From NCBI RefSeq assembly GCF_022811925.1, contig NZ_CP065511.1, positions 3,713,501-3,777,500 on the forward strand: 64,000 bases of DNA, written 5' to 3'. Within the stretch, counting starts at the first letter, position 1; every line of letters begins with the position of its first letter. Below the pieces are notes generated by a model. That model was not told the origin of the DNA. It saw nothing but the letters and a program-made list of their open reading frames with translations, and ran no database searches. Both the position numbers and the translations under genes were made by a program. Positions 1 through 64,000 of the stretch are shown piece by piece. The stretch is from Cytobacillus oceanisediminis (GTDB lineage Bacteria; Bacillota; Bacilli; Bacillales; Cytobacillaceae).

Positions 1-65
1 ATATCAGTATTTATTACACTTTTTATCAAGAATGAACTAGAGCGAATGTTTCGAGAAAAAATAAT

Positions 66-371
66 ATGGTCCCTTTTCATATATGTAATGTGCTTATTAC
101 CTTAATGGTTTCTTTTGCAAGACATGCTGTAATAACTATTTATATCATTGGGAATGAACTCAATTGGATACTACAACTTGTAATCCTCATGTTCATTATC
201 TTACCAATTTATATTTTAGGGCACTTTGCATTTGAAAAATATAAATTAGTGTATCAAAAATACATAACCGCTGAGAGCGGGAAAGTTATTGTACTTAACG
301 AAAAGTACTTAAAAAAGAAAAAGTGGCCTTCAAAATTCAAAAATTATAATGACTTTTCTAGGGAAAAGTAA
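66..371 (+). CDS. Small hydrophobic protein, possibly a frameshifted 3' part of a larger membrane gene
   Basis: A 101-residue frame with two hydrophobic stretches (about residues 8-30 and 33-55) and a Lys-rich tail ending KKKKWPSKFKNYN. No family recognised. The ATG has no convincing ribosome binding site. A different frame is open from base 1 to the stop at 103-105 and also encodes a hydrophobic segment, so the two may be halves of one gene that enters the window from the left and is broken by a frameshift near 85-105. Which start is used cannot be decided here. Confidence 0.35.
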   Translation: MVPFHICNVLITLMVSFARHAVITIYIIGNELNWILQLVILMFIILPIYILGHFAFEKYKLVYQKYITAESGKVIVLNEKYLKKKKWPSKFKNYNDFSREK

Positions 372-462
372 ATCAAGGGAATATAAAAAAAGAGTTTTTT
401 CTTGGGTTAAGTAAACCCAGGGAACCTTTTAGGTATTTTATCGAAGGATTGGAGCAATAAAG

Positions 463-978
463 ATGAAAAATGAGCAATATTGGGTTTCAAAACTTGGATT
501 AACTCCCCATCCAGAAGGCGGATATTATAAAAGAACGTTTGAATCAGAGGAATGTACTTCTGATCAAGAATTGTCTGTGAATTTTGTGGGAACACGTAAG
601 CTCTATACAAGCATTTATTTTTTATTAACGTCTAATGATGTGTCCCACTTTCATCGATTGAAATCGGATGAATTATGGTATTTTCACGCTGGAAGTCCAT
701 TAACCATTCATGTCATCCATGAAAATAGTGAATATGAAGAAATTAAATTAGGAATAAACCTTGATAATGGAGAAGTACCTCAAGCTTTAGTTCCGAAAAA
801 TTCAATCTTTGGTTCGTCTGTTATGGAGGAGGATACATTCTCACTAGTAGGTTGTATGGTTTCTCCAGGCTTTGAATTTCAGGATTTTGAAATGTTCACA
901 CAAGCCGACCTTTTATCAAAATATCCTCAATATAAGGAAATTATTTTAAAGTTAGCATATGAAAAGATTCCTGAATAG
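463..978 (+). CDS. Cupin domain-containing protein, DUF985 family
   Basis: 171 residues. The N-terminus (WVSKLGLTPHPEGGYYKRTF) is the typical opening of DUF985 cupins (YML079-like). The double-stranded beta-helix core follows, with SHFHRLKSDELWYFHAG carrying the His/Glu cupin motif and GCMVSPGFEFQDFEMF at the end. Size fits the family. The fold is sugar-epimerase-like, but no reaction is established for bacterial members. The start is supported by GGAG about nine bases upstream. It stands alone, with a bidirectional terminator at 1174-1224 and no operon partner. Confidence 0.85.
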   Translation: MKNEQYWVSKLGLTPHPEGGYYKRTFESEECTSDQELSVNFVGTRKLYTSIYFLLTSNDVSHFHRLKSDELWYFHAGSPLTIHVIHENSEYEEIKLGINLDNGEVPQALVPKNSIFGSSVMEEDTFSLVGCMVSPGFEFQDFEMFTQADLLSKYPQYKEIILKLAYEKIPE

Positions 979-1013
979 AGGTTAAATGTATCCCGTATTA
1001 ACTGGCAGTAAGA

Positions 1014-1080
1014 CGCCTACTCTCAAGGATTAGAGAGCAAGGCGAAACAGCTCTGTATATCCAATAAACGTTGGTGTTTA
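1014..1080. other. Two adjacent small hairpins in non-coding sequence
   Basis: The first hairpin pairs CGCC/GGCG and CTCTC/GAGAG (1014-1044). The second pairs ATAAAC/GTTTAT (about 1063-1079). Such paired hairpins occur at the ends of IS200/IS605-type elements, but no transposase or clear end is present, so this is only a structural observation. The rest of 979-1170 shows nothing coding. Confidence 0.25.
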
Positions 1081-1173
1081 TAGGAAAGAATAGACCAAAT
1101 TAGTAGGTTTCTTTTTCTTAGCCTCTATGGGTTGGATAATGTGGAAAAACAAACCCGAAAGCAATAACAATAA

Positions 1174-1224
1174 AAAAAGTGCCCAACCCAGATGTTATAA
1201 AGGAAAAAGGCACTTTTTCTATTT
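1174..1224. terminator. Bidirectional rho-independent terminator
   Basis: Ten-base arms AAAAAGTGCC (1174-1183) and GGCACTTTTT (1209-1218), followed by T-rich sequence on both strands. It can end the cupin transcript on + and the decayed helicase gene on -. Confidence 0.75.
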
Positions 1225-1225
1225 T

Positions 1226-1560
1226 TTATTCTCTATCTAATAATCCTCCAAGGTCCTCAGCCACTCTTAATACTCTTCCAGACGAAACATTATTATAAGT
1301 TCTTGTTCGCTGCAATCGCCATTTAAAGTAAGCATTCAACTAAGGGTCAGTACAAAATACAAAACATCCTTTTTTGTCCTCTGGTCATAAGAGTCCGGTA
1401 AGTATTGCGTATAATTTGGTCAGCTGCTGCTTGTGCTTTCTTAGAGTCTTTTTTGCTATAGTTTTAATGCCACTTAAAGATTGACCTGTCTTGGCACGTG
1501 GATTACCTTGCCACTCTCATTAGTTAAGTCGGAATTAATGATGACACAGCATACTTAAAC
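1226..1560 (-). pseudogene. Decayed 3' end of a DUF2075 (Schlafen-like) DNA/RNA helicase
   Basis: Read on the minus strand in shifting frames, this stretch gives VIINSDLTNESGKVI, then RAKTGQSLSGIK, then AADQIIRNTYRTLMTRGQKG and CFVFCTD, and finally VLRVAEDLGGLLDRE with a stop at 1226. These match in order the C-terminal motifs of DUF2075 proteins (VIIG-DL-ENGKVI ... QSLKGI ... NTYRVLMTRG-KGCYVYC). At least one frameshift falls in the six-base homopolymer near 1371-1376. No 5' portion of the gene is present, so this is a remnant. DUF2075 genes often sit in accessory or defence neighbourhoods. The family call is from memory of motifs, not a search. Confidence 0.6.
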
Positions 1561-1675
1561 AATTCTCAAGGAACCTTTTACACTATTTCATGCCAAAATT
1601 CCTATTCAACTAATTGCCCGAGTCCTTTAAGATGAAATAGAAGAAAATGGAATTTACAATGTGGAGCTGATTCTA

Positions 1676-3460
1676 TTGAAGGTATTAGAAGCAGATTCCT
1701 TGCTTGCAGGAATCAACGAGACGAGCAATCAATTATCTATCCTTAAAAATCATGTAAATCAAGTTCAGATATCCATCCAGGAGCTGGTGTCTCTGGAAGA
1801 TGCTTTTAAAGGGCAGGGCGGCCAGGCTATACGTGCGTTTTACCAGGAATGCCACCAGCCTTTTCTGCAATTCCTTGAATCCTGGATTGACGAGTATCAA
1901 TCCTATTTAAAAAGTTTCATAGGTTCATTGCGGGATCTTGAACCCTCCCCATCAGGCTTTATCCGCCAGGAATTCCTGGAGCATGAGCTCAAACAGGGGC
2001 TGAGGAACACTCTTCAGATCACTGTTGAACTGACACAAGAAGCGAATGATATCATGAAGTCCGTAAGCGATATTGTAGCGCTTCCGCTGCTGGAGGATGG
2101 CCGCTTTATTCATGCATCAAAGAGAGCTGAGGATTCAAGCCAAGAAACCCTTGAAAAACTGGAGGAATTTGACCATCGGGAAACGGCTGCACTGGACCCT
2201 CTCCTGCATGATCTAACTCTTATGAACCAGTACATTCAAAAAATGGCGGGCATGTTCCAAAGCAGTAGCCTATCTATATCTCATTACCATCCAAAGGCTC
2301 TCACTTGGAAGGATTTCCATGAGGAAGTATCGAATCCTAACCCAGAAAGCGAGGAAAGTATCCTTCAAGATATGGCTAAAGGAGTCATCGAGGGTGCATC
2401 CAAAGCTGTAGAGGATACATGGGAAGGACTGAAGTCAACTTATGAGCTGGGACGGACCATCATGGGTCCGTTCAGTCCGCTGTTTTTGGGCAATGAATTG
2501 CTGTTTAACCGTGACCAGCTACTCGAAAACCAAAGGAAGCACCAGGAATTTTATTTGGGCATTTTAAATGACCCCATTGGAAAAGTACGCCAGGCTCTTG
2601 ATATGCCGAAATACATATGGTCCGCTGTCACCAGCGCCTGGGAGCGGGATGTCATAAATGGGGATGCCAAAAGCCGGACAGCCTTCTTTACCTATGGCCT
2701 AACTTCCCTTGGAATTGGTATTCTTGGGGATAAAGGGATAGGGAAAGCAGGAACCATTGCTAAGACGGTTGGCCAGGCAGGTAAAGGAGAGAAGGCACTT
2801 TCTATTTACACGCCGGTTCAGACACCGGCATTGGCAGGAGGAGGACTGGCTCAGGGGCCAGTGCCGTATAATGTTCTTTATGATCCGTTGACTAAGATTA
2901 AGACGGTGACTGATGATGTGTTTGGTGCTAAGGGTACGGGTAATTCTGTAAGTGATTATATTGATGATATGATCGTGAATGGAAATGTAGATTCCATTAA
3001 AATGAATAAGCTTAAAAATGCAATTCAAAATAATACATTTAGTGTAGATGAACTGTCTGAGATTAGAAAAAAGATGTCTGAATTAGGCATTACTAAAGAA
3101 TATGATGAAGCATTAATTAAAATGGATTTTGGTAAGTATCTCAGAGGATTAATAGGTGATCCACCTACTGCTATGATCGATCCACATGCACATCATATTT
3201 TATTTAAAAAGGGTTTAGGTGAGGCTCAACAAAAACTCGTTCAAGAAGGTCAAGAAATATTAAGAAAATATGGTATTGACCCTGTAATTGGTAAAGAAAA
3301 TCTAGTTTGGGCACCAAATAGAGTTGCCGGACAACATAGTATTGCAGCTCTGGAGAATGTTGTAGATCAGTTGAAAGCAGTTGATGCGGCAGGTGCAGAT
3401 TTAGATGATATCATTGAAATACTAGAAGACCTTGGAAAACAAGCTGCTTCTAGGAGATAG
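1676..3460 (+). CDS. LXG-domain polymorphic toxin with C-terminal AHH nuclease domain
   Basis: About 594 residues. The N-terminal LXG domain (roughly residues 1-200, beginning MKVLEADSLL) is helical and contains SLEDAFKGQGGQAIRAFYQECH, the family signature for export through the type VII (ESX/Yuk) pathway. A linker follows, including a hydrophobic TYGLTSLGIGILGDKGIGKA stretch. The last ~95 residues carry HAHHILFKKG and LVWAPN..GQHS, the hallmark of AHH nucleases of the HNH/ENDO VII superfamily, so the toxin is predicted to cut nucleic acid in rival cells. I prefer the TTG at 1676 (GGAG nine bases upstream; LXG proteins normally begin at this residue) over the GTG at 1661. From about 2885 the sequence becomes clearly more AT-rich, as expected for an exchanged toxin tip. 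The ankyrin gene 20 bp downstream is the likely immunity gene. Confidence 0.88.
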   Translation: MKVLEADSLLAGINETSNQLSILKNHVNQVQISIQELVSLEDAFKGQGGQAIRAFYQECHQPFLQFLESWIDEYQSYLKSFIGSLRDLEPSPSGFIRQEFLEHELKQGLRNTLQITVELTQEANDIMKSVSDIVALPLLEDGRFIHASKRAEDSSQETLEKLEEFDHRETAALDPLLHDLTLMNQYIQKMAGMFQSSSLSISHYHPKALTWKDFHEEVSNPNPESEESILQDMAKGVIEGASKAVEDTWEGLKSTYELGRTIMGPFSPLFLGNELLFNRDQLLENQRKHQEFYLGILNDPIGKVRQALDMPKYIWSAVTSAWERDVINGDAKSRTAFFTYGLTSLGIGILGDKGIGKAGTIAKTVGQAGKGEKALSIYTPVQTPALAGGGLAQGPVPYNVLYDPLTKIKTVTDDVFGAKGTGNSVSDYIDDMIVNGNVDSIKMNKLKNAIQNNTFSVDELSEIRKKMSELGITKEYDEALIKMDFGKYLRGLIGDPPTAMIDPHAHHILFKKGLGEAQQKLVQEGQEILRKYGIDPVIGKENLVWAPNRVAGQHSIAALENVVDQLKAVDAAGADLDDIIEILEDLGKQAASRR

Positions 3461-3480
3461 AGGTTAAAGGAGAAATTAAT

Positions 3481-3990
3481 ATGGATAAGACTCAATTTGC
3501 TAAAGATATTAGAAGTGCCATAAAAAGTGGGCAATTGGATACTTTAAGAGATTTACTTAAGAAAGACCCAGATATGTTAACATGGATGACACCTTTTGGT
3601 ACATGGTTACATGTAGCGGCAGCACATGGACATTTAGAGATAGTAGAATATCTTATTAATACAGGAATAGATGTTAATGCACAAGGTGGAACTTTTTCTA
3701 CAAATGCTCTTGAAAGAGCGACTGCAAAAGGACATTTAGATATTGCTAAATATCTAATTAGTAAGAATGTGGAGATTGATATTAGTGAACCAGATAGAAA
3801 TCCTCTGTTTGCTGCAATATATGGTGGGCATTTGGAGATTGTTAAATTGTTAGTTGAGAATAATATAGATATATCTATAAAATACTCTGGTGAAACCATG
3901 AAAGATATGGATGCCTATGCATTTGCCATAGAAAGAGGACAAACAGAAATTGCTGAATATTTAAAACGAAAGATGGACGAAACAGAATAA
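3481..3990 (+). CDS. Ankyrin-repeat protein, candidate immunity protein for the AHH toxin
   Basis: 169 residues with about four ankyrin repeats. Conserved pieces are GTWLHVAAAHGHLEIVEYLINTGIDVNAQGG, ALERATAKGHLDIAKYLI, PLFAAIYGGHLEIVKLLVENNIDI and AFAIERGQTEIAEYL. No signal peptide or membrane segment is seen, so it should act in the cytoplasm. It begins 20 bp after the LXG toxin stop with GGAG close upstream of the ATG, so the two are cotranscribed, and it shares the low GC of the toxin tip. Ankyrin proteins are a known class of immunity protein in polymorphic toxin loci; that this one neutralises this toxin is inferred from position. Confidence 0.8.
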   Translation: MDKTQFAKDIRSAIKSGQLDTLRDLLKKDPDMLTWMTPFGTWLHVAAAHGHLEIVEYLINTGIDVNAQGGTFSTNALERATAKGHLDIAKYLISKNVEIDISEPDRNPLFAAIYGGHLEIVKLLVENNIDISIKYSGETMKDMDAYAFAIERGQTEIAEYLKRKMDETE

Positions 3991-4080
3991 TAAAGAGTTA
4001 CGGTAAATAAGCCTAAAATCAAGAAATTAATAGGCTCACTTATTTAAAAAGAAATAGAAATAGTAATTAATAAACTATAG

Positions 4081-4118
4081 AGCACCTGATTGTCTTTTAG
4101 GCAGCAAGTGCTTTTTTG
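4081..4118 (+). terminator. Probable terminator of the toxin-immunity unit
   Basis: Arms AGCACCTG (4081-4088) and CAAGTGCT (4105-4112) pair with one mismatch and are followed by six Ts. Confidence 0.5.
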
Positions 4119-4355
4119 TAAGAAATTACTACTTTGGACAACATGAAAATTGATTTTATGAAATTCATAACTGATGAAGGTTGTACCTTTAAGGCATTCT
4201 GTTTTAATACTTGGTTTGTGAAAATAATAACGATAACTAGGTAAGATGACATTTTACATGCCAAGAGGATTACGATACTGCCAAACCCATAATCTAAAGA
4301 GAATGCCAAAGCACGTGGCGATAAAAGGTAGGTTACGTAAGAAGGTATAAGAGGT

Positions 4356-4496
4356 TTGTTACATGAGGATAAAATTGATGCAGGGATAGTTTTTACTGAC
4401 GAAGATGAATATTTTCCTGATTATCCTGAATTCAAAGAGAAAAATGTTGAGATGAGAGTTGACAGAATCAGTATAGAATTTTTAAATACAACTTAA
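4356..4496 (+). pseudogene. Orphan C-terminal fragment, immunity-like debris
   Basis: An open stretch of 46 codons encodes an acidic segment (DKIDAGIVFTDEDEYFPDYP then EFKEKNVEMRVDRISIEF) with coding-like composition. It has no proper start or upstream domain, and the frame is closed at 4338. Its place behind a toxin/ankyrin pair suggests a leftover from an earlier toxin or immunity cassette, as often accumulates at LXG loci. Family not recognised. The rest of 3991-4674 shows no convincing gene; a run of nine Cs lies at 4575-4583. Confidence 0.4.
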
Positions 4497-4674
4497 TAAT
4501 AATTGATAAGCTATTTGGTATTAGTGTGTTTTTAAACGGTATTTAAAACCTTGATGCCTTTCTAAATACAACAGCCCCCCCCCTAATACGATGAAGAGAT
4601 GCTGTTTTGTAAATGCCTACATGAATTGTCTGTATCATTGTTTCATTGTCCTTAGAGTAGAAATATTTCTAACC

Positions 4675-5043
4675 CTAATACTCCCCTCTAACAACAAAAA
4701 ACGATCCCCGAATAACCCCCGCCAGTTTAGACTTCAGCCTGTCAAACTTAAACTTCCCTTCTAACTCCTTTGGTACTTCCATCCCCTCAGAGAGCTTAAA
4801 ACCCACAGCACGTTTCTTAGGATCATCAATGGTATACATGACATTGACACTAAGGTCATCCTCATAAAAGACGTAGGTCCATTTGATATTTTCGACTTGA
4901 AATTGGGAAGTTTCTAAAGGTTTGGCTGCAAATTCTATATCACGTTCTTTTTTCAAGATATGGTTTACATAATCAAGGGTTTCCTGGCTTTCACTGGCAG
5001 GAACAACGGTAAATTTGGTCTGATAATTAATGTGCAATTTCAT
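4675..5043 (-). CDS. Uncharacterised 122-residue protein
   Basis: Soluble, alternating beta/alpha-looking protein with no signal peptide or membrane segment and no motif I recognise. It ends RGSFFVVRGEY. It is the last gene of a minus-strand series that starts with the 78-residue gene at 6534 and the transglycosylase-like gene. It follows the in-frame tail of the latter by 28 bp, so it is probably cotranscribed. The ribosome binding site is weak (GGCGG about 15 bases upstream). Function unknown. Confidence 0.55.
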   Translation of the reverse strand: MKLHINYQTKFTVVPASESQETLDYVNHILKKERDIEFAAKPLETSQFQVENIKWTYVFYEDDLSVNVMYTIDDPKKRAVGFKLSEGMEVPKELEGKFKFDRLKSKLAGVIRGSFFVVRGEY

Positions 5044-5071
5044 ATTTTATAATCCAAAACCGCCCATATAG

Positions 5072-5227
5072 TTAGTTTGAGATTTTATCTTTAAATGCGA
5101 AACTAAATAAATCTACATACTTTATTTCTTCGAGATCAATTAAAAAATTTAAATTCTGCTTTATTATATCTTTGGTATCCAACTCTACTTGAGCCTCTAC
5201 CCTTTCGCCGTTCGGCAAATATAATTT
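5072..5227 (-). pseudogene. In-frame continuation of the transglycosylase-like gene after its TGA
   Basis: Directly after the TGA at 5230-5228 the same frame stays open for 51 codons (KLYLPNGERVEAQVELDTKD ... FAFKDKISN) up to a TAA at 5072. The sequence reads as a natural extension: TGT-like proteins normally continue past the catalytic DST motif with an RR-x-LY-hydrophobic stretch. A one-base change (for example TGG to TGA) would explain it. A separate gene from the TTG at 5218 is possible, but no ribosome binding site supports it. Confidence 0.5.
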
Positions 5228-6238
5228 TCACTGTGAAGGATTCCTTCTGCTATTAAGATAAGCGGTACTATCACTTGAAAAAAACGGGTATTCAAGCAGA
5301 AGTTCATTAGCTCCCCCAAGGAAATGGAAATTAACATTAGAATATAAATTAAATATTCGATCCAAAGTAGCTCTACAGTGGTTCAAACCTTTCTTCATTA
5401 AAGGAATTAACCCTCCAAGTGCTATCACCTCATGTTCTTCATCTACTAACATTTCTAAGGACTTTAGTGAATCCGAAACCTGAAATACAGGGATGAGGTT
5501 TGCTCCTGGAACCATGGCCTTTAATTTAGCATAATTTTCTTTTGTGGCTTCCGGATCTCCTATTACATCTAAGGGGAAGAACCCTATAATTCTTGGATTA
5601 TTCTTATTTGCATTAATAAAGTCTGCATACCCTTTCAATATCATATCCTGTTCAGTTTGTTCATCAAAAAGGGATAGATTTTGTAACCCTTTCTTACATT
5701 TTTGATTATGGAGAGAAAAGCTTCCGCTATCTATATATGCATATAAATTATATCTATCTAATTGCTTTAGACAGTTAGGCCCTGACTGCAGGATTTGAAA
5801 GAAATTAAAAAGCACAAAATTTCCTCCTATTTTTTTAAGCAGCTGCAACCCATTCTTTTCTCTTTCAAGTCCACTTGCCCAAAAACGCAGTGTTTTAAGG
5901 GATAAACGGTACCCTTCTCTTAACTTCAAGAACCATGCAATATGATGAAAAATCCTATTTATCATTCCAAATAGTGCTGATGAGTAGCTAGAGAAACCCT
6001 CCATATCCTTTCTAATTATGGTTCTTTTAAATAATGTAAAAGAAATAGCACGTCTTAGTTGCCCTCTGGTTATTGAAATAGAGCTCCCCTTTTGCTTTTT
6101 AACAGTAATAGAATTTTTACCATATTGAACAATATAATTAGTTATGCCACTGGCCGTATTATAATAGCCAGCTTTCATCATTTCCCGCTTAAACTTGCGT
6201 TCATAACTTCTTGCACTTGTTTGGTACTTTACAATCAT
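5228..6238 (-). CDS. TGT/DpdA-like transglycosylase (queuine tRNA-ribosyltransferase superfamily), probably truncated
   Basis: 336 residues up to a TGA. The C-terminal two thirds has the TIM-barrel landmarks of tRNA-guanine transglycosylases and the phage/island DpdA branch: YIDSGSFSL (Asp170, base-binding Asp), FPLDVIGDP (Asp224), LIPVFQ (249-253), IALGG (272-276) and SSDST (Asp323, position of the catalytic nucleophile). The zinc-binding C-terminal Cys/His cluster of housekeeping Tgt is absent, as in DpdA-type enzymes. The N-terminal ~110 residues are basic and unlike Tgt. DpdA exchanges guanine for a 7-deazaguanine in DNA; whether this protein uses DNA, RNA or neither is not shown, and no queuosine-precursor genes lie nearby. 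Downstream in-frame coding sequence suggests the original protein had about 388 residues. Confidence 0.55.
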   Translation of the reverse strand: MIVKYQTSARSYERKFKREMMKAGYYNTASGITNYIVQYGKNSITVKKQKGSSISITRGQLRRAISFTLFKRTIIRKDMEGFSSYSSALFGMINRIFHHIAWFLKLREGYRLSLKTLRFWASGLEREKNGLQLLKKIGGNFVLFNFFQILQSGPNCLKQLDRYNLYAYIDSGSFSLHNQKCKKGLQNLSLFDEQTEQDMILKGYADFINANKNNPRIIGFFPLDVIGDPEATKENYAKLKAMVPGANLIPVFQVSDSLKSLEMLVDEEHEVIALGGLIPLMKKGLNHCRATLDRIFNLYSNVNFHFLGGANELLLEYPFFSSDSTAYLNSRRNPSQ

Positions 6239-6297
6239 TCCTCATCCCTACCTTTGCTGTTAGTAGTGCTTCTAAGCTAAACCTAATGAATTTCAAC

Positions 6298-6534
6298 CTA
6301 ACAATCTTCAGTAAGATCCTGCAGGGCGTTCTTTTCATTAATGTAAATAGTCACTTCTTCGGCCGGTATTCCATAGTTTACTCCGCCAACTATTAATTCT
6401 CTCTTAGATTCCTCCAGGACTGCATACTGAACATACACTTTTTCTTTATGTTCCCAGCCACTTAGAATTGCTTCAGCATCCTTTCTGCAGAAAAATAAAT
6501 TATCAAACACTCGGTAAACCTTTTTGATGATCAT
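6298..6534 (-). CDS. Uncharacterised 78-residue protein
   Basis: The start is the ATG at 6534, preceded by an excellent AAGGAGG six bases upstream; longer frames reaching 6621 run into the repeat and are unlikely. The protein begins MIIKKVYRVFDNLFFCRKDA and ends IYINEKNALQDLTEDC. No family recognised. It lies 59 bp upstream of the transglycosylase-like gene in the same direction and is probably its first operon partner. Its ribosome binding site directly abuts the border of repeat copy 1. Confidence 0.6.
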   Translation of the reverse strand: MIIKKVYRVFDNLFFCRKDAEAILSGWEHKEKVYVQYAVLEESKRELIVGGVNYGIPAEEVTIYINEKNALQDLTEDC

Positions 6535-6572
6535 TGTTATCCTCCTTAAAAAGTAATGGAAAATGCAAAAAA

Positions 6573-6635
6573 CGCACTTTACCCAAAGGATTAAATTAAC
6601 TACGATAGTAGTTTTAATCACTTGGATAAAGTGCG
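6573..6635. other. Long hairpin inside repeat copy 1
   Basis: Outer arms CGCACTTTA (6573-6581) and TAAAGTGCG (6627-6635), then CCAA/TTGG, GATTAAA/TTTAATC and ACTAC/GTAGT around a short loop. About 26 base pairs are interrupted by small mismatches. The second copy (about 14141-14203) keeps most of the pairing. Confidence 0.8.
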
Positions 6636-6725
6636 TTCAAAAATGAAAGATAATAACGCCCGCATGGGTGTTAGTAAAAATAAAAAGAAGAAGTATGAGT
6701 CTAGTATATCATCCCGATTAGTCAT

Positions 6726-6769
6726 AAAAAAGGAAAGATTACAGTCATTTGTTTTCCGCTTCCTTTTTT
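6726..6769 (+). terminator. Terminator-like hairpin at the end of repeat copy 1
   Basis: AAAAAAGGAA (6726-6735) pairs with TTCCTTTTTT (6760-6769), A-rich on one side and T-rich on the other, so it could work in both directions. Confidence 0.5.
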
Positions 6770-6832
6770 TAATGCGATAGTGTTTAACCGAGGAATATTA
6801 AAAAGGCATAAGGTAACCTGATTTTATTTATA

Positions 6833-6853
6833 CAGAATTTTCATAAAATTCTG
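6833..6853. promoter_or_regulatory. CodY-type operator upstream of the Opp locus
   Basis: A perfect palindrome with nine-base arms CAGAATTTT and AAAATTCTG around CAT. Its core AATTTTCATAAAATT matches the CodY consensus AATTTTCWGAAAATT at 14 of 15 positions. It ends exactly where the -35 hexamer begins, a position suited to repression. Peptide transport operons are classical CodY targets. Binding is inferred. Confidence 0.65.
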
Positions 6854-6882
6854 TTGACAAATGTGACCAATTAAAATTAATA
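6854..6882 (+). promoter_or_regulatory. Sigma-A promoter of the MarR/Opp operon
   Basis: Consensus -35 TTGACA (6854-6859), 17-bp spacer, and -10 TTAATA (6877-6882; TAATAT at 18 bp also fits). It lies between the CodY-like box and the MarR-type palindrome. Confidence 0.75.
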
Positions 6883-6890
6883 TGTAAACA

Positions 6891-6907
6891 AGTTGTTATT
6901 AGCAACT
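6891..6907. promoter_or_regulatory. Candidate MarR operator
   Basis: Near-palindrome AGTTGTTATTAGCAACT just downstream of the -10 and ahead of the MarR gene, of the size bound by MarR dimers. It suggests autorepression of the operon. Confidence 0.5.
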
Positions 6908-6935
6908 AAATTTATGAACTAAGGAACTAAACTAC

Positions 6936-7387
6936 ATGAATGAAAAATCGAAAAAATTAAGAAGTTTAACCGTTTTTATCTTAATGTTGTTGGTTTGTAT
7001 GCTCAGTATTCAAAAGGAAGCCCCTATTCAATGTCAGAAGCGATGATTTTATATGAGATAGATAAAAGGAAGAGATGTACAGCTTCTCAATTATCTGGGT
7101 ATTTCGACTTCGATAAAGGCTATGTAAGTAGAATGATACATAAGCTAAGCAAACAAAAACTTATTGAACGAGTATCGGATAACCAAGATAAACGAAAGAA
7201 ATATTTGCATATCACTGAAAAAGGGCAAAAAGTTCTTAAAGAACTTTCAGATAATGCCAGCCATGATGTAAGGAGGATGATTGAAAAAATTGATTTGGAA
7301 CAAGTAAATTCTCTTATTCAATCAATGGAAGAAATCGAGAAAATTTTATCAGCCAATAAAGGAGGAAGATTTGATGAGGAAAAATAA
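6936..7387 (+). CDS. MarR family transcriptional regulator, frameshifted near its start
   Basis: The winged-helix body is intact from at least 6995 (130 residues): ASQLSGYFDFDKGYVSRMIH recognition region, wing SDNQDKRKKYLHITEKGQKV, and a C-terminal dimerisation helix. In the same frame, sequence upstream to 6944 encodes IEKIKKFNRFYLNVVGLY, a typical MarR first helix, but lacks a normal start. The natural start is the ATG at 6936 (SD AAGGAA upstream), which is in another frame. Adding one A to the AAAAA run at 6943-6947 would restore MNEKIEKIKKFNRFY. This is a one-base lesion, a sequencing error, or initiation at a non-standard codon; the TTG at 6995 would remove helix 1. First gene of the transporter operon; likely its ligand-responsive repressor. 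Confidence 0.7.
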
Positions 7388-8924
7388 GGTCCTGATAACA
7401 TTTCTTTTAATCATTACGATGTTATTGGCAGCATGTACAGAAGGTACGAATGTGGATGGTAATTCCAGTAGTTCATCAGATTCCAGTTCAGATGCTACTA
7501 GTCAGGGTCCCCTTGTCATCGGTTTTGAAGCAGACGCTACCACACTTCTAGCAAACCACGATGTCAACTACACCACAGATACGCTAATTCGTAATATTTA
7601 TGATCCACTGATTGATCGAGATTCTCAAACAGCTGAATTTGCCCCTGTTCTTGCAGAGGAATGGAAAAATATAGACGAAAAAACATGGTACTTAAAGCTG
7701 AAAGAAGGAGTTAAGTTCCATAACGGAGCAGATTTTAATGCAAATGCAGTTAAATTTAGTATCGACTACATCTTAGATGAAAGTAACGGGTCATTTTACC
7801 GTTCAAGATGGGCTAACGTTGAAGAGGTCGTTGTACTTTCAGATTACGAAGTTGAGATCCATACATCCGTGCCTTTTCCAAGCTTAATCCAACGAATTGC
7901 AGAAGATTTGCTCATCATGGAACCTGGCTATGTTGAAGAAGTAGGTATAGAGAAAGCATCAAGCGAACCAGTTGGTACAGGGGCGTATACGTTTGTTGAA
8001 TGGTCAAGAGATAACCATTTGAAATTAAAAGCTTTTGAAGACTATTGGCAAGGAAAACCTGGGATTGAGGAAGTTGAGTTCCGAATTATTCCGGAATTTA
8101 GCGCAAGGATGTCTGCTTTTATGAGTGGAGAAATATATTTATTTAAGAACATCCCTGTCGACTCAGTTAAACAATTTGAAAGTAATGAAGTAAAACAGAT
8201 TTCTTCTTCACGTATCAATTACTTAGCATTATCGAACCTTGTCGATGGTCCATTAAAAGATGTCAAAGTTAGACAAGCTATTAATCACGCTATCAATGGA
8301 AATGAACTTCTAGAAACTGTATTAAGTGGGTATGGATCGAGAATTACAGGACCGCTGTCCCAATTGAATTCTGATTATGCTGAAACTAAAGAATACGACT
8401 ATGCCCCAGATCTTGCCGTAAAGTTAATTGAAGAAGCTGGCTATAGTCCAGAAGAATTAACATTAACATTGGATACACCAAGTGGTCGATATCCAATGGA
8501 CTCCCATATTGCTCAAGCCATTGCCTCGCAATTACAAAGTATCGGGATCAATGTAGAAGTAAGGGTGAATGAATGGGGACAGCATTTGGAGAAGATTCAA
8601 AAAAGAGAAACTGGTGATATGTTCATTCTTGGATGGGGACCAGCTTTCGATGCCCAGTCAACAATTGAAAACTTGTTCACTTTAGATGCGCCATACAGTA
8701 GTTTTTACCAGGAGAATATTGAGAAAAAGATTAAGGAAACAAACCAATTGTTTGATCAAGAAGCGCGCTATGCTGGATACGCTAAGCTTCAGCAGCAGTT
8801 AGTAGAACAAGCCGCTTGGGTTCCATTATGGCAACAAGCGGACCTTTACGCTGTTAAATCTTCTTTAAATTTCTCACCTCGTGTTGATGAGAAAATGAAC
8901 GTGTTTGAGATGTCATGGAACTAA
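7374..8924 (+). CDS. Peptide/nickel-type ABC transporter substrate-binding lipoprotein (SBP family 5)
   Basis: 516 residues from the ATG at 7374 with GGAGG eight bases upstream, inside the end of the MarR gene. The lipoprotein signal ends in the lipobox LLAAC, followed by a Ser-rich linker. The mature part has family-5 landmarks: EWKNIDEKTWYLKLKEGVKF HNGADF near residues 95-120, GTGAYTFVEW, and the domain-II segment around RQAINHAI. It captures an oligopeptide or similar solute outside the membrane for the permease encoded downstream. The real substrate cannot be read from sequence; the linked M24 enzyme suggests something that enzyme processes. Confidence 0.9.
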   Translation: MRKNKVLITFLLIITMLLAACTEGTNVDGNSSSSSDSSSDATSQGPLVIGFEADATTLLANHDVNYTTDTLIRNIYDPLIDRDSQTAEFAPVLAEEWKNIDEKTWYLKLKEGVKFHNGADFNANAVKFSIDYILDESNGSFYRSRWANVEEVVVLSDYEVEIHTSVPFPSLIQRIAEDLLIMEPGYVEEVGIEKASSEPVGTGAYTFVEWSRDNHLKLKAFEDYWQGKPGIEEVEFRIIPEFSARMSAFMSGEIYLFKNIPVDSVKQFESNEVKQISSSRINYLALSNLVDGPLKDVKVRQAINHAINGNELLETVLSGYGSRITGPLSQLNSDYAETKEYDYAPDLAVKLIEEAGYSPEELTLTLDTPSGRYPMDSHIAQAIASQLQSIGINVEVRVNEWGQHLEKIQKRETGDMFILGWGPAFDAQSTIENLFTLDAPYSSFYQENIEKKIKETNQLFDQEARYAGYAKLQQQLVEQAAWVPLWQQADLYAVKSSLNFSPRVDEKMNVFEMSWN

Positions 8925-8936
8925 ATTTATAGTTTC

Positions 8937-8968
8937 AAAGAAGAGAGGGTCCCCTTCTCTCTTCTTTT
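8937..8968 (+). promoter_or_regulatory. Intercistronic stem-loop between the binding-protein and permease genes
   Basis: Eleven-base perfect arms AAAGAAGAGAG (8937-8947) and CTCTCTTCTTT (8957-8967) sit 12 bp after the binding-protein stop, with a short T-rich tail. Such hairpins partly terminate or protect the 5' message, so the binding protein is made in excess of the permease. Confidence 0.6.
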
Positions 8969-8996
8969 ATTCCAAGGGATAAGGCGGGGTGCTACT

Positions 8997-9914
8997 ATGT
9001 TAGATTTTATAATTAAAAGATTAATACAAGTGGTCATCGTTGTATTTCTTGCTCTAACAGCAGTCTTCTTTTTAATTCGTCTTTCGGGAGATCCGACCAC
9101 ACTATTCCTCCCGCCTGATGCGCCAAGGGAACAAATTGAAGAATATCGTGAGTTATTAGGATTTAACCGTCCACTATATGTTCAATACACTGACTTCATG
9201 AAAGGCGCCATTCAAGGTGATTTTGGAGAATCTTTAAGAAGTGGCGACGATGCTCTAGGACTTGTTTTAGAAAGAATGCCAGCAACTTTTCAATTAGCAT
9301 TCTCAGCATTGTTATTATCAATCATCATCGCTATTCCACTTGGTGTTCTATCTGCATATAAACGAAACACCCTATTTGATAAAGCAAGTGTAGGGATTAC
9401 GGTTATCGGTCAGGCTATCCCCAGTTTTTGGTTTGGTTTAATTTTAATTTTTATTTTTGCTGCTCAACTAAAATTATTTCCATCGAGTGGAGGCGGCTCT
9501 GTTAATCACATGGTGCTTCCAGTTATTACACTAGCTTTGTATAGCGTATCGCGTTTTGTCCGCTTTACTCGATCGGCCATGCTAGATGTATTAAATAAAG
9601 ACTATATCCGAACAACCAAAGCAGCTGGAACACCAACATCCACGCTAATTATGAAATACGCCTTAAAAAATTCTTTGATTCCGATCCTCACATTAATTGC
9701 ACTTGATCTCGGTGTTTTATTAGGCGGCGCTGTCATTACGGAAGCTGTTTTTTCTTGGCCTGGTGTAGGAAGACTATTACACCAGTCATTAATGAATCGA
9801 GATTTCCCAATTGTATTGGCTGGGGTATTTATCATTGCCATCATTTATGCAGTCATCAACTTTATTACAGATATTTTATATGCATATGTGAACCCCCAAA
9901 TTAGAGTGAAGTAG
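8997..9914 (+). CDS. ABC transporter permease, OppB/DppB type
   Basis: 305 residues, about six transmembrane segments (first at residues 7-29). Contains the N-terminal OppB block (TVFFLIRLSGDPTTLFLP, LGFNRPLYVQY) and the EAA loop region (RTTKAAGTPTSTLIMKYAL-KNSLIPIL) that docks to the ATPase. The ATG follows a purine-rich AAGGCGGGG. It pairs with the OppC-like gene 8 bp downstream to form the membrane channel of the five-component importer. Confidence 0.92.
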   Translation: MLDFIIKRLIQVVIVVFLALTAVFFLIRLSGDPTTLFLPPDAPREQIEEYRELLGFNRPLYVQYTDFMKGAIQGDFGESLRSGDDALGLVLERMPATFQLAFSALLLSIIIAIPLGVLSAYKRNTLFDKASVGITVIGQAIPSFWFGLILIFIFAAQLKLFPSSGGGSVNHMVLPVITLALYSVSRFVRFTRSAMLDVLNKDYIRTTKAAGTPTSTLIMKYALKNSLIPILTLIALDLGVLLGGAVITEAVFSWPGVGRLLHQSLMNRDFPIVLAGVFIIAIIYAVINFITDILYAYVNPQIRVK

Positions 9915-9922
9915 GTGAAGAT

Positions 9923-10825
9923 GTGGAAACCAGTACAATTACAACTACTAATAAATCAATTGATATGAAATTTAAAAAGAAATCTAAATTCAAGGATTTC
10001 TTTCGAAAACTGTCAAAAAGCTGGGCTGGGTTGCTCGGTTTTTGCATAATTATCTTTTTAGTAGTTCTCAGTCTATTTGGGCAATGGATTGCCCCTTTTG
10101 ATCCTATGGATGCTCCATTACGAGATCGTCTTTTACCTCCTTTTACAGACGGTCACATATTAGGAACCGATCAATTAGGAAGAGATATACTTTCTAGAAT
10201 CATAGCAGGTACAAAAGTATCCTTAATCATAGGGTTAGCCACAGCTTTATTAGCCGGGGTCATTGGCACCATCATCGGTGTGATTGCAGGATACTTTAGG
10301 GGCTGGATTGATATAGTTCTAATGCGAATTGTGGATGTTCAATTAAGTTTCCCATTTATCTTATTAGTACTCGTCATAAGTGCAATACTTGGAGCAGGAC
10401 TTACAAACATTATCATATCTCTTGCTTTAGCGGGATGGGTTATTTTTGCCAGAGTTATTCGTAGTGAAGTGTTGGCTTTGAGAGAAAAGGAATTTATTAC
10501 AGCAGCAATCGCAACTGGTGTGCCGAAATTCGAGATATTAGTAAGACATATCCTTCCTAATATCTTTACACCCATCATTATTTTAATCTCTTTACAAATG
10601 GGCACATACATTATCGCAGAAGCATCCGTAAGTTTCTTAGGATTCGGAGTTCAACCGCCCACTCCTGCATGGGGCAATATGCTTAATGAAGGAAAAGATT
10701 ATATTTTTAGTTCTTGGTGGTTAATCACATTCCCGGGTATTGCGATTATCCTCACTACACTTGGGGTTAATTTATTCGGTGACTGGTTAAGGGATACACT
10801 TGATCCAGAACTTAAAGGCGAATAA
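9923..10825 (+). CDS. ABC transporter permease, OppC/DppC type
   Basis: 300 residues beginning at GTG (9923) with AGGTGA just upstream. The N-terminus is basic and cytoplasmic, followed by the OppC_N segment and six membrane spans. The signature LGTDQLGRDILSRIIAGTKVSL and the EAA-like loop (ITAAIATGVPKFEILVRHIL) are present, and the end ...GDWLRDTLDPELKG is typical. Second channel subunit, translated right after the OppB-like gene. Confidence 0.92.
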   Translation: METSTITTTNKSIDMKFKKKSKFKDFFRKLSKSWAGLLGFCIIIFLVVLSLFGQWIAPFDPMDAPLRDRLLPPFTDGHILGTDQLGRDILSRIIAGTKVSLIIGLATALLAGVIGTIIGVIAGYFRGWIDIVLMRIVDVQLSFPFILLVLVISAILGAGLTNIIISLALAGWVIFARVIRSEVLALREKEFITAAIATGVPKFEILVRHILPNIFTPIIILISLQMGTYIIAEASVSFLGFGVQPPTPAWGNMLNEGKDYIFSSWWLITFPGIAIILTTLGVNLFGDWLRDTLDPELKGE

Positions 10826-10841
10826 TAGGAGGTGAAAAAAA

Positions 10842-11831
10842 ATGACTGAAGTACTTCTTGAAATCAAAAATCTTGGTATCCAATTTAATACAGGGGAAGG
10901 TACCGTTCAACCGATTCGAGGGGTAAATTTCTCCTTGAAAAAAAGTGAAACTCTTGGGGTTGTTGGTGAATCTGGTAGTGGAAAAAGTGTTACTTCTTTA
11001 GCGATAATGGGACTTTTACCAGAGAAAAAAAGCAAGATTGTTTCTGGGAGTATTCATTTTAATAATATAGATGTAACCACTCTAGATAATCACCAATACA
11101 GAAAACTTCGCGGGAATGAAATATCCATGATATTCCAGGAACCAATGACCTCTCTCAATCCTGTTTTTACAATAGGTGAACAATTAAGTGAGCCACTAAA
11201 ACAGCATAAAAAAATGCCAAAAAAAGAAAGAAAAGAAGCCATCATCAATATGTTAAAGCAAGTGGGCATTCCAAGAGCGGAACAGATTATTAACGAATAT
11301 CCTCATCAATTATCAGGCGGTATGAGGCAACGCATAATGATTTCATTAGCCCTTTTATGCGATCCTAAACTCCTCATTTGCGATGAACCTACTACTGCTT
11401 TAGATGTAACCATTCAAGCACAAATCTTAGAACTGATGAAACAGATTAAAGCTGAAAAAGATATGAGTCTTCTTTTTATCACACATGATTTGGGTGTGGT
11501 AGCAGAAATGTGCGATCGTGTTGTGGTCATGTATGCTGGAGAGATTGTTGAAGTGGCAGAGATCCATGAACTATTTGACAATCCCCTACATCCATATACA
11601 AAAGGTCTAATCCATTCTCTTCCGACGAATAATTCTAGAAAAAGCAAACTCTATTCCATTAACGGACAAGTACCTAGGCCTGATGAAATTGGAGAAGGCT
11701 GCACATTCGCCAATCGATGTCCATATGCATTTGATAAATGCACTGTGAGCGCCCCACCTACTTTTTCAATGGGAGAGCATTTAAGTAAATGTTGGCTACA
11801 AGAGTCCTTTCGGCAGGTGAATATTCAATGA
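10842..11831 (+). CDS. Oligopeptide/dipeptide ABC transporter ATPase, OppD/DppD type
   Basis: 329 residues. Walker A GESGSGKS (about 43-50), Q-loop MIFQEPMTSLNP, signature LSGGMRQRI, Walker B LLICDEPTTALD, and H-loop ITHDL. The C-terminal extension GEGCTFANRCPYAFDKC with spaced cysteines is the oligopeptide/dipeptide transporter C-terminal domain. Strong SD (AGGAGGTG) before the ATG. Its TGA overlaps the next ATG (ATGA), so the two ATPases are translationally coupled. Confidence 0.93.
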   Translation: MTEVLLEIKNLGIQFNTGEGTVQPIRGVNFSLKKSETLGVVGESGSGKSVTSLAIMGLLPEKKSKIVSGSIHFNNIDVTTLDNHQYRKLRGNEISMIFQEPMTSLNPVFTIGEQLSEPLKQHKKMPKKERKEAIINMLKQVGIPRAEQIINEYPHQLSGGMRQRIMISLALLCDPKLLICDEPTTALDVTIQAQILELMKQIKAEKDMSLLFITHDLGVVAEMCDRVVVMYAGEIVEVAEIHELFDNPLHPYTKGLIHSLPTNNSRKSKLYSINGQVPRPDEIGEGCTFANRCPYAFDKCTVSAPPTFSMGEHLSKCWLQESFRQVNIQ

Positions 11832-12835
11832 CGGAAAAGTCCTTACTAGAAGTTAAGAATCTTAAAAAATACTATGAAATATCACAAGGTCTTTTTAAGC
11901 CGAAGCTAGTAGTAAAGGCGGTAGACGATATTAGTTTTTCTATTAATAAAGGAGAAACTTTTGCCCTAGTTGGAGAATCTGGTTGCGGAAAATCGACTAC
12001 TGGAAGAACCATATTAAGGTTAACTGGAGCAACTTCAGGTGAAATCCGCTACAAGGGGCAAGACCTTCTAGCATTACGAACTGAAAAAATGCGCTCATTA
12101 CGGAAAGAGACGCAAATGGTCTTTCAGGATCCGTACGCTTCTCTTAATCCTAAGATGACCATTAAACAAATCTTAATGGAACCGCTCCGTGTCCATAAGA
12201 AATTTCATCCTGACGAACGATTGGAGAAAATTATCGAGATTCTAGAAATCGTCGGTCTCTCTAAAACACATCTTGATCGGCACCCTAATGAATTTTCCGG
12301 TGGACAAAGGCAGCGGATCGGCATAGCCAGGACTGTTATTTTAAACCCAGACTTTATTATAGCAGACGAACCAGTTTCTGCTCTTGATGTATCTGTTCAA
12401 TCACAAGTTATTAATTTAATGCTCGAGCTACAAAAAGATTTTGGTTTGACATACTTATTTATTTCCCACGATTTAAGTGTAGTTAAACATATGACAGACC
12501 GAGTTGCAGTTATGTATCTTGGGAAAATTGTAGAATTAGCCGACACTGAAGAATTGTTTTCAAATCCAAAGCACCCTTATACTCAGGCATTAATCTCAGC
12601 TATCCCTGTATCTCACCCTAGAGAAGTGAAAGAACGAATCGTATTGAAAGGAGATGTTCCTAACCCTGCCAATCCACCTTCTGGATGCACGTTCCACACA
12701 AGATGCCCATTTGTCATGGAAAAGTGTAAATCTATTGAACCTTCACTCACAGAAATAGCTACAGGTCATACCGCAAGCTGCCATCTATATACCAATAACA
12801 AGGAGGAAAAAACAAATGCTATTATCTATTCCTAA
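11828..12835 (+). CDS. Oligopeptide/dipeptide ABC transporter ATPase, OppF/DppF type
   Basis: 335 residues from the ATG at 11828 (SD AGGTGA seven bases before it; longer starts lie inside the previous gene). Walker A GESGCGKST, MVFQDPYASLNPKM, signature EFSGGQRQRIGIARTV, Walker B FIIADEPVSALD, SHDLSVVKHM, and the C-terminal Cys motif PSGCTFHTRCPFVMEKC. It forms the ATPase heterodimer with the OppD-like protein. Its 3' end overlaps the M24 gene by 20 bp. Confidence 0.93.
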   Translation: MTEKSLLEVKNLKKYYEISQGLFKPKLVVKAVDDISFSINKGETFALVGESGCGKSTTGRTILRLTGATSGEIRYKGQDLLALRTEKMRSLRKETQMVFQDPYASLNPKMTIKQILMEPLRVHKKFHPDERLEKIIEILEIVGLSKTHLDRHPNEFSGGQRQRIGIARTVILNPDFIIADEPVSALDVSVQSQVINLMLELQKDFGLTYLFISHDLSVVKHMTDRVAVMYLGKIVELADTEELFSNPKHPYTQALISAIPVSHPREVKERIVLKGDVPNPANPPSGCTFHTRCPFVMEKCKSIEPSLTEIATGHTASCHLYTNNKEEKTNAIIYS

Positions 12836-13997
12836 ATACGAATTTAAAGAAAGACAAGAAAAGTTTAAAAGCATTTACAAAGGAAAGGGATGTGATGCTT
12901 CCGTTCTTTTCTCTGTAACAGATATCTTTTACTTAACTGGATTTCATTTTCATCCTACCGAGAGACCTATTGGTTTGCTGATTGATCCGCAAGATAAAGT
13001 TCACTTATTTGTTCCAGCTTTAGAGCATGAACATGCGGAAGAATATAGTGTTGTGGATTATGTACATTCATATCCTGAATATCCGGGAATTAAGCACCCG
13101 ATGGAGTATTTCAAAGAAATCTTAATAGAATATGGGTTTGAGAATAAAACGTTTGGTTATGATTCTTTAGGCTATGGCTCCCCAATGGGCTATCGCGGTC
13201 CTGCTATAGATCAGCTAATCGACTCAAAGCAATTTGTTTCTTTACATGGTGTAGTTCAAGAAATGAGATTTATTAAGAGTCCAAATGAAATAGAATTAAT
13301 TAAAGAATCCTGTCGCTGGGGAAATCTAGTGCACCGCTTGCTCCAAAAGTATACCAAAAGTGGTTTAAGTGAAATTGAAATTACTAGTAAGGCTTCGAAT
13401 GAAGCAACAAAAGCCATGATTGATACGCTTGGACCCGATTATAAACCACATGGTCAAACACCTTACGCTGTTTTTCGCGGTCAAGTCGGTCCAGAATCTG
13501 CTTTCCCCCATGCCGTAACACAAAATATCGTATTAAAAAAAGGAGACACTCTAGTAACGGGAGCAGCATCCAGTGTTTTTGGATATACAAGTGAGTTAGA
13601 GCGAGTCATGTTCGTCGAAGAATATTCTAAAGAGCAGGAAAAATATTTTCACCATATGTATAAAGCCCAAGAAGTTGCATTTAAAGCTATCGAACCTGGA
13701 AGAACGTACTCTGATGTTGAAAAAGATGTTCAAGCATATTTCAAAGAGAACAACTTAACAGAATTAACGAGACACCATACCGGCCACAACATCGGAATAT
13801 TAGGGCATGAAGCACCGTTTTTCGACTTAGGTGATCACACATTACTAGAACCTGGCATGGTTGTTACCGTTGAGCCTGGAATATATGTGAAGGGCTTAGG
13901 TGGCTTTAGACACTCTGATACGGTTCTTGTGACAGAAGATGGTATTGAAATGTTGACCTATTACCCGAGAGACCTCCAATCTTTAATTTGTTACTAA
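12816..13997 (+). CDS. M24 family (creatinase/aminopeptidase P fold) enzyme with altered metal site
   Basis: 393 residues with an N-terminal creatinase domain (to ~145) and a C-terminal pita-bread domain. Start supported by AAGGAGG. The five metal ligands of M24 peptidases (Asp, Asp, His, Glu, Glu) align with Thr248 (LVTGAASS), Glu260 (TSELER), His324 (HHTGHNIG), Glu353 (VEPGIY) and Ser367 ([11 protein letters not shown]), so three are changed. Creatinase and related amidino- or ectoine-type hydrolases of this fold also lack the full peptidase set, so a peptidase function should not be assumed. It overlaps the OppF-like gene and likely works on the imported substrate in the cytoplasm. Confidence 0.85.
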
Positions 13998-14023
13998 AGG
14001 AGTTATCCTTAATACCAATAATG

Positions 14024-14072
14024 AATGACTCAATCTTTCTGAAAGGACGGTTGAGTCATTATAATTTTTTTC
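14024..14072 (+). terminator. Terminator of the MarR/Opp/M24 operon
   Basis: Perfect ten-base arms AATGACTCAA (14024-14033) and TTGAGTCATT (14051-14060) with a T-rich tail, 27 bp after the M24 stop. Confidence 0.85.
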
Positions 14073-14113
14073 TGAGGTAATATAAATGAAATTGTTTATT
14101 TCGGCCAGTGGAA

Positions 14114-14337
14114 CTTAAAAAGTAATGGAAAATGCAAAAAACGTACTTTACCCAAAGGATTAATTAACTACGATAGTAGTTTTAATCACTTGGATAATGT
14201 GCGTTCATTAATTAAAGATAATAACGCCCGCCTGGGTGTTAGTAAAAATGAAAAGAAGAAGTAATAGTCTAGTATACCCTCCTCATAAGCCATAAAAAAG
14301 GAAAGATTGAAGTCATTTGTTTTCCGCTCTCTTTTCT
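14114..14337. repeat. Direct repeat copy 2
   Basis: Same orientation and order as 6545-6770. Here the right end overlaps the 3' end of a complete 41-codon gene on the minus strand, whereas copy 1 retains only its last codons. Copy 2 therefore looks closer to the original context. Confidence 0.9.
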
Positions 14338-14438
14338 TTTAAAACTTCGATTATCTTTTCGTTTTCCTTTGCCACTTTAAATCCCATATCTTTACCGAAT
14401 GTCTTCTTTTGACCCTTTATACCCTTATCATCTCCCAT
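14313..14438 (-). CDS. Small basic protein, 41 residues
   Basis: Starts MGDDKGIKGQKKTFGKDMGF and ends KEKRAENK. AAGGAGG lies seven bases before the ATG, one of the best ribosome binding sites in the window. Charged, no membrane segment, family unknown. Its last codons and 3' flank are duplicated as repeat copy 1 at 6545-6770. Confidence 0.55.
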   Translation of the reverse strand: MGDDKGIKGQKKTFGKDMGFKVAKENEKIIEVLKEKRAENK

Positions 14439-14492
14439 AGCTATCCTCCTTATATAAGAAGTATATCCATGGACCTTTTGCAATATGACCAT

Positions 14493-14522
14493 AAAAAAAG
14501 CAAAGGCGTTTTGCCTTTGCTT
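14493..14522 (-). terminator. Rho-independent terminator
   Basis: Arms AAGCAAAGGC (14498-14507) and GCCTTTGCTT (14513-14522), with a seven-base T run on the minus strand, just after the frameshifted small gene. Confidence 0.75.
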
Positions 14523-14529
14523 CCAGTCT

Positions 14530-14729
14530 CTATTGGTTATTTAACAACTCTAACACCTTTTTATTCATTTCATTTACACCACTAAATGAGTCTCCAGGTG
14601 CAACTTTGGTTAATTCTTTCCGCGATTATTAATTGCAGTGGTTTCTCCAGAGGGAGTAACCATTCTGCCTGCTCGGCCTCTATACTTCTTAACCTTTTTT
14701 CTTGAATGAGCAATTCTGCTAGCAATCAT
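14530..14729 (-). pseudogene. Frameshifted small basic protein gene (about 65 codons)
   Basis: From the ATG at 14729 (GGAG upstream) the frame encodes MIASRIAHSRKKVKKYRGRA ... TTAINNRGKN and stops. After loss of one base near 14612-14621 the next frame continues LTKVAPGDSFSGVNEMNKKV LELLNNQ to a stop at 14530. The restored sequence would read RGKELTKVAPGDSF. Family unknown. A terminator follows, consistent with a former gene end. Confidence 0.5.
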
Positions 14730-14783
14730 AGTTAATCATTCTCCATTGGATTGATTATATTTAATTATACCACTAATACTCTA

Positions 14784-15692
14784 TTAACACATCTCCCATT
14801 CAAAAATACTGATGAGATTGACAATATTAAGAGCATCAATTCCCGTTACTTCAACATCTTTGCTGCTAACTAAAGCTAAGTAGGTATGCTGGCCATAAAA
14901 AGGAACAATAAATAATTCTTCTATGACCAATGGCAAGCTTTCTGCATCAGCTAGTCGGTTCGAGACATAATGGAAATTCCTTTTAAATTCGAAAACTTGG
15001 CTTTCCCGTGCACCACATTATCTGACATGACAGAAATTTTCGGGTCCACAAAAATGGATAGAAGGATCGTTGCCACACCGTTTATGAGTCCGGATGCCAT
15101 TATAGCAGTATTTGAACTAACCGTTGTGAGCAAGGAAGCATATAGGGCTGCCAGTACTCCAATCGTATATATGGCTGTCACAAACATATTGAATAAAAAT
15201 AGCCGTTTTGGTATTTCACTTAGTTTAAGCCCATTCAAATAGGAGATTCTCGGAATCTTAAAATGTTTAAATTCTCTTAGCCGATTTCCAATTAAATCCG
15301 ATTTTCAGTAATGAAGGAACCGAACCTTCCTCTTCGGCAAGACGGATTATCGCTCTTGAAAAAATGGCTATGAACGTTGGGAGCAATAGGATTCCAATAA
15401 TGGTCCCTATTGTGGATGCCCCTATTAACACCCTGAATTGACTTTCCACAAAACCGAGAAAGTTTTGTTCAGGCGCAGTATCAATAATACTGCCAAGCAA
15501 TGGCTGCTGATCCATGTTTGCCATTCGTGAAACAATGACAATGGTACTGAACAAAGAAAGCCCTGATGCTATCAGCTTGACCCTGGCACCCGATAATCGG
15601 ACTGCATAAGCCAGTGTTTCAATACTATGTATAAGGATAATAAATAAAGAAGTAAACACGATCTTCCCCGTCATTAGATCCAAAAAGAACAC
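14784..15692 (-). pseudogene. amj: Amj-like (DUF2837) lipid II flippase gene with two frameshifts
   Basis: Three consecutive frames give one protein. Frame one (15692-15267) reads IHSIETLAYAVRLSGARVKL ... IVIVSRMANMDQQPLLGSII, the hallmark N-terminus of Amj (B. subtilis YdaH). A shift near 15300 leads into NRLREFKHFKIPRISYLNGL KLSEIPKRLFLFN ... TTVSSNTAIMASGLINGVAT. A second shift near 14951 leads into LADAESLPLVIEELFIVPFY GQHTYLALV ... with a stop at 14784. Amj is the alternate flippase that can replace MurJ in moving lipid II across the membrane. As written the gene is broken; sequencing error at both sites is the alternative. Start is the GTG at 15692 or the ATG at 15675. Confidence 0.75.
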
Positions 15693-15709
15693 TTCTTTCA
15701 GTTTTCCTT

Positions 15710-15738
15710 ATTATACCATTAGGTTGAATATGTTTGAA
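15710..15738 (-). promoter_or_regulatory. Promoter of the Amj-like gene
   Basis: On the minus strand TTCAAA (15738-15733), 17 bp, TATAAT (15715-15710), ending 18 bp before the GTG start. Confidence 0.5.
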
Positions 15739-15787
15739 GCGTGAGGAAAAAGATGATTTCCCTCCCGATTGCAAATGAATACACCGC

Positions 15788-16330
15788 CTATTTTCCAGCA
15801 TCGTGTTTGTCGAGCATTTCCTTAAGAAATTCATCAGATTTCCCTCTCGGAATACTAAGGCTTTCCCACTCCCCGTTTTTAATTAGCTTGCCAATATAAA
15901 CAATCTGTCCAACATGATAAGAATAATGTGCCATCTGCCTTTCTATTGCATCCATAACCATATGGCTCTCACCTCGAATAGTGATATTTTTAAGCAGATC
16001 CTGCTCTTTTAAACTATCTAAAGCGGAAAACAGTACCTTCCACCCTTTTTCCCAAATCAATATTAGTTCATCCTTTGAAGCTATGGCTGTCGAAAACTCC
16101 TCATCCCTGTTTCGATAAGGCTTTTCTCCATCTGATGTCAAAAAATCGGTCCACCGTGAAACCATATTGCCGCTCATATGCCTGATAATTACCGCTGTAC
16201 TATTGGACTCTTCATTGCAAGCCCGATTCAATTCCTCCTTGGAAAGCCGCTGAATGGTTATATCCGCTAATTCCTTCACAGCCTGGAATCTATTCTTTAC
16301 GATCATTAGATAATTTGCACCTAAGCTCAT
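15788..16330 (-). CDS. DUF1572 / DinB-superfamily protein
   Basis: 180 residues, four-helix-bundle type. Metal-ligand His pattern: VIIRHMSGNM (His about residue 51) and MAHYSYHVGQIVYIGKLIKN (His pair), with the DUF1572 phrase SRWTDFLTSDGEKPYRNRDEEF. Members are metal-binding DinB-like proteins, often proposed as thiol-dependent S-transferases; the substrate is unknown. SD AAGGAGG precedes the ATG by seven bases. Confidence 0.88.
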   Translation of the reverse strand: MSLGANYLMIVKNRFQAVKELADITIQRLSKEELNRACNEESNSTAVIIRHMSGNMVSRWTDFLTSDGEKPYRNRDEEFSTAIASKDELILIWEKGWKVLFSALDSLKEQDLLKNITIRGESHMVMDAIERQMAHYSYHVGQIVYIGKLIKNGEWESLSIPRGKSDEFLKEMLDKHDAGK

Positions 16331-16434
16331 AGTATGGCCTCCTTCTTTTTAACTTCAGTAAGATTGGACTCATTAGAAACCTAATGGGAAAATAAGATGC
16401 AGACTGATGAAACCGTTTTTGAAGCAGATGCAGG

Positions 16435-16799
16435 ATTAACTCCTCTTTTCCTTCGGCCCTTGTCTTTTTCGTCGTTATTCTTCTTGATTAACTACCCTTT
16501 TCCTTCGACCCGTGTCCTTTTCGTCGTTATTCATCCCGATTAACTACCATTTTCCTTCGACCCTCTTCCTTTTCGTCGTTATTCATCCCAATTAACTACC
16601 ATTTCCCTTCGACCCTTGTCTTTTTCGTCGTTATTCATCCCGATTAACTACCATTTTCCTTCGACCCTCTTCCTTTTCGTCTATATTTTTCTTGATTAAC
16701 TCCCATTTTCCTTCGACACTCTTCTTTTTCGTCGTTATTCATCCCGATTAATTACTATTTCAATTGAACCCCTGCCTTTTTCGTCAATATCGATGCTGA
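16435..16799. repeat. Seven-copy tandem repeat, 52-bp period
   Basis: The element ATTAACTAC recurs at 16435, 16487, 16539, 16591, 16643, 16695 and 16747, exactly 52 bp apart, followed in each copy by TTTTCCTTCGACCC and TTTTTCGTCGTTATTC-like segments. The middle copies are most alike and the outer ones are degenerate. The period is not a multiple of three and stops occur in all frames, so it is non-coding. It fills the gap between the DUF1572 and VOC genes. Confidence 0.95.
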
Positions 16800-16822
16800 A
16801 AGCGATGCCTTAAAGCACCGCA

Positions 16823-17176
16823 CTATCTTTTTCTCTGAATAAGCCCAAACCCAAGCCCAACTGAATCCACCAGATAGGCAAGATAAAAATCATCAAATTC
16901 CATTTTGTCCCTTACCACCATTGCCCCATTTTCTTTTGCAAGTGAGATGGATTCATCAATCGATTCCACTTCAATCTGAATCCGGGTACCATGCGGGTAA
17001 TCGTTTGGCCCTTTACTGATGCCCCCATTTACGGATTGATTTTGGTCATTTCCTGTCTTGACTGGCCAATATCCCCAATTCGGTTCTTCAATCTCCCATC
17101 CGAAAACTTTGGAATAAAACTCAGCTGCTTTTTCCGGATCCTGGCTGTTTAATTCAAATCCGATTACTTTTGCCAT
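16823..17176 (-). CDS. VOC (glyoxalase/bleomycin-resistance fold) family protein
   Basis: 117 residues, a single VOC module: VIGFELNSQDPEKAAEFYSK VFGWEIE, NGGISKGPNDYPHGTRIQIE VESIDESI, and C-terminal DFYLAYLVDSVGLGFGL. Possible metal ligands are the early Glu and the late Asp/Gly region, but the canonical His/Glu set is incomplete. Substrate unknown. Monocistronic-looking, with AAGGCG before the ATG. Confidence 0.85.
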   Translation of the reverse strand: MAKVIGFELNSQDPEKAAEFYSKVFGWEIEEPNWGYWPVKTGNDQNQSVNGGISKGPNDYPHGTRIQIEVESIDESISLAKENGAMVVRDKMEFDDFYLAYLVDSVGLGFGLIQRKR

Positions 17177-17213
17177 AGGTATCGCCTTCTTTCTTCTATT
17201 AACATGCTATGTT

Positions 17214-18047
17214 TCAATCAACCATTCCGAGTATCTTTTCCACCCAATCATCATGTTCTTCCAGCCCAACCTTGTGACAAAGACATGCATGTACTCTTCT
17301 GAATTCCGGGAAAATGCTTGCCATCGCCTTCATAATTTCAGAGGGTTCCTGACTGCTGAACCATTCCTCCAGGAGTTTTAGCTGCCAGGCTTCCAGTTTG
17401 CTCCTTGTTCCCTGCAATCTGGCCCAGTCTCCGAAGGTATTTGGCTGCACCCCTGCTTCCATATGCCATGCAGTTATCAAGGATAATCGGAGATTGTCCA
17501 GGCAGTGCAAAGCATAATATATCTCCCCCCGGCTCACTCTTCTGTATATCTCATGTATATATGCAAAAAATTTATTTCTCCAGCTTTCTACTTCCTCATG
17601 AGTGGGCTGGTAAGTTAAACCTTTTGACTTTTCCGATAATGCAAGCATTACTCCATCCGTATCATGAACAATCTTTATATTTTGAAGCCATACAGATGGC
17701 TGGAGCTGTTGGGAACGATAATAAAATGCATCTACTTTAATAAAATTAGTATAGTGTGCAACAGTATGTGACGCACGGGGATTATCTTCGAAGAATAAAA
17801 CATTTCCCCATTTTTTCGCCCTTCCCTTTTTATTAAGCCTATATTCCTCAAATACCTCATCATTCACGACAATCCGCAGATCAATGTCTGAAAATAAATC
17901 CGTACTGTTCTCTCCAATTGAACCGCCATAAAAAACATGCAATACATTTTGATCATGTATCAAATCCTTTTCAATAGAATGCATTATTCTTTCTCTATGT
18001 CGTGGAAGTTCAGAATCTCTTCCTTTGTATTTAGCAAATAATCCCAT
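17214..18047 (-). CDS. Nucleotidyltransferase-fold protein, aminoglycoside 6-adenylyltransferase-like
   Basis: 277 residues. Polymerase-beta-type core GGSIGENSTDLFSDIDLRIV with Asp54 and Asp56, and a third acidic residue at Asp106 (FIKVDAFYY), so the metal site looks complete. A helical C-terminal half follows (ALHCLDNLRLSLITAWHMEA), as in adenylyltransferases of the AadE/ANT(6) superfamily. It may adenylylate a small molecule; resistance activity is not implied by sequence alone. Preceded by AGGTGTG close to the ATG. Confidence 0.75.
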   Translation of the reverse strand: MGLFAKYKGRDSELPRHRERIMHSIEKDLIHDQNVLHVFYGGSIGENSTDLFSDIDLRIVVNDEVFEEYRLNKKGRAKKWGNVLFFEDNPRASHTVAHYTNFIKVDAFYYRSQQLQPSVWLQNIKIVHDTDGVMLALSEKSKGLTYQPTHEEVESWRNKFFAYIHEIYRRVSRGEIYYALHCLDNLRLSLITAWHMEAGVQPNTFGDWARLQGTRSKLEAWQLKLLEEWFSSQEPSEIMKAMASIFPEFRRVHACLCHKVGLEEHDDWVEKILGMVD

Positions 18048-18138
18048 TCACACCTGGCCAACTCCCTTATACATTATTCCTTCTATACCTTACCGATTCT
18101 GCTGTTTCTACCAGTTACCTGTCATGTGTTCAGTATGC

Positions 18139-18684
18139 TCACCGTAAATTCCTGCTTTCTGCTTTAATATTTTTCAGTCTTTTAAAATCCTTGCTTAAAC
18201 ATGCTTGTTTAAAGCGCTTTGTCTGCTTGAGGCTGTTAATGTCAGAGCGATTATCATAAGATAGCTGAATATGAAAATAGTTAACATACTCAAGGATGGC
18301 AAAGATATAGATAAAGGCGGCAATCGTCAGTCCCTGAGGGGTTGATGGATGCCACATATAATAATCTGCTATGAAGGCAGCCGGAATTATTATTATCAAT
18401 GCAATGTTCCATTTTTTTATGGCCCATAACTGCTCAACTAGCCTGATCGGGGCAGCTGATGTATTTTCCTTTTTTAGGCGCTTCCATTTTACAAACCAAT
18501 AAATGGATCCTTGAAGGAGTAAGAACTCCAGCAGCAGAAATGATGACTAGAAAGAAAATAGTGAATATAAATGAAGATCAGGATATGTATAATTCACCAG
18601 ATAACTGATAAAAACAAACATTATGAGGCTCGTCGTTTCTCCGGTAAAAAGATATGAAAGTCTCTTCAATAATCTATTCCTCAC
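18139..18684 (-). pseudogene. Membrane protein gene interrupted by an in-frame amber codon
   Basis: From the GTG at 18684 (GAGG eight bases upstream) the frame reads MRNRLLKRLSYLFTGETTSL IMFVFISYLV ... SLFSF, meets TAG at 18549-18547 (codon 46), then continues in the same frame SSFLLLEFLLLQGSIYWFVK ... WHPSTPQGLTIAAFIYIFAI LEYVNYFHIQLSYDN to a stop at 18139. The joined product is about 181 residues with four hydrophobic segments. Only a single base separates it from an intact gene. Family not named with certainty; similar hypothetical membrane proteins occur in bacilli. Translation of the 3' part alone could start at the TTG at 18399. Confidence 0.65.
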
Positions 18685-18750
18685 CTAAATTCCTCACTTC
18701 CGGGTAAAGATATCACTAAAAAGTAATACGAATTTTCTCAAAAATAGTTT

Positions 18751-18789
18751 CAAAAAAAATCCCAGCCGAGGCGGCTGGAGATTTTTTTA
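18751..18789 (-). terminator. Terminator of the DUF805 gene
   Basis: CAGCCG (18763-18768) pairs with CGGCTG (18772-18777), with a long T run on the minus strand (A8 at 18752-18759). The gene's stop is within the right arm. Confidence 0.75.
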
Positions 18790-19152
18790 TATTGCTTTTT
18801 TAGGATTAGGCCCATATTTATTTGATCCAGGTTCACTGTCCATTAGAGTAAAGATGAGGATAATAATCCCTCCGATTAAAGGAATCAAAGATATTAAAAT
18901 CCACCAGCCGCTTTTCCCGGTGTCGTGCAGTCTTCTGACAGTTACAGAAAGACTCGGAATTATCATAATCAGAGAGAAGAGAGTTGTAAGGATTCCAATG
19001 TCCTCTGTAATCTCCAATCCAAACATCATCTCAATAATAGTTAAAATGATTGAGATCACAAATGTAAACAAAATAAACATCCAATATTCCCTTCTTCTCG
19101 ACCTACCGCTGAAATTGAATGATTCTCTAAGAACATTAATAAACGCATTCAT
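18787..19152 (-). CDS. DUF805 family inner-membrane protein
   Basis: 121 residues from the ATG at 19152, preceded by GGAGGTGA. DUF805 signature: FNFSGRSRRREYWMFILF near the start, LSVTVRRLHDTGKSGWWILI in the middle, and GPNPK at the end, with three hydrophobic helices. A small membrane protein of unknown function (YhaH/YiiR-like). It has its own terminator and no obvious partner. Confidence 0.9.
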   Translation of the reverse strand: MNAFINVLRESFNFSGRSRRREYWMFILFTFVISIILTIIEMMFGLEITEDIGILTTLFSLIMIIPSLSVTVRRLHDTGKSGWWILISLIPLIGGIIILIFTLMDSEPGSNKYGPNPKKAI

Positions 19153-19185
19153 GCTGTTTTCACCTCCGCTGTACACATCCATCTA

Positions 19186-19473
19186 TTATATCAATAATAA
19201 AAACCGTTTTTCAGCAGGGAAAAATATGGTTTTATATCGGAAATTGAATGAAATTGAGATCTCCCCCCAAAATGCAAGAAAAGTCTCCTGCCTCTGATAA
19301 TCGAAGCTGTGGTTTTGTTCATTTTTTCTCATATTACCAGATAAGGACTGGCACAGAATATTTTTATGCGGCGTATTTCTATAGTGGTGATGAACTTGAA
19401 AATACTCAAAACAATCCGAGATGTGATAAAGCACGAGGCCAAGAATTTCTTCGATAACAGAATGGCCAGGCAT
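19186..19473 (-). CDS. Possible small protein, doubtful
   Basis: A 95-codon frame from the ATG at 19473 with GGGAG nine bases upstream: MPGHSVIEEILGLVLYHISD CFEYFQVHHHYRNTPHKN. The first half looks protein-like, while the tail is Phe/Lys-rich and may be noise. Other frames are open across the same stretch, so I cannot exclude chance. No family recognised. Confidence 0.25.
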   Translation of the reverse strand: MPGHSVIEEILGLVLYHISDCFEYFQVHHHYRNTPHKNILCQSLSGNMRKNEQNHSFDYQRQETFLAFWGEISISFNFRYKTIFFPAEKRFLLLI

Positions 19474-19500
19474 AAAGATAGGCTCCCAAACAGATAAATG

Positions 19501-19524
19501 AGCTTCCTGCACAAGCAGGAAGCT
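19501..19524 (-). terminator. Perfect hairpin after the small membrane gene
   Basis: Ten-base arms AGCTTCCTGC and GCAGGAAGCT with a four-base loop directly follow the stop at 19525. The T tail is poor on the minus strand, so termination strength is uncertain. Confidence 0.5.
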
Positions 19525-19680
19525 TTAATTTGACCTAATAAAATGCAAATGCCAGCGCACAAATACAAAAGCTGCAAAATAATAGATGGCAGAATACCAC
19601 CATTTCCAGGAGAAATAATTTGGCATGTACCTAATTACAATCAGATTAATGGCCAAAGAAAGATAAGGAAACCAATACAT
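19525..19680 (-). CDS. Small membrane protein, 51 residues
   Basis: Begins MYWFPYLSLAINLIVIRYMP and continues NYFSWKWWYSAIYYFAAFVF. Two hydrophobic segments. The ATG at 19680 is preceded by AAGGCGG eight bases away; a TTG at 19707 overlapping the previous stop is the alternative. It directly follows the CBO0543 gene and is probably cotranslated with it. Function unknown. Confidence 0.5.
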   Translation of the reverse strand: MYWFPYLSLAINLIVIRYMPNYFSWKWWYSAIYYFAAFVFVRWHLHFIRSN

Positions 19681-19703
19681 ACAATGAACCGCCTTTGATT
19701 GTT

Positions 19704-20183
19704 TCAATACTTTTTATGTAAAGAACTTTTATGCTCTAATAAAATTATAAATTTATAAAATAATACGAGAGACAACAGAAGAAATGGGTCAACAATAATC
19801 GAATACCATATCTTCCATGTACCATAGTTAAAGTAACCCCATGGTTCAGGAAGCAGAGCCGCCATTTCATAAAGGATAATTCCCGCAACAAAGAAAAGTA
19901 GATAAACCATTTTTTTAAGAACGCCCTTTGAAAAAGGGTATCCATTCAAAAAAATGATGTTCACCGGCGGAATTAAAAATAACCTCGGCAGCAAGCCTAC
20001 CCATTCAACACCTGGAGAAAAGTACCAATAATGATGATGTTTAAATTCAACAATTAAATCAAATAACATCTGAAAAGCTATCGTAAAAGTCCAGATTTGC
20101 AATATTTGGCTGGGAGTCATTTTTTTATTTATTTTGAAGGCAGCCATATTAAAAACGATTATTGAAGCTATAAGTAAGATCAT
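19704..20183 (-). CDS. CBO0543 family membrane protein (copy A)
   Basis: 159 residues, about five transmembrane helices. Family features: PSQILQIWTFTIAFQMLFDL, KHHHYWYFSPGVEW, LIPPVNIIFLNGYPF and ALLPEPWGYFNYGTWKIWYS. A clear paralogue at 37865-38329 shares these blocks. SD AAGGAA precedes the ATG by six bases. Role unknown; such proteins are frequent in spore formers in several copies. Confidence 0.8.
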   Translation of the reverse strand: MILLIASIIVFNMAAFKINKKMTPSQILQIWTFTIAFQMLFDLIVEFKHHHYWYFSPGVEWVGLLPRLFLIPPVNIIFLNGYPFSKGVLKKMVYLLFFVAGIILYEMAALLPEPWGYFNYGTWKIWYSIIVDPFLLLSLVLFYKFIILLEHKSSLHKKY

Positions 20184-20298
20184 AAGTATTCCTTATATCT
20201 CTTTCTCGAAAGTTTTTATTATTATTTCCTAATTCGGCCGTCTGCTATGCAAAAGCAGAGAGGACAATTGACCTGATATTGCCCGTAAAGATAAATTA

Positions 20299-20345
20299 AA
20301 AAAGAGCAAACGGCCGATCTTATTGGCCAATTGCTCTCTTTTTCG
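20299..20345 (-). terminator. Terminator of the ECF sigma factor gene
   Basis: AGAGCAA (20303-20309) pairs with TTGCTCT (20331-20337), with an inner GGCC/GGCC pair and T runs on both strands. Confidence 0.8.
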
Positions 20346-20348
20346 TTG

Positions 20349-20849
20349 TTATGCGCCCATTTGCACCATCATTTTCAGCTGCTTTCGAGCCCTGAAGATC
20401 CTGGTTTTTACAGTTGATGGATTTAAATTAAGCATAGCCGCTATTTCCCTTTCCTTTAATCCCCGGTCTATTTTCAGCAAAAGAATATCTCTATAGCTGC
20501 CTGTCAGCTGCTTTACGGCTCCGGTGATTTCTTCAGCAGCAAAGCCGGATTCAACTTCCTGCTCCACATTCTGTTTCGCAGCTACACCGAGGCATTCAAG
20601 CATGTCCTGCTCCATCGGCACAGCAGCTTTCCGCCTTTCTCTGCGAATAACGTCCAGGGCGGTCCTTCGGGCAATGACAGACAGCCATGCCCCCGCTTTT
20701 TCTTCATCGATAATCGTTTCCGCTTTCTTCATGGCTTTAATAAAAGTTTCTTGAACGATATCCTCTGCAAGATAAGCGTCTCTTGTCATCGAGAAACATA
20801 TATGATAAAGGCGTTTATAATGACACGTATACAGCTCGGTAATATCCAT
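20349..20849 (-). CDS. ECF-type RNA polymerase sigma factor
   Basis: 166 residues with region 2 (LYHICFSMTRDAYLAEDIVQ ETFIKAM) and region 4 (QLTGSYRDILLLKIDRGLKE REIAAMLNLNPSTVKTRIFR ARKQL), and no region 3 or 1.1. No anti-sigma gene is adjacent; it sits 16 bp downstream of a sensor kinase and shares its direction, so kinase, regulator and sigma factor may form one transcript. SD GAGGATG five bases before the ATG. Target promoters cannot be inferred here. Confidence 0.92.
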   Translation of the reverse strand: MDITELYTCHYKRLYHICFSMTRDAYLAEDIVQETFIKAMKKAETIIDEEKAGAWLSVIARRTALDVIRRERRKAAVPMEQDMLECLGVAAKQNVEQEVESGFAAEEITGAVKQLTGSYRDILLLKIDRGLKEREIAAMLNLNPSTVKTRIFRARKQLKMMVQMGA

Positions 20850-20865
20850 AATTCATCCTCTTCCC

Positions 20866-23085
20866 TTACTCCTCTATATTCAGTGAAATGATCACCTTGA
20901 ACAAGTCACCATCTGTATCTATTTCAAGATTTCCATCATGAAGATCAATAATCGATTTGGCAATGGCAAGGCCCAGGCCAGTGCCATCTGTATGCCTTGA
21001 TTTATCTCCTCGTTTAAAACGCTCGAAAAGTTCTTCACTTTGATCGTCCAATTCATATTTAGAAACATTTTTAAACGTAATGACTGCCTTGCCTTTCATT
21101 TTCGTTATCGCAATATAGACCCGTGAATTTTCCAAAGAATATTTCAGGATATTGCCTATTAAATTATCATAGACACGCCAGAGCTTTTGCCCATCCACAT
21201 ATGCTATTGCCGGATGATCAGGCTTGGTTACGCGGAAATGCAGATTAGATTCACTAATGGCGTTATCATGCTCTGCAAGCGCCTGCTGCAGCAGCTGGAC
21301 GAGGTCCACTCTTTCCTTCCGAAGCTCAATATTGCCGCTCGCCATTTTCGAGACTTCGAATAAATCATCAATCAAACCTTTTAATCGTTTTGACTTTCGG
21401 TCAATGATTTCAAGGTAGGCTGAGCGATCGTCTTGTGAAACCTCACCTGACTTCAGAAGCTCCGTATACGTAATAATTGAAGTCAATGGTGTTCTTAAAT
21501 CATGGCTGACATTTGTAATCAGTTCCGTTTTCAGCCTCTCACTTTTTGCCTGTTCGCTTAGAGATGTTTTAACACCCTGCTTCAATATATTAATGTTTCC
21601 TGCGAGTGCAGCCAGAACACCTTTTCCTTTAACTGGCAAGTCCTGTCCCATGTGGCCCGAAGCCAATTCATTTGCGGTCTCGACAATTCGGTTGAAATAG
21701 CCAACGCGTCTGATTAGTGCCATAACAAGCGGAACACCTGCAAAAGCTAAAACCATTACATAAAATAGGGCAAAAAGCGGGTGGAAGAACATGACGATCG
21801 AACCCATTCCCATTCCAAAGATGATTAATAGAACAACAAACAGCTGCGTCCCTGTACTCCGGTTTAAAAAGGCTTCCTGCAGGCTGGTTTTCAAACCGCC
21901 AGCCGCTCTATAAACCAGACTCTTTCTCAAAACTGCCTTTGCGTTTTCCCAGTCTTTAAATTCATCAGCAATATATTTCAGCTGCACAATTGTCAGACCG
22001 CAAAGTACCGATGCTCCCAGAAGCACAATAATCAATTCAATAACACGCGGCAGGATATTGTAGGAGTCTATTAGAAAATCATTTATCAGAAAGAGCGCCA
22101 AAATGCTGCCCATTACTGCAAACCCCAGGAAGATTATTCTTAAATCTATAGGCAGCTTATTATATAAAGGCTCCCACCTTTTGATTTCAGCTGAAAGGGC
22201 CTTTGACTTTCTGCCAGCAATCAATGCAGCGATAACGGCCAAAACCGCTGAGCCGCCATAAATTAATAATACAATCTGCTTTTGTTTGAAATGATTATTT
22301 TGGTCAATGAACATATTTGAATCAGGAAGGTTTTTAGCCAGACCTATTTGTCCTTTAAAGTAGCCTGATTGCGATTCTGTCAGGGACTGTTCAAACTCCT
22401 CATACCCCCCCATAATAAAATGAAGGAAATAATTTTTGTCCATGGTGTAATCGGTACGATAAACCATCTCTTTTTTCATTACTTCATCCGGAGACTCATT
22501 TTTGGACAAACTTAAATTCGTGTATACTTCACCAGTGGAAGTGTCCTCAAAATAATAAGTAAATGAATCCTCATAAAAATCATACTGATCCCGCAATTGT
22601 TCTTTTTCCTTGAAAAACTCTTCTATCTTTTCTTCTTTTTCTTTTATCACTTTGGGGCGTACGTGTTCATCACTCTCAAAGTTCTTCGTAATATCCTCGA
22701 TTCTTTTGTTCATCTGATCGGTTAAAGCCTTGGCAAATTCATTATTTTCAGTGTCCTTTGCCTCTTGGATTCTATATTCATATTGGCTTCTAATATTATC
22801 TATTTGTTCAGGCAGAGTCCCATAACGATAGCGATGTTCATTAATGTCCTCTTCCGACACCTCGATTGCTTCCTTAGCACTTTCGAGGGTAACATTATTC
22901 AGTTCGAACATTTCCAGGTATCCGGCATACTGATCCAAATCACTTCTAAACTGATTTGTGTGAAAATAGTCCGGGTTCGCATATTCCCTTCCGTTTATGA
23001 GAACAGACAAAACGCCGCTCGCTCCGAAAGCAAATAAAACCGTTATCATCGCAATGATGAATTTATTTTTCCATCTTGTATCCAA
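20866..23085 (-). CDS. Sensor histidine kinase, large extracytoplasmic domain and multiple membrane spans
   Basis: 739 residues. One N-terminal membrane helix (about 9-28), a charged extracytoplasmic domain of ~240 residues rich in coiled-coil-like Glu/Lys, then a block of about six hydrophobic helices, a HAMP-like stretch (ETANELASGHMGQDLPVKG), the H-box NVSHDLRTPLTSIITYTELL with the phospho-accepting His, and an HATPase domain with GTGLGLAIAKSII. The start is TTG at 23085 with AAGGTGG upstream, overlapping the response regulator gene by 23 bp, so the two are coupled. The signal is unknown. Confidence 0.92.
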   Translation of the reverse strand: MDTRWKNKFIIAMITVLFAFGASGVLSVLINGREYANPDYFHTNQFRSDLDQYAGYLEMFELNNVTLESAKEAIEVSEEDINEHRYRYGTLPEQIDNIRSQYEYRIQEAKDTENNEFAKALTDQMNKRIEDITKNFESDEHVRPKVIKEKEEKIEEFFKEKEQLRDQYDFYEDSFTYYFEDTSTGEVYTNLSLSKNESPDEVMKKEMVYRTDYTMDKNYFLHFIMGGYEEFEQSLTESQSGYFKGQIGLAKNLPDSNMFIDQNNHFKQKQIVLLIYGGSAVLAVIAALIAGRKSKALSAEIKRWEPLYNKLPIDLRIIFLGFAVMGSILALFLINDFLIDSYNILPRVIELIIVLLGASVLCGLTIVQLKYIADEFKDWENAKAVLRKSLVYRAAGGLKTSLQEAFLNRSTGTQLFVVLLIIFGMGMGSIVMFFHPLFALFYVMVLAFAGVPLVMALIRRVGYFNRIVETANELASGHMGQDLPVKGKGVLAALAGNINILKQGVKTSLSEQAKSERLKTELITNVSHDLRTPLTSIITYTELLKSGEVSQDDRSAYLEIIDRKSKRLKGLIDDLFEVSKMASGNIELRKERVDLVQLLQQALAEHDNAISESNLHFRVTKPDHPAIAYVDGQKLWRVYDNLIGNILKYSLENSRVYIAITKMKGKAVITFKNVSKYELDDQSEELFERFKRGDKSRHTDGTGLGLAIAKSIIDLHDGNLEIDTDGDLFKVIISLNIEE

Positions 23086-23755
23086 TTCCCCATACCACCT
23101 TTAAATATCTCGGATTCTTCGGATCGATTTCAATCTTTTCACGGATTTTCCGAATATGGACTGCCACCGTATTTTCTGCGTTATAGCACGGCTCGTTCCA
23201 TACCCGTTCATAAATTTCATTAATGGAAAAAACACGTCCGGCATTCGTCATTAAAAGTTCCACAATTTTATACTCGATCGGAGTCATTTTCACTGGCTCG
23301 CCATTAACACTCACTTCTTTTGCTTCCTTATCCAGCACCAGACCGTTCAGATCGATCACCTTTTTTACTCCTTCAAACGTTCCGAATGTCACATATCTTC
23401 TCAGCTGCGATTTCACACGGGCAACCAATTCCATGGGATTGAAAGGCTTGGTCACATAATCATCAGCTCCAACCTGCAGCCCCAGGATTTTATCTGTATC
23501 CTCTGTTTTGGCACTCAGAATAATAATCGGAATGTTTTTCTTTTCGCGAATTTTATATGTAGCTGAAATGCCGTCGAGCTTTGGCATCATGACATCCAAA
23601 ATGATCAGATGCACCTGGTTCTCATTCAATATCTCCAGAGCTTCGATTCCATCTTTCGCTTTCAAGACGGTTATGCCTTCATTTTTAAGATAAATTTCAA
23701 TGGCATCTCTTATCTCTTTTTCATCATCTACGACGAGTACATAATAGTTATCCAT
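23063..23755 (-). CDS. OmpR/PhoB-family response regulator
   Basis: 230 residues. Receiver domain with the acidic pocket (VVDDEKE), phospho-acceptor Asp in LIILDVMMPKLDG, Thr/Ser and Lys positions (ILSAKT, VTKPF), followed by a winged helix (TPIEYKIVELLMTNAGRVFS ... ENTVAVHIRKIREKI). Cognate to the overlapping kinase. The upstream region has four TCTTAA elements in phase with helix-turn spacing, suggesting autoregulation. Confidence 0.94.
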   Translation of the reverse strand: MDNYYVLVVDDEKEIRDAIEIYLKNEGITVLKAKDGIEALEILNENQVHLIILDVMMPKLDGISATYKIREKKNIPIIILSAKTEDTDKILGLQVGADDYVTKPFNPMELVARVKSQLRRYVTFGTFEGVKKVIDLNGLVLDKEAKEVSVNGEPVKMTPIEYKIVELLMTNAGRVFSINEIYERVWNEPCYNAENTVAVHIRKIREKIEIDPKNPRYLKVVWGIGYKMEK

Positions 23756-23807
23756 AATCCCCCTGCTTTCAAGGTGCTCATTTCATATTTTTATACTAAA
23801 CGCAAAA

Positions 23808-23868
23808 TCTTAACATTAATGTAATAGAAATCTTAAGAATTTCTTAAGATTGAATCTGCATTTCTTAA
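23808..23868. promoter_or_regulatory. Array of TCTTAA elements upstream of the two-component operon
   Basis: TCTTAA occurs on the + strand at 23808, 23831, 23842 and 23863 (steps 23, 11 and 21 bp, near multiples of one helical turn). The middle two lie in a perfect palindrome with eleven-base arms (23829-23851). Direct repeats at about 11-bp steps are typical of OmpR/PhoB-family operators; occupancy by the regulator encoded just downstream is inferred. Confidence 0.6.
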
Positions 23869-23933
23869 GTTTGACATCCCTTTCATTTTATAATGGATGG
23901 AAATGGAAATATAGACTTGTTATTGTAAGCCAT

Positions 23934-23976
23934 AAAAAAGCACCATCCGCCAGCTGACCTTGCTGGTGAATGGTGC
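23934..23976 (-). terminator. Terminator of the second dnaN gene
   Basis: GCACCAT (23940-23946) pairs with ATGGTGC (23970-23976), with an inner CCAGC/GCTGG and six Ts on the minus strand. Confidence 0.8.
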
Positions 23977-23995
23977 AAAAGATTAATTACAGCTT

Positions 23996-25123
23996 TTAAT
24001 ACGAACGAACAGGCGAAACAAGCTGAATATACGACTCGTCGCTGACAGGCTTGACTATAACAGGCTTCATTGAACCGCTGAAGCATAAAAGAACATGCTC
24101 TTCCAGTATAGCTTTTAGGGCATCCATTAAAAAGTTTCCATCAAGTGATATGGATAGTTCCCGCTCGCCAGTAATTTCTAATAGAGGCTGTGTTTCTTCA
24201 ATTTTTCCAATGGCAGAGGAAACAGAAGATATTTTCAATGTTCCTTCTTTTATCTCCAAGAGGACATTGTTATTCTTCCATTCGAGGGCAAACAGGCAGG
24301 CGCGGTCAATTCCCTTTAATAGTTTCTTTACATCCAGTTTTATAACTGTTTTCGCTTCATTAGGGATAAGTCCCGTTACATCCGGATACTTGCCTTCAAT
24401 AAGCCGTGAACAGAGCATGATTGATTTTGTTTTGAATACTAAATAGCTCTCTGATGAGAAGATTTGTATTTCGCTTTCTTCCTGATGAGCCAATAGCTTT
24501 AAAAGTTCCTTAAGGCTTGAGCCTGGAACAATGAAAGACCCTTTGGAAGCAGAAACGATCCTTGTCTCCAGAAATGCTAATCGATGTGAGTCAGTTGCCG
24601 CACACGAAAAGTGATTTTCATTAACAATCATATGCACTCCTGTGAGCACCGGCCTTGTATCATTCTTTGAAACTGCAAACACGGTCTGCTTTATCATTCC
24701 CGATAATTTAGCAGAGGAAATTTCGATCCCGTGCGAATTTTCAATTTCAGGAAGTTTTGGATACTCTACAGCTGGAAAACCATTTATGTATGTGATGATT
24801 TCATCTGAAATGATTGTCACGTTATGCTTTTCATTGACTTTGATATGTATGTCACCCGGCAGCTTTCTAATTAGCTCTGTCAGATATCTGGATGTTACTA
24901 CAATACTGCCAGTCTTTACTATTTCCAGTACAGCCCCTTCATGAGCAGCAGGAATAACCTTTTCAATCACAATATCAGAGTTGCTTCCGGTGAGTGTTAA
25001 ATGGTCCTCGCATGCAGTCAGCTTTATCCCGGTCAAAATAGGAACAGGTGTCTTAGCAGAAATTGCACTGCTCACTTCTCCAATTGCTTTATTAAAATAA
25101 TCATTCTTAATTTTAAACTCCAT
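23996..25123 (-). CDS. Second DNA polymerase III beta subunit (sliding clamp) paralogue
   Basis: 375 residues with the full three-domain DnaN layout: N-domain MEFKIKNDYFNKAIGEVSSA ... PVPILTGIKL, middle domain RPVLTGVHM ... CAATDSHRLAF, and C-terminal ISLDGNFLMDALKAI ... KPVIVKPVSDESYIQLVSPVR. It is isolated from dnaA, recF or gyrase, so it is not the oriC-linked dnaN. Some Bacillus carry such a second clamp. It is somewhat divergent but keeps the R/L-type peptide-binding C-terminus. It could act in repair or a special replication mode; unproven. GGTGGGAT precedes the ATG. Confidence 0.88.
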   Translation of the reverse strand: MEFKIKNDYFNKAIGEVSSAISAKTPVPILTGIKLTACEDHLTLTGSNSDIVIEKVIPAAHEGAVLEIVKTGSIVVTSRYLTELIRKLPGDIHIKVNEKHNVTIISDEIITYINGFPAVEYPKLPEIENSHGIEISSAKLSGMIKQTVFAVSKNDTRPVLTGVHMIVNENHFSCAATDSHRLAFLETRIVSASKGSFIVPGSSLKELLKLLAHQEESEIQIFSSESYLVFKTKSIMLCSRLIEGKYPDVTGLIPNEAKTVIKLDVKKLLKGIDRACLFALEWKNNNVLLEIKEGTLKISSVSSAIGKIEETQPLLEITGERELSISLDGNFLMDALKAILEEHVLLCFSGSMKPVIVKPVSDESYIQLVSPVRSY

Positions 25124-25192
25124 TCATATCCCACCTAATTTTATCGATAGGGTATTCCTTCGACAAAATTCCTGAAAATTCCTTTTACCTTA

Positions 25193-25648
25193 TCAGCTTA
25201 ACTTTGTTTGAAACAGCTCCAAGGGATAAAGTTTATCAGCTTTTACGGCATTTAGGATTTGCCTTATGACTTTGGCATCGCGAAGTTCCTCGTCTTTCAA
25301 GCTATTAAGGTTTGACAGGTTCACCCACGTGCTATCGGCAATTTCTTCTTCCTGTAGGTTTAAAAAGCCCTCTCTTATTTGAGCAATAAAATGGAATAAG
25401 ATGACCTGATGGTCCGTACTGCTGATAAAGTTATAGATTCCAGTTGTATGGGTCAGGTTTACGTCCAAGCCCGTTTCTTCTTTAACTTCCCTGCAGGCAG
25501 CCGCAAGGATATCTTCCCCTTTTTCAACACGGCCAGACGGGAAATTCCATTTATTCTTTACAATGGCTTTATTCTCTTTTATCATCAGCACTTTGCCTTC
25601 TTGTATAATTGATGTGCTGACAACAAGCACGATTTCGTTCTGTGTCAT
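25193..25648 (-). CDS. NUDIX hydrolase
   Basis: 151 residues from the ATG at 25648, whose first bases overlap the stop of the pentapeptide gene (ATGA). The NUDIX box GRVEKGEDILAAACREVKEE TG matches Gx5Ex7REUxEExGU, with WNFPSG before it. It hydrolyses nucleoside-diphosphate-X substrates with Mg2+; the actual substrate is unknown. Translational coupling to the upstream gene indicates a two-gene unit. Confidence 0.92.
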   Translation of the reverse strand: MTQNEIVLVVSTSIIQEGKVLMIKENKAIVKNKWNFPSGRVEKGEDILAAACREVKEETGLDVNLTHTTGIYNFISSTDHQVILFHFIAQIREGFLNLQEEEIADSTWVNLSNLNSLKDEELRDAKVIRQILNAVKADKLYPLELFQTKLS

Positions 25649-26493
25649 TCGGCATCTCTTCTTTCCTTTTGATTCACCCAATGCTGTGGTCTCTTCAATA
25701 CCTTTGGCAGCTTCGTATACATATCCCCTTTTGCTGAATTAACCTGAGCCTGTGTTAGAAAAATACTTCCCATTAGATTGGCTCCGCTTAAATTTGCGTC
25801 CCTAAAGTCCGCACCAATAAGATCCGTATATCTTAAGTCAGCTTTGCGCAGGTCAGCTGCAATAAACAAGGCACCTCTTAAATTCGCTCCGCACAACACC
25901 TCACCGCTTAATTTGGCTCCGATAAAATCTCGCCGGCCCCTATATTTTTTCGAGGATTTTTGAGTCAATCCTGCGTTCTTCCTGACAAACTCACTGGCTT
26001 TTAGAAGCAGCTTATTGACTTCACCCCTATGTGCCTGGACATCAATATCCATAATTAAACCCGGTCCCATAGTAGTTAAATCCTCTGTTTTGTCCAAAAT
26101 GTCTCTGACTTCACCATGAATAGGCATAGCGGCTTTTAAATATAGAATTTCTGTTAAGTAGAAAAGCATTTCATGAAGCTGATGCATAATGGGAAACACA
26201 TCAAACATCTCTTTCTCAAGTCCGGGATGGCTGCGCCAGTCTCTATTCTTAAAAGTGTTTTGAGATACTTTTTGGCCTGCTCCAAAGCATTCAAATGAGG
26301 TGCATCCTCTGAAGCCTTTTCCCCTGAGGTCTGCATGTATTTGACAGCGAAAATCAGCTTGCAGATTGGGACATGGCTTACCTGCTTCCTTATCCAAAGC
26401 AAAGTCTGCAGATTTTGCATAAGGGATGGCCACACAGCAAAGCCCAAAACAATTTTCACAATCGGGTATTAAATTACTCATTTGCTTAGGCAA
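25645..26493 (-). CDS. Cysteine-cluster (YkgJ-like) plus pentapeptide-repeat protein
   Basis: About 282 residues from a TTG at 26493 (AGGAAG eight bases upstream); an ATG at 26550 would add 19 residues but lacks a close SD. The N-terminal ~75 residues carry eight cysteines in the order CxxCxxxCC ... PCPNL ... RC ... C-x4-C, resembling putative Zn/Fe-chelating domains. A helical middle follows. Residues near the C-terminus form about ten A(D/N)LXX pentapeptides (GAKLSGEVLCGANLRGALFI AADLRKADLRYTDLIGADFR). The pentapeptide right-handed helix can mimic DNA. Coupled to the NUDIX gene. Function unknown. Confidence 0.8.
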   Translation of the reverse strand: MPKQMSNLIPDCENCFGLCCVAIPYAKSADFALDKEAGKPCPNLQADFRCQIHADLRGKGFRGCTSFECFGAGQKVSQNTFKNRDWRSHPGLEKEMFDVFPIMHQLHEMLFYLTEILYLKAAMPIHGEVRDILDKTEDLTTMGPGLIMDIDVQAHRGEVNKLLLKASEFVRKNAGLTQKSSKKYRGRRDFIGAKLSGEVLCGANLRGALFIAADLRKADLRYTDLIGADFRDANLSGANLMGSIFLTQAQVNSAKGDMYTKLPKVLKRPQHWVNQKERRDAE

Positions 26494-26641
26494 AACACGC
26501 ACTTCCTTTCGTTCAAAGTTCAGGAAAGATTTCAGTAATATTTTTTTCATTTGTTACTGTTCTTGACTTTCCTGCCGTTAATGTTTATTCTTTCTGCAAA
26601 TGGAAATTATTCTTAATAACTCATTATTAAGGAGTGACTTC

Positions 26642-26983
26642 ATGTCCAGGAATAAATATAAAGAAAAGGCAATGAGTGCCGTAAGCAAGCTAAAATCCAA
26701 TCTTAAAGGGAAACTTTATGAAATGGCAGACATTCCTTCCGTTTCTGTTAGGCAGCTGTCAGATTTCATCCTGCAGCATCCCGATACACAAATAACAAAG
26801 AAAGAACTCCTTGGAAACACCTACACTTTCTACCGTCTAAATGCGAATGATGACTTTCTGTATATGGAAACAATTAATGAACGGATTCTTCAATTGGATG
26901 GATCCTCACATGGAAAAAGATTTGTCTCTTATCGATCTTATCGGGATTCCCATAACTTGAACACTCCAATGAGGATGACATAA
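26642..26983 (+). CDS. Uncharacterised 113-residue protein
   Basis: Start at the ATG 26642 with AAGGAGT seven bases upstream; upstream in-frame codons lie in the divergent promoter region. The protein is soluble, with a Lys-rich N-terminal helix (MSRNKYKEKAMSAVSKLKSN) and a compact C-terminal part (HPDTQITKKELLGNTYTFYR LNANDDFLYMETINERI). No family recognised. Followed by a terminator at 26997. Confidence 0.6.
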   Translation: MSRNKYKEKAMSAVSKLKSNLKGKLYEMADIPSVSVRQLSDFILQHPDTQITKKELLGNTYTFYRLNANDDFLYMETINERILQLDGSSHGKRFVSYRSYRDSHNLNTPMRMT

Positions 26984-26996
26984 CGGCCTCACTCAA

Positions 26997-27032
26997 GTGA
27001 GCTTCACATCAAGGGAAGCTCACCTATTTTTG
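26997..27032 (+). terminator. Terminator
   Basis: Nine-base arms GTGAGCTTC (26997-27005) and GAAGCTCAC (27015-27023) followed by CTATTTTTG. The opposing gene ends inside it. Confidence 0.75.
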
Positions 27033-27808
27033 ATTGCTGCTGATTGGCTTATAAGATATTTTGACAGTTTAATAGTCTCTTCGATTTGGTCACGCTTTGT
27101 TGTATAAAGTCTATTTTTCTCACCTCTGCGAATATTAATGGCATCCACTATGATTGGGTGCCATTTTTCAGGCAAATGCTTTAAGGAGTACTCCCCAGCC
27201 CCTTGCTTAGAGATAATATCCTTCTCTCTCAATGTGTAAAATTGGCGCAATATGCCGAGCACCGTCCATTCAACTTCTTTATCAATCTCAGAGTCGGCTA
27301 TTTGTGTAAGTTCATCAATCGATTTCTCGAATGTCCGGATTCGATTTGCCCAATAAGTATTCATGTTCTCATAAGTGTATGAAACCAAGTCATTGTCATT
27401 TATCTCTATAACCGGAACATCCCCATAAATGACAATACCCTTCTCTTTTAAAAGCCACAAGGTGACTGGATTCAGGAAATGCCCATAATTCATTGTCCCG
27501 TTATTATAGAAGAAACATTCACAAAGCGTTCCCAGGTCATTTTGAGCTAAATAAACCCCATCCATCTCAGAAAACTGATATTTGTATGCTATTATCCTAT
27601 GGATCTCCTTAGCCTTTTTCAATTCTGATTCAGTTAAACCTCTTTGTGTAACCGCAATAAAATCAATATCGCTTGATCCTTCTACAAAAGCATCCAGTGC
27701 AAGCGATCCGTGCAAATAAAGGCCTGCAAGCTGATTGGGCATATATTCATTTACTAAATCTATATACTCATTTAATAGATCATCAACCACTATTGGAAGT
27801 TCTCTCAT
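27020..27808 (-). CDS. Aminoglycoside nucleotidyltransferase-like protein (AadA/ANT(9) superfamily)
   Basis: 262 residues. Nucleotidyltransferase core GLYLHGSLALDAFVEGSSDI DFIAV with Gly34-Ser35 and Asp47/Asp49, followed by an AadA-type helical C-terminal domain (WTVLGILRQFYTLREKDIIS K, GEYSLKHLPEKWHPIIVDAI). This matches the layout of spectinomycin/streptomycin adenylyltransferases, but chromosomal relatives in bacilli are common and often have no resistance role. Not in an obvious resistance cassette. Start ATG at 27808. Confidence 0.8.
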   Translation of the reverse strand: MRELPIVVDDLLNEYIDLVNEYMPNQLAGLYLHGSLALDAFVEGSSDIDFIAVTQRGLTESELKKAKEIHRIIAYKYQFSEMDGVYLAQNDLGTLCECFFYNNGTMNYGHFLNPVTLWLLKEKGIVIYGDVPVIEINDNDLVSYTYENMNTYWANRIRTFEKSIDELTQIADSEIDKEVEWTVLGILRQFYTLREKDIISKQGAGEYSLKHLPEKWHPIIVDAINIRRGEKNRLYTTKRDQIEETIKLSKYLISQSAAIKNR

Positions 27809-28033
27809 TTACACTTCTCCCCTAACTTCTGATAGAAAAAGCCTTTCACACATCATTTTAAAACACAGAATCATCTTTTCTATATCGGTTTGCCCCATAT
27901 TATGGAACCAGTATCGATATTATTAAGTTTACTAAATAAATGAATTTTTTCAAAAAAAGTAACGTATTAAATAGAAGGTTAGGAATTTTGCATGATGCTG
28001 ATATCCAACTTGTCATGAAAGCGGGGAAAATGA

Positions 28034-28963
28034 ATGACTGTGTTAGAAGTAAGAAATCTACAAAAATCCTTTGGCCAAATAAAGGCTGTCCAGGATATAA
28101 GTTTCTCGGTTAATGCCGGGGAAGTCTTCACGATTATCGGTCCAAACGGAGCTGGCAAAACGACTACACTGGAAATGATTGAGGGCCTTGTTTCCCCCGA
28201 TAATGGTGAAATACATTTTGGCGGGCTCGATTGGAATAAGCATGCAGTTTCAATAAAGAAGAAAATTGGCGTTCAGCCTCAGTCAAGTGCCATGTTTGAT
28301 TTATTATCACCAGAAGAAAACCTAAACCTTTTTGCATCCTTTTACGACAATGCCCGTCCAGTTAAAGAAATACTGGAAATAGTCAATCTTACTGAGCACC
28401 GCAAAAATCATGTAAAAAAACTTTCAGGCGGCCAGAGGCAAAGACTTGCCATTGGACTGGCGCTGATTAGTGACCCTGAAATCATTTTTCTGGATGAACC
28501 GACTACCGGTCTTGATCCACAGGCCAGAAGAAACATTTGGGATATCATTCTTCATCTTAAAGAACTAGGCAAAACGACCATCCTTACCACTCATTACATG
28601 GAAGAAGCAGAGAAATTAAGTGATCGTGTATGCATCGTGGACCAGGGGAACGTGATCACACTTGACTCCCCTTCCGCACTCATAGAGAAACTTACAGATG
28701 AACGGGAAATAAGGTTGAGTTTTCTTGATGGCGAAGGTGCTGCAGAGGATGCTGATATGTTCTCGAAGGATCTGGAATCCGTATCCAAAACGGAACGGGA
28801 AGGGGCTACTCTGAAAATATGGGCAGCAAAGCCTGAAGAAACCCTTTTGGACTTATTTAAGTTTACAAAAGAAAAATCATACGGGGTGGAACAGGTCTCC
28901 ATACGGGAAATGAGCCTGGAAGATGTGTTTATTGCGTTTACCGGCAAAGAATGGAGGGATTAA
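28034..28963 (+). CDS. ABC transporter ATP-binding protein (ABC-2 exporter type)
   Basis: 309 residues. Walker A GPNGAGKT (about 38-45), Q-loop GVQPQSSAMFDLLSPEE, signature KKLSGGQRQRLAIGL, Walker B IIFLDEPTTGLDP and TTHYMEEAE switch. The C-terminal ~80 residues are an accessory domain typical of NatA/DrrA-like ATPases. It powers the permease encoded immediately downstream. Substrate unknown (drug, lipid or ion export are all possible). SD GGGG lies about seven bases before the ATG. Confidence 0.92.
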   Translation: MTVLEVRNLQKSFGQIKAVQDISFSVNAGEVFTIIGPNGAGKTTTLEMIEGLVSPDNGEIHFGGLDWNKHAVSIKKKIGVQPQSSAMFDLLSPEENLNLFASFYDNARPVKEILEIVNLTEHRKNHVKKLSGGQRQRLAIGLALISDPEIIFLDEPTTGLDPQARRNIWDIILHLKELGKTTILTTHYMEEAEKLSDRVCIVDQGNVITLDSPSALIEKLTDEREIRLSFLDGEGAAEDADMFSKDLESVSKTEREGATLKIWAAKPEETLLDLFKFTKEKSYGVEQVSIREMSLEDVFIAFTGKEWRD

Positions 28964-28964
28964 G

Positions 28965-30086
28965 ATTAATAGATACCATCAATTTAAAATGATGTTTTTG
29001 GCACAGCTGAAATTAACTCTTCGCGAAAAACAGGCATGGTTCTGGGGCATCTTTTTCCCGGTTATCCTAATGGTTATCTTCATGGTCATCTTCAGCGGAA
29101 ATTCAGATGAAGAGTTTAAAACTGAAGTGGCTGTTGTGGATCCAAGCCCGAATCCAGCTTCAGAGATGATGCTTTCACAAATCAGCGGACTTCCCGTTTT
29201 TGAAGTCAAATCAGGTAAGCCTGTCACAAGGGATAAAGCGGAGGAATGGGTAAAAGATCAGGAAGTGGATGCCGCCATCATCCTGCCGGAGTCAGCAGAA
29301 GCTTCCTCTGTTTTCCTTGTAATAAATAAAGAAAATGAACAGGGTGCCGCAGCCCAGGCAGTTTCCGGCATTCTGGATAAGTTTGTCCAGCAGGCCAATT
29401 TAATGGCTGCAGGTGCTTCTCCGAAATATGATTTGCAATATGAATCGATAACCTCTGGCACCAATGAACTGGATTATACAGATTTCCTTTTAACCGGGAT
29501 GATTGCTTTATCCATTGCCCAGGGGGGCATGTTTGGAATGGTGGATCTGGTGGAAATGCGCAGAAAGGGATTAATCAAAAGGCTGCGAATGACACCGGCA
29601 AATATGGGCATCTTCGGATTAAGTGATATGGTTATGAGGCTGTTGTTCAGTATTGTGCAAATCATCCTGCTTTCATTAATAGGTGTCCTCGTATTTGGCG
29701 CTAATCTTTATATTAATCCTTTTACCTTGATTATCGTATTCCTGATCGGGGCTTTATCCTTTAATGCACTTGGCTACTTCTTCTCATCTTTCAGCAAAAC
29801 GACAGAAGCTTATATGGGAGTAGCCAATATCTGCAGTTTTCTTATGATGTTTTTAAGCGGTGTGTTCTTCCCTATTGAAACGATGCCTGAATGGATCCAG
29901 CCAATATCCAGCATCCTGCCGCTAACCTATTTTGCTGAAGGCTTAAGGGAAAGCATGGTGTATGAAACCGGCATTGCTACTGCAGCACTTTGGGCAGGAA
30001 TAGGCGTGATGGTGATATGGGGAGCGATTACCTTCCTTCTGGGATCGCTGCTTTATAAAAGGAAGGCGATTGCAGCAGATAGATAA
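28965..30086 (+). CDS. ABC-2 type permease, possibly using an ATT start
   Basis: About 373 residues: an N-terminal membrane helix (REKQAWFWGIFFPVILMVIF), a large external loop of ~170 residues, then five helices ending KRKAIAADR. GGAGGG (28953-28958) sits six bases before the codon ATT at 28965, giving MNRYHQFKMMFLAQLKL, the length expected from related proteins. The first ATG after it (28989) has no SD, and the ATG at 28923 lies inside the ATPase gene. Forms the exporter with the preceding ATPase. Confidence 0.82.
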   Translation: MNRYHQFKMMFLAQLKLTLREKQAWFWGIFFPVILMVIFMVIFSGNSDEEFKTEVAVVDPSPNPASEMMLSQISGLPVFEVKSGKPVTRDKAEEWVKDQEVDAAIILPESAEASSVFLVINKENEQGAAAQAVSGILDKFVQQANLMAAGASPKYDLQYESITSGTNELDYTDFLLTGMIALSIAQGGMFGMVDLVEMRRKGLIKRLRMTPANMGIFGLSDMVMRLLFSIVQIILLSLIGVLVFGANLYINPFTLIIVFLIGALSFNALGYFFSSFSKTTEAYMGVANICSFLMMFLSGVFFPIETMPEWIQPISSILPLTYFAEGLRESMVYETGIATAALWAGIGVMVIWGAITFLLGSLLYKRKAIAADR

Positions 30087-30094
30087 AAATAATG

Positions 30095-30126
30095 GGTCCG
30101 GCTGCCTATAATCAGGCTGCTGGACC
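30095..30126 (+). terminator. Hairpin after the ABC exporter genes
   Basis: GGTCC (30095-30099) pairs with GGACC (30122-30126), with inner GCCT/AGGC pairing but no T run, so it is a weak or rho-assisted terminator at best. Confidence 0.35.
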
Positions 30127-30182
30127 TCATGGTTATAACCTTAGTAAAAACATTTAGAGAAACCACCTAATACTAGCCCCTC

Positions 30183-31196
30183 TCAAAACTTTTTCGATGA
30201 CAAATCTTCATGGTCAGTAGCCATAGGCGGTGTTTCAAACCAGCCTTGTTCTATTAAGAGATTCATCCCGTCTTCTGCCAGCAATCCAATTTCGACAATC
30301 ATTCGTGCATAGTTTGCTGAAATATCCCTTCGCTGGGCCATGGACATCGCTTCCCCATAATAGCCAATAGAAGCAGATAGAAGGGTTGAGATATGATACA
30401 TCATAAGTTTATCAGAAAAGGGAGGAATCGTTGAATCCGTTACTTCTGCCTCAAATGTCCTAGGGATATTCAAATTCGACTGGGTTAATATCCCAGATAA
30501 AATCTCAAGATGTTTGCGGCATATTTGTCTGCTTCTTTCCATATATTTTTGAACATCTTTAGATTGGGCTACTTGTCCAAATCCAAGTTCTAAAACAATT
30601 TTCATCATCGCTTTCTGCATATTCAAGTAAATTCCGCTGATTTCAATCGCATTTATAGGTCTCCGCTTCCCGAACCATCCAGTTAAGTAACTCTGTTTCT
30701 CTACAAAGTCAATCTCCTGATGGTTGTTTAATATCGGCGGTTTGACGATTACTCCTTTCTGAATTAAAACATCTGCAGAACGATCATGTAATTCCATCGT
30801 TTCATCTATAACCTGCCTCATATACTTTCTAATGTCTGCCCGGGTAGCGTTACCTAAGGCACCTGCATATCTTGTCCCCCCATGTATAGCCATAATATGT
30901 ATGTATACCCCCATATAGATATCAGTAAATAATAACGGGGCATCCACATGAACATCTTTGTCAGTAAAACCAACAGGTATAGGCTGATTCACACTTGATA
31001 GGAACCCTTTAATTTTTTTTATGTGGCTTTCTGATAATTTAAGGGCAAATTCAAGTACTTTGCGGATCTCTTTGTCCTTTATATGAATTAAAAAATACCG
31101 CAGGATACAAACGGCAAGACTATCATTCACATATTGGGACCAAAGGGTTGCGTGTTCGGCTGCAGTAAGCTTATCTTCATAATTTCCGCCAGGCAT
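30183..31196 (-). CDS. DUF3231 family protein
   Basis: 337 residues built of two similar ferritin-like helical halves, each starting with a block such as EHATLWSQYVNDSLAVCILR YFL and PFSDKLMMYHISTLLSASIG YYGEAMS. DUF3231 proteins are widespread in spore-forming bacilli and often linked to sporulation, without a defined role. AGGAGGG precedes the ATG by about six bases. The 210 bp upstream of the start hold the terminator of the next gene and no other convincing gene. Confidence 0.9.
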   Translation of the reverse strand: MPGGNYEDKLTAAEHATLWSQYVNDSLAVCILRYFLIHIKDKEIRKVLEFALKLSESHIKKIKGFLSSVNQPIPVGFTDKDVHVDAPLLFTDIYMGVYIHIMAIHGGTRYAGALGNATRADIRKYMRQVIDETMELHDRSADVLIQKGVIVKPPILNNHQEIDFVEKQSYLTGWFGKRRPINAIEISGIYLNMQKAMMKIVLELGFGQVAQSKDVQKYMERSRQICRKHLEILSGILTQSNLNIPRTFEAEVTDSTIPPFSDKLMMYHISTLLSASIGYYGEAMSMAQRRDISANYARMIVEIGLLAEDGMNLLIEQGWFETPPMATDHEDLSSKKF

Positions 31197-31365
31197 ATCT
31201 TTCCCTCCTGCACTTTGTCTGATATATTGTTCCCTACCCTTACCAGATTTATTAAAAAGATTTCCTGCTTCATATCTAGCGCGATAAGAAATTCTCCCCC
31301 CATTGCCTCATCCCTAAGACACTCCAAGCTCATTAAGACCATGCTAAAAAAATGATTCAAAGAAC

Positions 31366-31395
31366 CAAAAAGGTGAAACCACCTAGGTTTCACCT
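31366..31395 (-). terminator. Terminator of the TraB-family gene
   Basis: Ten-base arms AGGTGAAACC (31371-31380) and GGTTTCACCT (31386-31395), with five Ts on the minus strand. Confidence 0.85.
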
Positions 31396-31407
31396 CAAAC
31401 TCGCCAA

Positions 31408-32574
31408 TTATAAATTCTCAAAAAACACTCTGATTACATCGGCTCCCCCAATAAAGGTTCCCAGCGAGCTTCCCAGATTGGATAGGACAACAATCAGTAA
31501 AATCCGGCTTACTTTGTTTCTCCAGAATCCTTTAACACTGAATACATCTTCAGATAAGGTTTCAAAATCCCTTACATTCGGGCGCCGTATATAAGCCTGA
31601 GTCAGTCCCGCAAACCAGCCTGCTGCAAGAAGGGGGTTCAGTGATGTAATTGGCGCTGCAACAAAGGCAGTTAAAATTGTCAGCGGATGTCCCATTGCAA
31701 TGGCAGCCCCCAGTGCTGACAAGGAGCCATTCCAGATAATCCAGCTGATAGTCTGTGCAAGACCCGCAGAAGGATTTGCGAAGAATGTATAGGCGATTAT
31801 GGCTAAAATGAACACCGGAATACTCCAGCCAATTATCTTTGGAACATTGGATTTTGGAGGACGCTCAGTCAATTTGGCCATGTCCTGTTCTTTTTTGATT
31901 TCCTCTTTGATACCCGGTACATGGGCCGCCCCAAGCACCGCTACTATTTTTTCTCCTGGTGCATCTTTAATTTTTTGTGCCAGGTATAGATCCCGCTCGT
32001 CAATGAGCGGTTTCTTTAATCGCGGAAAACTATCTGTAAATTCATTTAGAATCGCATTTATCGTATCCTGATTTTTCATTTTCTCAAGTTCTTCTTCAGT
32101 TATGGTATCTTTGCTGAAAATACTTGCTATTACTTGACTAAGAAGCAGTGATTTTCCTTTTAATCCGAGGTTGCCCCAAATCCTTGCAAAGGTAATCTGG
32201 ATATTCCGGTCCGCCAGAACAAGCTTTGCGCCTGCAGCCTTGGCTGATTCAATTCCCTGAATCATTTCCTGGCCGGCTTTAATGCCGAATTGGTCAGCCA
32301 TGCGGTTTTGAAAGGATGAAATCGCCAGATTCATTAAAAGCAGTGATGCCTTCTTCTCCTTAATTACCTGGATGATATCCATTTCCTTCCACTTGCTGCC
32401 TTCTGTAATCGACTGATATCTCTGTTCATCCAATTCCACACAAACAGAGTCAGGCTGTTCAGTCTCAATGACTTCCTTCACCTGTTCTGCACTGTGCTTT
32501 GAAACATGTGCTGTTCCTATCAGTATGTATTCTTTGCCGTCTAAATGAATCCTCGTTATGTTTTCCTCTGACAT
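31408..32574 (-). CDS. TraB/PrgY family membrane protein
   Basis: 388 residues from the ATG at 32574 (AAGGAAGG five bases before). The N-terminal domain has the family motifs LIGTAHVSKHSAEQV and VAVLGAAHVPGI, plus SVCVELDEQRY. The C-terminal third has about four hydrophobic helices. PrgY limits response to a sex pheromone in enterococci, and the fold relates to Tiki-type proteases (conserved GxxH and Glu), so a membrane-anchored peptidase that trims a peptide signal is a reasonable guess. No pheromone gene is visible nearby. Confidence 0.85.
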   Translation of the reverse strand: MSEENITRIHLDGKEYILIGTAHVSKHSAEQVKEVIETEQPDSVCVELDEQRYQSITEGSKWKEMDIIQVIKEKKASLLLMNLAISSFQNRMADQFGIKAGQEMIQGIESAKAAGAKLVLADRNIQITFARIWGNLGLKGKSLLLSQVIASIFSKDTITEEELEKMKNQDTINAILNEFTDSFPRLKKPLIDERDLYLAQKIKDAPGEKIVAVLGAAHVPGIKEEIKKEQDMAKLTERPPKSNVPKIIGWSIPVFILAIIAYTFFANPSAGLAQTISWIIWNGSLSALGAAIAMGHPLTILTAFVAAPITSLNPLLAAGWFAGLTQAYIRRPNVRDFETLSEDVFSVKGFWRNKVSRILLIVVLSNLGSSLGTFIGGADVIRVFFENL

Positions 32575-32725
32575 AAATACCTTCCTTAGATACAAATTCT
32601 ATTATGTATGCTTATAGCTCAATGTATTGTTCATTATACCATGAACTGTTTCAAGTATGCCCAGGATAATAAACTGTGAGGGGAATTTAGCCCTAAATAA
32701 CAAAATAATCTATTTACCCCTAAAC

Positions 32726-32747
32726 AGAACAAATGTTTTGATATAAT
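32726..32747 (+). promoter_or_regulatory. LexA-like box over the promoter of the YdjM-like gene
   Basis: AGAACAAATGTTTT (32726-32739) fits the Bacillus LexA consensus CGAACRNRYGTTYC at 12 of 14 positions and sits two bases before a perfect -10 TATAAT (32742-32747). E. coli ydjM is LexA-controlled. A functional SOS operator is a hypothesis. Confidence 0.4.
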
Positions 32748-32797
32748 ATAAGAATGCATGAAAAAAATGCAAATATATTATAAAGGTGGAAATTATA

Positions 32798-33424
32798 TTG
32801 AATGGTACCGCCCATGCAGCTATTGGAGCAGCAGCAGGATACGTGGTTGCGAACACTGTTCATGCCAGCCCCTCCACAACTCTATTATTAGTAGGCCTCG
32901 GGAGCGTTTCTGGATTAATCCCGGACCTCGACATTGATGGAAAACTTCGTGACCGGCTTACACTATCACATGAAGTCGTTCGGACAGTTGCCCAAATCAT
33001 AGGAATTTTAATGATCATATATAGCTTCTATGAGGGCTCCCCGAAAGAGAAATGGCTGGGAATCGCTATAGGAATCAGTATGACTGCCATTTCGGCGAAA
33101 ATCAGGCAAAAGCATATGCTAACCATTACGGGAATTGGCGTCCTGGCGGGAGGCATCTCTTTGCAGGAACTTTGGCTGATATTATTTGGGATTTATATAT
33201 TGATAGCTTCCTTCGTTTCCCACCGCAGTTATACTCATTCCATCCTGGGTGTTATTTTTTTCGGATTCATCTCTTCTAAATTTGAAACATCACTTGGCAT
33301 AGAAGGGGTATTTTATACATGCCTTGCCGGTTATATAAGCCATTTGATTGCCGATTTAAAATTGCTTCCATTTAATAAAAAGGGCATAAAGCTTTTTCTC
33401 CCGGTTTCGTCGAAAGAGATCTAA
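32798..33424 (+). CDS. YdjM-like membrane-bound metal-dependent hydrolase
   Basis: 208 residues from the TTG at 32798 with AAGGTGG eight bases upstream. Family motifs in order: HAAIGAAAGYVVA near the N-terminus, GLIPDLDIDGKL, a pair of membrane helices, SHRSYTHSIL and HLIADLKLLP. Conserved His/Asp residues likely bind metal near the membrane surface. Reaction unknown. Stands alone between terminators. Confidence 0.85.
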   Translation: MNGTAHAAIGAAAGYVVANTVHASPSTTLLLVGLGSVSGLIPDLDIDGKLRDRLTLSHEVVRTVAQIIGILMIIYSFYEGSPKEKWLGIAIGISMTAISAKIRQKHMLTITGIGVLAGGISLQELWLILFGIYILIASFVSHRSYTHSILGVIFFGFISSKFETSLGIEGVFYTCLAGYISHLIADLKLLPFNKKGIKLFLPVSSKEI

Positions 33425-33431
33425 GAAAGAC

Positions 33432-33461
33432 AACCGCTCAGAATTTGAGCGGTTAGTTTTT
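33432..33461. terminator. Bidirectional terminator
   Basis: Nine-base arms AACCGCTCA (33432-33440) and TGAGCGGTT (33446-33454) followed by GTTTTT. It serves the YdjM-like gene, and the convergent gene ends inside it. Confidence 0.85.
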
Positions 33462-33899
33462 AATTGGAATGTATACTTCTACATCCTCATCCTCATTTTC
33501 AATCGGATAATAAATTTCCAAAATATAATGATCAAAGGACTCCCGCTGATGACCTTGCTCATTAATCCAGTTGTTAAGCCGCGCATACAGATCGCCCATC
33601 TCAGCTGCCTTCCCTCTAATGGATGCATACTTATGCTGTACCTCCAAATATTCCATCCCATCTGGTAATGTATCAGCTTTATCATGAACTAAGTAACCGA
33701 CAAAAAATATTCCCTCTAAGTGGGCTTCCCCTCTCTTAGGTTCATAAATGGACACTTCAATTCCACTGCTATGCTGTACAAGATGGCCCTGCTTCAAGAA
33801 GCTCTGAGCTGCTTCAGGCACCAAATGGGCATAATCCTTAAAAAGACCCTTGTTCCTTATGACTGCTGCTTTAAACTCCTGCGAAACAACTTTACACAT
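33453..33899 (-). CDS. GyrI-like / effector-binding domain protein (copy A)
   Basis: 148 residues from the ATG at 33899 with GGAGG seven bases upstream. Stand-alone SOUL/GyrI-like small-molecule-binding module: AVIRNKGLFKDYAHLVPEAA, LEVQHKYASIRGKAAEMGDL YARLNNWINEQG, and the acidic end YPIENEDEDVEVYIPIK. No DNA-binding domain. Such proteins can bind drugs or modulate gyrase. A related module is at 45824-46297. Confidence 0.85.
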   Translation of the reverse strand: MCKVVSQEFKAAVIRNKGLFKDYAHLVPEAAQSFLKQGHLVQHSSGIEVSIYEPKRGEAHLEGIFFVGYLVHDKADTLPDGMEYLEVQHKYASIRGKAAEMGDLYARLNNWINEQGHQRESFDHYILEIYYPIENEDEDVEVYIPIKN

Positions 33900-34026
33900 T
33901 AGGAATCCCTCCAAATTTTTAATACTAAGGATTTCTCTAACTTTTGGAAAATCCCTCCTTTAAATCTTGATAGATTGAAAAGGCTTTTTTCTCATAGATT
34001 GTTGTTTTTGCTCATGAATTCAGCCC

Positions 34027-34214
34027 GTTGATTTCCGCTGCGGGCACTTGCTTTCCGCGGGGCGTGCGGTGAGCCTCCTCGTCGCTTTGCGCCTGCGGGG
34101 TCTCACCTGTCCCGCTGCTCCCGCAGGACACTGAATAAACTTCCTCGAATCAACACCGCACGAAGGAAATGCGTCAGCATTTTCGAGGATCAAGTGCCCT
34201 CCGCTCCAATCAAC
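34027..34214. repeat. GC-rich dispersed intergenic repeat with inverted ends
   Basis: A 188-bp GC-rich island in otherwise AT-rich sequence. Its ends are imperfect 24-bp inverted repeats: GTTGATT...GCGGGCACTTG at 34027-34050 and CAAGTGCCC...CCAATCAAC at 34191-34214. The composition (TTTCCGCGGGGCG, CCTGCGGGGTCTCACC) matches a repeat family I know from many Bacillaceae intergenic regions. No coding frame. With flanking sequence it accounts for the 400 bp between genes. Confidence 0.8.
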
Positions 34215-34267
34215 TCAGCAAATTAAACTAAGTAAATAAAAAGCACCAAAATATACGAAAACAGCCA

Positions 34268-34298
34268 TAAAAAAGACGCGTCTCAAGAGTCGCGTCTT
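34268..34298 (-). terminator. Terminator of the SNF2/HhH unit
   Basis: AAGACGCG (34273-34280) pairs with CGCGTCTT (34291-34298), with a T run on the minus strand. Confidence 0.85.
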
Positions 34299-34303
34299 CC
34301 TTA

Positions 34304-34513
34304 CTAAACTTTAAATGACCATCCTCTGTCTGCCATTGCCTTGCGGAGTTTTGCCATGGCATTCGGGCCCATTCCGTGAAGATCCAGCAATTCTGCTTCA
34401 GTGGCACCGGTTAACTGTTCCAGTGTAAAATAGCCTGCCCCTTCAAGTGCACGCACTGCTGGCTTTGCCAGCTTTTCAGGGAAGCCGCTCCCCTTCAGAT
34501 TATTTTCAGCCAT
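34304..34513 (-). CDS. Small helix-hairpin-helix protein (RpoA-CTD-like)
   Basis: 69 residues: LAKPAVRALEGAGYFTLEQL TGATEAELLDLHGMGPNAMA KLRKAM, the helix-hairpin-helix fold of RNA polymerase alpha C-terminal domains and related DNA-binding modules. It starts 14 bp after the SNF2 helicase stop and shares its terminator, so it is cotranscribed. Probably a non-specific DNA-binding partner; the role is inferred. Confidence 0.8.
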   Translation of the reverse strand: MAENNLKGSGFPEKLAKPAVRALEGAGYFTLEQLTGATEAELLDLHGMGPNAMAKLRKAMADRGWSFKV

Positions 34514-34526
34514 GATTTTTCTCCTT

Positions 34527-37500
34527 TTAGATCATTAATATTTCGCGTATATCTTCTTCCGTCAGGCTTCCGGCTGCACTATCATTCGAATCGATAATTT
34601 CTTCAATTAAGTTTTTCTTCTTATCCTGAAGTTCATTCATCTTCTCTTCGATAGTGCCTCTCGACAATAATTTTATTACCTGGACGGTATTTTTCTGTCC
34701 TATGCGATGAGCCCGGTCGGCTGCCTGTTCCTCAACGGCAGGGTTCCACCACAAATCATATAAGATGACTGTATCTGCACCAGTCAAATTTAGACCCGTA
34801 CCGCCTGCCTTCAATGAAATAAGGAAAAAATCGCGCTCTCCCTCATTAAATCGGCGGCAGATTTCCACCCTTTCCCCGGAAGGTGTCTGTCCATCCAGGT
34901 AGAAAAACGGCAGGCCCAGAAGGGCAAGTTCTCTTCCAATAAGGTCAAGCATTTTAGTGAACTGCGAAAAGATAAGCACTCTTCTGCCAGACATTCTGGA
35001 TTCTTCTATAATTCTCTTGAGCTGTTCAAATTTTGCCGAACCCCCTTTATATCCATCCACAAATAAAGCAGGGTGGCAGCAAATCTGACGGAGCCGTGTC
35101 AAACCGGCAAGAATTCTAATACGATTTTTTCTAAGAGTGTCTTTATTTAAGTGCTTTAAGGTATCTTCTCTCAATTTTGCCAGATAAGCCGCATAGAGCT
35201 TCTTCTGCTCCGGCAGCAATTCAGCCGAATCAATAAGCTCCATCTTTTCAGGCAGCTCTGAAAGAACATCTTCTTTCAGCCTCCTGAGCATGAAGGGACG
35301 TACCCTTCTGGCAATCGTCTTCCTTGTTAAATTTCCATAATCCTTTAAGCCGCCAAACAATTCAGGGAAGACGACATGAAAAATAGACCACAGTTCTTCC
35401 GCAGAATTTTCAACGGGTGTGCCTGTTAAAGCAAAGCGATATTTGGCTTTAATTTTCTTTACTGCTTTCGCTGTTTGAGTTACCGGATTTTTAAATGCCT
35501 GTGCTTCGTCGAAAAAAACCGTGTAAAAATCCTGCATCTCATACCATTTAATATCTTTAAGCACCAGCGGATAGGAAGTTATCACCACATCAATGCCAGA
35601 TAAGTCCTTCTGAAGCTCCGCCCGGTCATTTTGAGTTCCGTCGATGACAATTGCCTGGACATCCGGTGTGAATTTCGTCAGTTCACTTAACCAGTTATAC
35701 GTTAAGGATGAAGGGCACACAATAAGTGCCGGACCGGTATATTCCCGAATATCCTTAAGATCAGACTGAATAAACGCAATGCTTTGCAGTGTCTTTCCCA
35801 GTCCCATATCATCAGCCAAGATGCCGCCAAATTCATAATGCGCCATTGTCTTTAACCATTTAAAGCCGTTTTTCTGATATTCCCTCAAAATAGGATTCAG
35901 AATTTCCGGCACGGGAGTCTGAAGGCATGATGGACTCTCAAGCTCTGCTAAAAACTCCCTGAAGGATTCCTCATGACGGAACATCTCCTGATCCCCAACA
36001 GCGTCCAGCATTCTAAGACCTGATACAATCGGCATGTTCAAACCGCTCTCCAGATCCTCAGCCTGTTCGGGCACAGCTTTCAGAAAACGCTGGATTTCCT
36101 CAAATTCTCTTGTTTCCAAAGATAGGAGCGTGCCATTTTTCAGGCGATAGAATTTCCGTTTTTCCTCCAGTGCAAATAATACATCCCGTATCTCCTGGTC
36201 ATCTATGCCGGTCAATTCAAACTTGAATTCCAGCCAATTCGTCCGCTCTTTTTTCATTTTTATCCGAATCTGCGGTTTGGCATTCTCCCTGAAAATCCGG
36301 TTTCTGACAGACGTAGTCGCATATATTTGCATCAGTTTCTGCAGTTTAGGGACAACATGATAAAGGAATTCATATTCCAGCTCTTCATTTTGCAGAAAAT
36401 AGCCGCCATCCGTCTTTGCAAAGGAGCTTTCCTCCATAAGCTGAAGGATCTCATCCTCTAATTCCACATCTCTAATAATCCGCGTGCCGCCCTTCGGCTC
36501 TCTTCTCTTCAGCGGATTGATCACGATATTTTCATAATGAAATTCAATTCCTGCCAGAAGCCGGTTCCGCAGACGATCTAAGTATAGCTTGGCAATCAAA
36601 GGTGTTTTCATAAATCTTTGTGACATGTCTTCAGAAATATGGACATCCCCCAGCTTTCTCAGTCCAGGGACCACTTTTTCCAGAAACAGTTCCATTTGTG
36701 CAGCAGCAATCGGAATCTGGCTTCTCCCGGCTGACTCCAGCATTTGTGTTAAATCATATAAGCGCTGGCAATCTTCTTTCTTGAGCGTGATTAATTTGCC
36801 GCCAGATAGAACAGCATAATACGAATCCAGGATCAGCATTCGATCCAGCCCAAATACATTTAAATAACATTTTTCTTCTTTTTCGATAAGTTCAAACCTT
36901 AAAGGCAGCCGTTCCTTTGAAAAAGCCATCCTTTCAAATGTTTTCCCCATTATCTCAAGCCTTACTTTTTCAGCGAGCGATAAAACAGGCTTCAGCCGTT
37001 CCCACGATGATGGAGGGATTAAGAGCATATGCTTGCTCGCAGTATAATCGAAATCATCCATTAAAGCATTTATATAAATGGATTCATCGTGTATAACCTG
37101 TATCAGCTGCTGAAGGACTGCATCAGCTTCTGGCGGGAAACAATGCAAAGCGGGGTCGCAGGTAAAAGATAATGATAATAAGCTTGGTTTCCCCTCTTTG
37201 ACTGAGTGGAGAAATTGCCGGATATCAAGGACAGCGAGTTGGCCGATGGAACATTTTATTGCTAACAAATAATGCCCCTTCCCCAAATGAACAGGCACAC
37301 ATGTGAATTCAGGATGGAGCACCTGCCTGTTTTCAAAATGAAGCTGGTGTCCGCTTGACCTTCTTGGCTGTTCACTGAAAAGTGTCATGAGACCATCAGT
37401 TAAGGCGTGTTCGGGAGAAACTTCAAGGGTGCCTGCTGAATCCTTTATCATGGGCGACCTGTACTGCTGCATTTCATAAATTGCCAGCAGCACAGCGGCT

Positions 37501-37745
37501 GCATGCTGGCATTCTTTATCAAACGAAGCTAGCTTTGGACAGCTGCACAACGTCTTAAAACTGTTTCCTGATGTCTTCTCAACCGAAACAAAAAAATCCT
37601 CACCAGCAGATACTGTTGCTTCACAAATCTTATTATTGTATTTATTTATCGTTACCTTTTTATTACGGAAAAAAGCGTCCCCTCTTTTGAAGGAGACAGT
37701 GCCGCACATTTCCTTTATCAATTTGTGAGTCAATTTAATATCCAC
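34527..37745 (-). CDS. SNF2-family DEAD/DEAH helicase with N-terminal SWIM zinc finger
   Basis: 1072 residues. SWIM finger CSCPKLASFDKECQHAAAVL (about 67-87). A long regulatory middle region, then the Swi2/Snf2 motor: GILADDMGLGKTLQSIAF (motif I), FFDEAQAFKNP (DEAQ box), FALTGTPVENSAEELWSIF (III), and LISLKAGGTGLNLTGADTVI with DRAHRIGQKNTVQVIKL (V, VI) near the C-terminus. ATP-dependent DNA translocase, probably moving proteins on DNA. GTG start with GAAGGAG eight bases before. Shares an operon with the small HhH protein. Confidence 0.93.
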   Translation of the reverse strand: MDIKLTHKLIKEMCGTVSFKRGDAFFRNKKVTINKYNNKICEATVSAGEDFFVSVEKTSGNSFKTLCSCPKLASFDKECQHAAAVLLAIYEMQQYRSPMIKDSAGTLEVSPEHALTDGLMTLFSEQPRRSSGHQLHFENRQVLHPEFTCVPVHLGKGHYLLAIKCSIGQLAVLDIRQFLHSVKEGKPSLLSLSFTCDPALHCFPPEADAVLQQLIQVIHDESIYINALMDDFDYTASKHMLLIPPSSWERLKPVLSLAEKVRLEIMGKTFERMAFSKERLPLRFELIEKEEKCYLNVFGLDRMLILDSYYAVLSGGKLITLKKEDCQRLYDLTQMLESAGRSQIPIAAAQMELFLEKVVPGLRKLGDVHISEDMSQRFMKTPLIAKLYLDRLRNRLLAGIEFHYENIVINPLKRREPKGGTRIIRDVELEDEILQLMEESSFAKTDGGYFLQNEELEYEFLYHVVPKLQKLMQIYATTSVRNRIFRENAKPQIRIKMKKERTNWLEFKFELTGIDDQEIRDVLFALEEKRKFYRLKNGTLLSLETREFEEIQRFLKAVPEQAEDLESGLNMPIVSGLRMLDAVGDQEMFRHEESFREFLAELESPSCLQTPVPEILNPILREYQKNGFKWLKTMAHYEFGGILADDMGLGKTLQSIAFIQSDLKDIREYTGPALIVCPSSLTYNWLSELTKFTPDVQAIVIDGTQNDRAELQKDLSGIDVVITSYPLVLKDIKWYEMQDFYTVFFDEAQAFKNPVTQTAKAVKKIKAKYRFALTGTPVENSAEELWSIFHVVFPELFGGLKDYGNLTRKTIARRVRPFMLRRLKEDVLSELPEKMELIDSAELLPEQKKLYAAYLAKLREDTLKHLNKDTLRKNRIRILAGLTRLRQICCHPALFVDGYKGGSAKFEQLKRIIEESRMSGRRVLIFSQFTKMLDLIGRELALLGLPFFYLDGQTPSGERVEICRRFNEGERDFFLISLKAGGTGLNLTGADTVILYDLWWNPAVEEQAADRAHRIGQKNTVQVIKLLSRGTIEEKMNELQDKKKNLIEEIIDSNDSAAGSLTEEDIREILMI

Positions 37746-37820
37746 AAACGTTCTCCTTCCGGGAATATGTATACTTAAATTGTATCACAGTCATCTGTCA
37801 TAAATCATTTCATATAACAC

Positions 37821-37846
37821 AAAAAGGGAGAGCATATCCCCCTTTT
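37821..37846 (-). terminator. Terminator of CBO0543 copy B
   Basis: AAAAAGGG pairs with CCCTTTT around AGAGCATATC, leading into Ts on the minus strand. Confidence 0.6.
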
Positions 37847-37864
37847 AGATCGTCATTTATACAG

Positions 37865-38329
37865 TTATTTAAGATCCCCTTCCAGCCTCGTAATCAGCTT
37901 ATAGAATTTGACCATCACTAAAAGCAGCATGGGATCAAGTAAAGCTGCATGCCATAATCTCCACCAGCCATAATTAAAATATCCCCAGGGCTCGGGTAAT
38001 AAAGCGATGACTTCATACAGTAAAATGGCAACTGCCCAAAAACTAATATAAGAAAATCGTTTAATAAGATCCCCTCTGAAAGGATACCAATTCAGAAACA
38101 TCATGTTAACTGGGGGTACCAGAACAATATGTGCCAGCAGTCCTCCCCAGTTTGGCTCCTTATCAAAGTACCAATATCCCCAGTACTTAAACTCAATCAT
38201 TACATCAAATACCAGCTGAGCTGAAATAGTGAATGTCCATATATGTAAAATTTGATTTTTAGTCAGACGCTTTTCTGTTGTAAATGCAATGAAATTAAAA
38301 AGAATGGCAGCTATTATCAGTCCAATCAT
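37865..38329 (-). CDS. CBO0543 family membrane protein (copy B)
   Basis: 154 residues, about five membrane helices. Blocks shared with copy A at 19704-20183: KNQILHIWTFTISAQLVFDV MIEFKYWGYWYF, LVPPVNMMFLNWYPF and ALLPEPWGYFNYGWWRLWH. AAGGA nine bases before the ATG. Function unknown. Confidence 0.8.
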   Translation of the reverse strand: MIGLIIAAILFNFIAFTTEKRLTKNQILHIWTFTISAQLVFDVMIEFKYWGYWYFDKEPNWGGLLAHIVLVPPVNMMFLNWYPFRGDLIKRFSYISFWAVAILLYEVIALLPEPWGYFNYGWWRLWHAALLDPMLLLVMVKFYKLITRLEGDLK

Positions 38330-38431
38330 GAGCAGAATCCTTTTTATTTGTTAATGTCTCTTAGATGGCTTTTCTTATTCATGATTTGGTAACATTATTC
38401 ATATACCAATTCATATTAGAAGGAGATCTTG

Positions 38432-39178
38432 ATGGAGTGCTCATTACTTTCAAAGTATCTTCCGGCCATTGAAAAGCTGCCAAAAGGCAAGCCGCTGACA
38501 AAGGATCAATTAATGACTGAAGAGTTCTTAATAAGTCAGAATGGGGATTTGGACATATATTATGCCCCGCACAACGAATATATCAATAATGACGCGAATA
38601 TTGTCATCGTCGGGATTACTCCTGGATGGAGCCAAATGAGGATTGCCTTTGAATCATTCATAAAAGGACTGGCTGCTGAAAAAGAGCTTAATGCAATCCT
38701 GAAGGAGACCAAAAAGGCTGCCAGTTTTGCAGGAGGGATGAGGAGAAATCTAATAAGCATGCTTGATCAATGCGGTTTATATGAAGCACTGCACATAGAT
38801 GGCTCTGATACACTTTTCGAACGAAATAGATCGCTCCTTCACACCACTTCTGTTCTAAAATATCCGGTCTTCTGCCGTGGCAATAATTATACCGGACACC
38901 AGCCTGATCTTTTAAAAACAGCGATGCTTGCCGAGTACGCAACAGAAGTATTCCCAGAAGAGCTGACTCAAATAAATAACCATGCACTCATTATTCCGCT
39001 GGGAATAACCGCCGAAAGGATCATCCGCCATCTATACACAGCCAAACAACTTACAGGACATACCATATTATTTGGCTTTCCGCATCCTTCTGGCGCAAAT
39101 GGACACCGGGCTAAGCAGTTTGAACAGAACAAATATGCTATGACAGATTTAATTAGAAGATGGGGAGAACAGCTATAA
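38432..39178 (+). CDS. Uracil-DNA glycosylase-fold-like protein, function uncertain
   Basis: 248 residues from the ATG at 38432 (AAGGAGA six bases before). Two segments recall the UDG superfamily: NIVIVGITPGWSQM, in the place of the N-terminal GxxPG-type catalytic loop, and ILFGFPHPSGANGHR, resembling the C-terminal HPSG/NPSG loop. The rest, including the long helical region FESFIKGLAAEKELNAILKE, is unlike standard UDGs. It may be a divergent glycosylase or a homologue with another role. Stands alone. Confidence 0.55.
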   Translation: MECSLLSKYLPAIEKLPKGKPLTKDQLMTEEFLISQNGDLDIYYAPHNEYINNDANIVIVGITPGWSQMRIAFESFIKGLAAEKELNAILKETKKAASFAGGMRRNLISMLDQCGLYEALHIDGSDTLFERNRSLLHTTSVLKYPVFCRGNNYTGHQPDLLKTAMLAEYATEVFPEELTQINNHALIIPLGITAERIIRHLYTAKQLTGHTILFGFPHPSGANGHRAKQFEQNKYAMTDLIRRWGEQL

Positions 39179-39210
39179 TCAAAGAGTATTTTTCCTCCTT
39201 TTAACCATTA

Positions 39211-39246
39211 AAAAACTGCTTTAACCTATTTTAGAGGTTAAGCAGT
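39211..39246 (-). terminator. Terminator of the LysE-type exporter gene
   Basis: Arms ACTGCTTTAACCT (39215-39227) and AGGTTAAGCAGT (39235-39246) with one bulged base, with a T run on the minus strand. Confidence 0.8.
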
Positions 39247-39253
39247 CCCTGCC

Positions 39254-39874
39254 TTAAGGCTGTTTCTCAAGTGCCAATTTAATGCCAAAGCCCATTAAAA
39301 CCACACCAGAAACTCCTTGAATCGCATTATTAACAGAAGGTTTTTTCAGCCAGGCCCTGAAGAAGTCAATCAAATATACATAGAAAAAGAACCAGATGAT
39401 TGTTATAAGACTATATATTAAGCCCATCGCAAGGAATTGCGTAAAGTGATTCCCTTCCGGACTTAAAAATTGAGGAAAAAATGTTAAAAAGAATACAGCT
39501 ACTTTTGGGTTGGACACACAAGTGAAAAATCCTTGCAGAAAATGCGATTTGTTCTTCTTATGCTTTTTCTCCATATCAGCTGGTTTTTGTTTAATCGATA
39601 GAGATTTTAACGAAATGATGCCCAAATAAATAAGATATATCGCACCAGCATACTTAATAAAAGAAAAAATGTAAGCGGAATTTACAATTAATGCCGATAA
39701 GCCAAATACAACGGCCATTGTATGGACCAGCAGCCCAGCGACAGATCCGAACATCGTTTTAATGCCGCTTTTTTTCCCGCTTGAGATCGTATTTTGAATC
39801 AGGATTCCTGTATCAGGTCCAGGCAAAATGACGAGCAGAAACGACATAAACAGAAATAATAATATATTCTCCAT
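39254..39874 (-). CDS. LysE/RhtB family amino-acid exporter
   Basis: 206 residues, six hydrophobic helices. The family motif LVILPGPDTGILIQNTISSG KKSGI is at residues 14-38, with SNPKVAVFFLTFFPQFL in the middle. It exports amino acids or derivatives; the substrate is not readable. AGGTGGG precedes the ATG. Confidence 0.92.
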   Translation of the reverse strand: MENILLFLFMSFLLVILPGPDTGILIQNTISSGKKSGIKTMFGSVAGLLVHTMAVVFGLSALIVNSAYIFSFIKYAGAIYLIYLGIISLKSLSIKQKPADMEKKHKKNKSHFLQGFFTCVSNPKVAVFFLTFFPQFLSPEGNHFTQFLAMGLIYSLITIIWFFFYVYLIDFFRAWLKKPSVNNAIQGVSGVVLMGFGIKLALEKQP

Positions 39875-39941
39875 ATCCCATCCACCTCATAAAAATTATT
39901 AAAAATATTATATCAGCTTTCATGAAGTTTATTATAAAAAA

Positions 39942-39972
39942 AGAGCAGTTTCCATAAAGGAAAATCTGCTCT
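39942..39972 (-). terminator. Terminator of the trhO gene
   Basis: AGAGCAG (39942-39948) and CTGCTCT (39966-39972), with inner TTTCC/GGAAA pairing and Ts on the minus strand. Confidence 0.8.
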
Positions 39973-39979
39973 AATCATC

Positions 39980-40930
39980 TTATGCTTTTACTTTTTCTAA
40001 TCTTTCTTCCACTTCCGCCTCGGAAAGGCCGTGTTCAGCAACATAACGGTTTCTTGGGTGCGTGCGGCATTCATCAGAACAGCTGCGCATATATTTATGC
40101 TCGTTTTCTTCAGAGCATAGGATCTTTTTATTGCATGCAGGATTTGCACAGTTGACATAGCGTTCACAAGGATCACCAGTGTAGTAATCCTTCCCTACGA
40201 TTACATGCTCCTTGTGGTTAACGGGAACGCCAATGCGGTCATCGAATACATAAAGCTGGCCGTCCCAGAGCTCTCCCTGTACTTCAGGATCCTTTCCATA
40301 AGTGACAATTCCTCCGTGAAGCTGGGCTACATCTTCAAATCCTTCTTTTACAAGCCAGCCGGAGAACTTTTCACAGCGGATGCCGCCTGTGCAATACGTA
40401 ATGATCTTTTTATCGCCAAGCAATTCTTTATTTTCACGGACCCAATCCGGCAGATCGCGGAAATTTTTGATATCCGGCCTGATCGCCCCTCTAAAGTGGC
40501 CAAGATCATACTCATAATCATTTCGTGCATCTAACACAATTGTGTCTTCATCCTGAAGTCTTTCGAAGAACTCTTTTGGCTCCAGGTATTTGCCAGTAAG
40601 CTCGTTCGGGTTCACATCGTCTTCAAGGCGAAGCGTTACAAGCTCGGAACGTGCACGAACCTTCATTTTAGGGAATTCATGTCCATCTGCTTCATCTATT
40701 TTGAAAACCATCTCCGCAAAGCGCGGATCCTGCTTCATTGCTTCCATATAGCGGTCGGTCTGTTCCACTGGTCCGGAGACAGTCCCATTTATGCCTTCAT
40801 TCGCAACAAGAATACGCCCCTTAAGGCCCAGCTCATTGCAAAAAGCTTTATGCTCCTTTGCGAACTCCTCAGGGTCCTCAATTGGAACATACATGTAGTA
40901 AAGTAGAACTCTGTATGGTTTTTGACTCAT
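39980..40930 (-). CDS. trhO: tRNA uridine(34) 5-hydroxylase, rhodanese family (TrhO/YbfQ type)
   Basis: 316 residues from the ATG at 40930 (GGTGG eight bases before). N-terminal acylphosphatase-like domain ([34 protein letters not shown]), rhodanese domain with the active-site loop [12 protein letters not shown], and a C-terminal Cys-rich segment ([26 protein letters not shown]). TrhO installs the 5-hydroxyl on wobble uridine of tRNAs using oxygen. A 22-bp near-palindrome lies upstream and may be its operator. Confidence 0.93.
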
Positions 40931-40991
40931 TTGTATTTCCACCTATCACTTAATATTTGCAAGATATATCTGTTAATAGGTTAAAACAATA

Positions 40992-41013
40992 TATACTTAC
41001 CTAGATAAGTATA
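40992..41013. promoter_or_regulatory. 22-bp palindrome upstream of trhO
   Basis: Eight-base arms TATACTTA (40992-40999) and TAAGTATA (41006-41013) around CCTAGA, centred on CTAG and about 70 bp before the trhO start. The shape fits HxlR/MarR-type operators. No matching regulator gene lies nearby. Confidence 0.45.
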
Positions 41014-41064
41014 ACAGATGATGTCAAGTTTCAAAATTTTAGCGGTGCGAAATAGTAATGAAGC

Positions 41065-42090
41065 TTAATTCAATTCCCATGTGAACCACTTTCCATGCCC
41101 CTCTGTTTGGCCGACCAAATTCTTATATTCTCTGGAATCCAGATAATAATCAAGATGCAGATTCCGGTCCTGGATATTGTTATAAAGATGAAAGATATCC
41201 TGGCTTTGTCCGCTTGCTTTTATTTTTGCAAGCAGGTTCTCTTTTACTTCTGCGGGCATTTGATTCCCCACATGGGTGTGGAAAACACAGATTGAATGTT
41301 CTTCAGGTATACCTTCAATCAGACTTGGCAAAAGCTCAACTCCATCTCCTTCAATCAGGCTGATTGGATTTGCTTTCACACATTGGGCAGCTTTTTCGAA
41401 TAAAGTTCTTCTCTCCTGGTGTTCAGGCCAGATAAGTGATTTCAGCCACAGAAAATCTTCCCCATTATTCAGGTCATTTATATGCAGATCAACTCCAGTT
41501 CTTGAAGCTACCGGCGGCAATTCTGCCGGTAAAATCGGGACATGGCCTCCTTTAATTTCAGAGGTTAAATGAACATTCGCGCTTGGATTCCCAAATGTTT
41601 TTCCGGTTCCATAAGAGTAGCTGTATTTATCCCAAAGAAGCTGCAGGCCGGCGCTTGTTCCGATTTCAATCAAGGCCAGGGGCTTTTCGGTTTGCTGAAA
41701 AATCCAGGCAAACACAGGGTATAAGTAAGCACAGCGCCTAACTTCATTCGTCTGGACTATTTTTGCTTTTACTATTTCTTCAATTTCCTGTGAATTTAGC
41801 CTGCAGAAATCTCTAAAGCTATGGAAAGACTTCTGAGGGTTTCTTGGATTCTCCACTAAACTTGGATAGAATTCCTTAAGTTCATGCTCTTTCCCTTTTA
41901 ACAGCAGGTAATGAATGGCCCCCAGAAATAAATTCGGCACAGGCTGGCCGTCTCTCGCTTCAGATGCCAAAACCAGCAATTCTTCATCCTCTGCAATCTT
42001 ATAAGACAAGAACTCATAAAGATTACTTGAACTGTGACATTCATATTGTCCAAATGTTTTGAATCTGGATGCCAGATTAGGTGTTACCAT
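41065..42090 (-). CDS. DUF2332 family protein
   Basis: 341 residues. Family blocks: DGQPVPNLFLGAIHYLLLKG near residue 50, RCAYLYPVFAWIFQQTEKPL ALIEIGTSAGLQLLWDKYSY in the middle (a methyltransferase-like GxxAG loop) and ICVFHTHVGNQMP later. The Rossmann-type loop suggests SAM binding, but DUF2332 has no proven reaction. It lies 15 bp after the phosphatase-like gene and is cotranscribed with it. Confidence 0.88.
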   Translation of the reverse strand: MVTPNLASRFKTFGQYECHSSSNLYEFLSYKIAEDEELLVLASEARDGQPVPNLFLGAIHYLLLKGKEHELKEFYPSLVENPRNPQKSFHSFRDFCRLNSQEIEEIVKAKIVQTNEVRRCAYLYPVFAWIFQQTEKPLALIEIGTSAGLQLLWDKYSYSYGTGKTFGNPSANVHLTSEIKGGHVPILPAELPPVASRTGVDLHINDLNNGEDFLWLKSLIWPEHQERRTLFEKAAQCVKANPISLIEGDGVELLPSLIEGIPEEHSICVFHTHVGNQMPAEVKENLLAKIKASGQSQDIFHLYNNIQDRNLHLDYYLDSREYKNLVGQTEGHGKWFTWELN

Positions 42091-42105
42091 TCTACTTCCC
42101 CTCCG

Positions 42106-42669
42106 TTATGAGATGTAAGTATCTGCATTCCAGTGCTTTGAACCTGTTTTCCTCTTTCCGATCCACCCAGCTTTTTGAAGTTCCCTCGCAATTAAAAGAT
42201 TGAAAAAACCGTGACCTACGAGAACAGCAAAGTGATGTTCTTTTGCAATAGAGGTTAATGTTAATGATGCTTGCTTTGCCCGCAGCTTTGCATCCCTGTA
42301 TGATTCACAGCCCTGTGAATAGCCGCATAACCATAGTAATCTTAATAACACAGCCCAGGTATTTGGCCTTAATTTCATACCCGGCAAATTACCGGCAGGA
42401 ATGGGCAATTCAGATTCCCTGAATAATGGATCTGCTTGTATTTTCGCAGAAGGATTTATGCTTCTGGCCGACTCGATTGACCTTTTTAAATCACTTGTGA
42501 GTAAAAAAGATGCTGAAATCCCTTTTTCTATTGCATTAGAAGAGCAAGTCTCACCCTCAAGAATCCCTAAATGGTTATACGTTTCAACCCATTTTTTAAA
42601 TTCACGGCTATTCATGCGGTGATCTGCCATTAGCGATGACCTGCCATGTCTGATAAGTGTTATTTCCAT
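42106..42669 (-). CDS. Histidine phosphatase family protein
   Basis: 187 residues. RHG motif at the N-terminus (MEITLIRHGRSSL), Arg in LTSDLKRSIESAR, Glu in RESELPIPAG, and the second catalytic His in FAVLVGHGFFNLLI. All core residues of the branch are present, so it is likely an active phosphomonoesterase. Substrate unknown. First gene of a two-gene unit with DUF2332. Confidence 0.88.
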   Translation of the reverse strand: MEITLIRHGRSSLMADHRMNSREFKKWVETYNHLGILEGETCSSNAIEKGISASFLLTSDLKRSIESARSINPSAKIQADPLFRESELPIPAGNLPGMKLRPNTWAVLLRLLWLCGYSQGCESYRDAKLRAKQASLTLTSIAKEHHFAVLVGHGFFNLLIARELQKAGWIGKRKTGSKHWNADTYIS

Positions 42670-42737
42670 TTAAATACCCCAAAATTTATATATTTTTTTT
42701 CTTTATGGATAATTTAATTAACATGGAGGTGAATACC

Positions 42738-42878
42738 ATGCGGGAACAAGAATATCCAAACGTAAAACTCGGCGGCAAAAAGGTACACGAAAAAGGAAAT
42801 GGCGGAGACCAGGTCCGTGGACATGAACAGGAAAACAGAAACGGCACATTTAATACTAACTCTAAATCAGATAGATAA
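42738..42878 (+). CDS. Small hydrophilic protein, 46 residues
   Basis: Starts MREQEYPNVKLGGKKVHEKG and is rich in Gly, Asn, Lys and Glu, ending NSKSDR. GGAGGTGA sits six bases before the ATG. Its composition recalls small spore-core or spore-coat proteins of bacilli, but no family is recognised. Divergent from the phosphatase gene, with its own terminator. Confidence 0.6.
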   Translation: MREQEYPNVKLGGKKVHEKGNGGDQVRGHEQENRNGTFNTNSKSDR

Positions 42879-42889
42879 TGGAATGACGG

Positions 42890-42918
42890 GACACCCTCAA
42901 AGTGGGAGGGTGTCTTTT
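42890..42918 (+). terminator. Terminator
   Basis: Nine-base arms GACACCCTC (42890-42898) and GAGGGTGTC (42906-42914) followed by TTTT. Confidence 0.85.
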
Positions 42919-42930
42919 GCTGTTATGTAA

Positions 42931-43512
42931 TTATGTGCTGCTGTTTTTATAATTAGATGTCCAATCCCTTTTTCTGATGATGTAATGGAAATATTGTTCT
43001 CCGTCGATTTCCATTTCTCCAGAAAGCTGAAATCCGCACTTTTGCAGAACCCTAATGGAACTGGAATTGCTTGTTAATGCAACGGCATTTAGTGTCTCAA
43101 GAACTGTTTTCTCAAAAAGAAATCCCATTAGCCCTTTTGCAGCAAGCGTGGAATATCCTTTATTTCGGTAGTGTTTTGAGATGGCATAGCCAATTTCCCT
43201 GTTCGGCTCCGGCAATTCATCTTTTATTCCTGTGTTGCAAAAACCAATAAACTCTCCAGTTTCCTTTAGTATGATTCCCAAGTTCAAAAATCCTGCATCT
43301 TTCAGGTGAGGCATCGAGGACCTGAACTTTTTATTCGCAGGAATTTCATAATTCTCCATCCAGTTAATCCGCTGCTCAAGCGTAGCCTGCGCACCCGGAA
43401 TAAACTCATTAACTTCAGGCTGTAAAGTAATTTCATAAAGCGCTGATACATCTTCCATCCTGTATTCCCTAAGGATGATCTCACAGCAATCTATCATTAT
43501 TTCTTCAATCAT
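42931..43512 (-). CDS. GNAT acetyltransferase, RimJ/RimL type
   Basis: 193 residues. Opening IILREYRMEDVSALYEIT, GNAT core EIGYAISKHYRNKGYSTLAA KGLMGFLFEK (acetyl-CoA loop) and SIRVLQKCGFQLSGEMEIDG. Acetylates an amine; substrate unknown. GGAGATG six bases before the ATG. First of a loose minus-strand series of small enzyme genes reading from 46297 to 42931. Confidence 0.9.
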   Translation of the reverse strand: MIEEIMIDCCEIILREYRMEDVSALYEITLQPEVNEFIPGAQATLEQRINWMENYEIPANKKFRSSMPHLKDAGFLNLGIILKETGEFIGFCNTGIKDELPEPNREIGYAISKHYRNKGYSTLAAKGLMGFLFEKTVLETLNAVALTSNSSSIRVLQKCGFQLSGEMEIDGEQYFHYIIRKRDWTSNYKNSST

Positions 43513-43597
43513 TTTTTCATCTCCATTGGGTACACATCCAGTGTGTGTTCTTCGATCAAATCTATGTTTCTTTTATTTTTAACATATTCCAGGTCTT

Positions 43598-44344
43598 CTA
43601 TAGCTTTCTGCATTTAATAATAAAAGAAGCTGGTATAGCTCTCGTTTTTTCATAGGAATACCATCGGTTGGCATGCCGCTGAATATCTTCCTCAGTAAGT
43701 CTGACGTCTTCAATTACCTTTTCAATTGCAAACCCGTTTTCTATTAATAGATTGATATATGTACTTAATTTATATTGCTGCATAATGGCAGGCTGATTCC
43801 AGGCTATGTGCTGATAGGAGCCTTCCTCATGATAGGATTTATCCATAATTAATGCTCCATTTTCAGCTTTAATCCGGTTATACATCGGATGTTCCCAGCT
43901 GAAAATAAACATCCCGCGTGATTTAAGGTAGGAATGAACGTTTTTTAGCGTCTTGTCTAAATTCGTGGTCCAGCCAATCGCATAGATGGAAAAAACGACA
44001 TCGAAATAATCAGCAGGGATTCCAGGATTTTGTTCCATCGGGGATTCAAACAGCTTTACTTGTGAAGAAGAATTTACTAGAAGTTCCTTTGCGGATTCGA
44101 TTTGCTTAGAGGATAAATCCAATCCCCATAATTCACCTGCTCCGCGCTTATCCAGGTATTCTAAGGAATGGCCGCTTCCGCACCCAATTTCCAGCATCTT
44201 TAAGCAGCGCACATCTCCGAACAATTGAAGATCATCTTCAGTTGGCGCCAGCGGTCCATATTCAGGAAGCGGATTACGCCCATAAAATCTTTTAGCCGCT
44301 TCGTCCCAGCTTTTCTTATTTAAATCCAGGGTTTCATTAATCAT
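43598..44344 (-). CDS. Class I SAM-dependent methyltransferase
   Basis: 248 residues from the ATG at 44344 (AAGGAG seven bases before; longer versions overlap the previous gene without an SD). Motif I LKMLEIGCGSGHSLEYL, motif II GLDLSSKQIESAKE, motif III YFDVVFSIYAIGWTTNLDKT. Methyl acceptor unknown. It follows a GNAT gene and is probably cotranscribed. Confidence 0.9.
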   Translation of the reverse strand: MINETLDLNKKSWDEAAKRFYGRNPLPEYGPLAPTEDDLQLFGDVRCLKMLEIGCGSGHSLEYLDKRGAGELWGLDLSSKQIESAKELLVNSSSQVKLFESPMEQNPGIPADYFDVVFSIYAIGWTTNLDKTLKNVHSYLKSRGMFIFSWEHPMYNRIKAENGALIMDKSYHEEGSYQHIAWNQPAIMQQYKLSTYINLLIENGFAIEKVIEDVRLTEEDIQRHANRWYSYEKTRAIPASFIIKCRKL

Positions 44345-44355
44345 AAATAACTCCT

Positions 44356-44814
44356 TTATACAGAAAAATAGTAAACTTCTTCCTCGCCCCAAATCTCTCC
44401 GGTGGGGGAAAAACCAAAGTTTTTATACAGCTTCCTTGCGTGATGATTATCTTTATGAACAGTTAAGCGAATTTCCTTGCAGTGAGAAAATTTAGTTTTT
44501 ATCCAGCTGATCATCTCGGCTAATGCTGCCTGTCCATAACCCCTGCCCTGATAATTCTGGTCAATAAAAAAACCGTTTATCCAATACATGTTATCCGTAT
44601 TCGGTTCATAGGCATGCATAATAAAACCGACCATTTTTTCATTGTCATATATTGAGAATGGGATATACTCTACTGCATCCCCATCTGGTTTTATATATAC
44701 CTTTGCAAGTGAAACAGCCGCTGAAGGAACGAAATCACGCTGCGATTCTTTAACCTTCATCTTAATGGCTTCTTCCCAGTTGTCTCTTGTGACGGGTTTT
44801 AACTCAATGTTCAT
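44356..44814 (-). CDS. GNAT acetyltransferase (spermidine-acetyltransferase-like)
   Basis: 152 residues. MNIELKPVTRDNWEEAIKMK and INGFFIDQNYQGRGYGQAAL AEMISWI carry the acetyl-CoA loop, and HKDNHHARKLYKNFGFSPTG the C-terminal strand. The W-E-A start and PSAAVSLA block resemble BltD/PaiA-type polyamine acetyltransferases. Twelve bp before the methyltransferase start. Confidence 0.88.
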   Translation of the reverse strand: MNIELKPVTRDNWEEAIKMKVKESQRDFVPSAAVSLAKVYIKPDGDAVEYIPFSIYDNEKMVGFIMHAYEPNTDNMYWINGFFIDQNYQGRGYGQAALAEMISWIKTKFSHCKEIRLTVHKDNHHARKLYKNFGFSPTGEIWGEEEVYYFSV

Positions 44815-44829
44815 TTCTGCAGCACCTAC

Positions 44830-45489
44830 TTATAATTTCCTGTTTTTATCACCAGACTTAATAATGATGCTTACATAAGCGGCTTCCCCGCTTTCAAAGT
44901 GGTTTTGAATTTGTGACAAATCAATCTCTTTCTCAATCCGAACAACCTTTGCTTCTTTAGGGAGCAATTTAACGTTAATAGGTTCACCGCTGTTCACTAG
45001 TGAAAGCATCTGGAAATCCTCTTCAGTTAAATATCTCTCATAAAAGCCGATAGTAAAAGACACTTCATCATTGCTGTAATTTTCAAATGGCAGCTCACAA
45101 ATTCCCTGCAATGTTTCTTCACTAATCATTTCAAATTTACACAGACTTTCATCTTTAACATAAGAAACGGCATAAATGCCATCTGCCAGCGTTTTTTGGT
45201 AGGCTTCCGCCAGAAAAGGAGGAAGAAGGGAAACGATGATGATAACGGCAAAGAAAGATCGCAAATGATATCTTTCAAGTGAACGATGAAGAAAGACCAT
45301 GCCCAGCACAAGTAAAAGGAGAATGAAAACCCCTGTAAAATGAAATCCATCTGCTGATTTAATCGGAATGTTTAATATCATTAATGCTGCTTCACCTAGT
45401 GGATTTTCATGCGGAAAAGGAAAGTTTAAAGCTATGGAAATAACGATTAAGGCAAGCGATGCCACAAAGAGTTTTTTATTTTTTATCAA
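44830..45489 (-). CDS. Membrane protein with extracytoplasmic C-terminal domain
   Basis: 219 residues from the TTG at 45489 (AAAGGGGAA upstream); earlier codons overlap the small gene before it. Three hydrophobic helices in the first ~110 residues (LFVASLALIVISIALNFPF, FTGVFILLLLVLGMVFLHRS, FFAVIIIVSLLPPFLAEAYQ), then a soluble beta-rich domain to the end. No family recognised. Probably cotranslated with the 50-residue protein upstream. Confidence 0.6.
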   Translation of the reverse strand: MIKNKKLFVASLALIVISIALNFPFPHENPLGEAALMILNIPIKSADGFHFTGVFILLLLVLGMVFLHRSLERYHLRSFFAVIIIVSLLPPFLAEAYQKTLADGIYAVSYVKDESLCKFEMISEETLQGICELPFENYSNDEVSFTIGFYERYLTEEDFQMLSLVNSGEPINVKLLPKEAKVVRIEKEIDLSQIQNHFESGEAAYVSIIIKSGDKNRKL

Positions 45490-45502
45490 GGCAGATTCCC
45501 CT

Positions 45503-45655
45503 TTACTCCTTTTTTGCGGATCCAAACGATGCCCCAAAAGCAACTCCCATGGCAATACCCAATGCCCAATTTTCAAAAAGCATTCCAAAAACTAATCCCA
45601 GCGACAGACCATATGCCATTCCGCTTCCTGAAAGGCCCCAATTTTTTTTGTTCAT
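45503..45655 (-). CDS. Glycine-rich small membrane protein, 50 residues
   Basis: Starts MNKKNWGLSGSGMAYGLSLG and continues LVFGMLFENWALGIAMGVAF GASFGSAKKE, two glycine-zipper-like helices. AGGCGG nine bases before the ATG. It ends 14 bp before the TTG of the next membrane gene, and its stop region supplies that gene's SD. The pattern is common in bacilli as a small glycine-zipper protein; role unknown. Confidence 0.7.
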   Translation of the reverse strand: MNKKNWGLSGSGMAYGLSLGLVFGMLFENWALGIAMGVAFGASFGSAKKE

Positions 45656-45790
45656 AACGTTTAACCGCCTTTAATTGTTTTACCTTATTTACGAACAAAA
45701 GGAACTTTAGTTTCATATTTTTGGAAAACGGGCAGACGGTTCATTCGATAGTCAATTTACTCTTAAAAATTCCAATCTTCTATTGTTCAG

Positions 45791-45818
45791 GAAAAAGACT
45801 GCCGGGAAGGCAGTCTTT
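45791..45818 (-). terminator. Terminator of the effector-binding gene
   Basis: Arms AAAGACTGCC (45794-45803) and GGCAGTCTTT (45809-45818), with Ts on the minus strand. Confidence 0.85.
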
Positions 45819-45823
45819 AAAAA

Positions 45824-46297
45824 TTATACAATCGTATCCAGCAGCTCTACATCTAAATCCTCAATACACTTCCAGCTATGATGGATTTCTATGTGCCACT
45901 TATTTTTCAGCCGCTTGTATCCCTTTTCTTCAATCCAGCTGTGCAATTCCCTATAAGAATTTCTAATCTCATCATTAGATCCTTTGTGCCGGATAGAGGC
46001 ATATTTTTGCGGAGGTATTTCTAATGAGAACATACCATCAGGAACACTGATAAATTCCTCCACCTCAATGCCAATCCAATATCCGTCTTCTTCAGGACAG
46101 TCTTCCTCCACTTTGAAGGCACCAACTAGCCGATCTGGTTTTAAAGCTCCCTTTATTTCTGTAAGGCGGCCAGATAATAGTTTAATAGCCTGTGGAATTT
46201 CAGCTGGATACTGATCCGGCGGGCATAAGACGCGGATTCCTATCAGTTTTAATTCTCCGAGTTCTGTCTCAGCCGCTCGCAAAGTCAAATCAGACAT
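45824..46297 (-). CDS. GyrI-like / effector-binding domain protein (copy B)
   Basis: 157 residues, stand-alone effector-binding fold: IGIRVLCPPDQYPAEIPQAI, FISVPDGMFSLEIPPQKYAS IRHKGSNDEIRNSYRELHSW, and an Asp/Glu-rich end. No DNA-binding part. Related in design to 33453-33899 (shared KYASIR...G block and closing W-I-EKG helix). Ligand unknown. Fourteen bp downstream of the aminotransferase gene reading the same way. Confidence 0.82.
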   Translation of the reverse strand: MSDLTLRAAETELGELKLIGIRVLCPPDQYPAEIPQAIKLLSGRLTEIKGALKPDRLVGAFKVEEDCPEEDGYWIGIEVEEFISVPDGMFSLEIPPQKYASIRHKGSNDEIRNSYRELHSWIEEKGYKRLKNKWHIEIHHSWKCIEDLDVELLDTIV

Positions 46298-46311
46298 CTT
46301 TTCTCTCCTTA

Positions 46312-47472
46312 TTAAGCAACAGGCAATGCAAGTTCTCTAAACCTATCAACTGCTTTTTGGATATCTGCTTCAAAGCCCACTTCGTTCATTGTTTCACCGA
46401 TCAGCACAATGGCTTTTTCAAGCATGTCTTCAGTCGTATTCCCCATATGGCCTATTCGGAACGCTTTTCCTGCCAGATGAGCCAGGGCTCCGGCAACAAT
46501 GACACCTTTTTTCGCAAGAGATGCACGGAATTCAGCATCATCCATTCCTTCAGGGTAAAGGATACAGCTGAGAGTTGCTGCTGCAGCATTTTCATCGGCA
46601 ATTGCCTTCATTCCATATTCAGCAAGTGCAGCCCTGACAGCTTTACCATATGCTTCATGGCGCTTGTAGCGATTGTCCATTCCTTCAGCCAAGACCAGTT
46701 TCATGCCCTCATCATAGGCATAAATCAAATTAACAGGCGGCGTTGCAAAGTACTTTTGGGGGTCATGCATAATTGGAATCCAATTATAGATATCGCAATA
46801 GTAGGCAGGGACCCGTTCCATTTGTTCCCTGGCAGCCAGTGCTGTCCCATTGAATGCGACAACAGCAAGTCCTGGCGGGACACCAATCGCCTTCTGTGAA
46901 CCTGTCAAAACGACATCAATTTTCCCTTCGCCATATGACTTGCTCATATCCTCCTCCATTGCCGCTGTCGCACAGACCCCATCCAAAATGACAAGAGCCC
47001 CGTGCTTTTTAATGATAGGAACTAATGTATCCAAGTCAGCCGCAACACCAGTAGAAGTATCAGCATGGGTAATCGTCACAGCTTTATAGGAATGGGACGC
47101 AAGTTTTTCCTCAACAGCTGCGGGATCCACCTGCTTTCCCCATTCGGACTGAATGATATCTGCCTTAATTCCGAACGCCTTGGCTAAGTGCTGAAAACGA
47201 TCGCCGAAGAAGCCCTGACTTATAATCAAAAGCCTTTCTCCAGCAGCAACCGTGTTGACCAGAGCCATTTCCATGGCAATCGTCCCTGAGCCAGAGATTA
47301 CAAACACTTCCCCATCCGTCTTCAGCATCTCCCTGGTCTTCTCAATCGCATTTTTATAAATAGCAGCAAACCTGGGATCCGTATGCCCCCTTGTCTCCTG
47401 TACCATCGCATCATAAATCGAATCCACAACAGGCGTAGGCCCAGGAATCAAAAGCATTTCCTCGTTTGGCAT
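46312..47472 (-). CDS. Class V aminotransferase, alanine/serine/ureidoglycine-glyoxylate type
   Basis: 386 residues from the ATG at 47472 (AGGAGG seven bases before). LIPGPTPVVDSIYDAMVQET RGHTDPRF start, GSGTIAMEMAL cofactor loop, HADTSTGVAADL, and the PLP lysine in VVLTGSQKAIGVPPGLAVVA. It moves an amino group to glyoxylate or back. It resembles PucG-type enzymes, but no purine-degradation genes are near, so the exact donor is open. Confidence 0.9.
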   Translation of the reverse strand: MPNEEMLLIPGPTPVVDSIYDAMVQETRGHTDPRFAAIYKNAIEKTREMLKTDGEVFVISGSGTIAMEMALVNTVAAGERLLIISQGFFGDRFQHLAKAFGIKADIIQSEWGKQVDPAAVEEKLASHSYKAVTITHADTSTGVAADLDTLVPIIKKHGALVILDGVCATAAMEEDMSKSYGEGKIDVVLTGSQKAIGVPPGLAVVAFNGTALAAREQMERVPAYYCDIYNWIPIMHDPQKYFATPPVNLIYAYDEGMKLVLAEGMDNRYKRHEAYGKAVRAALAEYGMKAIADENAAAATLSCILYPEGMDDAEFRASLAKKGVIVAGALAHLAGKAFRIGHMGNTTEDMLEKAIVLIGETMNEVGFEADIQKAVDRFRELALPVA

Positions 47473-47548
47473 GATAAATCCTCCTTTGGTTGGTAAGTAG
47501 ATATCTAAATGTTTCGACATTTGATTTTAAAAACCTCTATTCTTATTA

Positions 47549-48511
47549 TCAATTGATAAATTCATATTTTCTGTTCTTATATCCCCCGGTGTGGGGAAGT
47601 TCCAAAGAGTTGAGTATTCGTGTAGCAACAGTAATAGATTCTATTTGAAGAAAACTTCTAAGTTCCCTGTTTGTTATCCTGGTTCCAAATATCAAACTAT
47701 AATCTTTAATGGCATTAATGTGGGCCTCTTTACAATTTCTCCTGCATTCTTTACAATGCCAAGTCCGCTTTACCCTTATCATAGGCAAAAGGTTGCAGTT
47801 AGGACAAAATACACCAGTTGCGACATCTTCCTTATTGATTTGAAATCTGTCTAAAATAGATGATCCTGATCTAACACTTGCCTTCTTTAAGAGTCGGATT
47901 GATTTCTTAAGTTGTTTTTCAGAGATTTGATTTTCGGAGATATTTGTTTCAATTTGTATTATTTTTGATGGCAGTACTTCTTTATGGATGACTTTTTGAC
48001 TGAGGTTTACATTTGGGGGAATTGATTTAATTCCAGTATGAGGATTAGTGATTACAACTTTTAAAAAAATAGGTAACTGTCCAAGACCATTTTCAGCAAA
48101 CCATTTTTTTAGTTGGTTTTCCTGACGATTCACTTGAACAATGGGACACGGAAAAACACTTTCTTCCCCATCCTTATTGCGAAATAGCTGATTATAAATT
48201 GTATCAAAATGGAGAATGCCAGATATATTTTTCACTTCTAAAATTAAAGCGAACTTTAGGGACAATATTAATGTATCCATTTGAAAATACCGGTTCGCAT
48301 CAGGCAAACGAAGATCGTGCAGAATATAGTAACGCTTATCGTTTAAAAATCCCAAAGGAAAATCAAGAGAAGTCTCACCTTTGAATCCAGCTTTCCGTTT
48401 ACTGATTTCTTCTTTTATTAGGGGTATTTTTGGATGGTGAGGTGCCAATCTGCGAAGAAGAGCTTCTAATTTGAGAATCACAAGGGGAATTTCACGCTGT
48501 TTTACAATCAT
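47549..48511 (-). CDS. NERD-domain protein with zinc ribbon
   Basis: 320 residues from the ATG at 48511. NERD (nuclease-related) domain: GETSLDFPLGF, DTLILSLKFALILEVKNISG (the D...ExK catalytic pattern Asp-x-n-Glu-Val-Lys is present). A C-terminal zinc ribbon follows (CPNCNLLPMIRVKRTWHCKE CRRNC) and a short tail. Likely a DNA-acting enzyme. GAGTGAAAAA precedes the start. Stands alone. Confidence 0.85.
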   Translation of the reverse strand: MIVKQREIPLVILKLEALLRRLAPHHPKIPLIKEEISKRKAGFKGETSLDFPLGFLNDKRYYILHDLRLPDANRYFQMDTLILSLKFALILEVKNISGILHFDTIYNQLFRNKDGEESVFPCPIVQVNRQENQLKKWFAENGLGQLPIFLKVVITNPHTGIKSIPPNVNLSQKVIHKEVLPSKIIQIETNISENQISEKQLKKSIRLLKKASVRSGSSILDRFQINKEDVATGVFCPNCNLLPMIRVKRTWHCKECRRNCKEAHINAIKDYSLIFGTRITNRELRSFLQIESITVATRILNSLELPHTGGYKNRKYEFIN

Positions 48512-48710
48512 TTTTTCACTCCAATCTACATTAATCTTGATTAGATTTCTACTTATTGAGAAAAATCCCTTCTTTTTATTCATTGTGATGGATTTATTTT
48601 CGGATAAGTTTTTTTACTTGCTTATAAGGACCTTTTTCTTTCTGATGGATGAATTTACTTTCGTATAAGCTCTTTTTATTTTCGTTTAGCTTTCGTTTAT
48701 CTTACTTGAA

Positions 48711-48742
48711 CAAAAAAAAGACAGGGCCCCCGCCCCGTCTTT
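48711..48742 (-). terminator. Terminator of the cysJI operon
   Basis: AAAGACAGGGC (48717-48727) pairs with GCCCCGTCTTT (48732-48742) with one mismatch, with eight Ts on the minus strand. The 125 bp beyond it (48584-48710) are AT-rich with two imperfect copies of a TTTCG-ATAAG phrase and nothing coding. Confidence 0.88.
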
Positions 48743-48749
48743 CTCAAGC

Positions 48750-50471
48750 TCAATCATGAAAATTAGTCCCGTCCGTTGTCGCTTCAATAATCCCCGCCCG
48801 GACCACGAAGTCGCCAAAATGTTCGCCATCCTGACGTTCACGGGCGTAGCGCGGCAGGATGATGCGCAGCTCGTTCAGGATTTCTTCTTCGCCAATGTTT
48901 TCGCGGTACATTTTGCTGAGGCGGCTGCCGTCAAATGCTGCCCCGAGATACATATTGTACTTGCCGACCGCCTTACCGATAAAGCCGATTTCGCCGAGCG
49001 CGTGACGCGCGCATCCGTTCGGGCAGCCGGTCATGCGGATAGTGATTTCTTCGTTCCGCAAGCCTGCTTTATCGGCGATTTCATCAATTTTATCGACCAA
49101 TCCAGGAAGATAGCGCTCTGCTTCTGCCATTGCCAGACCGCATGTCGGCAGGGCCACACAGGCCATGGATCCGCGGCGCAAAGCACTATAGCGGCTTCCG
49201 TCTGTTAAGCCATATTCATTAATCAGCGCCTCGATCTTTGCCTTATCTTTTGTTGACACACTTCCGATAATCAGGTTCTGATTGGCAGTCAGCCTGAAAT
49301 CACCTTTATGAACTTTGGCGATCTCCCGCAATGCTGTTTTCAGTTTATATCCGTCGAAGTCTGCCACACGCCCGCCTTCTATGAACATCGTAAAATGCCA
49401 TTTACCGCGGACACCCTTTACCCATCCGTAGCGGTCTCCGTTGGAATCAAACTTGAATCCGCGAGCTTCATCCAGTTTCCAGCCCAGCCGGTTTTCCAGC
49501 TCTACAATAACTGTTTCCAGACCAAGGCGGTCAACCGTATATTTAAAACGGGCATTTTTCCGGACTGAGCGGTTGCCGTAATCGCGCTGAATCGTAATTA
49601 CCTTCTCGGCCACTTCGTAAATCTTATCAGGTGTCACAAAGCCGATTACTTTTGAAAGCTGCGGATAGGTAGCCTTATCTCCATGGGAGAAGCCCATTCC
49701 GCCGCCGATTGCCACGTTAAAGCCTGCCAGCTTGCCGTTTTCCACAATAGCAATGAAGCCGAGATCCTGTGAAAAGACATCAATATCATTGGAAGGCGGC
49801 ACAGCAATCCCGATTTTAAATTTACGGGGCAAATAAAGCGGGCCATACATAGGCTCAACCTCTTCATCCACTTCAGGAGAGCCGGCTACTTTTTCTTCAT
49901 CCAGCCAAATTTCATGATAGGCACGTGTGCGAGGCAGAAGATCGTTACTTAGCATCTTTGCCAGCTCATACACTTCCGAATGAATCTCCGATTGATCGGG
50001 ATTGGAGATGCACATTACATTACGGTTCACATCGCCGCATGCCGCTATCGTATCAAGCATCGTCGAATGGATTGCCTGGATTGTCTTTTTCATATTCCAT
50101 TTTAGGATTCCATGCATCTGGAAGGTCTGTCGTGTAGTCAGTTTTAAGGTGCCGTTGCCATATTTCTCAGCTAAATCATCCATGACAAGCCATTGCTCTG
50201 GTGTTGCGACTCCACCAGGAAGGCGCAGCCGGAGCATAAACTGGTAGGCAGGTTCAAGCTTCTGCCTCTGGCGTTCATTCCGCAGATCCCGGTCATCCTG
50301 CAGATAGCTCCCGTGGTGCTTCATTAATCTATTATCATCATCGGGAATTCCGGCGCTGATCCTGTCCTGCATAACTTCCGCCAGCGTTCCGCGCAAATAG
50401 TTGCTTCGATCCTTAATTCCCTCAACATCACTCGGAGGGCCATCCGGTGCTTTTAAGTTTGGGTTTACCAT
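48750..50471 (-). CDS. cysI: Assimilatory sulfite reductase (NADPH), hemoprotein beta subunit
   Basis: 573 residues from the ATG at 50471 (AAAGGAG eight bases before). Siroheme/4Fe-4S core with the ligand cysteines in [20 protein letters not shown] and [20 protein letters not shown]; earlier sulfite-binding Arg/Lys blocks [14 protein letters not shown] and [15 protein letters not shown]. It reduces sulfite to sulfide with six electrons from CysJ. Length matches B. subtilis CysI closely. Follows cysJ by 25 bp in one operon. Confidence 0.96.
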
Positions 50472-50496
50472 GCTGTAAAACTCCTTTCCTTCCAAA

Positions 50497-52311
50497 TCAA
50501 TATACGTCGCGCTGGTAGCGTTTATTTTTCTGCATGTCGGCAAGATATCCTGAAGCCTGATCGCGGCTCATACCGCCTTCTTTTTCTATAATATCTATGA
50601 GTGTGTTATGGACATCATGAGCCATGTTTTTCTCATCACCGCAGATATAGACGGCTGCGCCTTCCTGAAGCCACTGGAATAATTCCTTGCTATTTTCCTG
50701 CATTCTATGCTGAACATAAACCTTCTCATCATCATCACGGGAAAAAGCGACATCCAGCTTCGACAAGACTCCTTCCTTTAGCCACTTTTGCCATTCAGTC
50801 TGATAAAGGAAATCAGTCACAAAATGCTGGTCGCCAAAGAATAGCCATGATTTCCCATCCGCGCCGCTTTCTTCACGCTCCTGCATAAATGATCGGAACG
50901 GTGCAATTCCGGTTCCAGGACCAACCATAATGATTGGTGTGTTCGGATTTTCAGGCAGTTTAAAGTTTTCATTGTGCTGAATAAATACTGGCAGTGTATC
51001 GCCAGGCTGAAGACGTTCCGCACATAAAATGGAGCAGACACCTTTGCGTTCACGGCCATGGGCATCATAGCGGACAGCACCGATTGTTAAATGAACTTCA
51101 TCGGGATTCGCCTCGAAGCTGCTGGAAATGGAATAAAGACGCGCAGGCATCTTACGCAGTATAGAGACAAACTCCTGTGCCGAACTGTTCCATGGTTTAA
51201 AGTCACGGACTAAATCAATTAAGTCACGGCCGTCCATATAGGATTTCAGTTGATTGCTGTCTGACACAAGCTGGAGCAGATTTTCATTTCCAGAAAGTTT
51301 TGCAGCCTTTTCAACTAGCGGTTTGGTCAGGACAGTAATCTCAAAGTGAGCCGTAAGCGCTTCTTTTAACGTTACTGTTTCCTCCTTCACTCTGACTGCT
51401 TCCTCAGGATCCCAGCTCATCTCAGCTAAAAGCAGGTCAACCAATTCAGGATCGTTTTCAGGGTATACCCCTAGGCTGTCACCAGGCTGATAAGTCAGAC
51501 CTGAACCCTCTAGAGAAATCTCGAGATGGCGGGTTTCTTTATTGGAGCCGCGTCCATTGAGATTCAGATTTTCCAGAACTTCTGCCCGGAAAGGATTGGA
51601 CCGGGAATAGACTGACTCGGCAGGTGCTGAAGCTGAAACAGAAGCTGCTGCTGCAGGTGAAGGACTGCTGCTTTCCCCTTCGCTCAAACCTGCTAAAACT
51701 GCTTCCGCCCACTCGGAAGCTGGTTCTTCAAAATCAAGATCACAGTCCACTCTCGGCGTTATTCTTGTTCCGCCAAGCTCCTCGAGACGTTTATCAAAAT
51801 CTTTTCCCGTTTGGCAGAAGAATTCATATGAGCTGTCGCCAAGAGCCAGAACTGAGTATCGGAAGTCTTCCAGTTTTGGAGCCCTTTTTCCGTGAACAAA
51901 TTCATGGAATGTCAAAGCGTTGTCTGGCGGATCTCCCTCACCATGGGTACTTACGACAATTAACAGGTTTTTGACCTTTTTAAGATTATTGGGCTTAAAG
52001 TCACTCATTGCTGAAACCATTACTTGAAAGCCTCTCTCCTCAAGCGTTTTTCCAGCTTTTTTGGCCAGATTCTGCGCATTCCCGGTTTGTGATCCAAATA
52101 AGATGGTCACTTCTTTTGGAATGGCCGGCGACGCTGCCGGTGCGGGACGCTCTTCCACTGCCGGGGCAGCCTGCAATGATGAGGACTGTATTGCGGCAAG
52201 ATACCCGCTCAGCCAGAGGGATTGTGTCTCTGTCAGAGTCGGAAGAAGACGATTAAGGAGCTCTGTCTGCTCCTGATTAAACGGACTGTTCATTACCTGA
52301 AGTTGCAACAT
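50497..52311 (-). CDS. cysJ: Assimilatory sulfite reductase (NADPH), flavoprotein alpha subunit
   Basis: 604 residues from the ATG at 52311 with GAGGTGG just upstream. Flavodoxin domain [18 protein letters not shown] with [17 protein letters not shown], then an FAD domain ([20 protein letters not shown]) and NADPH domain ([34 protein letters not shown]), ending RYQRDVY with the expected terminal aromatic residue. Passes electrons from NADPH via FAD and FMN to CysI. Expression is likely activated by the divergent CysL-like regulator. Confidence 0.96.
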
Positions 52312-52410
52312 GATCCACCTCGCAAACCAGCGCAAAAGGCTGGTTTTATAGTATTTCTTTAAATTTCCTCTTTTCCTATAAAAAAAGTCGGTTTTATACG
52401 CAAAAAATAT

Positions 52411-52456
52411 ATATCTATTACTTTACCGAATGATATTCCATTAGTAAAATAGATAT
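52411..52456. promoter_or_regulatory. Inverted repeat in the cysJ-cysL intergenic region
   Basis: Perfect nine-base arms ATATCTATT (52411-52419) and AATAGATAT (52448-52456) separated by 28 bp, between the divergent starts. A LysR-type activation site for the regulator encoded next door is the simplest reading. Confidence 0.5.
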
Positions 52457-52503
52457 TAATTATCGCAGCTATTAATATTACTAATTGTAGAAAGGGTGAT
52501 ATT

Positions 52504-53403
52504 TTGTACTATGATGCGTTAAAAACATTTGTCACATTGGCTGAAGTGAAAAATTTTACGAAGACAGCCGAGCTCCTTCTTATGTCTCAGCCCAGTGTCA
52601 GCCTGCATATCAAAAATCTGGAAAAAGAATTTCAGACCAAACTATTTCAACGCTCTCCAAAATACTTGAAAATTACGCCCAGCGGTGAAATATTATATGA
52701 CCGGGCCAAGCAGATGATTACCATTTACGAGCAAACCAGGCAGGAAATTTTAGAGCAGCAAAACACCATTAAAGGAGATCTGAAAATTGCGGCCAGTTTC
52801 ACTATAGGGGAATACATCCTGCCTCCCCTGCTGCTTGATTTGCAGAATCAGTATCCTGAGCTGAATCTCCAGGTGACGATTGCCAATACGGAGGAAGTTG
52901 TTCAGTCAACACGGTCCCATCATGTGGATATAGGGTTAATAGAGGGCCAGACAAATGAAAGAGAGCTTATCGTGACTCCCTTTTTAGAGGATGAATTATT
53001 TATTGTGACTTCCAACCAGCATCCATTGGTACAAAAAGAAGAAGCAACCATTGCTGACCTTCAAGATCAGGCATGGATCATGAGGGAAAACGGATCAGGG
53101 ACACGTGAGTATTTTAACCATGTAGTCAGATCAAATGGTCTTAAGGTGAAATCACTTTTAACGATCAGCAGCAACCAGGGGATAAAAGAAACACTCATCA
53201 ACGGGCTGGGAATAAGCATTCTTTCTGGAAGCGTCGTTGAAAGGGACGTTAAACAAAATAACCTGTCTATAATCAAGGTGAAAAATCAGGAATTCAAACG
53301 CACTCTTTCCTATGTTCTTTCCCCCATCATGCAGGAAAAAAAGAATGTCAGTATTTTTATCGAAGCACTCGGCGAAAAATGGAAGCACCCTAAGGGAAAA
53401 TAG
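52504..53403 (+). CDS. cysL: LysR family regulator of sulfite reductase (CysL type)
   Basis: 299 residues. HTH at the N-terminus (MYYDALKTFVTLAEVKNFTK TAELLLMSQPSVSLHIKNLE), with a periplasmic-binding-type effector domain after residue 90. Divergent from cysJI, exactly the role of B. subtilis CysL, which activates cysJI. The name rests on context plus general similarity. Start is TTG at 52504, with AAAGGGTGA nearby. Confidence 0.85.
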   Translation: MYYDALKTFVTLAEVKNFTKTAELLLMSQPSVSLHIKNLEKEFQTKLFQRSPKYLKITPSGEILYDRAKQMITIYEQTRQEILEQQNTIKGDLKIAASFTIGEYILPPLLLDLQNQYPELNLQVTIANTEEVVQSTRSHHVDIGLIEGQTNERELIVTPFLEDELFIVTSNQHPLVQKEEATIADLQDQAWIMRENGSGTREYFNHVVRSNGLKVKSLLTISSNQGIKETLINGLGISILSGSVVERDVKQNNLSIIKVKNQEFKRTLSYVLSPIMQEKKNVSIFIEALGEKWKHPKGK

Positions 53404-53523
53404 CCTTTTTTGAACAAGCTTTTTTTCACACTAGTCCCACTTTATTCATATATTATAGTAGCGAGGTGTATAAAATCTGCCCATTTTATTCAAAATAAGG
53501 AAAAAATGGCTGAGGTGAAAAAG

Positions 53524-53733
53524 ATGGGATTATTGAATGCCTTTAATGAATGGCGCGAAAGCAGATATCAAAATCATGTCAATCGCATGAAGGAAGAAAA
53601 TAAGTGTCCTGACTGTTACGGCAGGGGTTTTTCACTCTATCCGGGGAATGAATTCGCTTATCATGCAAACCAATTTGACTGCCAGGGCTGCAATGGAACC
53701 GGACTGTATTCAGAATGGAATAGTTTATCATAA
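53524..53733 (+). CDS. Small DnaJ-type zinc-finger-like protein
   Basis: 69 residues from the ATG at 53524 (GAGGTGA five bases before; upstream in-frame codons have no SD). Two CxxCxGxG elements, CPDCYGRG and CQGCNGTG, form a single zinc site as in the DnaJ Cys-rich domain. A basic helix precedes it (NEWRESRYQNHVNRMKEENK). Probably metal-binding; partner unknown. Terminator follows. Confidence 0.78.
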   Translation: MGLLNAFNEWRESRYQNHVNRMKEENKCPDCYGRGFSLYPGNEFAYHANQFDCQGCNGTGLYSEWNSLS

Positions 53734-53739
53734 TATAAT

Positions 53740-53780
53740 GGCCATGATCCTCATGCTTCTTATGGATCATGGCCTTATTT
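53740..53780. terminator. Bidirectional terminator
   Basis: Eleven-base arms GGCCATGATCC (53740-53750) and GGATCATGGCC (53764-53774), then TTATTTTGG. The convergent M20 gene ends just beyond. Confidence 0.88.
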
Positions 53781-53786
53781 TGGATT

Positions 53787-54965
53787 TTAAGCTAATGCCT
53801 TGTTTGACTCGAATTCTTTTTTAATTTGTTTTAAAAGCTCCTGATTGGTTAACACTTCATACCCCGTAAGAGCCATTGCCTTCGCTCCAAGGATCATGGC
53901 TTCTCTAGCCTGCTCACTCATAGCAGCTTCTCGGAATTCATGTGTGTGGCAGGCATATGCCTCATTGCAGATTTTAATATAAGGATGAATGGAAGGTGCC
54001 GCCTGGCTGACATTCCCCATGTCAAGAGAACCTGACCCGTCCTTCTGTTCCAGAATTTCCTCCTCATTCACACCAAGGGAAATCAGTTCTTTATTGAATG
54101 CTTCTGATAAGGGGCTGTTCGTAACCATATCATCATAAGAGAACTCATAAAATGACCACTTCATTTCGGCACCAGTCTGCAGAGCTGCCCCTTCTGCACA
54201 TTTCTTGACCTTTTCTACAAGTTCATTCACATATTCACGTTTGGCTGCACGAACATAAAATTGGGCAACCGCATAGTCCGGAACCACGTTTGCGGCTTTG
54301 CCCCCTTCCGTGATAATGCCATGGATTCTGACATCAGGTTTGATATGCTGGCGCAGAGCGTTTATACTGCTAAACGTTTGCAGGACAGCGTCCAAAGCAT
54401 TTATTCCCAAATGCGGGCTGGCAGCTGCATGTGCTGATTTCCCAAAAAATTCAAACTGTATGGCATCCATTGCCAGTGATGACCCGCTCTTCACATAATT
54501 GTCAAGGGGATGAACCATGATCGCTGCATCCAAAACATCAAAAATACCCGCTTCGGCCATGGTCACCTTACCGCCCTTCGTCTCCTCTGCCGGCGTGCCA
54601 AAGACAATAACCTTTCCCCCAGTTTCATGAATCACTTTACTTAGTCCTATTCCTGCAGCAATCCCCATCGTGCCGATTAGATTATGACCGCATGCATGCC
54701 CTACTTCAGGCAGTGCATCGTATTCTGACATATACCCAATCACAGGACCTTCTTTCCCGCTGTCATAAGTTGCCGTAAATGCAGTCGGTAAACCGCAGGT
54801 GCCGATTTCTACAGAAAAACCATGCCTTTCAAGCTCCTCTGTCAATACTTTGCATGCCTTGTACTCTTCATGTCCCAGTTCGGGATTCTCACCAATATAA
54901 GTGCTTATTCTATAAAAGTCGTCTTGAAGTTCATCAATTTGTTTAATAATCAGATTCTTTCCCAT
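53787..54965 (-). CDS. M20 family amidohydrolase / metal-dependent peptidase
   Basis: 392 residues. M20D features: metal motif EVGHACGHNLIGTMGIAAG, FGTPAEETKGGKV (catalytic Glu-Glu), AIMVHPLDN, and a dimerisation domain with FFGKSAHAAASPHLGINALD AV. It cleaves an N-acyl-amino-acid or small amide, as in AbgB/HipO-type amidohydrolases; substrate unknown. AGGAGA lies 11 bases before the ATG. Monocistronic. Confidence 0.92.
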   Translation of the reverse strand: MGKNLIIKQIDELQDDFYRISTYIGENPELGHEEYKACKVLTEELERHGFSVEIGTCGLPTAFTATYDSGKEGPVIGYMSEYDALPEVGHACGHNLIGTMGIAAGIGLSKVIHETGGKVIVFGTPAEETKGGKVTMAEAGIFDVLDAAIMVHPLDNYVKSGSSLAMDAIQFEFFGKSAHAAASPHLGINALDAVLQTFSSINALRQHIKPDVRIHGIITEGGKAANVVPDYAVAQFYVRAAKREYVNELVEKVKKCAEGAALQTGAEMKWSFYEFSYDDMVTNSPLSEAFNKELISLGVNEEEILEQKDGSGSLDMGNVSQAAPSIHPYIKICNEAYACHTHEFREAAMSEQAREAMILGAKAMALTGYEVLTNQELLKQIKKEFESNKALA

Positions 54966-55062
54966 GAATTATCTGCTCTCCTAATCCGCAATTCTATATA
55001 TTTATTCATCAATAGTTATAATAATACAATACTATTTTGTTTTCAGCAGGAAAATATGACTT

Positions 55063-55578
55063 CTATTTCGTTATTTTTTCCAGTGGCCGCTCAATGATCA
55101 GCGCATCTTCCCAGTCCTTGCACACATCCACCCAGGCTTTTGCATCTGAATATGTATTAATTTCAGCAGGTGTCAGTTCAATGGCGGAATTGCTGCTTCC
55201 GCATGCAGGGAAAAGGGTCTCGAATCTTTTCATAGATTCATCCAGATATACATCCAGGTCATTTTTCAGTCCAAATGGACACACTCCGCCTACGGCATGG
55301 CCGGTCTGTTCGAGAACTTCCTCCGCTGAAAGCATCCGAGGTTTGAAACCGAACGTTTTCCGGAACTTCTTGTTATCAATTTTGGCATCGCCTGCTGCCA
55401 CCACAAGAATTGCTTCATCCCCATCACCTCTGAAGGAAAGAGTCTTGGCAATTTGTGCAGGGCTGACACCGATTGTTTCAGCAGCCTGTTCCACTGTTGC
55501 GCTTAAAGAATCAAACTCCATTACATCTTGTTCCCGATCCCATTTTTTAAAATGGGTTTTCACACTTTCAATTGACAT
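55063..55578 (-). CDS. YbaK/EbsC-type aminoacyl-tRNA deacylase (YwhH-like)
   Basis: 171 residues with the editing-domain core VEQAAETIGVSPAQIAKTLS F, VVAAGDAKIDNKKFRKTF (the Lys-containing block), GHAVGGVCPFGLKNDLDVYL D and CGSSNSAIELTPAEI. It hydrolyses mischarged aminoacyl-tRNA in trans; B. subtilis YwhH is the nearest namesake by memory. Preceded by AGGGG. Confidence 0.9.
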   Translation of the reverse strand: MSIESVKTHFKKWDREQDVMEFDSLSATVEQAAETIGVSPAQIAKTLSFRGDGDEAILVVAAGDAKIDNKKFRKTFGFKPRMLSAEEVLEQTGHAVGGVCPFGLKNDLDVYLDESMKRFETLFPACGSSNSAIELTPAEINTYSDAKAWVDVCKDWEDALIIERPLEKITK

Positions 55579-55779
55579 TCAAACTCACCCTTCCCCTAAG
55601 TCCATAAAATCTTATATATATTCAATATTTATACTTTATAGTTGTCTATTTTAACATACAATCAGATCATGTCACCGGGATAATTTCTTTTTATCAGAAG
55701 ATTCGCATTTGCTCTTATTGGTTTCTTGCAATAATATAAATTTATATATTGAAACCACAGATTTAAAGAAGGATTATGT

Positions 55780-56892
55780 ATGAAACAGACTATTCCATAT
55801 AAATTTATAGGAGGAAGAATTGCCAAAACCGGACTGGCTGTTTTTATAACAGCTTTTATTTGCCATATGCTGGATTGGCCAGCCATGTTTGCTGTGATTA
55901 CGGCCATCGTTACAATTGAGCCCACTGTTGCGGACTCCATTCGGAAAGCATATGTCAGGTTTCCGGCGGCAGCTATTGGTGCGGGATTTGCTGTATTATT
56001 TACGTTCATTTTCGGGGACAGCCCGTACAGTTATGCTTCCGTATCGCTTACGACAATCATTGTCTGCCATAAGCTTAAACTTCATGATGGAATGCTGGTG
56101 GCTACATTGACGGGTGTCGCTATGATCTCAACGGTACAGGACCATTATCTGTCCTCTTTTTTCATTCGATTGGGGACAACCACAATCGGTATTGTCGTTT
56201 CTACAGCAGTTAACTTTTTTGTCATGCCGCCCAATTACTCCAAATCAATTATAAAAAATATACATGCGCTTTACAGACGATCCGGTGACATTTTACACAA
56301 AAGAGGCCTTGAAATTTTTAATTCACAGGGATCTGATGGCACTGTCCGTTCTGATTTTCAAAGACTTATTAAAGATATCGATAAAACGGAAACTTTATGC
56401 CATTATCAAAAAGCTGAATATAGGTATCACCGATTTAGCCGTGAGGATATGCGCAACTTTCATTATGAATATAAAAAACTGACTATTTTAAGGCAGATTA
56501 CCTATCACGTGGGAAACTTGATCTTTCTGCCGACTGGCCTGCCGGAGCTGGAGGAGGACAGGAAAAAGGCTGCCGTTGCTGTTCTTGATGATATAAAAGA
56601 CAGCCTATATGACCCGGGATTTCTTATTTCAGAAAGCCATCATAAAAAAATCAGCGAAGTAACACAGTGGTTTATTGAGCAAAAACAGCTGAACCCTGCG
56701 GGCGGTTTAAAACCGCGCACACACCACCATGTCCAGCCTGAAACAGCCATTCTATATGAGATTCTCTCTATCCATGACTTAATTGAGGAATTGAATCAAA
56801 TTCAGACTATGGAAATTAAGCACCGGAAGCTTTTAAAAGTCCCCCTTGAAGCAGGTGCCCATAAAAGGCGGGGAGCAGGCATGAATGAATAA
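55780..56892 (+). CDS. Aromatic acid exporter family protein (ArAE_1/FUSC)
   Basis: 370 residues. About five hydrophobic helices in the first 160 residues (TGLAVFITAFICHMLDWPAM FAVITAIVTIEPTVADSIRK, the family opening), followed by a soluble helical C-terminal domain. Exports aromatic acids or similar compounds in the family. AAGGA seven bases before the ATG. Divergent from the deacylase gene. Confidence 0.88.
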   Translation: MKQTIPYKFIGGRIAKTGLAVFITAFICHMLDWPAMFAVITAIVTIEPTVADSIRKAYVRFPAAAIGAGFAVLFTFIFGDSPYSYASVSLTTIIVCHKLKLHDGMLVATLTGVAMISTVQDHYLSSFFIRLGTTTIGIVVSTAVNFFVMPPNYSKSIIKNIHALYRRSGDILHKRGLEIFNSQGSDGTVRSDFQRLIKDIDKTETLCHYQKAEYRYHRFSREDMRNFHYEYKKLTILRQITYHVGNLIFLPTGLPELEEDRKKAAVAVLDDIKDSLYDPGFLISESHHKKISEVTQWFIEQKQLNPAGGLKPRTHHHVQPETAILYEILSIHDLIEELNQIQTMEIKHRKLLKVPLEAGAHKRRGAGMNE

Positions 56893-56895
56893 ATG

Positions 56896-56928
56896 AAGAC
56901 CGGGAATTCAAATCCCCGGTCTTTTCTT
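56896..56928. terminator. Bidirectional terminator
   Basis: AAGACCGGG (56896-56904) and CCCGGTCTT (56915-56923) followed by TTCTTTC. The opposing SDR gene ends nearby. Confidence 0.85.
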
Positions 56929-56931
56929 TCG

Positions 56932-57993
56932 TTAGGAAGGTATACTCGCTTTATCGAGCAAATATCCTGCTATTATTCTTGTTAATACATCACGGTCCAT
57001 TTGCAGCATGGGAACCCCTGCAGCTGCAAGCAGCTTTTCCGTATTGTCTGATGGGAAATCAATGGTCCGCTGGAAATAACTGTGGAAAATGCTCATTGAA
57101 TCATGAAAAGCCTTTTCTTCATTTGTCATTTCTGCAGATGATCCAGGGACACACATCTCCAATTGCGGAAAATCCAGTACCTCTTTTACTATTTCATATA
57201 CATCTGATTGCAGAGGCGGGTTAGGGTTTGTAATATTGTATATCCCGCCATTTTCTGCATGAATCAAGGCGGCATCCAATGTATCTATAACATAATTCAC
57301 TGGCACAAAATTCTGGGCAACTTCAGGATCCAAATAGATTCTGCAGCTTTGGCTGTCTTGTCTTCGCTTGGCCCGTTTTTTTAAGATCTTGATGCCTTTT
57401 AGAAATCCATATAAGCCGAAGTTTGTATCCGCTTCACCTGTTCTGGAATCACCGATGATAATACCGGGACGGAGAATAACAATATCAAGTTTATCCCGGA
57501 ATGTATATACTAGGTGTTCTGCCTCGCATTTGGAAGCTTCATAGGGATTTACAAAACGCCTGTCCGCAGAGTAAAGAGCCTCCGTCCCCAAAATCTCTGT
57601 CCCAACCGTATAGGCGGTACTGATATATAAAACTTTTGGACAATTTATTTCCAAAGCAAGATTCAGAACATTTTCTGTTCCTCCCACATTCACTTTAAAA
57701 GTCGTATCCCGATCCTTTTCATCAAATGATAGAAGTGCTGCACTATGGTATAAGGCATCCATCTTTCCTTTTAAGGAATTCACAAGTTCTCTATTTAATC
57801 CAAGATGCTCTTCTGTAACATCGCCTTCCAATATATGAATCTGCCTGGAAAAATCGCTTCCTTCGCCTTGCATGAAGGCATCCAGCCGCTTTCTGCTCCT
57901 GACTAATAAATAAAGTTCATGCCCCTGTTCCAAAAGCTTTAATGAAAGCTTTTTCCCTAAAAAACCGTTTGCACCTGTAATTAGTATATTCAA
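56932..57993 (-). CDS. SDR-family NAD(P)-dependent reductase/epimerase (thioester-reductase-like)
   Basis: 353 residues. Rossmann opening NILITGANGFLGKKLSLKLL, GDVTEEHLGL, the STAYTVG active-site Ser/Thr region and YEASKCEAEHLV (Tyr and Lys of YxxxK), RPGIIIGDSRTGEADTNFGL. The layout resembles thioester reductase/fatty-acyl reductase-like epimerases. TTG start with an AAAGG farther upstream than usual. Substrate unknown. Confidence 0.88.
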   Translation of the reverse strand: MNILITGANGFLGKKLSLKLLEQGHELYLLVRSRKRLDAFMQGEGSDFSRQIHILEGDVTEEHLGLNRELVNSLKGKMDALYHSAALLSFDEKDRDTTFKVNVGGTENVLNLALEINCPKVLYISTAYTVGTEILGTEALYSADRRFVNPYEASKCEAEHLVYTFRDKLDIVILRPGIIIGDSRTGEADTNFGLYGFLKGIKILKKRAKRRQDSQSCRIYLDPEVAQNFVPVNYVIDTLDAALIHAENGGIYNITNPNPPLQSDVYEIVKEVLDFPQLEMCVPGSSAEMTNEEKAFHDSMSIFHSYFQRTIDFPSDNTEKLLAAAGVPMLQMDRDVLTRIIAGYLLDKASIPS

Positions 57994-58110
57994 AGAAGAA
58001 TCGCAACCTTTCTATCTAACATCCCTGTAAAAACTTTAGCGGGAAATGCATTTAAAAGCAATGGAAATACATTCACCTGAATTGGTTCTGCATGTTCATA
58101 AATAACAGAA

Positions 58111-58140
58111 GCGCCTGGTTTTTCCCCAGGCGCCTTTTTT
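58111..58140 (+). terminator. Terminator-like hairpin
   Basis: GCGCCTGG (58111-58118) pairs with CCAGGCGC (58126-58133), followed by six Ts on +. No + strand gene precedes it closely; the minus-strand Fe-S gene ends at its edge. Confidence 0.6.
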
Positions 58141-58906
58141 AGGATAAGTATTTTTGTTTTCTCTCATTCTTTTCATCCCTGTCGCATACTCCCTGAAAAG
58201 GACAGGCTGGACACTCATTCATATTGTACAAATCCGAAAACTGCTTTGTGTCTTCAAGAAGCGTCTTCATCATCTGCAGATAGTTTAATCCCGCTTCAAG
58301 GCTATCTTTATTTGGATTGAAAACATGCCTTTCACCATCCATTAATGTCACGACCTCAATTCTGGCCGGCCTTATACCAAATACCTTTTCTGAAAAAACC
58401 ACAGTTAAATGACAATAAAGCTCAAGCATTTGCTCGTCAGCATCCACCAGAAATTTCTTCACTATAAAAGAATCCTGCTGCCATTCCGCGACATCGAAAG
58501 TTAAAGAAAGATCTACATTCAGCTCTTTAAGATTCATTTTAAACCTTTCATACAAAAACAGCGGCTGAGCTATTTCAGATTCACTGCTTAAGTTTCTCAT
58601 TAAACCATCTGTTACGGCTGCAGCAGCCATATAATATTGGAGCTGGGTATCAAACATGCGCAGCTCCAGCCTTTCCCAATATTGATCGATCAGCATCAGA
58701 ACATTTGCAGGGGTCCGATGGCTTTGCGGCAGCTGAAAATAGGATGAAACGACTTTATTGATAATATGCTGAATGGCCTGACGCCAGCCAAGAGGATGTT
58801 TTTTCTTTTCAATATGTGTGTAATAAAATTTATAAGGGCACCGGATAAAGTCCGTTAGATTCTGGTCAGTCATTGTGCGGACGGATACTTGAGGGTTTTT
58901 GATCAA
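58139..58906 (-). CDS. Fe-S protein of the Cas4/AddB (PD-(D/E)XK) type lacking the nuclease residues
   Basis: 255 residues. Cys23 (FIRCPYKFYYTHIEKKKHPL) and the C-terminal trio Cys232/235/241 (ECPACPFQGVC) reproduce the C...CxxCx5C iron-sulfur staple of AddB, Cas4 and related PD-(D/E)XK proteins, and the first motif matches their SxLxxFxxCPxxFYY opening. The region where D and ExK should lie reads LTFDVAEWQQDSFIVKKFLV DADEQMLELYC: the acidic residue before Lys is replaced, so catalysis is probably lost. TTG start at 58906 with AAGGAGG seven bases upstream. A perfect Fur box lies 65 bp upstream, suggesting iron-responsive control. Confidence 0.65.
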   Translation of the reverse strand: MIKNPQVSVRTMTDQNLTDFIRCPYKFYYTHIEKKKHPLGWRQAIQHIINKVVSSYFQLPQSHRTPANVLMLIDQYWERLELRMFDTQLQYYMAAAAVTDGLMRNLSSESEIAQPLFLYERFKMNLKELNVDLSLTFDVAEWQQDSFIVKKFLVDADEQMLELYCHLTVVFSEKVFGIRPARIEVVTLMDGERHVFNPNKDSLEAGLNYLQMMKTLLEDTKQFSDLYNMNECPACPFQGVCDRDEKNERKQKYLS

Positions 58907-58971
58907 CTCCTCGCCTCCTTAAATCAAAACTATGTATGAATGAAAACAATTATCATCTAGCTTTATTTTAA

Positions 58972-58988
58972 TTGATAATGATTATCAA
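58972..58988. promoter_or_regulatory. Fur box
   Basis: TTGATAATGATTATCAA is a perfect 17-bp palindrome (7-1-7 type, ATAATNATTAT core). On the minus strand it overlaps a -35-like TTGATA/TTGATT and precedes the Fe-S gene, so Fur would repress that gene when iron is plentiful. Confidence 0.8.
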
Positions 58989-59015
58989 AATCAACATGTT
59001 TTAAAAAATAAATAA

Positions 59016-59041
59016 AAAAACACCTCCAGTTTGAAGGCGTC
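59016..59041 (-). terminator. Weak terminator of the Mga-like regulator gene
   Basis: On the minus strand GACGCCTTC and GAGGTGTT pair with some G-U pairs around AAACTG and run into seven Ts. Confidence 0.5.
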
Positions 59042-59044
59042 TCC

Positions 59045-60559
59045 TTATTTGTATGGCTCATCCTGCTTTTCATAGGGATAGATCACCTCTTTGTCCAGGT
59101 CCATTTGTTTTAGAAAATGATCATGTATGAATTGTCTGATTTCCATAAGCTCTGAACCTGTCGGAAATGCAGAAACATTTATGGCTGGCAGGTCCCCTAT
59201 CAGCTTGGATGAATGATTCAAATCGGTTGAAATGACCAGATCGAACTCTTCATATTCTGAAATTAAATCGATGCTTGATGAATCAAGCGTTGATATAGAA
59301 AGCTGTTTGCCAAAATGATATTTTAGCACTTCCCTAATATAATCCTTTTCATAATATGTCCGGCACACAAGCGCAGCCTGTATTACATGCCTATTCCTCC
59401 TTCGCAGAATAGCAGCCTGGAGAAGTGTAAAGATTTCAAGAACATCCAGCTTTTTAAAAATAAGAGGGACTTTAGAGAATGTTTTGAATCCCAGGTCCTC
59501 TATCGTTTTGAAAAGTGGATTAGTCTCATAATATGGCAGGTATTGTATCATTGAGCTATGGAGTGTTTCGGTATTTAATTCTTTTTCAAGATAAATTCTC
59601 TTAAATGTCTGGTAAATGTGAAATAAAAAGATATCATCATCTGTTAAATTGAAGCCAGCTATATTGGAAAGGTTTTCTAAGTAGACAGAAAAAGGGTGCT
59701 CCCTTTCGCCTATCCTCCTCGTGCGGAGATAACGCAGATGCTGCGATCTATTCGTCGGCCTTTCCTCACTCATTAAATAAATGGCAAAGAATAGTATTTC
59801 CTGGAGCTGTGTTTCCCTGGATGGAATTTTGGCTTTAGCCATATAGTGCACTAATTCTTTAGCCGCGAGGAAAAATTTACTTTCCTTATACGCATCCACC
59901 AAAGTTTTTGGAAACGAAACAAAATAGCCCATAGACATACGCAAATTTGAAATATATAAAATCATTTTGAGGCGTTGAATAGCTCCTGTCCGGAGAGTCA
60001 TCGAATAGCTCGAGGTCAGCTCCATCAATGCCGACTGAAAATCCCCGGAATGCAGCCAATCCTTCTCAGCATCCGGTTTAAAGCTCATTAAATCTAAGTA
60101 TTGCATGATAAAACGCCTGATATTTCTTTCATCTCCGACTACTTTGAAAGGACTCGAAGTTAATGTAAGCTGTGATTCCTTCAAAACCTCCTGAAGCTTT
60201 TCAATGTGGCGGTATGCGGTTGAACGGCTTACATGCACTTCATTGGATATCAGAGAAATGTCTATTCCATCGCTTAATAAAATCAGCTTTAACGTATGGA
60301 AATAAGTATTCTTATCGCGAATTTCTCTCAAAATGCTTTCCAGAGTGCCGCTTTCAGGCTTTCTCAGCCTAACGCCAAAAGTCTCATGCTTTTCCAGCTT
60401 CCAATCCTCCGGCAGAATCGTCTCCAGGAATTCCAAATCACGCCATATCGTGCTTTTTGAAAAACCTGTTCGTTCTGCCAGTTGAGCTAAACTGATCCAT
60501 TTATTTTCACTGAGCAAATGAAAGATTAAATCTGAGTAGCGTTTATAAAACCGGTTCAT
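59045..60559 (-). CDS. Mga/AtxA-like multi-domain transcriptional regulator
   Basis: 504 residues. Two N-terminal winged HTH units (LLSENKWISLAQLAERTGFS KSTIWRDL and DISLISNEVHVSRSTAYRHI EKLQ), a middle all-helical PRD-like region (roughly 180-390), and a C-terminal EIIB-like domain (QAALVCRTYYEKDYIREVLK YHFGKQLSISTLDSSSIDLI). This is the Mga/AtxA/AcpA architecture, in which PRD histidines may be phosphorylated by the PTS to tune activity. Target genes unknown; no toxin or capsule genes are in this window. AGGTGAT just before the ATG. Confidence 0.82.
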   Translation of the reverse strand: MNRFYKRYSDLIFHLLSENKWISLAQLAERTGFSKSTIWRDLEFLETILPEDWKLEKHETFGVRLRKPESGTLESILREIRDKNTYFHTLKLILLSDGIDISLISNEVHVSRSTAYRHIEKLQEVLKESQLTLTSSPFKVVGDERNIRRFIMQYLDLMSFKPDAEKDWLHSGDFQSALMELTSSYSMTLRTGAIQRLKMILYISNLRMSMGYFVSFPKTLVDAYKESKFFLAAKELVHYMAKAKIPSRETQLQEILFFAIYLMSEERPTNRSQHLRYLRTRRIGEREHPFSVYLENLSNIAGFNLTDDDIFLFHIYQTFKRIYLEKELNTETLHSSMIQYLPYYETNPLFKTIEDLGFKTFSKVPLIFKKLDVLEIFTLLQAAILRRRNRHVIQAALVCRTYYEKDYIREVLKYHFGKQLSISTLDSSSIDLISEYEEFDLVISTDLNHSSKLIGDLPAINVSAFPTGSELMEIRQFIHDHFLKQMDLDKEVIYPYEKQDEPYK

Positions 60560-60644
60560 TTTATCACCTATCTTTTCAAGCTCTTCAAAGTTATCTTTTC
60601 TATTACCGTCTTTGCTTACTCATCCTTTACTGCTATCTCAACGT

Positions 60645-60676
60645 AAAAAAAGGCATGTTCAGGAGAACATGCCTTT
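60645..60676 (-). terminator. Terminator of the DegU-like gene
   Basis: Twelve-base arms AAAGGCATGTTC (60649-60660) and GAACATGCCTTT (60665-60676), with a T run on the minus strand. Confidence 0.9.
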
Positions 60677-60711
60677 AAAGTAAAGGGTGAATTTCGAATT
60701 ACACATTGGTT

Positions 60712-61392
60712 CTAACCGATTCTGACCCAGCCCTTTTTGATGGCGAGAAGGACTGCCTGTGTCCGATCATGAACTTTTATCTTTCTCAAAATGCTGCTTA
60801 CATGATTTTTAACCGTTTTATCGCTAATAAAAAGCGCTTTACTGATGCCAGTATTGCTATTCCCATCTGCCAGCAGCTGAAGCACCTCGCATTCGCGGCG
60901 AGTCAATATATGCAGTGGACGCTGATAATTCTGACTTGACGCATGATTGCTGCCTGAATTTAATTCTGTAAGCCTTTTGTATTCCTTTATAATATTTTGC
61001 GTAACCTTGGGATCCAGATAACTGCCTCCACTGGCAACAATCCTGATCGCTTCGATTAGCCCTTTTGCACCAATATCTTTAAGCAGGTATCCGGCTGCAC
61101 CATTCTGGAGCACCCTCGTGACATAATTCTCATCATCATAAAAAGATAAAATAATGACTTTGCTTTTTGATTTGTTTTCATTCAGCTTATCCGTTGCTTT
61201 GATGCCATTCATATTAGGCATATCGATATCCATAATCATAACGTCAGGCTTATAATTCTTATCAATTATGAGAGCATCACGGCCATCTTCCCCTTCAGCA
61301 ACTACTTCAAGGTCCTCTTCCATTTCCAGTATCCGTTTGACCCCTTCTCTGAAGAGCTTATGATCATCTACAATCGCAATTTTTAGCGCCAT
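60712..61392 (-). CDS. NarL/LuxR-family response regulator, DegU-like, without a neighbouring kinase
   Basis: 226 residues from the ATG at 61392 ([23 protein letters not shown]). Receiver with phospho-acceptor Asp in [16 protein letters not shown] and Lys in GYLLKDIG, then a GerE/LuxR HTH ([40 protein letters not shown]). Very DegU-like in length and sequence. No DegS-type kinase flanks it, so it may be a second DegU-like orphan or use a distant kinase. Confidence 0.9.
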
Positions 61393-61591
61393 TTCCCTGT
61401 TCACCTGCTCGGATGTATTCTGAACCAATAAAATCTACCAAACCTATTTTACAAAAGTTTTTTCAAAGAATAGTTCCAAATATGAGGCTTGGTGTTTCAT
61501 TATAGAAATTTGCTGGATGCCCCCAGACGTCCATCAAATAATCTGAATTTTATGTTATGATCGAAATACTATAAGGAAGGAGTATGTGGAC

Positions 61592-63646
61592 ATGAACTCT
61601 TACAGCAAAACCTTAAATGGTGTTTTCCCATCCGTTTGCTCCTTGGATTGCCCCGATCAATGCGGCCTTCTCGTACATAAAAAAGAAGGAAAAATCGTAA
61701 AAATTGAAGGAGATCCCAATCATCCAGTGACACAGGGGAATATTTGCAATAAAGTCCGCAGCATGCCATCAAGGATCTATGATAAAAATCGCCTCAAATA
61801 TCCAATGAAGCGTGCTGGCACCAAAGGTGATGGCCACTTTGAACGGATTGGGTGGAAAGAGGCGATAGACACGATCACCTCCCGATGGAAGGACCTAATT
61901 GTCAACAATGGCCCTGAAAGCATCCTGCCATATAGTTTCTACGGAAATATGGGCAGATTAAACGCAGAAGGAATGGACCGCCGTTTCTTCCATAAACTCG
62001 GAGCATCACGCCTTGACAGGACGATTTGTCAATCTGCCGGTACAGCTGGATATACGTATACAATGGGCGGGAGCTTTGGAATGGATCCGGAGGATACCAT
62101 CCATTCAAAGCTCATTATTCTATGGGGCATTAATGCAGTCAGCACCAACATGCATCAAATGATTCTCGCTCAAAAAGCAAGAAAAAGTGGTGCGAAAATC
62201 GTTGTGATTGACGTCCATAAAAACCAGACTGGAAAAATGGCCGACTGGTTTATACCGATTACTCCCGGCACTGATGCTGCCCTGGCCCTTGGCATGATGC
62301 ATGTCTTGTTTGCCGAAAATTTGGCGGATGAGAACTTTCTGAAAAAGTATACGGTTGGCCACCAGGAACTTCGTGAACATGTGAAGGAATATGATCCTGA
62401 AACAGTAGCCGGCATAACAGGTGTGCCGAAAGATGATATTTACAAATTAGCCCGTATGTATGGAAAGACTTCCCCTGCTTTTATCCGAATCGGCAACGGG
62501 CCACAGCATCACGACAATGGCGGAATGTGCATCCGCACCATTTCCTGTCTTCCTGCAATTACAGGACACTGGCTCTTAAAAGGCGGCGGTGCCATTAAGG
62601 GAAACTCCGGCTATCTTGCTTTTAATACTGGAGCTCTTCAAAGGCCTGACCTCCTGCACAAAAAGGATACACGCCTCATTAATATGAATCGGATCGGTTC
62701 GGCACTGCTTGAACTGGAAAAACCGATTAAATCTATGTACGTCTATGGAACCAACCCTGCTCTTGTTGCACCAGAAGGAAATAAAGTCCGTCAAGGGCTG
62801 CTGAGGGAGGATCTGTTCCTTGTTGTCCATGATCTGTTCTTAACCGAAACGGCAAAGTATGCTGATATTGTACTGCCGGCGGCTTCTTCTTTTGAGAATA
62901 CGGACATATATTCATCCTATTGGCACCACTACATGCAAATTCAGGAGCCAGTCATTGAACCATACGGCGAGTCAAAATCTAATGTCGAAGTGTTTCGGCT
63001 TCTTGCAGAAGAAATGGGCTTACATGATGCTGTATTTAAAGAAACGGAAGAAGAAATGATTGATGCCGCATTAGATTTTCCGGCTAACCCCTTAATTGAG
63101 GAAATAAATGCTGAATCCCTGAAGAAAACCAAGTTTATCAAAGCGAGGGTAAAACCGCTTTTTCCAGGCAGGCTGCCCACGCCCAGCGGAAAAATAGAAT
63201 TATTCTCGCAGAGAATGAAAGATGATGGATATCCTCCTCTGCCGACATACATACCGCTGAAGGAAGAAAATAAATTCCCTTTTCTGTTTGTGCCTGCACC
63301 GAACCATAACTTTTTGAATTCAACTTTTTCCAATAATACAAAACATGCAGCGATGGAGAAGGAACCGCGTCTTCACATAAATACAAGGGATGCTATAAAT
63401 GCTGAAATTAAAGATGGTGACTTGGTTCGTATTTGGAATGAACGAGGGGAATGCGAACTTAAAGCGGCTGTTGGAGAACTTGTCCTTCCTGGTACAGTTG
63501 TTTCACAGGGCATATGGGCAGACGTCCCTGGAACAAATCATCTGGTCAATTCGCTGACTCCGGACCGGCTTTCTGATATGGGCGGCGGTGCCGTGTTCTT
63601 TTCAGGCCGGGTAAATGTTTCGAAAATCAGTAAAGATATTGACTAA
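61592..63646 (+). CDS. Molybdopterin-dependent oxidoreductase (YoaE-like)
   Basis: 684 residues from the ATG at 61592 (AAGGAG nine bases before). N-terminal 4Fe-4S site Cys16, Cys20, Cys24 and Cys52 (VCSLDCPDQCGLL ... GNICNKVR). Molybdopterin-binding domain with RTICQSAGTAGYTYTMGGSF and IVLPAASSFENTDIYSSYWH, ending with the dinucleotide-binding domain (RLHINTRDAINAEIKDGDLV RIWNERGE). No signal peptide or electron-transfer partner gene nearby, so it is cytoplasmic. Substrate unknown; B. subtilis YoaE is the nearest remembered namesake. Confidence 0.9.
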   Translation: MNSYSKTLNGVFPSVCSLDCPDQCGLLVHKKEGKIVKIEGDPNHPVTQGNICNKVRSMPSRIYDKNRLKYPMKRAGTKGDGHFERIGWKEAIDTITSRWKDLIVNNGPESILPYSFYGNMGRLNAEGMDRRFFHKLGASRLDRTICQSAGTAGYTYTMGGSFGMDPEDTIHSKLIILWGINAVSTNMHQMILAQKARKSGAKIVVIDVHKNQTGKMADWFIPITPGTDAALALGMMHVLFAENLADENFLKKYTVGHQELREHVKEYDPETVAGITGVPKDDIYKLARMYGKTSPAFIRIGNGPQHHDNGGMCIRTISCLPAITGHWLLKGGGAIKGNSGYLAFNTGALQRPDLLHKKDTRLINMNRIGSALLELEKPIKSMYVYGTNPALVAPEGNKVRQGLLREDLFLVVHDLFLTETAKYADIVLPAASSFENTDIYSSYWHHYMQIQEPVIEPYGESKSNVEVFRLLAEEMGLHDAVFKETEEEMIDAALDFPANPLIEEINAESLKKTKFIKARVKPLFPGRLPTPSGKIELFSQRMKDDGYPPLPTYIPLKEENKFPFLFVPAPNHNFLNSTFSNNTKHAAMEKEPRLHINTRDAINAEIKDGDLVRIWNERGECELKAAVGELVLPGTVVSQGIWADVPGTNHLVNSLTPDRLSDMGGGAVFFSGRVNVSKISKDID

Positions 63647-63671
63647 CCCCTGCAAAAATGCAGGGGTTTTT
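63647..63671 (+). terminator. Terminator of the molybdopterin oxidoreductase gene
   Basis: Arms CCCCTGCA (63647-63654) and TGCAGGGG (63659-63666), then TTTTT. Confidence 0.9.
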
Positions 63672-63676
63672 GTATT

Positions 63677-64000
63677 CTATGAAGCATTGTTAGGCTTAAC
63701 ATCAAAATCCTCTATGTATGAATCAATATCCGATGTATCTTTCAGGGCAATGACTTTTTTTCCTTCTGCAGCAAACCTGTCAAGCCGCTCAGCCATTTTC
63801 TTTTTGCGGGGTCCGTAAGTTGTCAGAATGAATTTTATAAACTTCCAGTCCATTTTCTCCTTGCATCCTGCTGCCATATCAGGCCGTGTTTTACCAAGAT
63901 TGGTCAGCCATCTCTTCAATACCCTGTACAGACAGAGATACAGGGGAAGTTCTAGATATATGACTGTATCACACGCAGCTCCCCTGATTTCAAAAGTATT
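63677..64000 (-). CDS. Topology-modulation-protein-like P-loop kinase, C-terminal part (cut by window end)
   Basis: The frame is open from the window edge to the stop at 63677, 107 residues: CDTVIYLELPLYLCLYRVLK RWLTN, then GKTRPDMAAGCKEKMDWKFI KFILTTYGPRKKKM and a final KKVIALKDTSDIDSYI. These are the C-terminal landmarks of FlaR/topology modulation proteins, adenylate-kinase-like AAA proteins: TxIxLDxPxxLCLxRVxKR, GKTRPDM-EGCPEK-DWEF. The Walker A part lies outside the window. The TTG at 63919 sometimes picked as a start is internal. Confidence 0.8.
   Translation of the reverse strand, partial: NTFEIRGAACDTVIYLELPLYLCLYRVLKRWLTNLGKTRPDMAAGCKEKMDWKFIKFILTTYGPRKKKMAERLDRFAAEGKKVIALKDTSDIDSYIEDFDVKPNNAS

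Follow-up and report, generated by a model that had tools for sequence, protein, structure and literature searches.

The window, a stretch of 64,000 nucleotides from Cytobacillus oceanisediminis (G000:C1:3713501-3777500, in a genome of two contigs), contains a DpdA-like transglycosylase gene that we consider, with a probability of roughly 0.8, to be a nonsense-truncated and decaying copy. Relatives of this gene are found on large plasmids of Bacillales, and the segment that carries it has the appearance of a plasmid fragment. The features concerned are:

5072..5227, minus strand: orphaned 3' end of the transglycosylase gene, 51 codons and a stop
5228..6238, minus strand: DpdA-like transglycosylase gene, truncated, 336 codons and a premature TGA at 5230-5228
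5084..6770, no strand assigned: putative plasmid-derived segment, 90.5% identical to part of a 309-kb contig of Bacillus sp. NTK034 (L014)
6298..6537, minus strand: small gene of 79 codons, function unassigned; the same gene pair is on the congener's plasmid-like contig
6545..6770, no strand assigned: 226-bp repeat, with a second copy (91%) at 14114-14338

Translation of 6238-5072 on the minus strand gave 336 residues, a single stop at 5230-5228 and then 51 in-frame codons up to a stop at 5072, in agreement with the original prediction that a TGA splits one frame 51 codons ahead of its natural end. An intact frame of 381 residues in the congener Bacillus sp. NTK034 (G032) covers both pieces. 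Aligned to this relative separately and never joined, the 336-residue piece is 90% and the 51-residue piece 77% identical, with the junction exactly at the TGA, a fit that goes beyond chance. A protein search yielded 37 relatives, 31 of which were taken into an alignment (A3), while the window-type protein P0002 and five shorter proteins (P0023 and P0033-P0036) were left out. Past the column of the TGA all 31 of these full-length relatives run on for 41-64 residues, and the family tail contains two invariant residues, L369 and E370. In the predicted model of an intact relative the tail forms a beta hairpin and the last helix, is confidently folded (pLDDT 91-94 at residues 341-370) and falls within the range aligned to TGT structures. 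Judged from these alignments, the 51 codons behind the TGA are the protein's true end, and the proposal that they continue the transglycosylase was borne out.

The predicted fold of the intact relative P0001 is a TGT-type TIM barrel. Residues 170 (in the DSG motif) and 323 (after strand 8) are Asp in 31/31 relatives and are both retained in the window's 336-residue protein, and we take these aspartates to be catalytic by analogy with Tgt. The TGT/DpdA-likeness expected of residues 160-336 was recovered as a match of residues 164-333 (99.5%, E 4.3e-23) to phrog_887, the profile of a phage "queuine tRNA-ribosyltransferase" family, which also matches the window piece with E 1.9e-23 and all 31 relatives (best E 2.5e-30). 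The phage proteins compared, those of Mycobacterium phages Funsized, Saguaro, Cracklewink and StAugustine and Rhodococcus phage Finch (phrog_887; preQ0 clusters), share the DSG, LDVIGDP, GG, H-x-x-G and S-x-DS motifs, which line up. However, in the alignment they start at about family residue 120-150 and have other C-termini, whereas an additional N-terminal domain distinguishes the plasmid family. The basic character of the first ~110 residues, to which the original prediction drew attention, is evident in P0001, in which residues 1-110 contain 21 K+R versus 6 D+E. The phage genes also adjoin ParB-like, Que and FolE genes; no such set was seen beside the plasmid-family copies read.

Similarity to the bacterial DpdA of dpd islands (NF041059, PADLOC DpdA) is weak and confined to residues 259-311: the match scores 12.8 bits against an NCBI cut-off of 200, and an E-value of 1e-3 or lower is attained by 3/31 relatives (best 1.1e-9). 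The Pfam TGT model (PF01702) matched none of the 31 relatives and, up to an E-value of 1, did not match the window piece either; a normal Tgt (567.7 bits) is encoded separately in the genome. Canonical Tgt has a zinc site, Cys-x-Cys-x2-Cys-His, near its C-terminus. No conserved Cys column follows the second aspartate in the 31 members of A3, and the only column with Cys in more than 10 of them is residue 167, ahead of the DSG motif. A likeness to the phage "singleton" DpdA, which lacks synthesis genes and for which host participation is discussed (Hutinet et al., 2019; PMC6884629), lies in the presence of a transglycosylase gene without precursor-synthesis genes, although the singletons of that paper belong to phages of Mycobacterium and gamma-proteobacteria and the family described here is on Bacillales plasmids.

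We read the TGA as a nonsense mutation and the copy as decaying on account of the other lesions found at the same chromosomal site in two sister genomes. Three genomes, namely that of the window, G005 and G027 (Bacillus sp. ZZV12-4809), have the gene at this position next to the MarR-opp operon, and all three copies are broken, each by its own lesion. The G005 copy has lost its 5' part and has a frameshift near its 3' end, but has a sense codon at the position of the window's TGA, while the G027 copy is reduced to about 124 codons with frame changes. G035 (Cytobacillus pseudoceanisediminis) has the operon and matches the window only from 6797 onward, and on sequence comparison looks like the site without the insert. 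Matches to the truncated protein were found in 8/61 genomes, all 8 being within the 36 genomes of the genus. These include G007, where the gene is on a plasmid-like contig and is cut by the contig end; G023 (Cytobacillus firmus AMY 5.1.1), in which the match has stops inside; G018, with 30% identity over 127 residues on a 4.9-Mb contig and no internal stop; and G035, with two short fragments containing stops.

Substitution patterns suggest that the window gene was not drifting freely until lately. Compared with the intact copy, dN/dS was low for both the body (0.046/0.347, 336 codons) and the tail (0.114/0.966, 44 codons). When the intact copy served as outgroup and the comparison was limited to the part that G005 retains, the window's branch had accumulated 5 silent but 2 replacement changes since the two diverged (binomial probability of no more than 2 replacements in 7 at 0.75, 0.013), compared with 5 silent and 8 replacement changes for G005. 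The loss by the TGA would thus be recent, although with so few changes a short form that still functions, or readthrough at a low level, would also be compatible. A fresh nonsense mutation was one of several possibilities in the original prediction, which is supported in part, and is the one we favor.

The best surviving alternative, which we nevertheless consider improbable, is that selection maintains the 336-residue protein as a working short form, its barrel being active without the final hairpin and helix. Both aspartates precede the stop, the window's branch has few replacement changes, and a database protein of 336 residues (P0002) represents a cluster of 10 members, which could mean that the short form has been kept, with the end at the stop being known for P0002 alone. 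These points have to be set against the universal retention of the tail and its invariant residues in the full-length relatives, the confident folding of the modelled tail, and the breakage of every copy at the MarR-opp site.

Still less probable is programmed readthrough, or selenocysteine insertion, that would give some full-length enzyme. Leaky reading of TGA occurs in bacilli, all 51 codons of the tail are still free of stops, and a tRNA-Sec is encoded in the genome (G000:C1:2236398-2236490; 60.3 bits, gathering score 47). However, a comparison of relatives, proposed earlier as a search for Trp or another sense codon at the TGA, revealed the sense codon in G005 but no Trp: the column has one basic residue in 26/31 relatives and Cys or Trp in none. 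The RNA behind the TGA does form a hairpin, with a stability not exceeding that of shuffled sequences (z -1.35; 21/200 as good), and the same hairpin occurs in the G005 sequence, where no TGA is present at this site. An error in sequencing or assembly is the least credible explanation, for while one altered base suffices to make a stop, and the independence of P0002 from the window is judged from its sequence alone, P0002 has the same end residue as the window protein yet shows one difference from it, at residue 81, and its genome's longest contig is 5,298,346 bases versus 5,336,205 for the window's, so that P0002 is not the window's own record.

A tblastn search of 72,556 plasmid records matched 18, of which 14 were covered to at least 80%. 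These 18 records are 69 kb to 1.08 Mb long and come from Paenibacillus (11), Cytobacillus (2), and Peribacillus, Sutcliffiella, Thermobacillus, Priestia and Rossellomorea (1 each); their transglycosylase genes are annotated as "hypothetical protein" or not at all. Each of the 18 is typed as non-mobilizable, which makes a role during plasmid entry less likely, although a few plasmids with the transglycosylase carry transfer-type genes or an MPF_F label. IMG/VR gave distant matches only (26-36% identity, 9 loci). The genome that contains the window also carries a second DpdA-like gene, a distant one, on its 240-kb contig (G000:C2:97409-98332; L009, L015; 37% identity, 351 aa), directly behind a PP-loop (phrog_424) gene.

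Similarity to the NTK034 contig, which is plasmid-like by content and not by proof as it is not closed, points to an arrival of the segment from a plasmid. We propose that a large-plasmid segment with the small gene and the DpdA-like gene entered the chromosome of a Cytobacillus ancestor beside the MarR-opp operon, and that this copy is now being lost, the nonsense mutation in the window removing the last 51 residues. Since in the predicted model of the intact relative these residues make up the hairpin and the helix that closes the barrel, the product is probably unstable or inactive, and we expect no base-exchange function from it. On the plasmid-like contig the 226-bp repeat is just upstream of the small gene. 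Within the window the two direct copies flank the MarR-opp block, and 14114-14966 is 94% identical to the L014 stretch continuing from the transglycosylase segment, so that a contiguous plasmid stretch seems to have been split by a 7.3-kb block. The repeat contains a palindrome (6571-6637; 80% self-match on the opposite strand) that is kept on the plasmid-like contig. None of the plasmid records covers 80% of L014's 20-kb stretch; four Cytobacillus plasmids have one L014 gene in common (93-94%), and relatives of the contig's E2-type gene are in 41 plasmid records.

Neighbors were compared at 13 distinct intact loci, with flanks extending to at most 12 kb (L015, L023-L033 and L037; flanks cut in L028, L032 and L033). 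A PAPS-reductase-like PP-loop protein is present at at least 7 of these loci (L015, L025, L026, L027, L029, L032 and L037) and a C5-methyltransferase-like gene at at least 5 (L026, L027, L029 [partial], L031 and L032), these counts being lower bounds since the profile search covered some of the frames, and some assignments being made via BLAST clustering only. Seven further plasmid regions (7-kb flanks) had the PP-loop protein in one and the C5-methyltransferase in one. In Neobacillus notoginsengisoli a Mom-family gene (L029:9029-9739; PF25680, E 1.7e-7, over cut-off) is situated about 260 bp upstream of the DpdA-like gene, with a small overlapping frame between them. A single fixed operon is not shown by these data, because the PP-loop proteins near the transglycosylase split into at least three groups. 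The transglycosylase (8 of 36 genomes) and the PP-loop protein (6 of 36) co-occur in 4 genomes of the genus (hypergeometric P 0.014), C5-methyltransferase-like matches are in 11/36, and two of the seven genomes in which these have E <1e-40 (G011 and G024) are without a transglycosylase match. We regard such within-genus linkage as weak evidence, since several of the matches are weak or fragmentary and plasmid sharing by itself could account for the PP-loop co-occurrence. No link between DpdA and PAPS-like proteins appears in the passages of PMC12783734 consulted. On Paenibacillus polymyxa plasmid pSC2 (L100:9733-12214) a DpdA-like gene is near genes for a cGAS/DncV-like nucleotidyltransferase and a SAVED-domain protein.

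DNA containing 7-deazaguanine has been described for phages and dpd islands. Based on fold, kin and neighbors, we give about even chances to the intact plasmid genes modifying DNA. Guanine in plasmid DNA would be exchanged for a 7-deazaguanine base through the two aspartates of the predicted barrel, both identified by sequence, as were the precursor genes. The host would supply this base through its preQ0/preQ1 pathway (QueC is encoded on the chromosome [291.9 bits], next to frames that by eye resemble QueD and QueE), the basic N-terminal domain may serve to bind DNA, and the exchanged base would shield the plasmid from restriction; substrate, product and shielding are what we infer here. That the plasmid family instead modifies RNA, for example a plasmid-specific tRNA target, is rather unlikely, given that the closest phage kin found sit in preQ0-type gene clusters, that some neighbors are C5-methyltransferase-like or Mom-like, and that the Cys column of a zinc site is missing. 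More tentatively, the DNA reading can be extended: large plasmids of Bacillaceae and Paenibacillaceae would then carry a family of DNA-guanine transglycosylases not described before, which would have a nucleic-acid-binding N-terminal domain of its own, use host preQ0/preQ1 and, with plasmid PP-loop ATPases and C5-methyltransferase-like and Mom-like enzymes, might form a plasmid-borne DNA hypermodification kit against restriction. Among open PMC papers we found nothing on plasmid-borne DpdA in Bacillales. If true, such a branch would add plasmids to the carriers of base-swapping DNA modification and hint at the way in which large Bacillales plasmids withstand restriction. In itself the window's broken copy is of little importance beyond documenting a probable transfer from plasmid to chromosome and subsequent loss.

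As noted in the original prediction, a toxin locus adjoins the gene, consisting of an LXG-domain protein (1661-3460, E 3.3e-60) and an ankyrin protein (3481-3990); the region 1101-5012 that includes these toxin-like and ankyrin genes (1661-3990) is absent at the same place in G005. A 122-aa protein with no function assigned is encoded at 4675-5043, with similar DNA copies elsewhere on the chromosome and in many congeners. Self-comparison also revealed short tandem repeats at 16434-16790.
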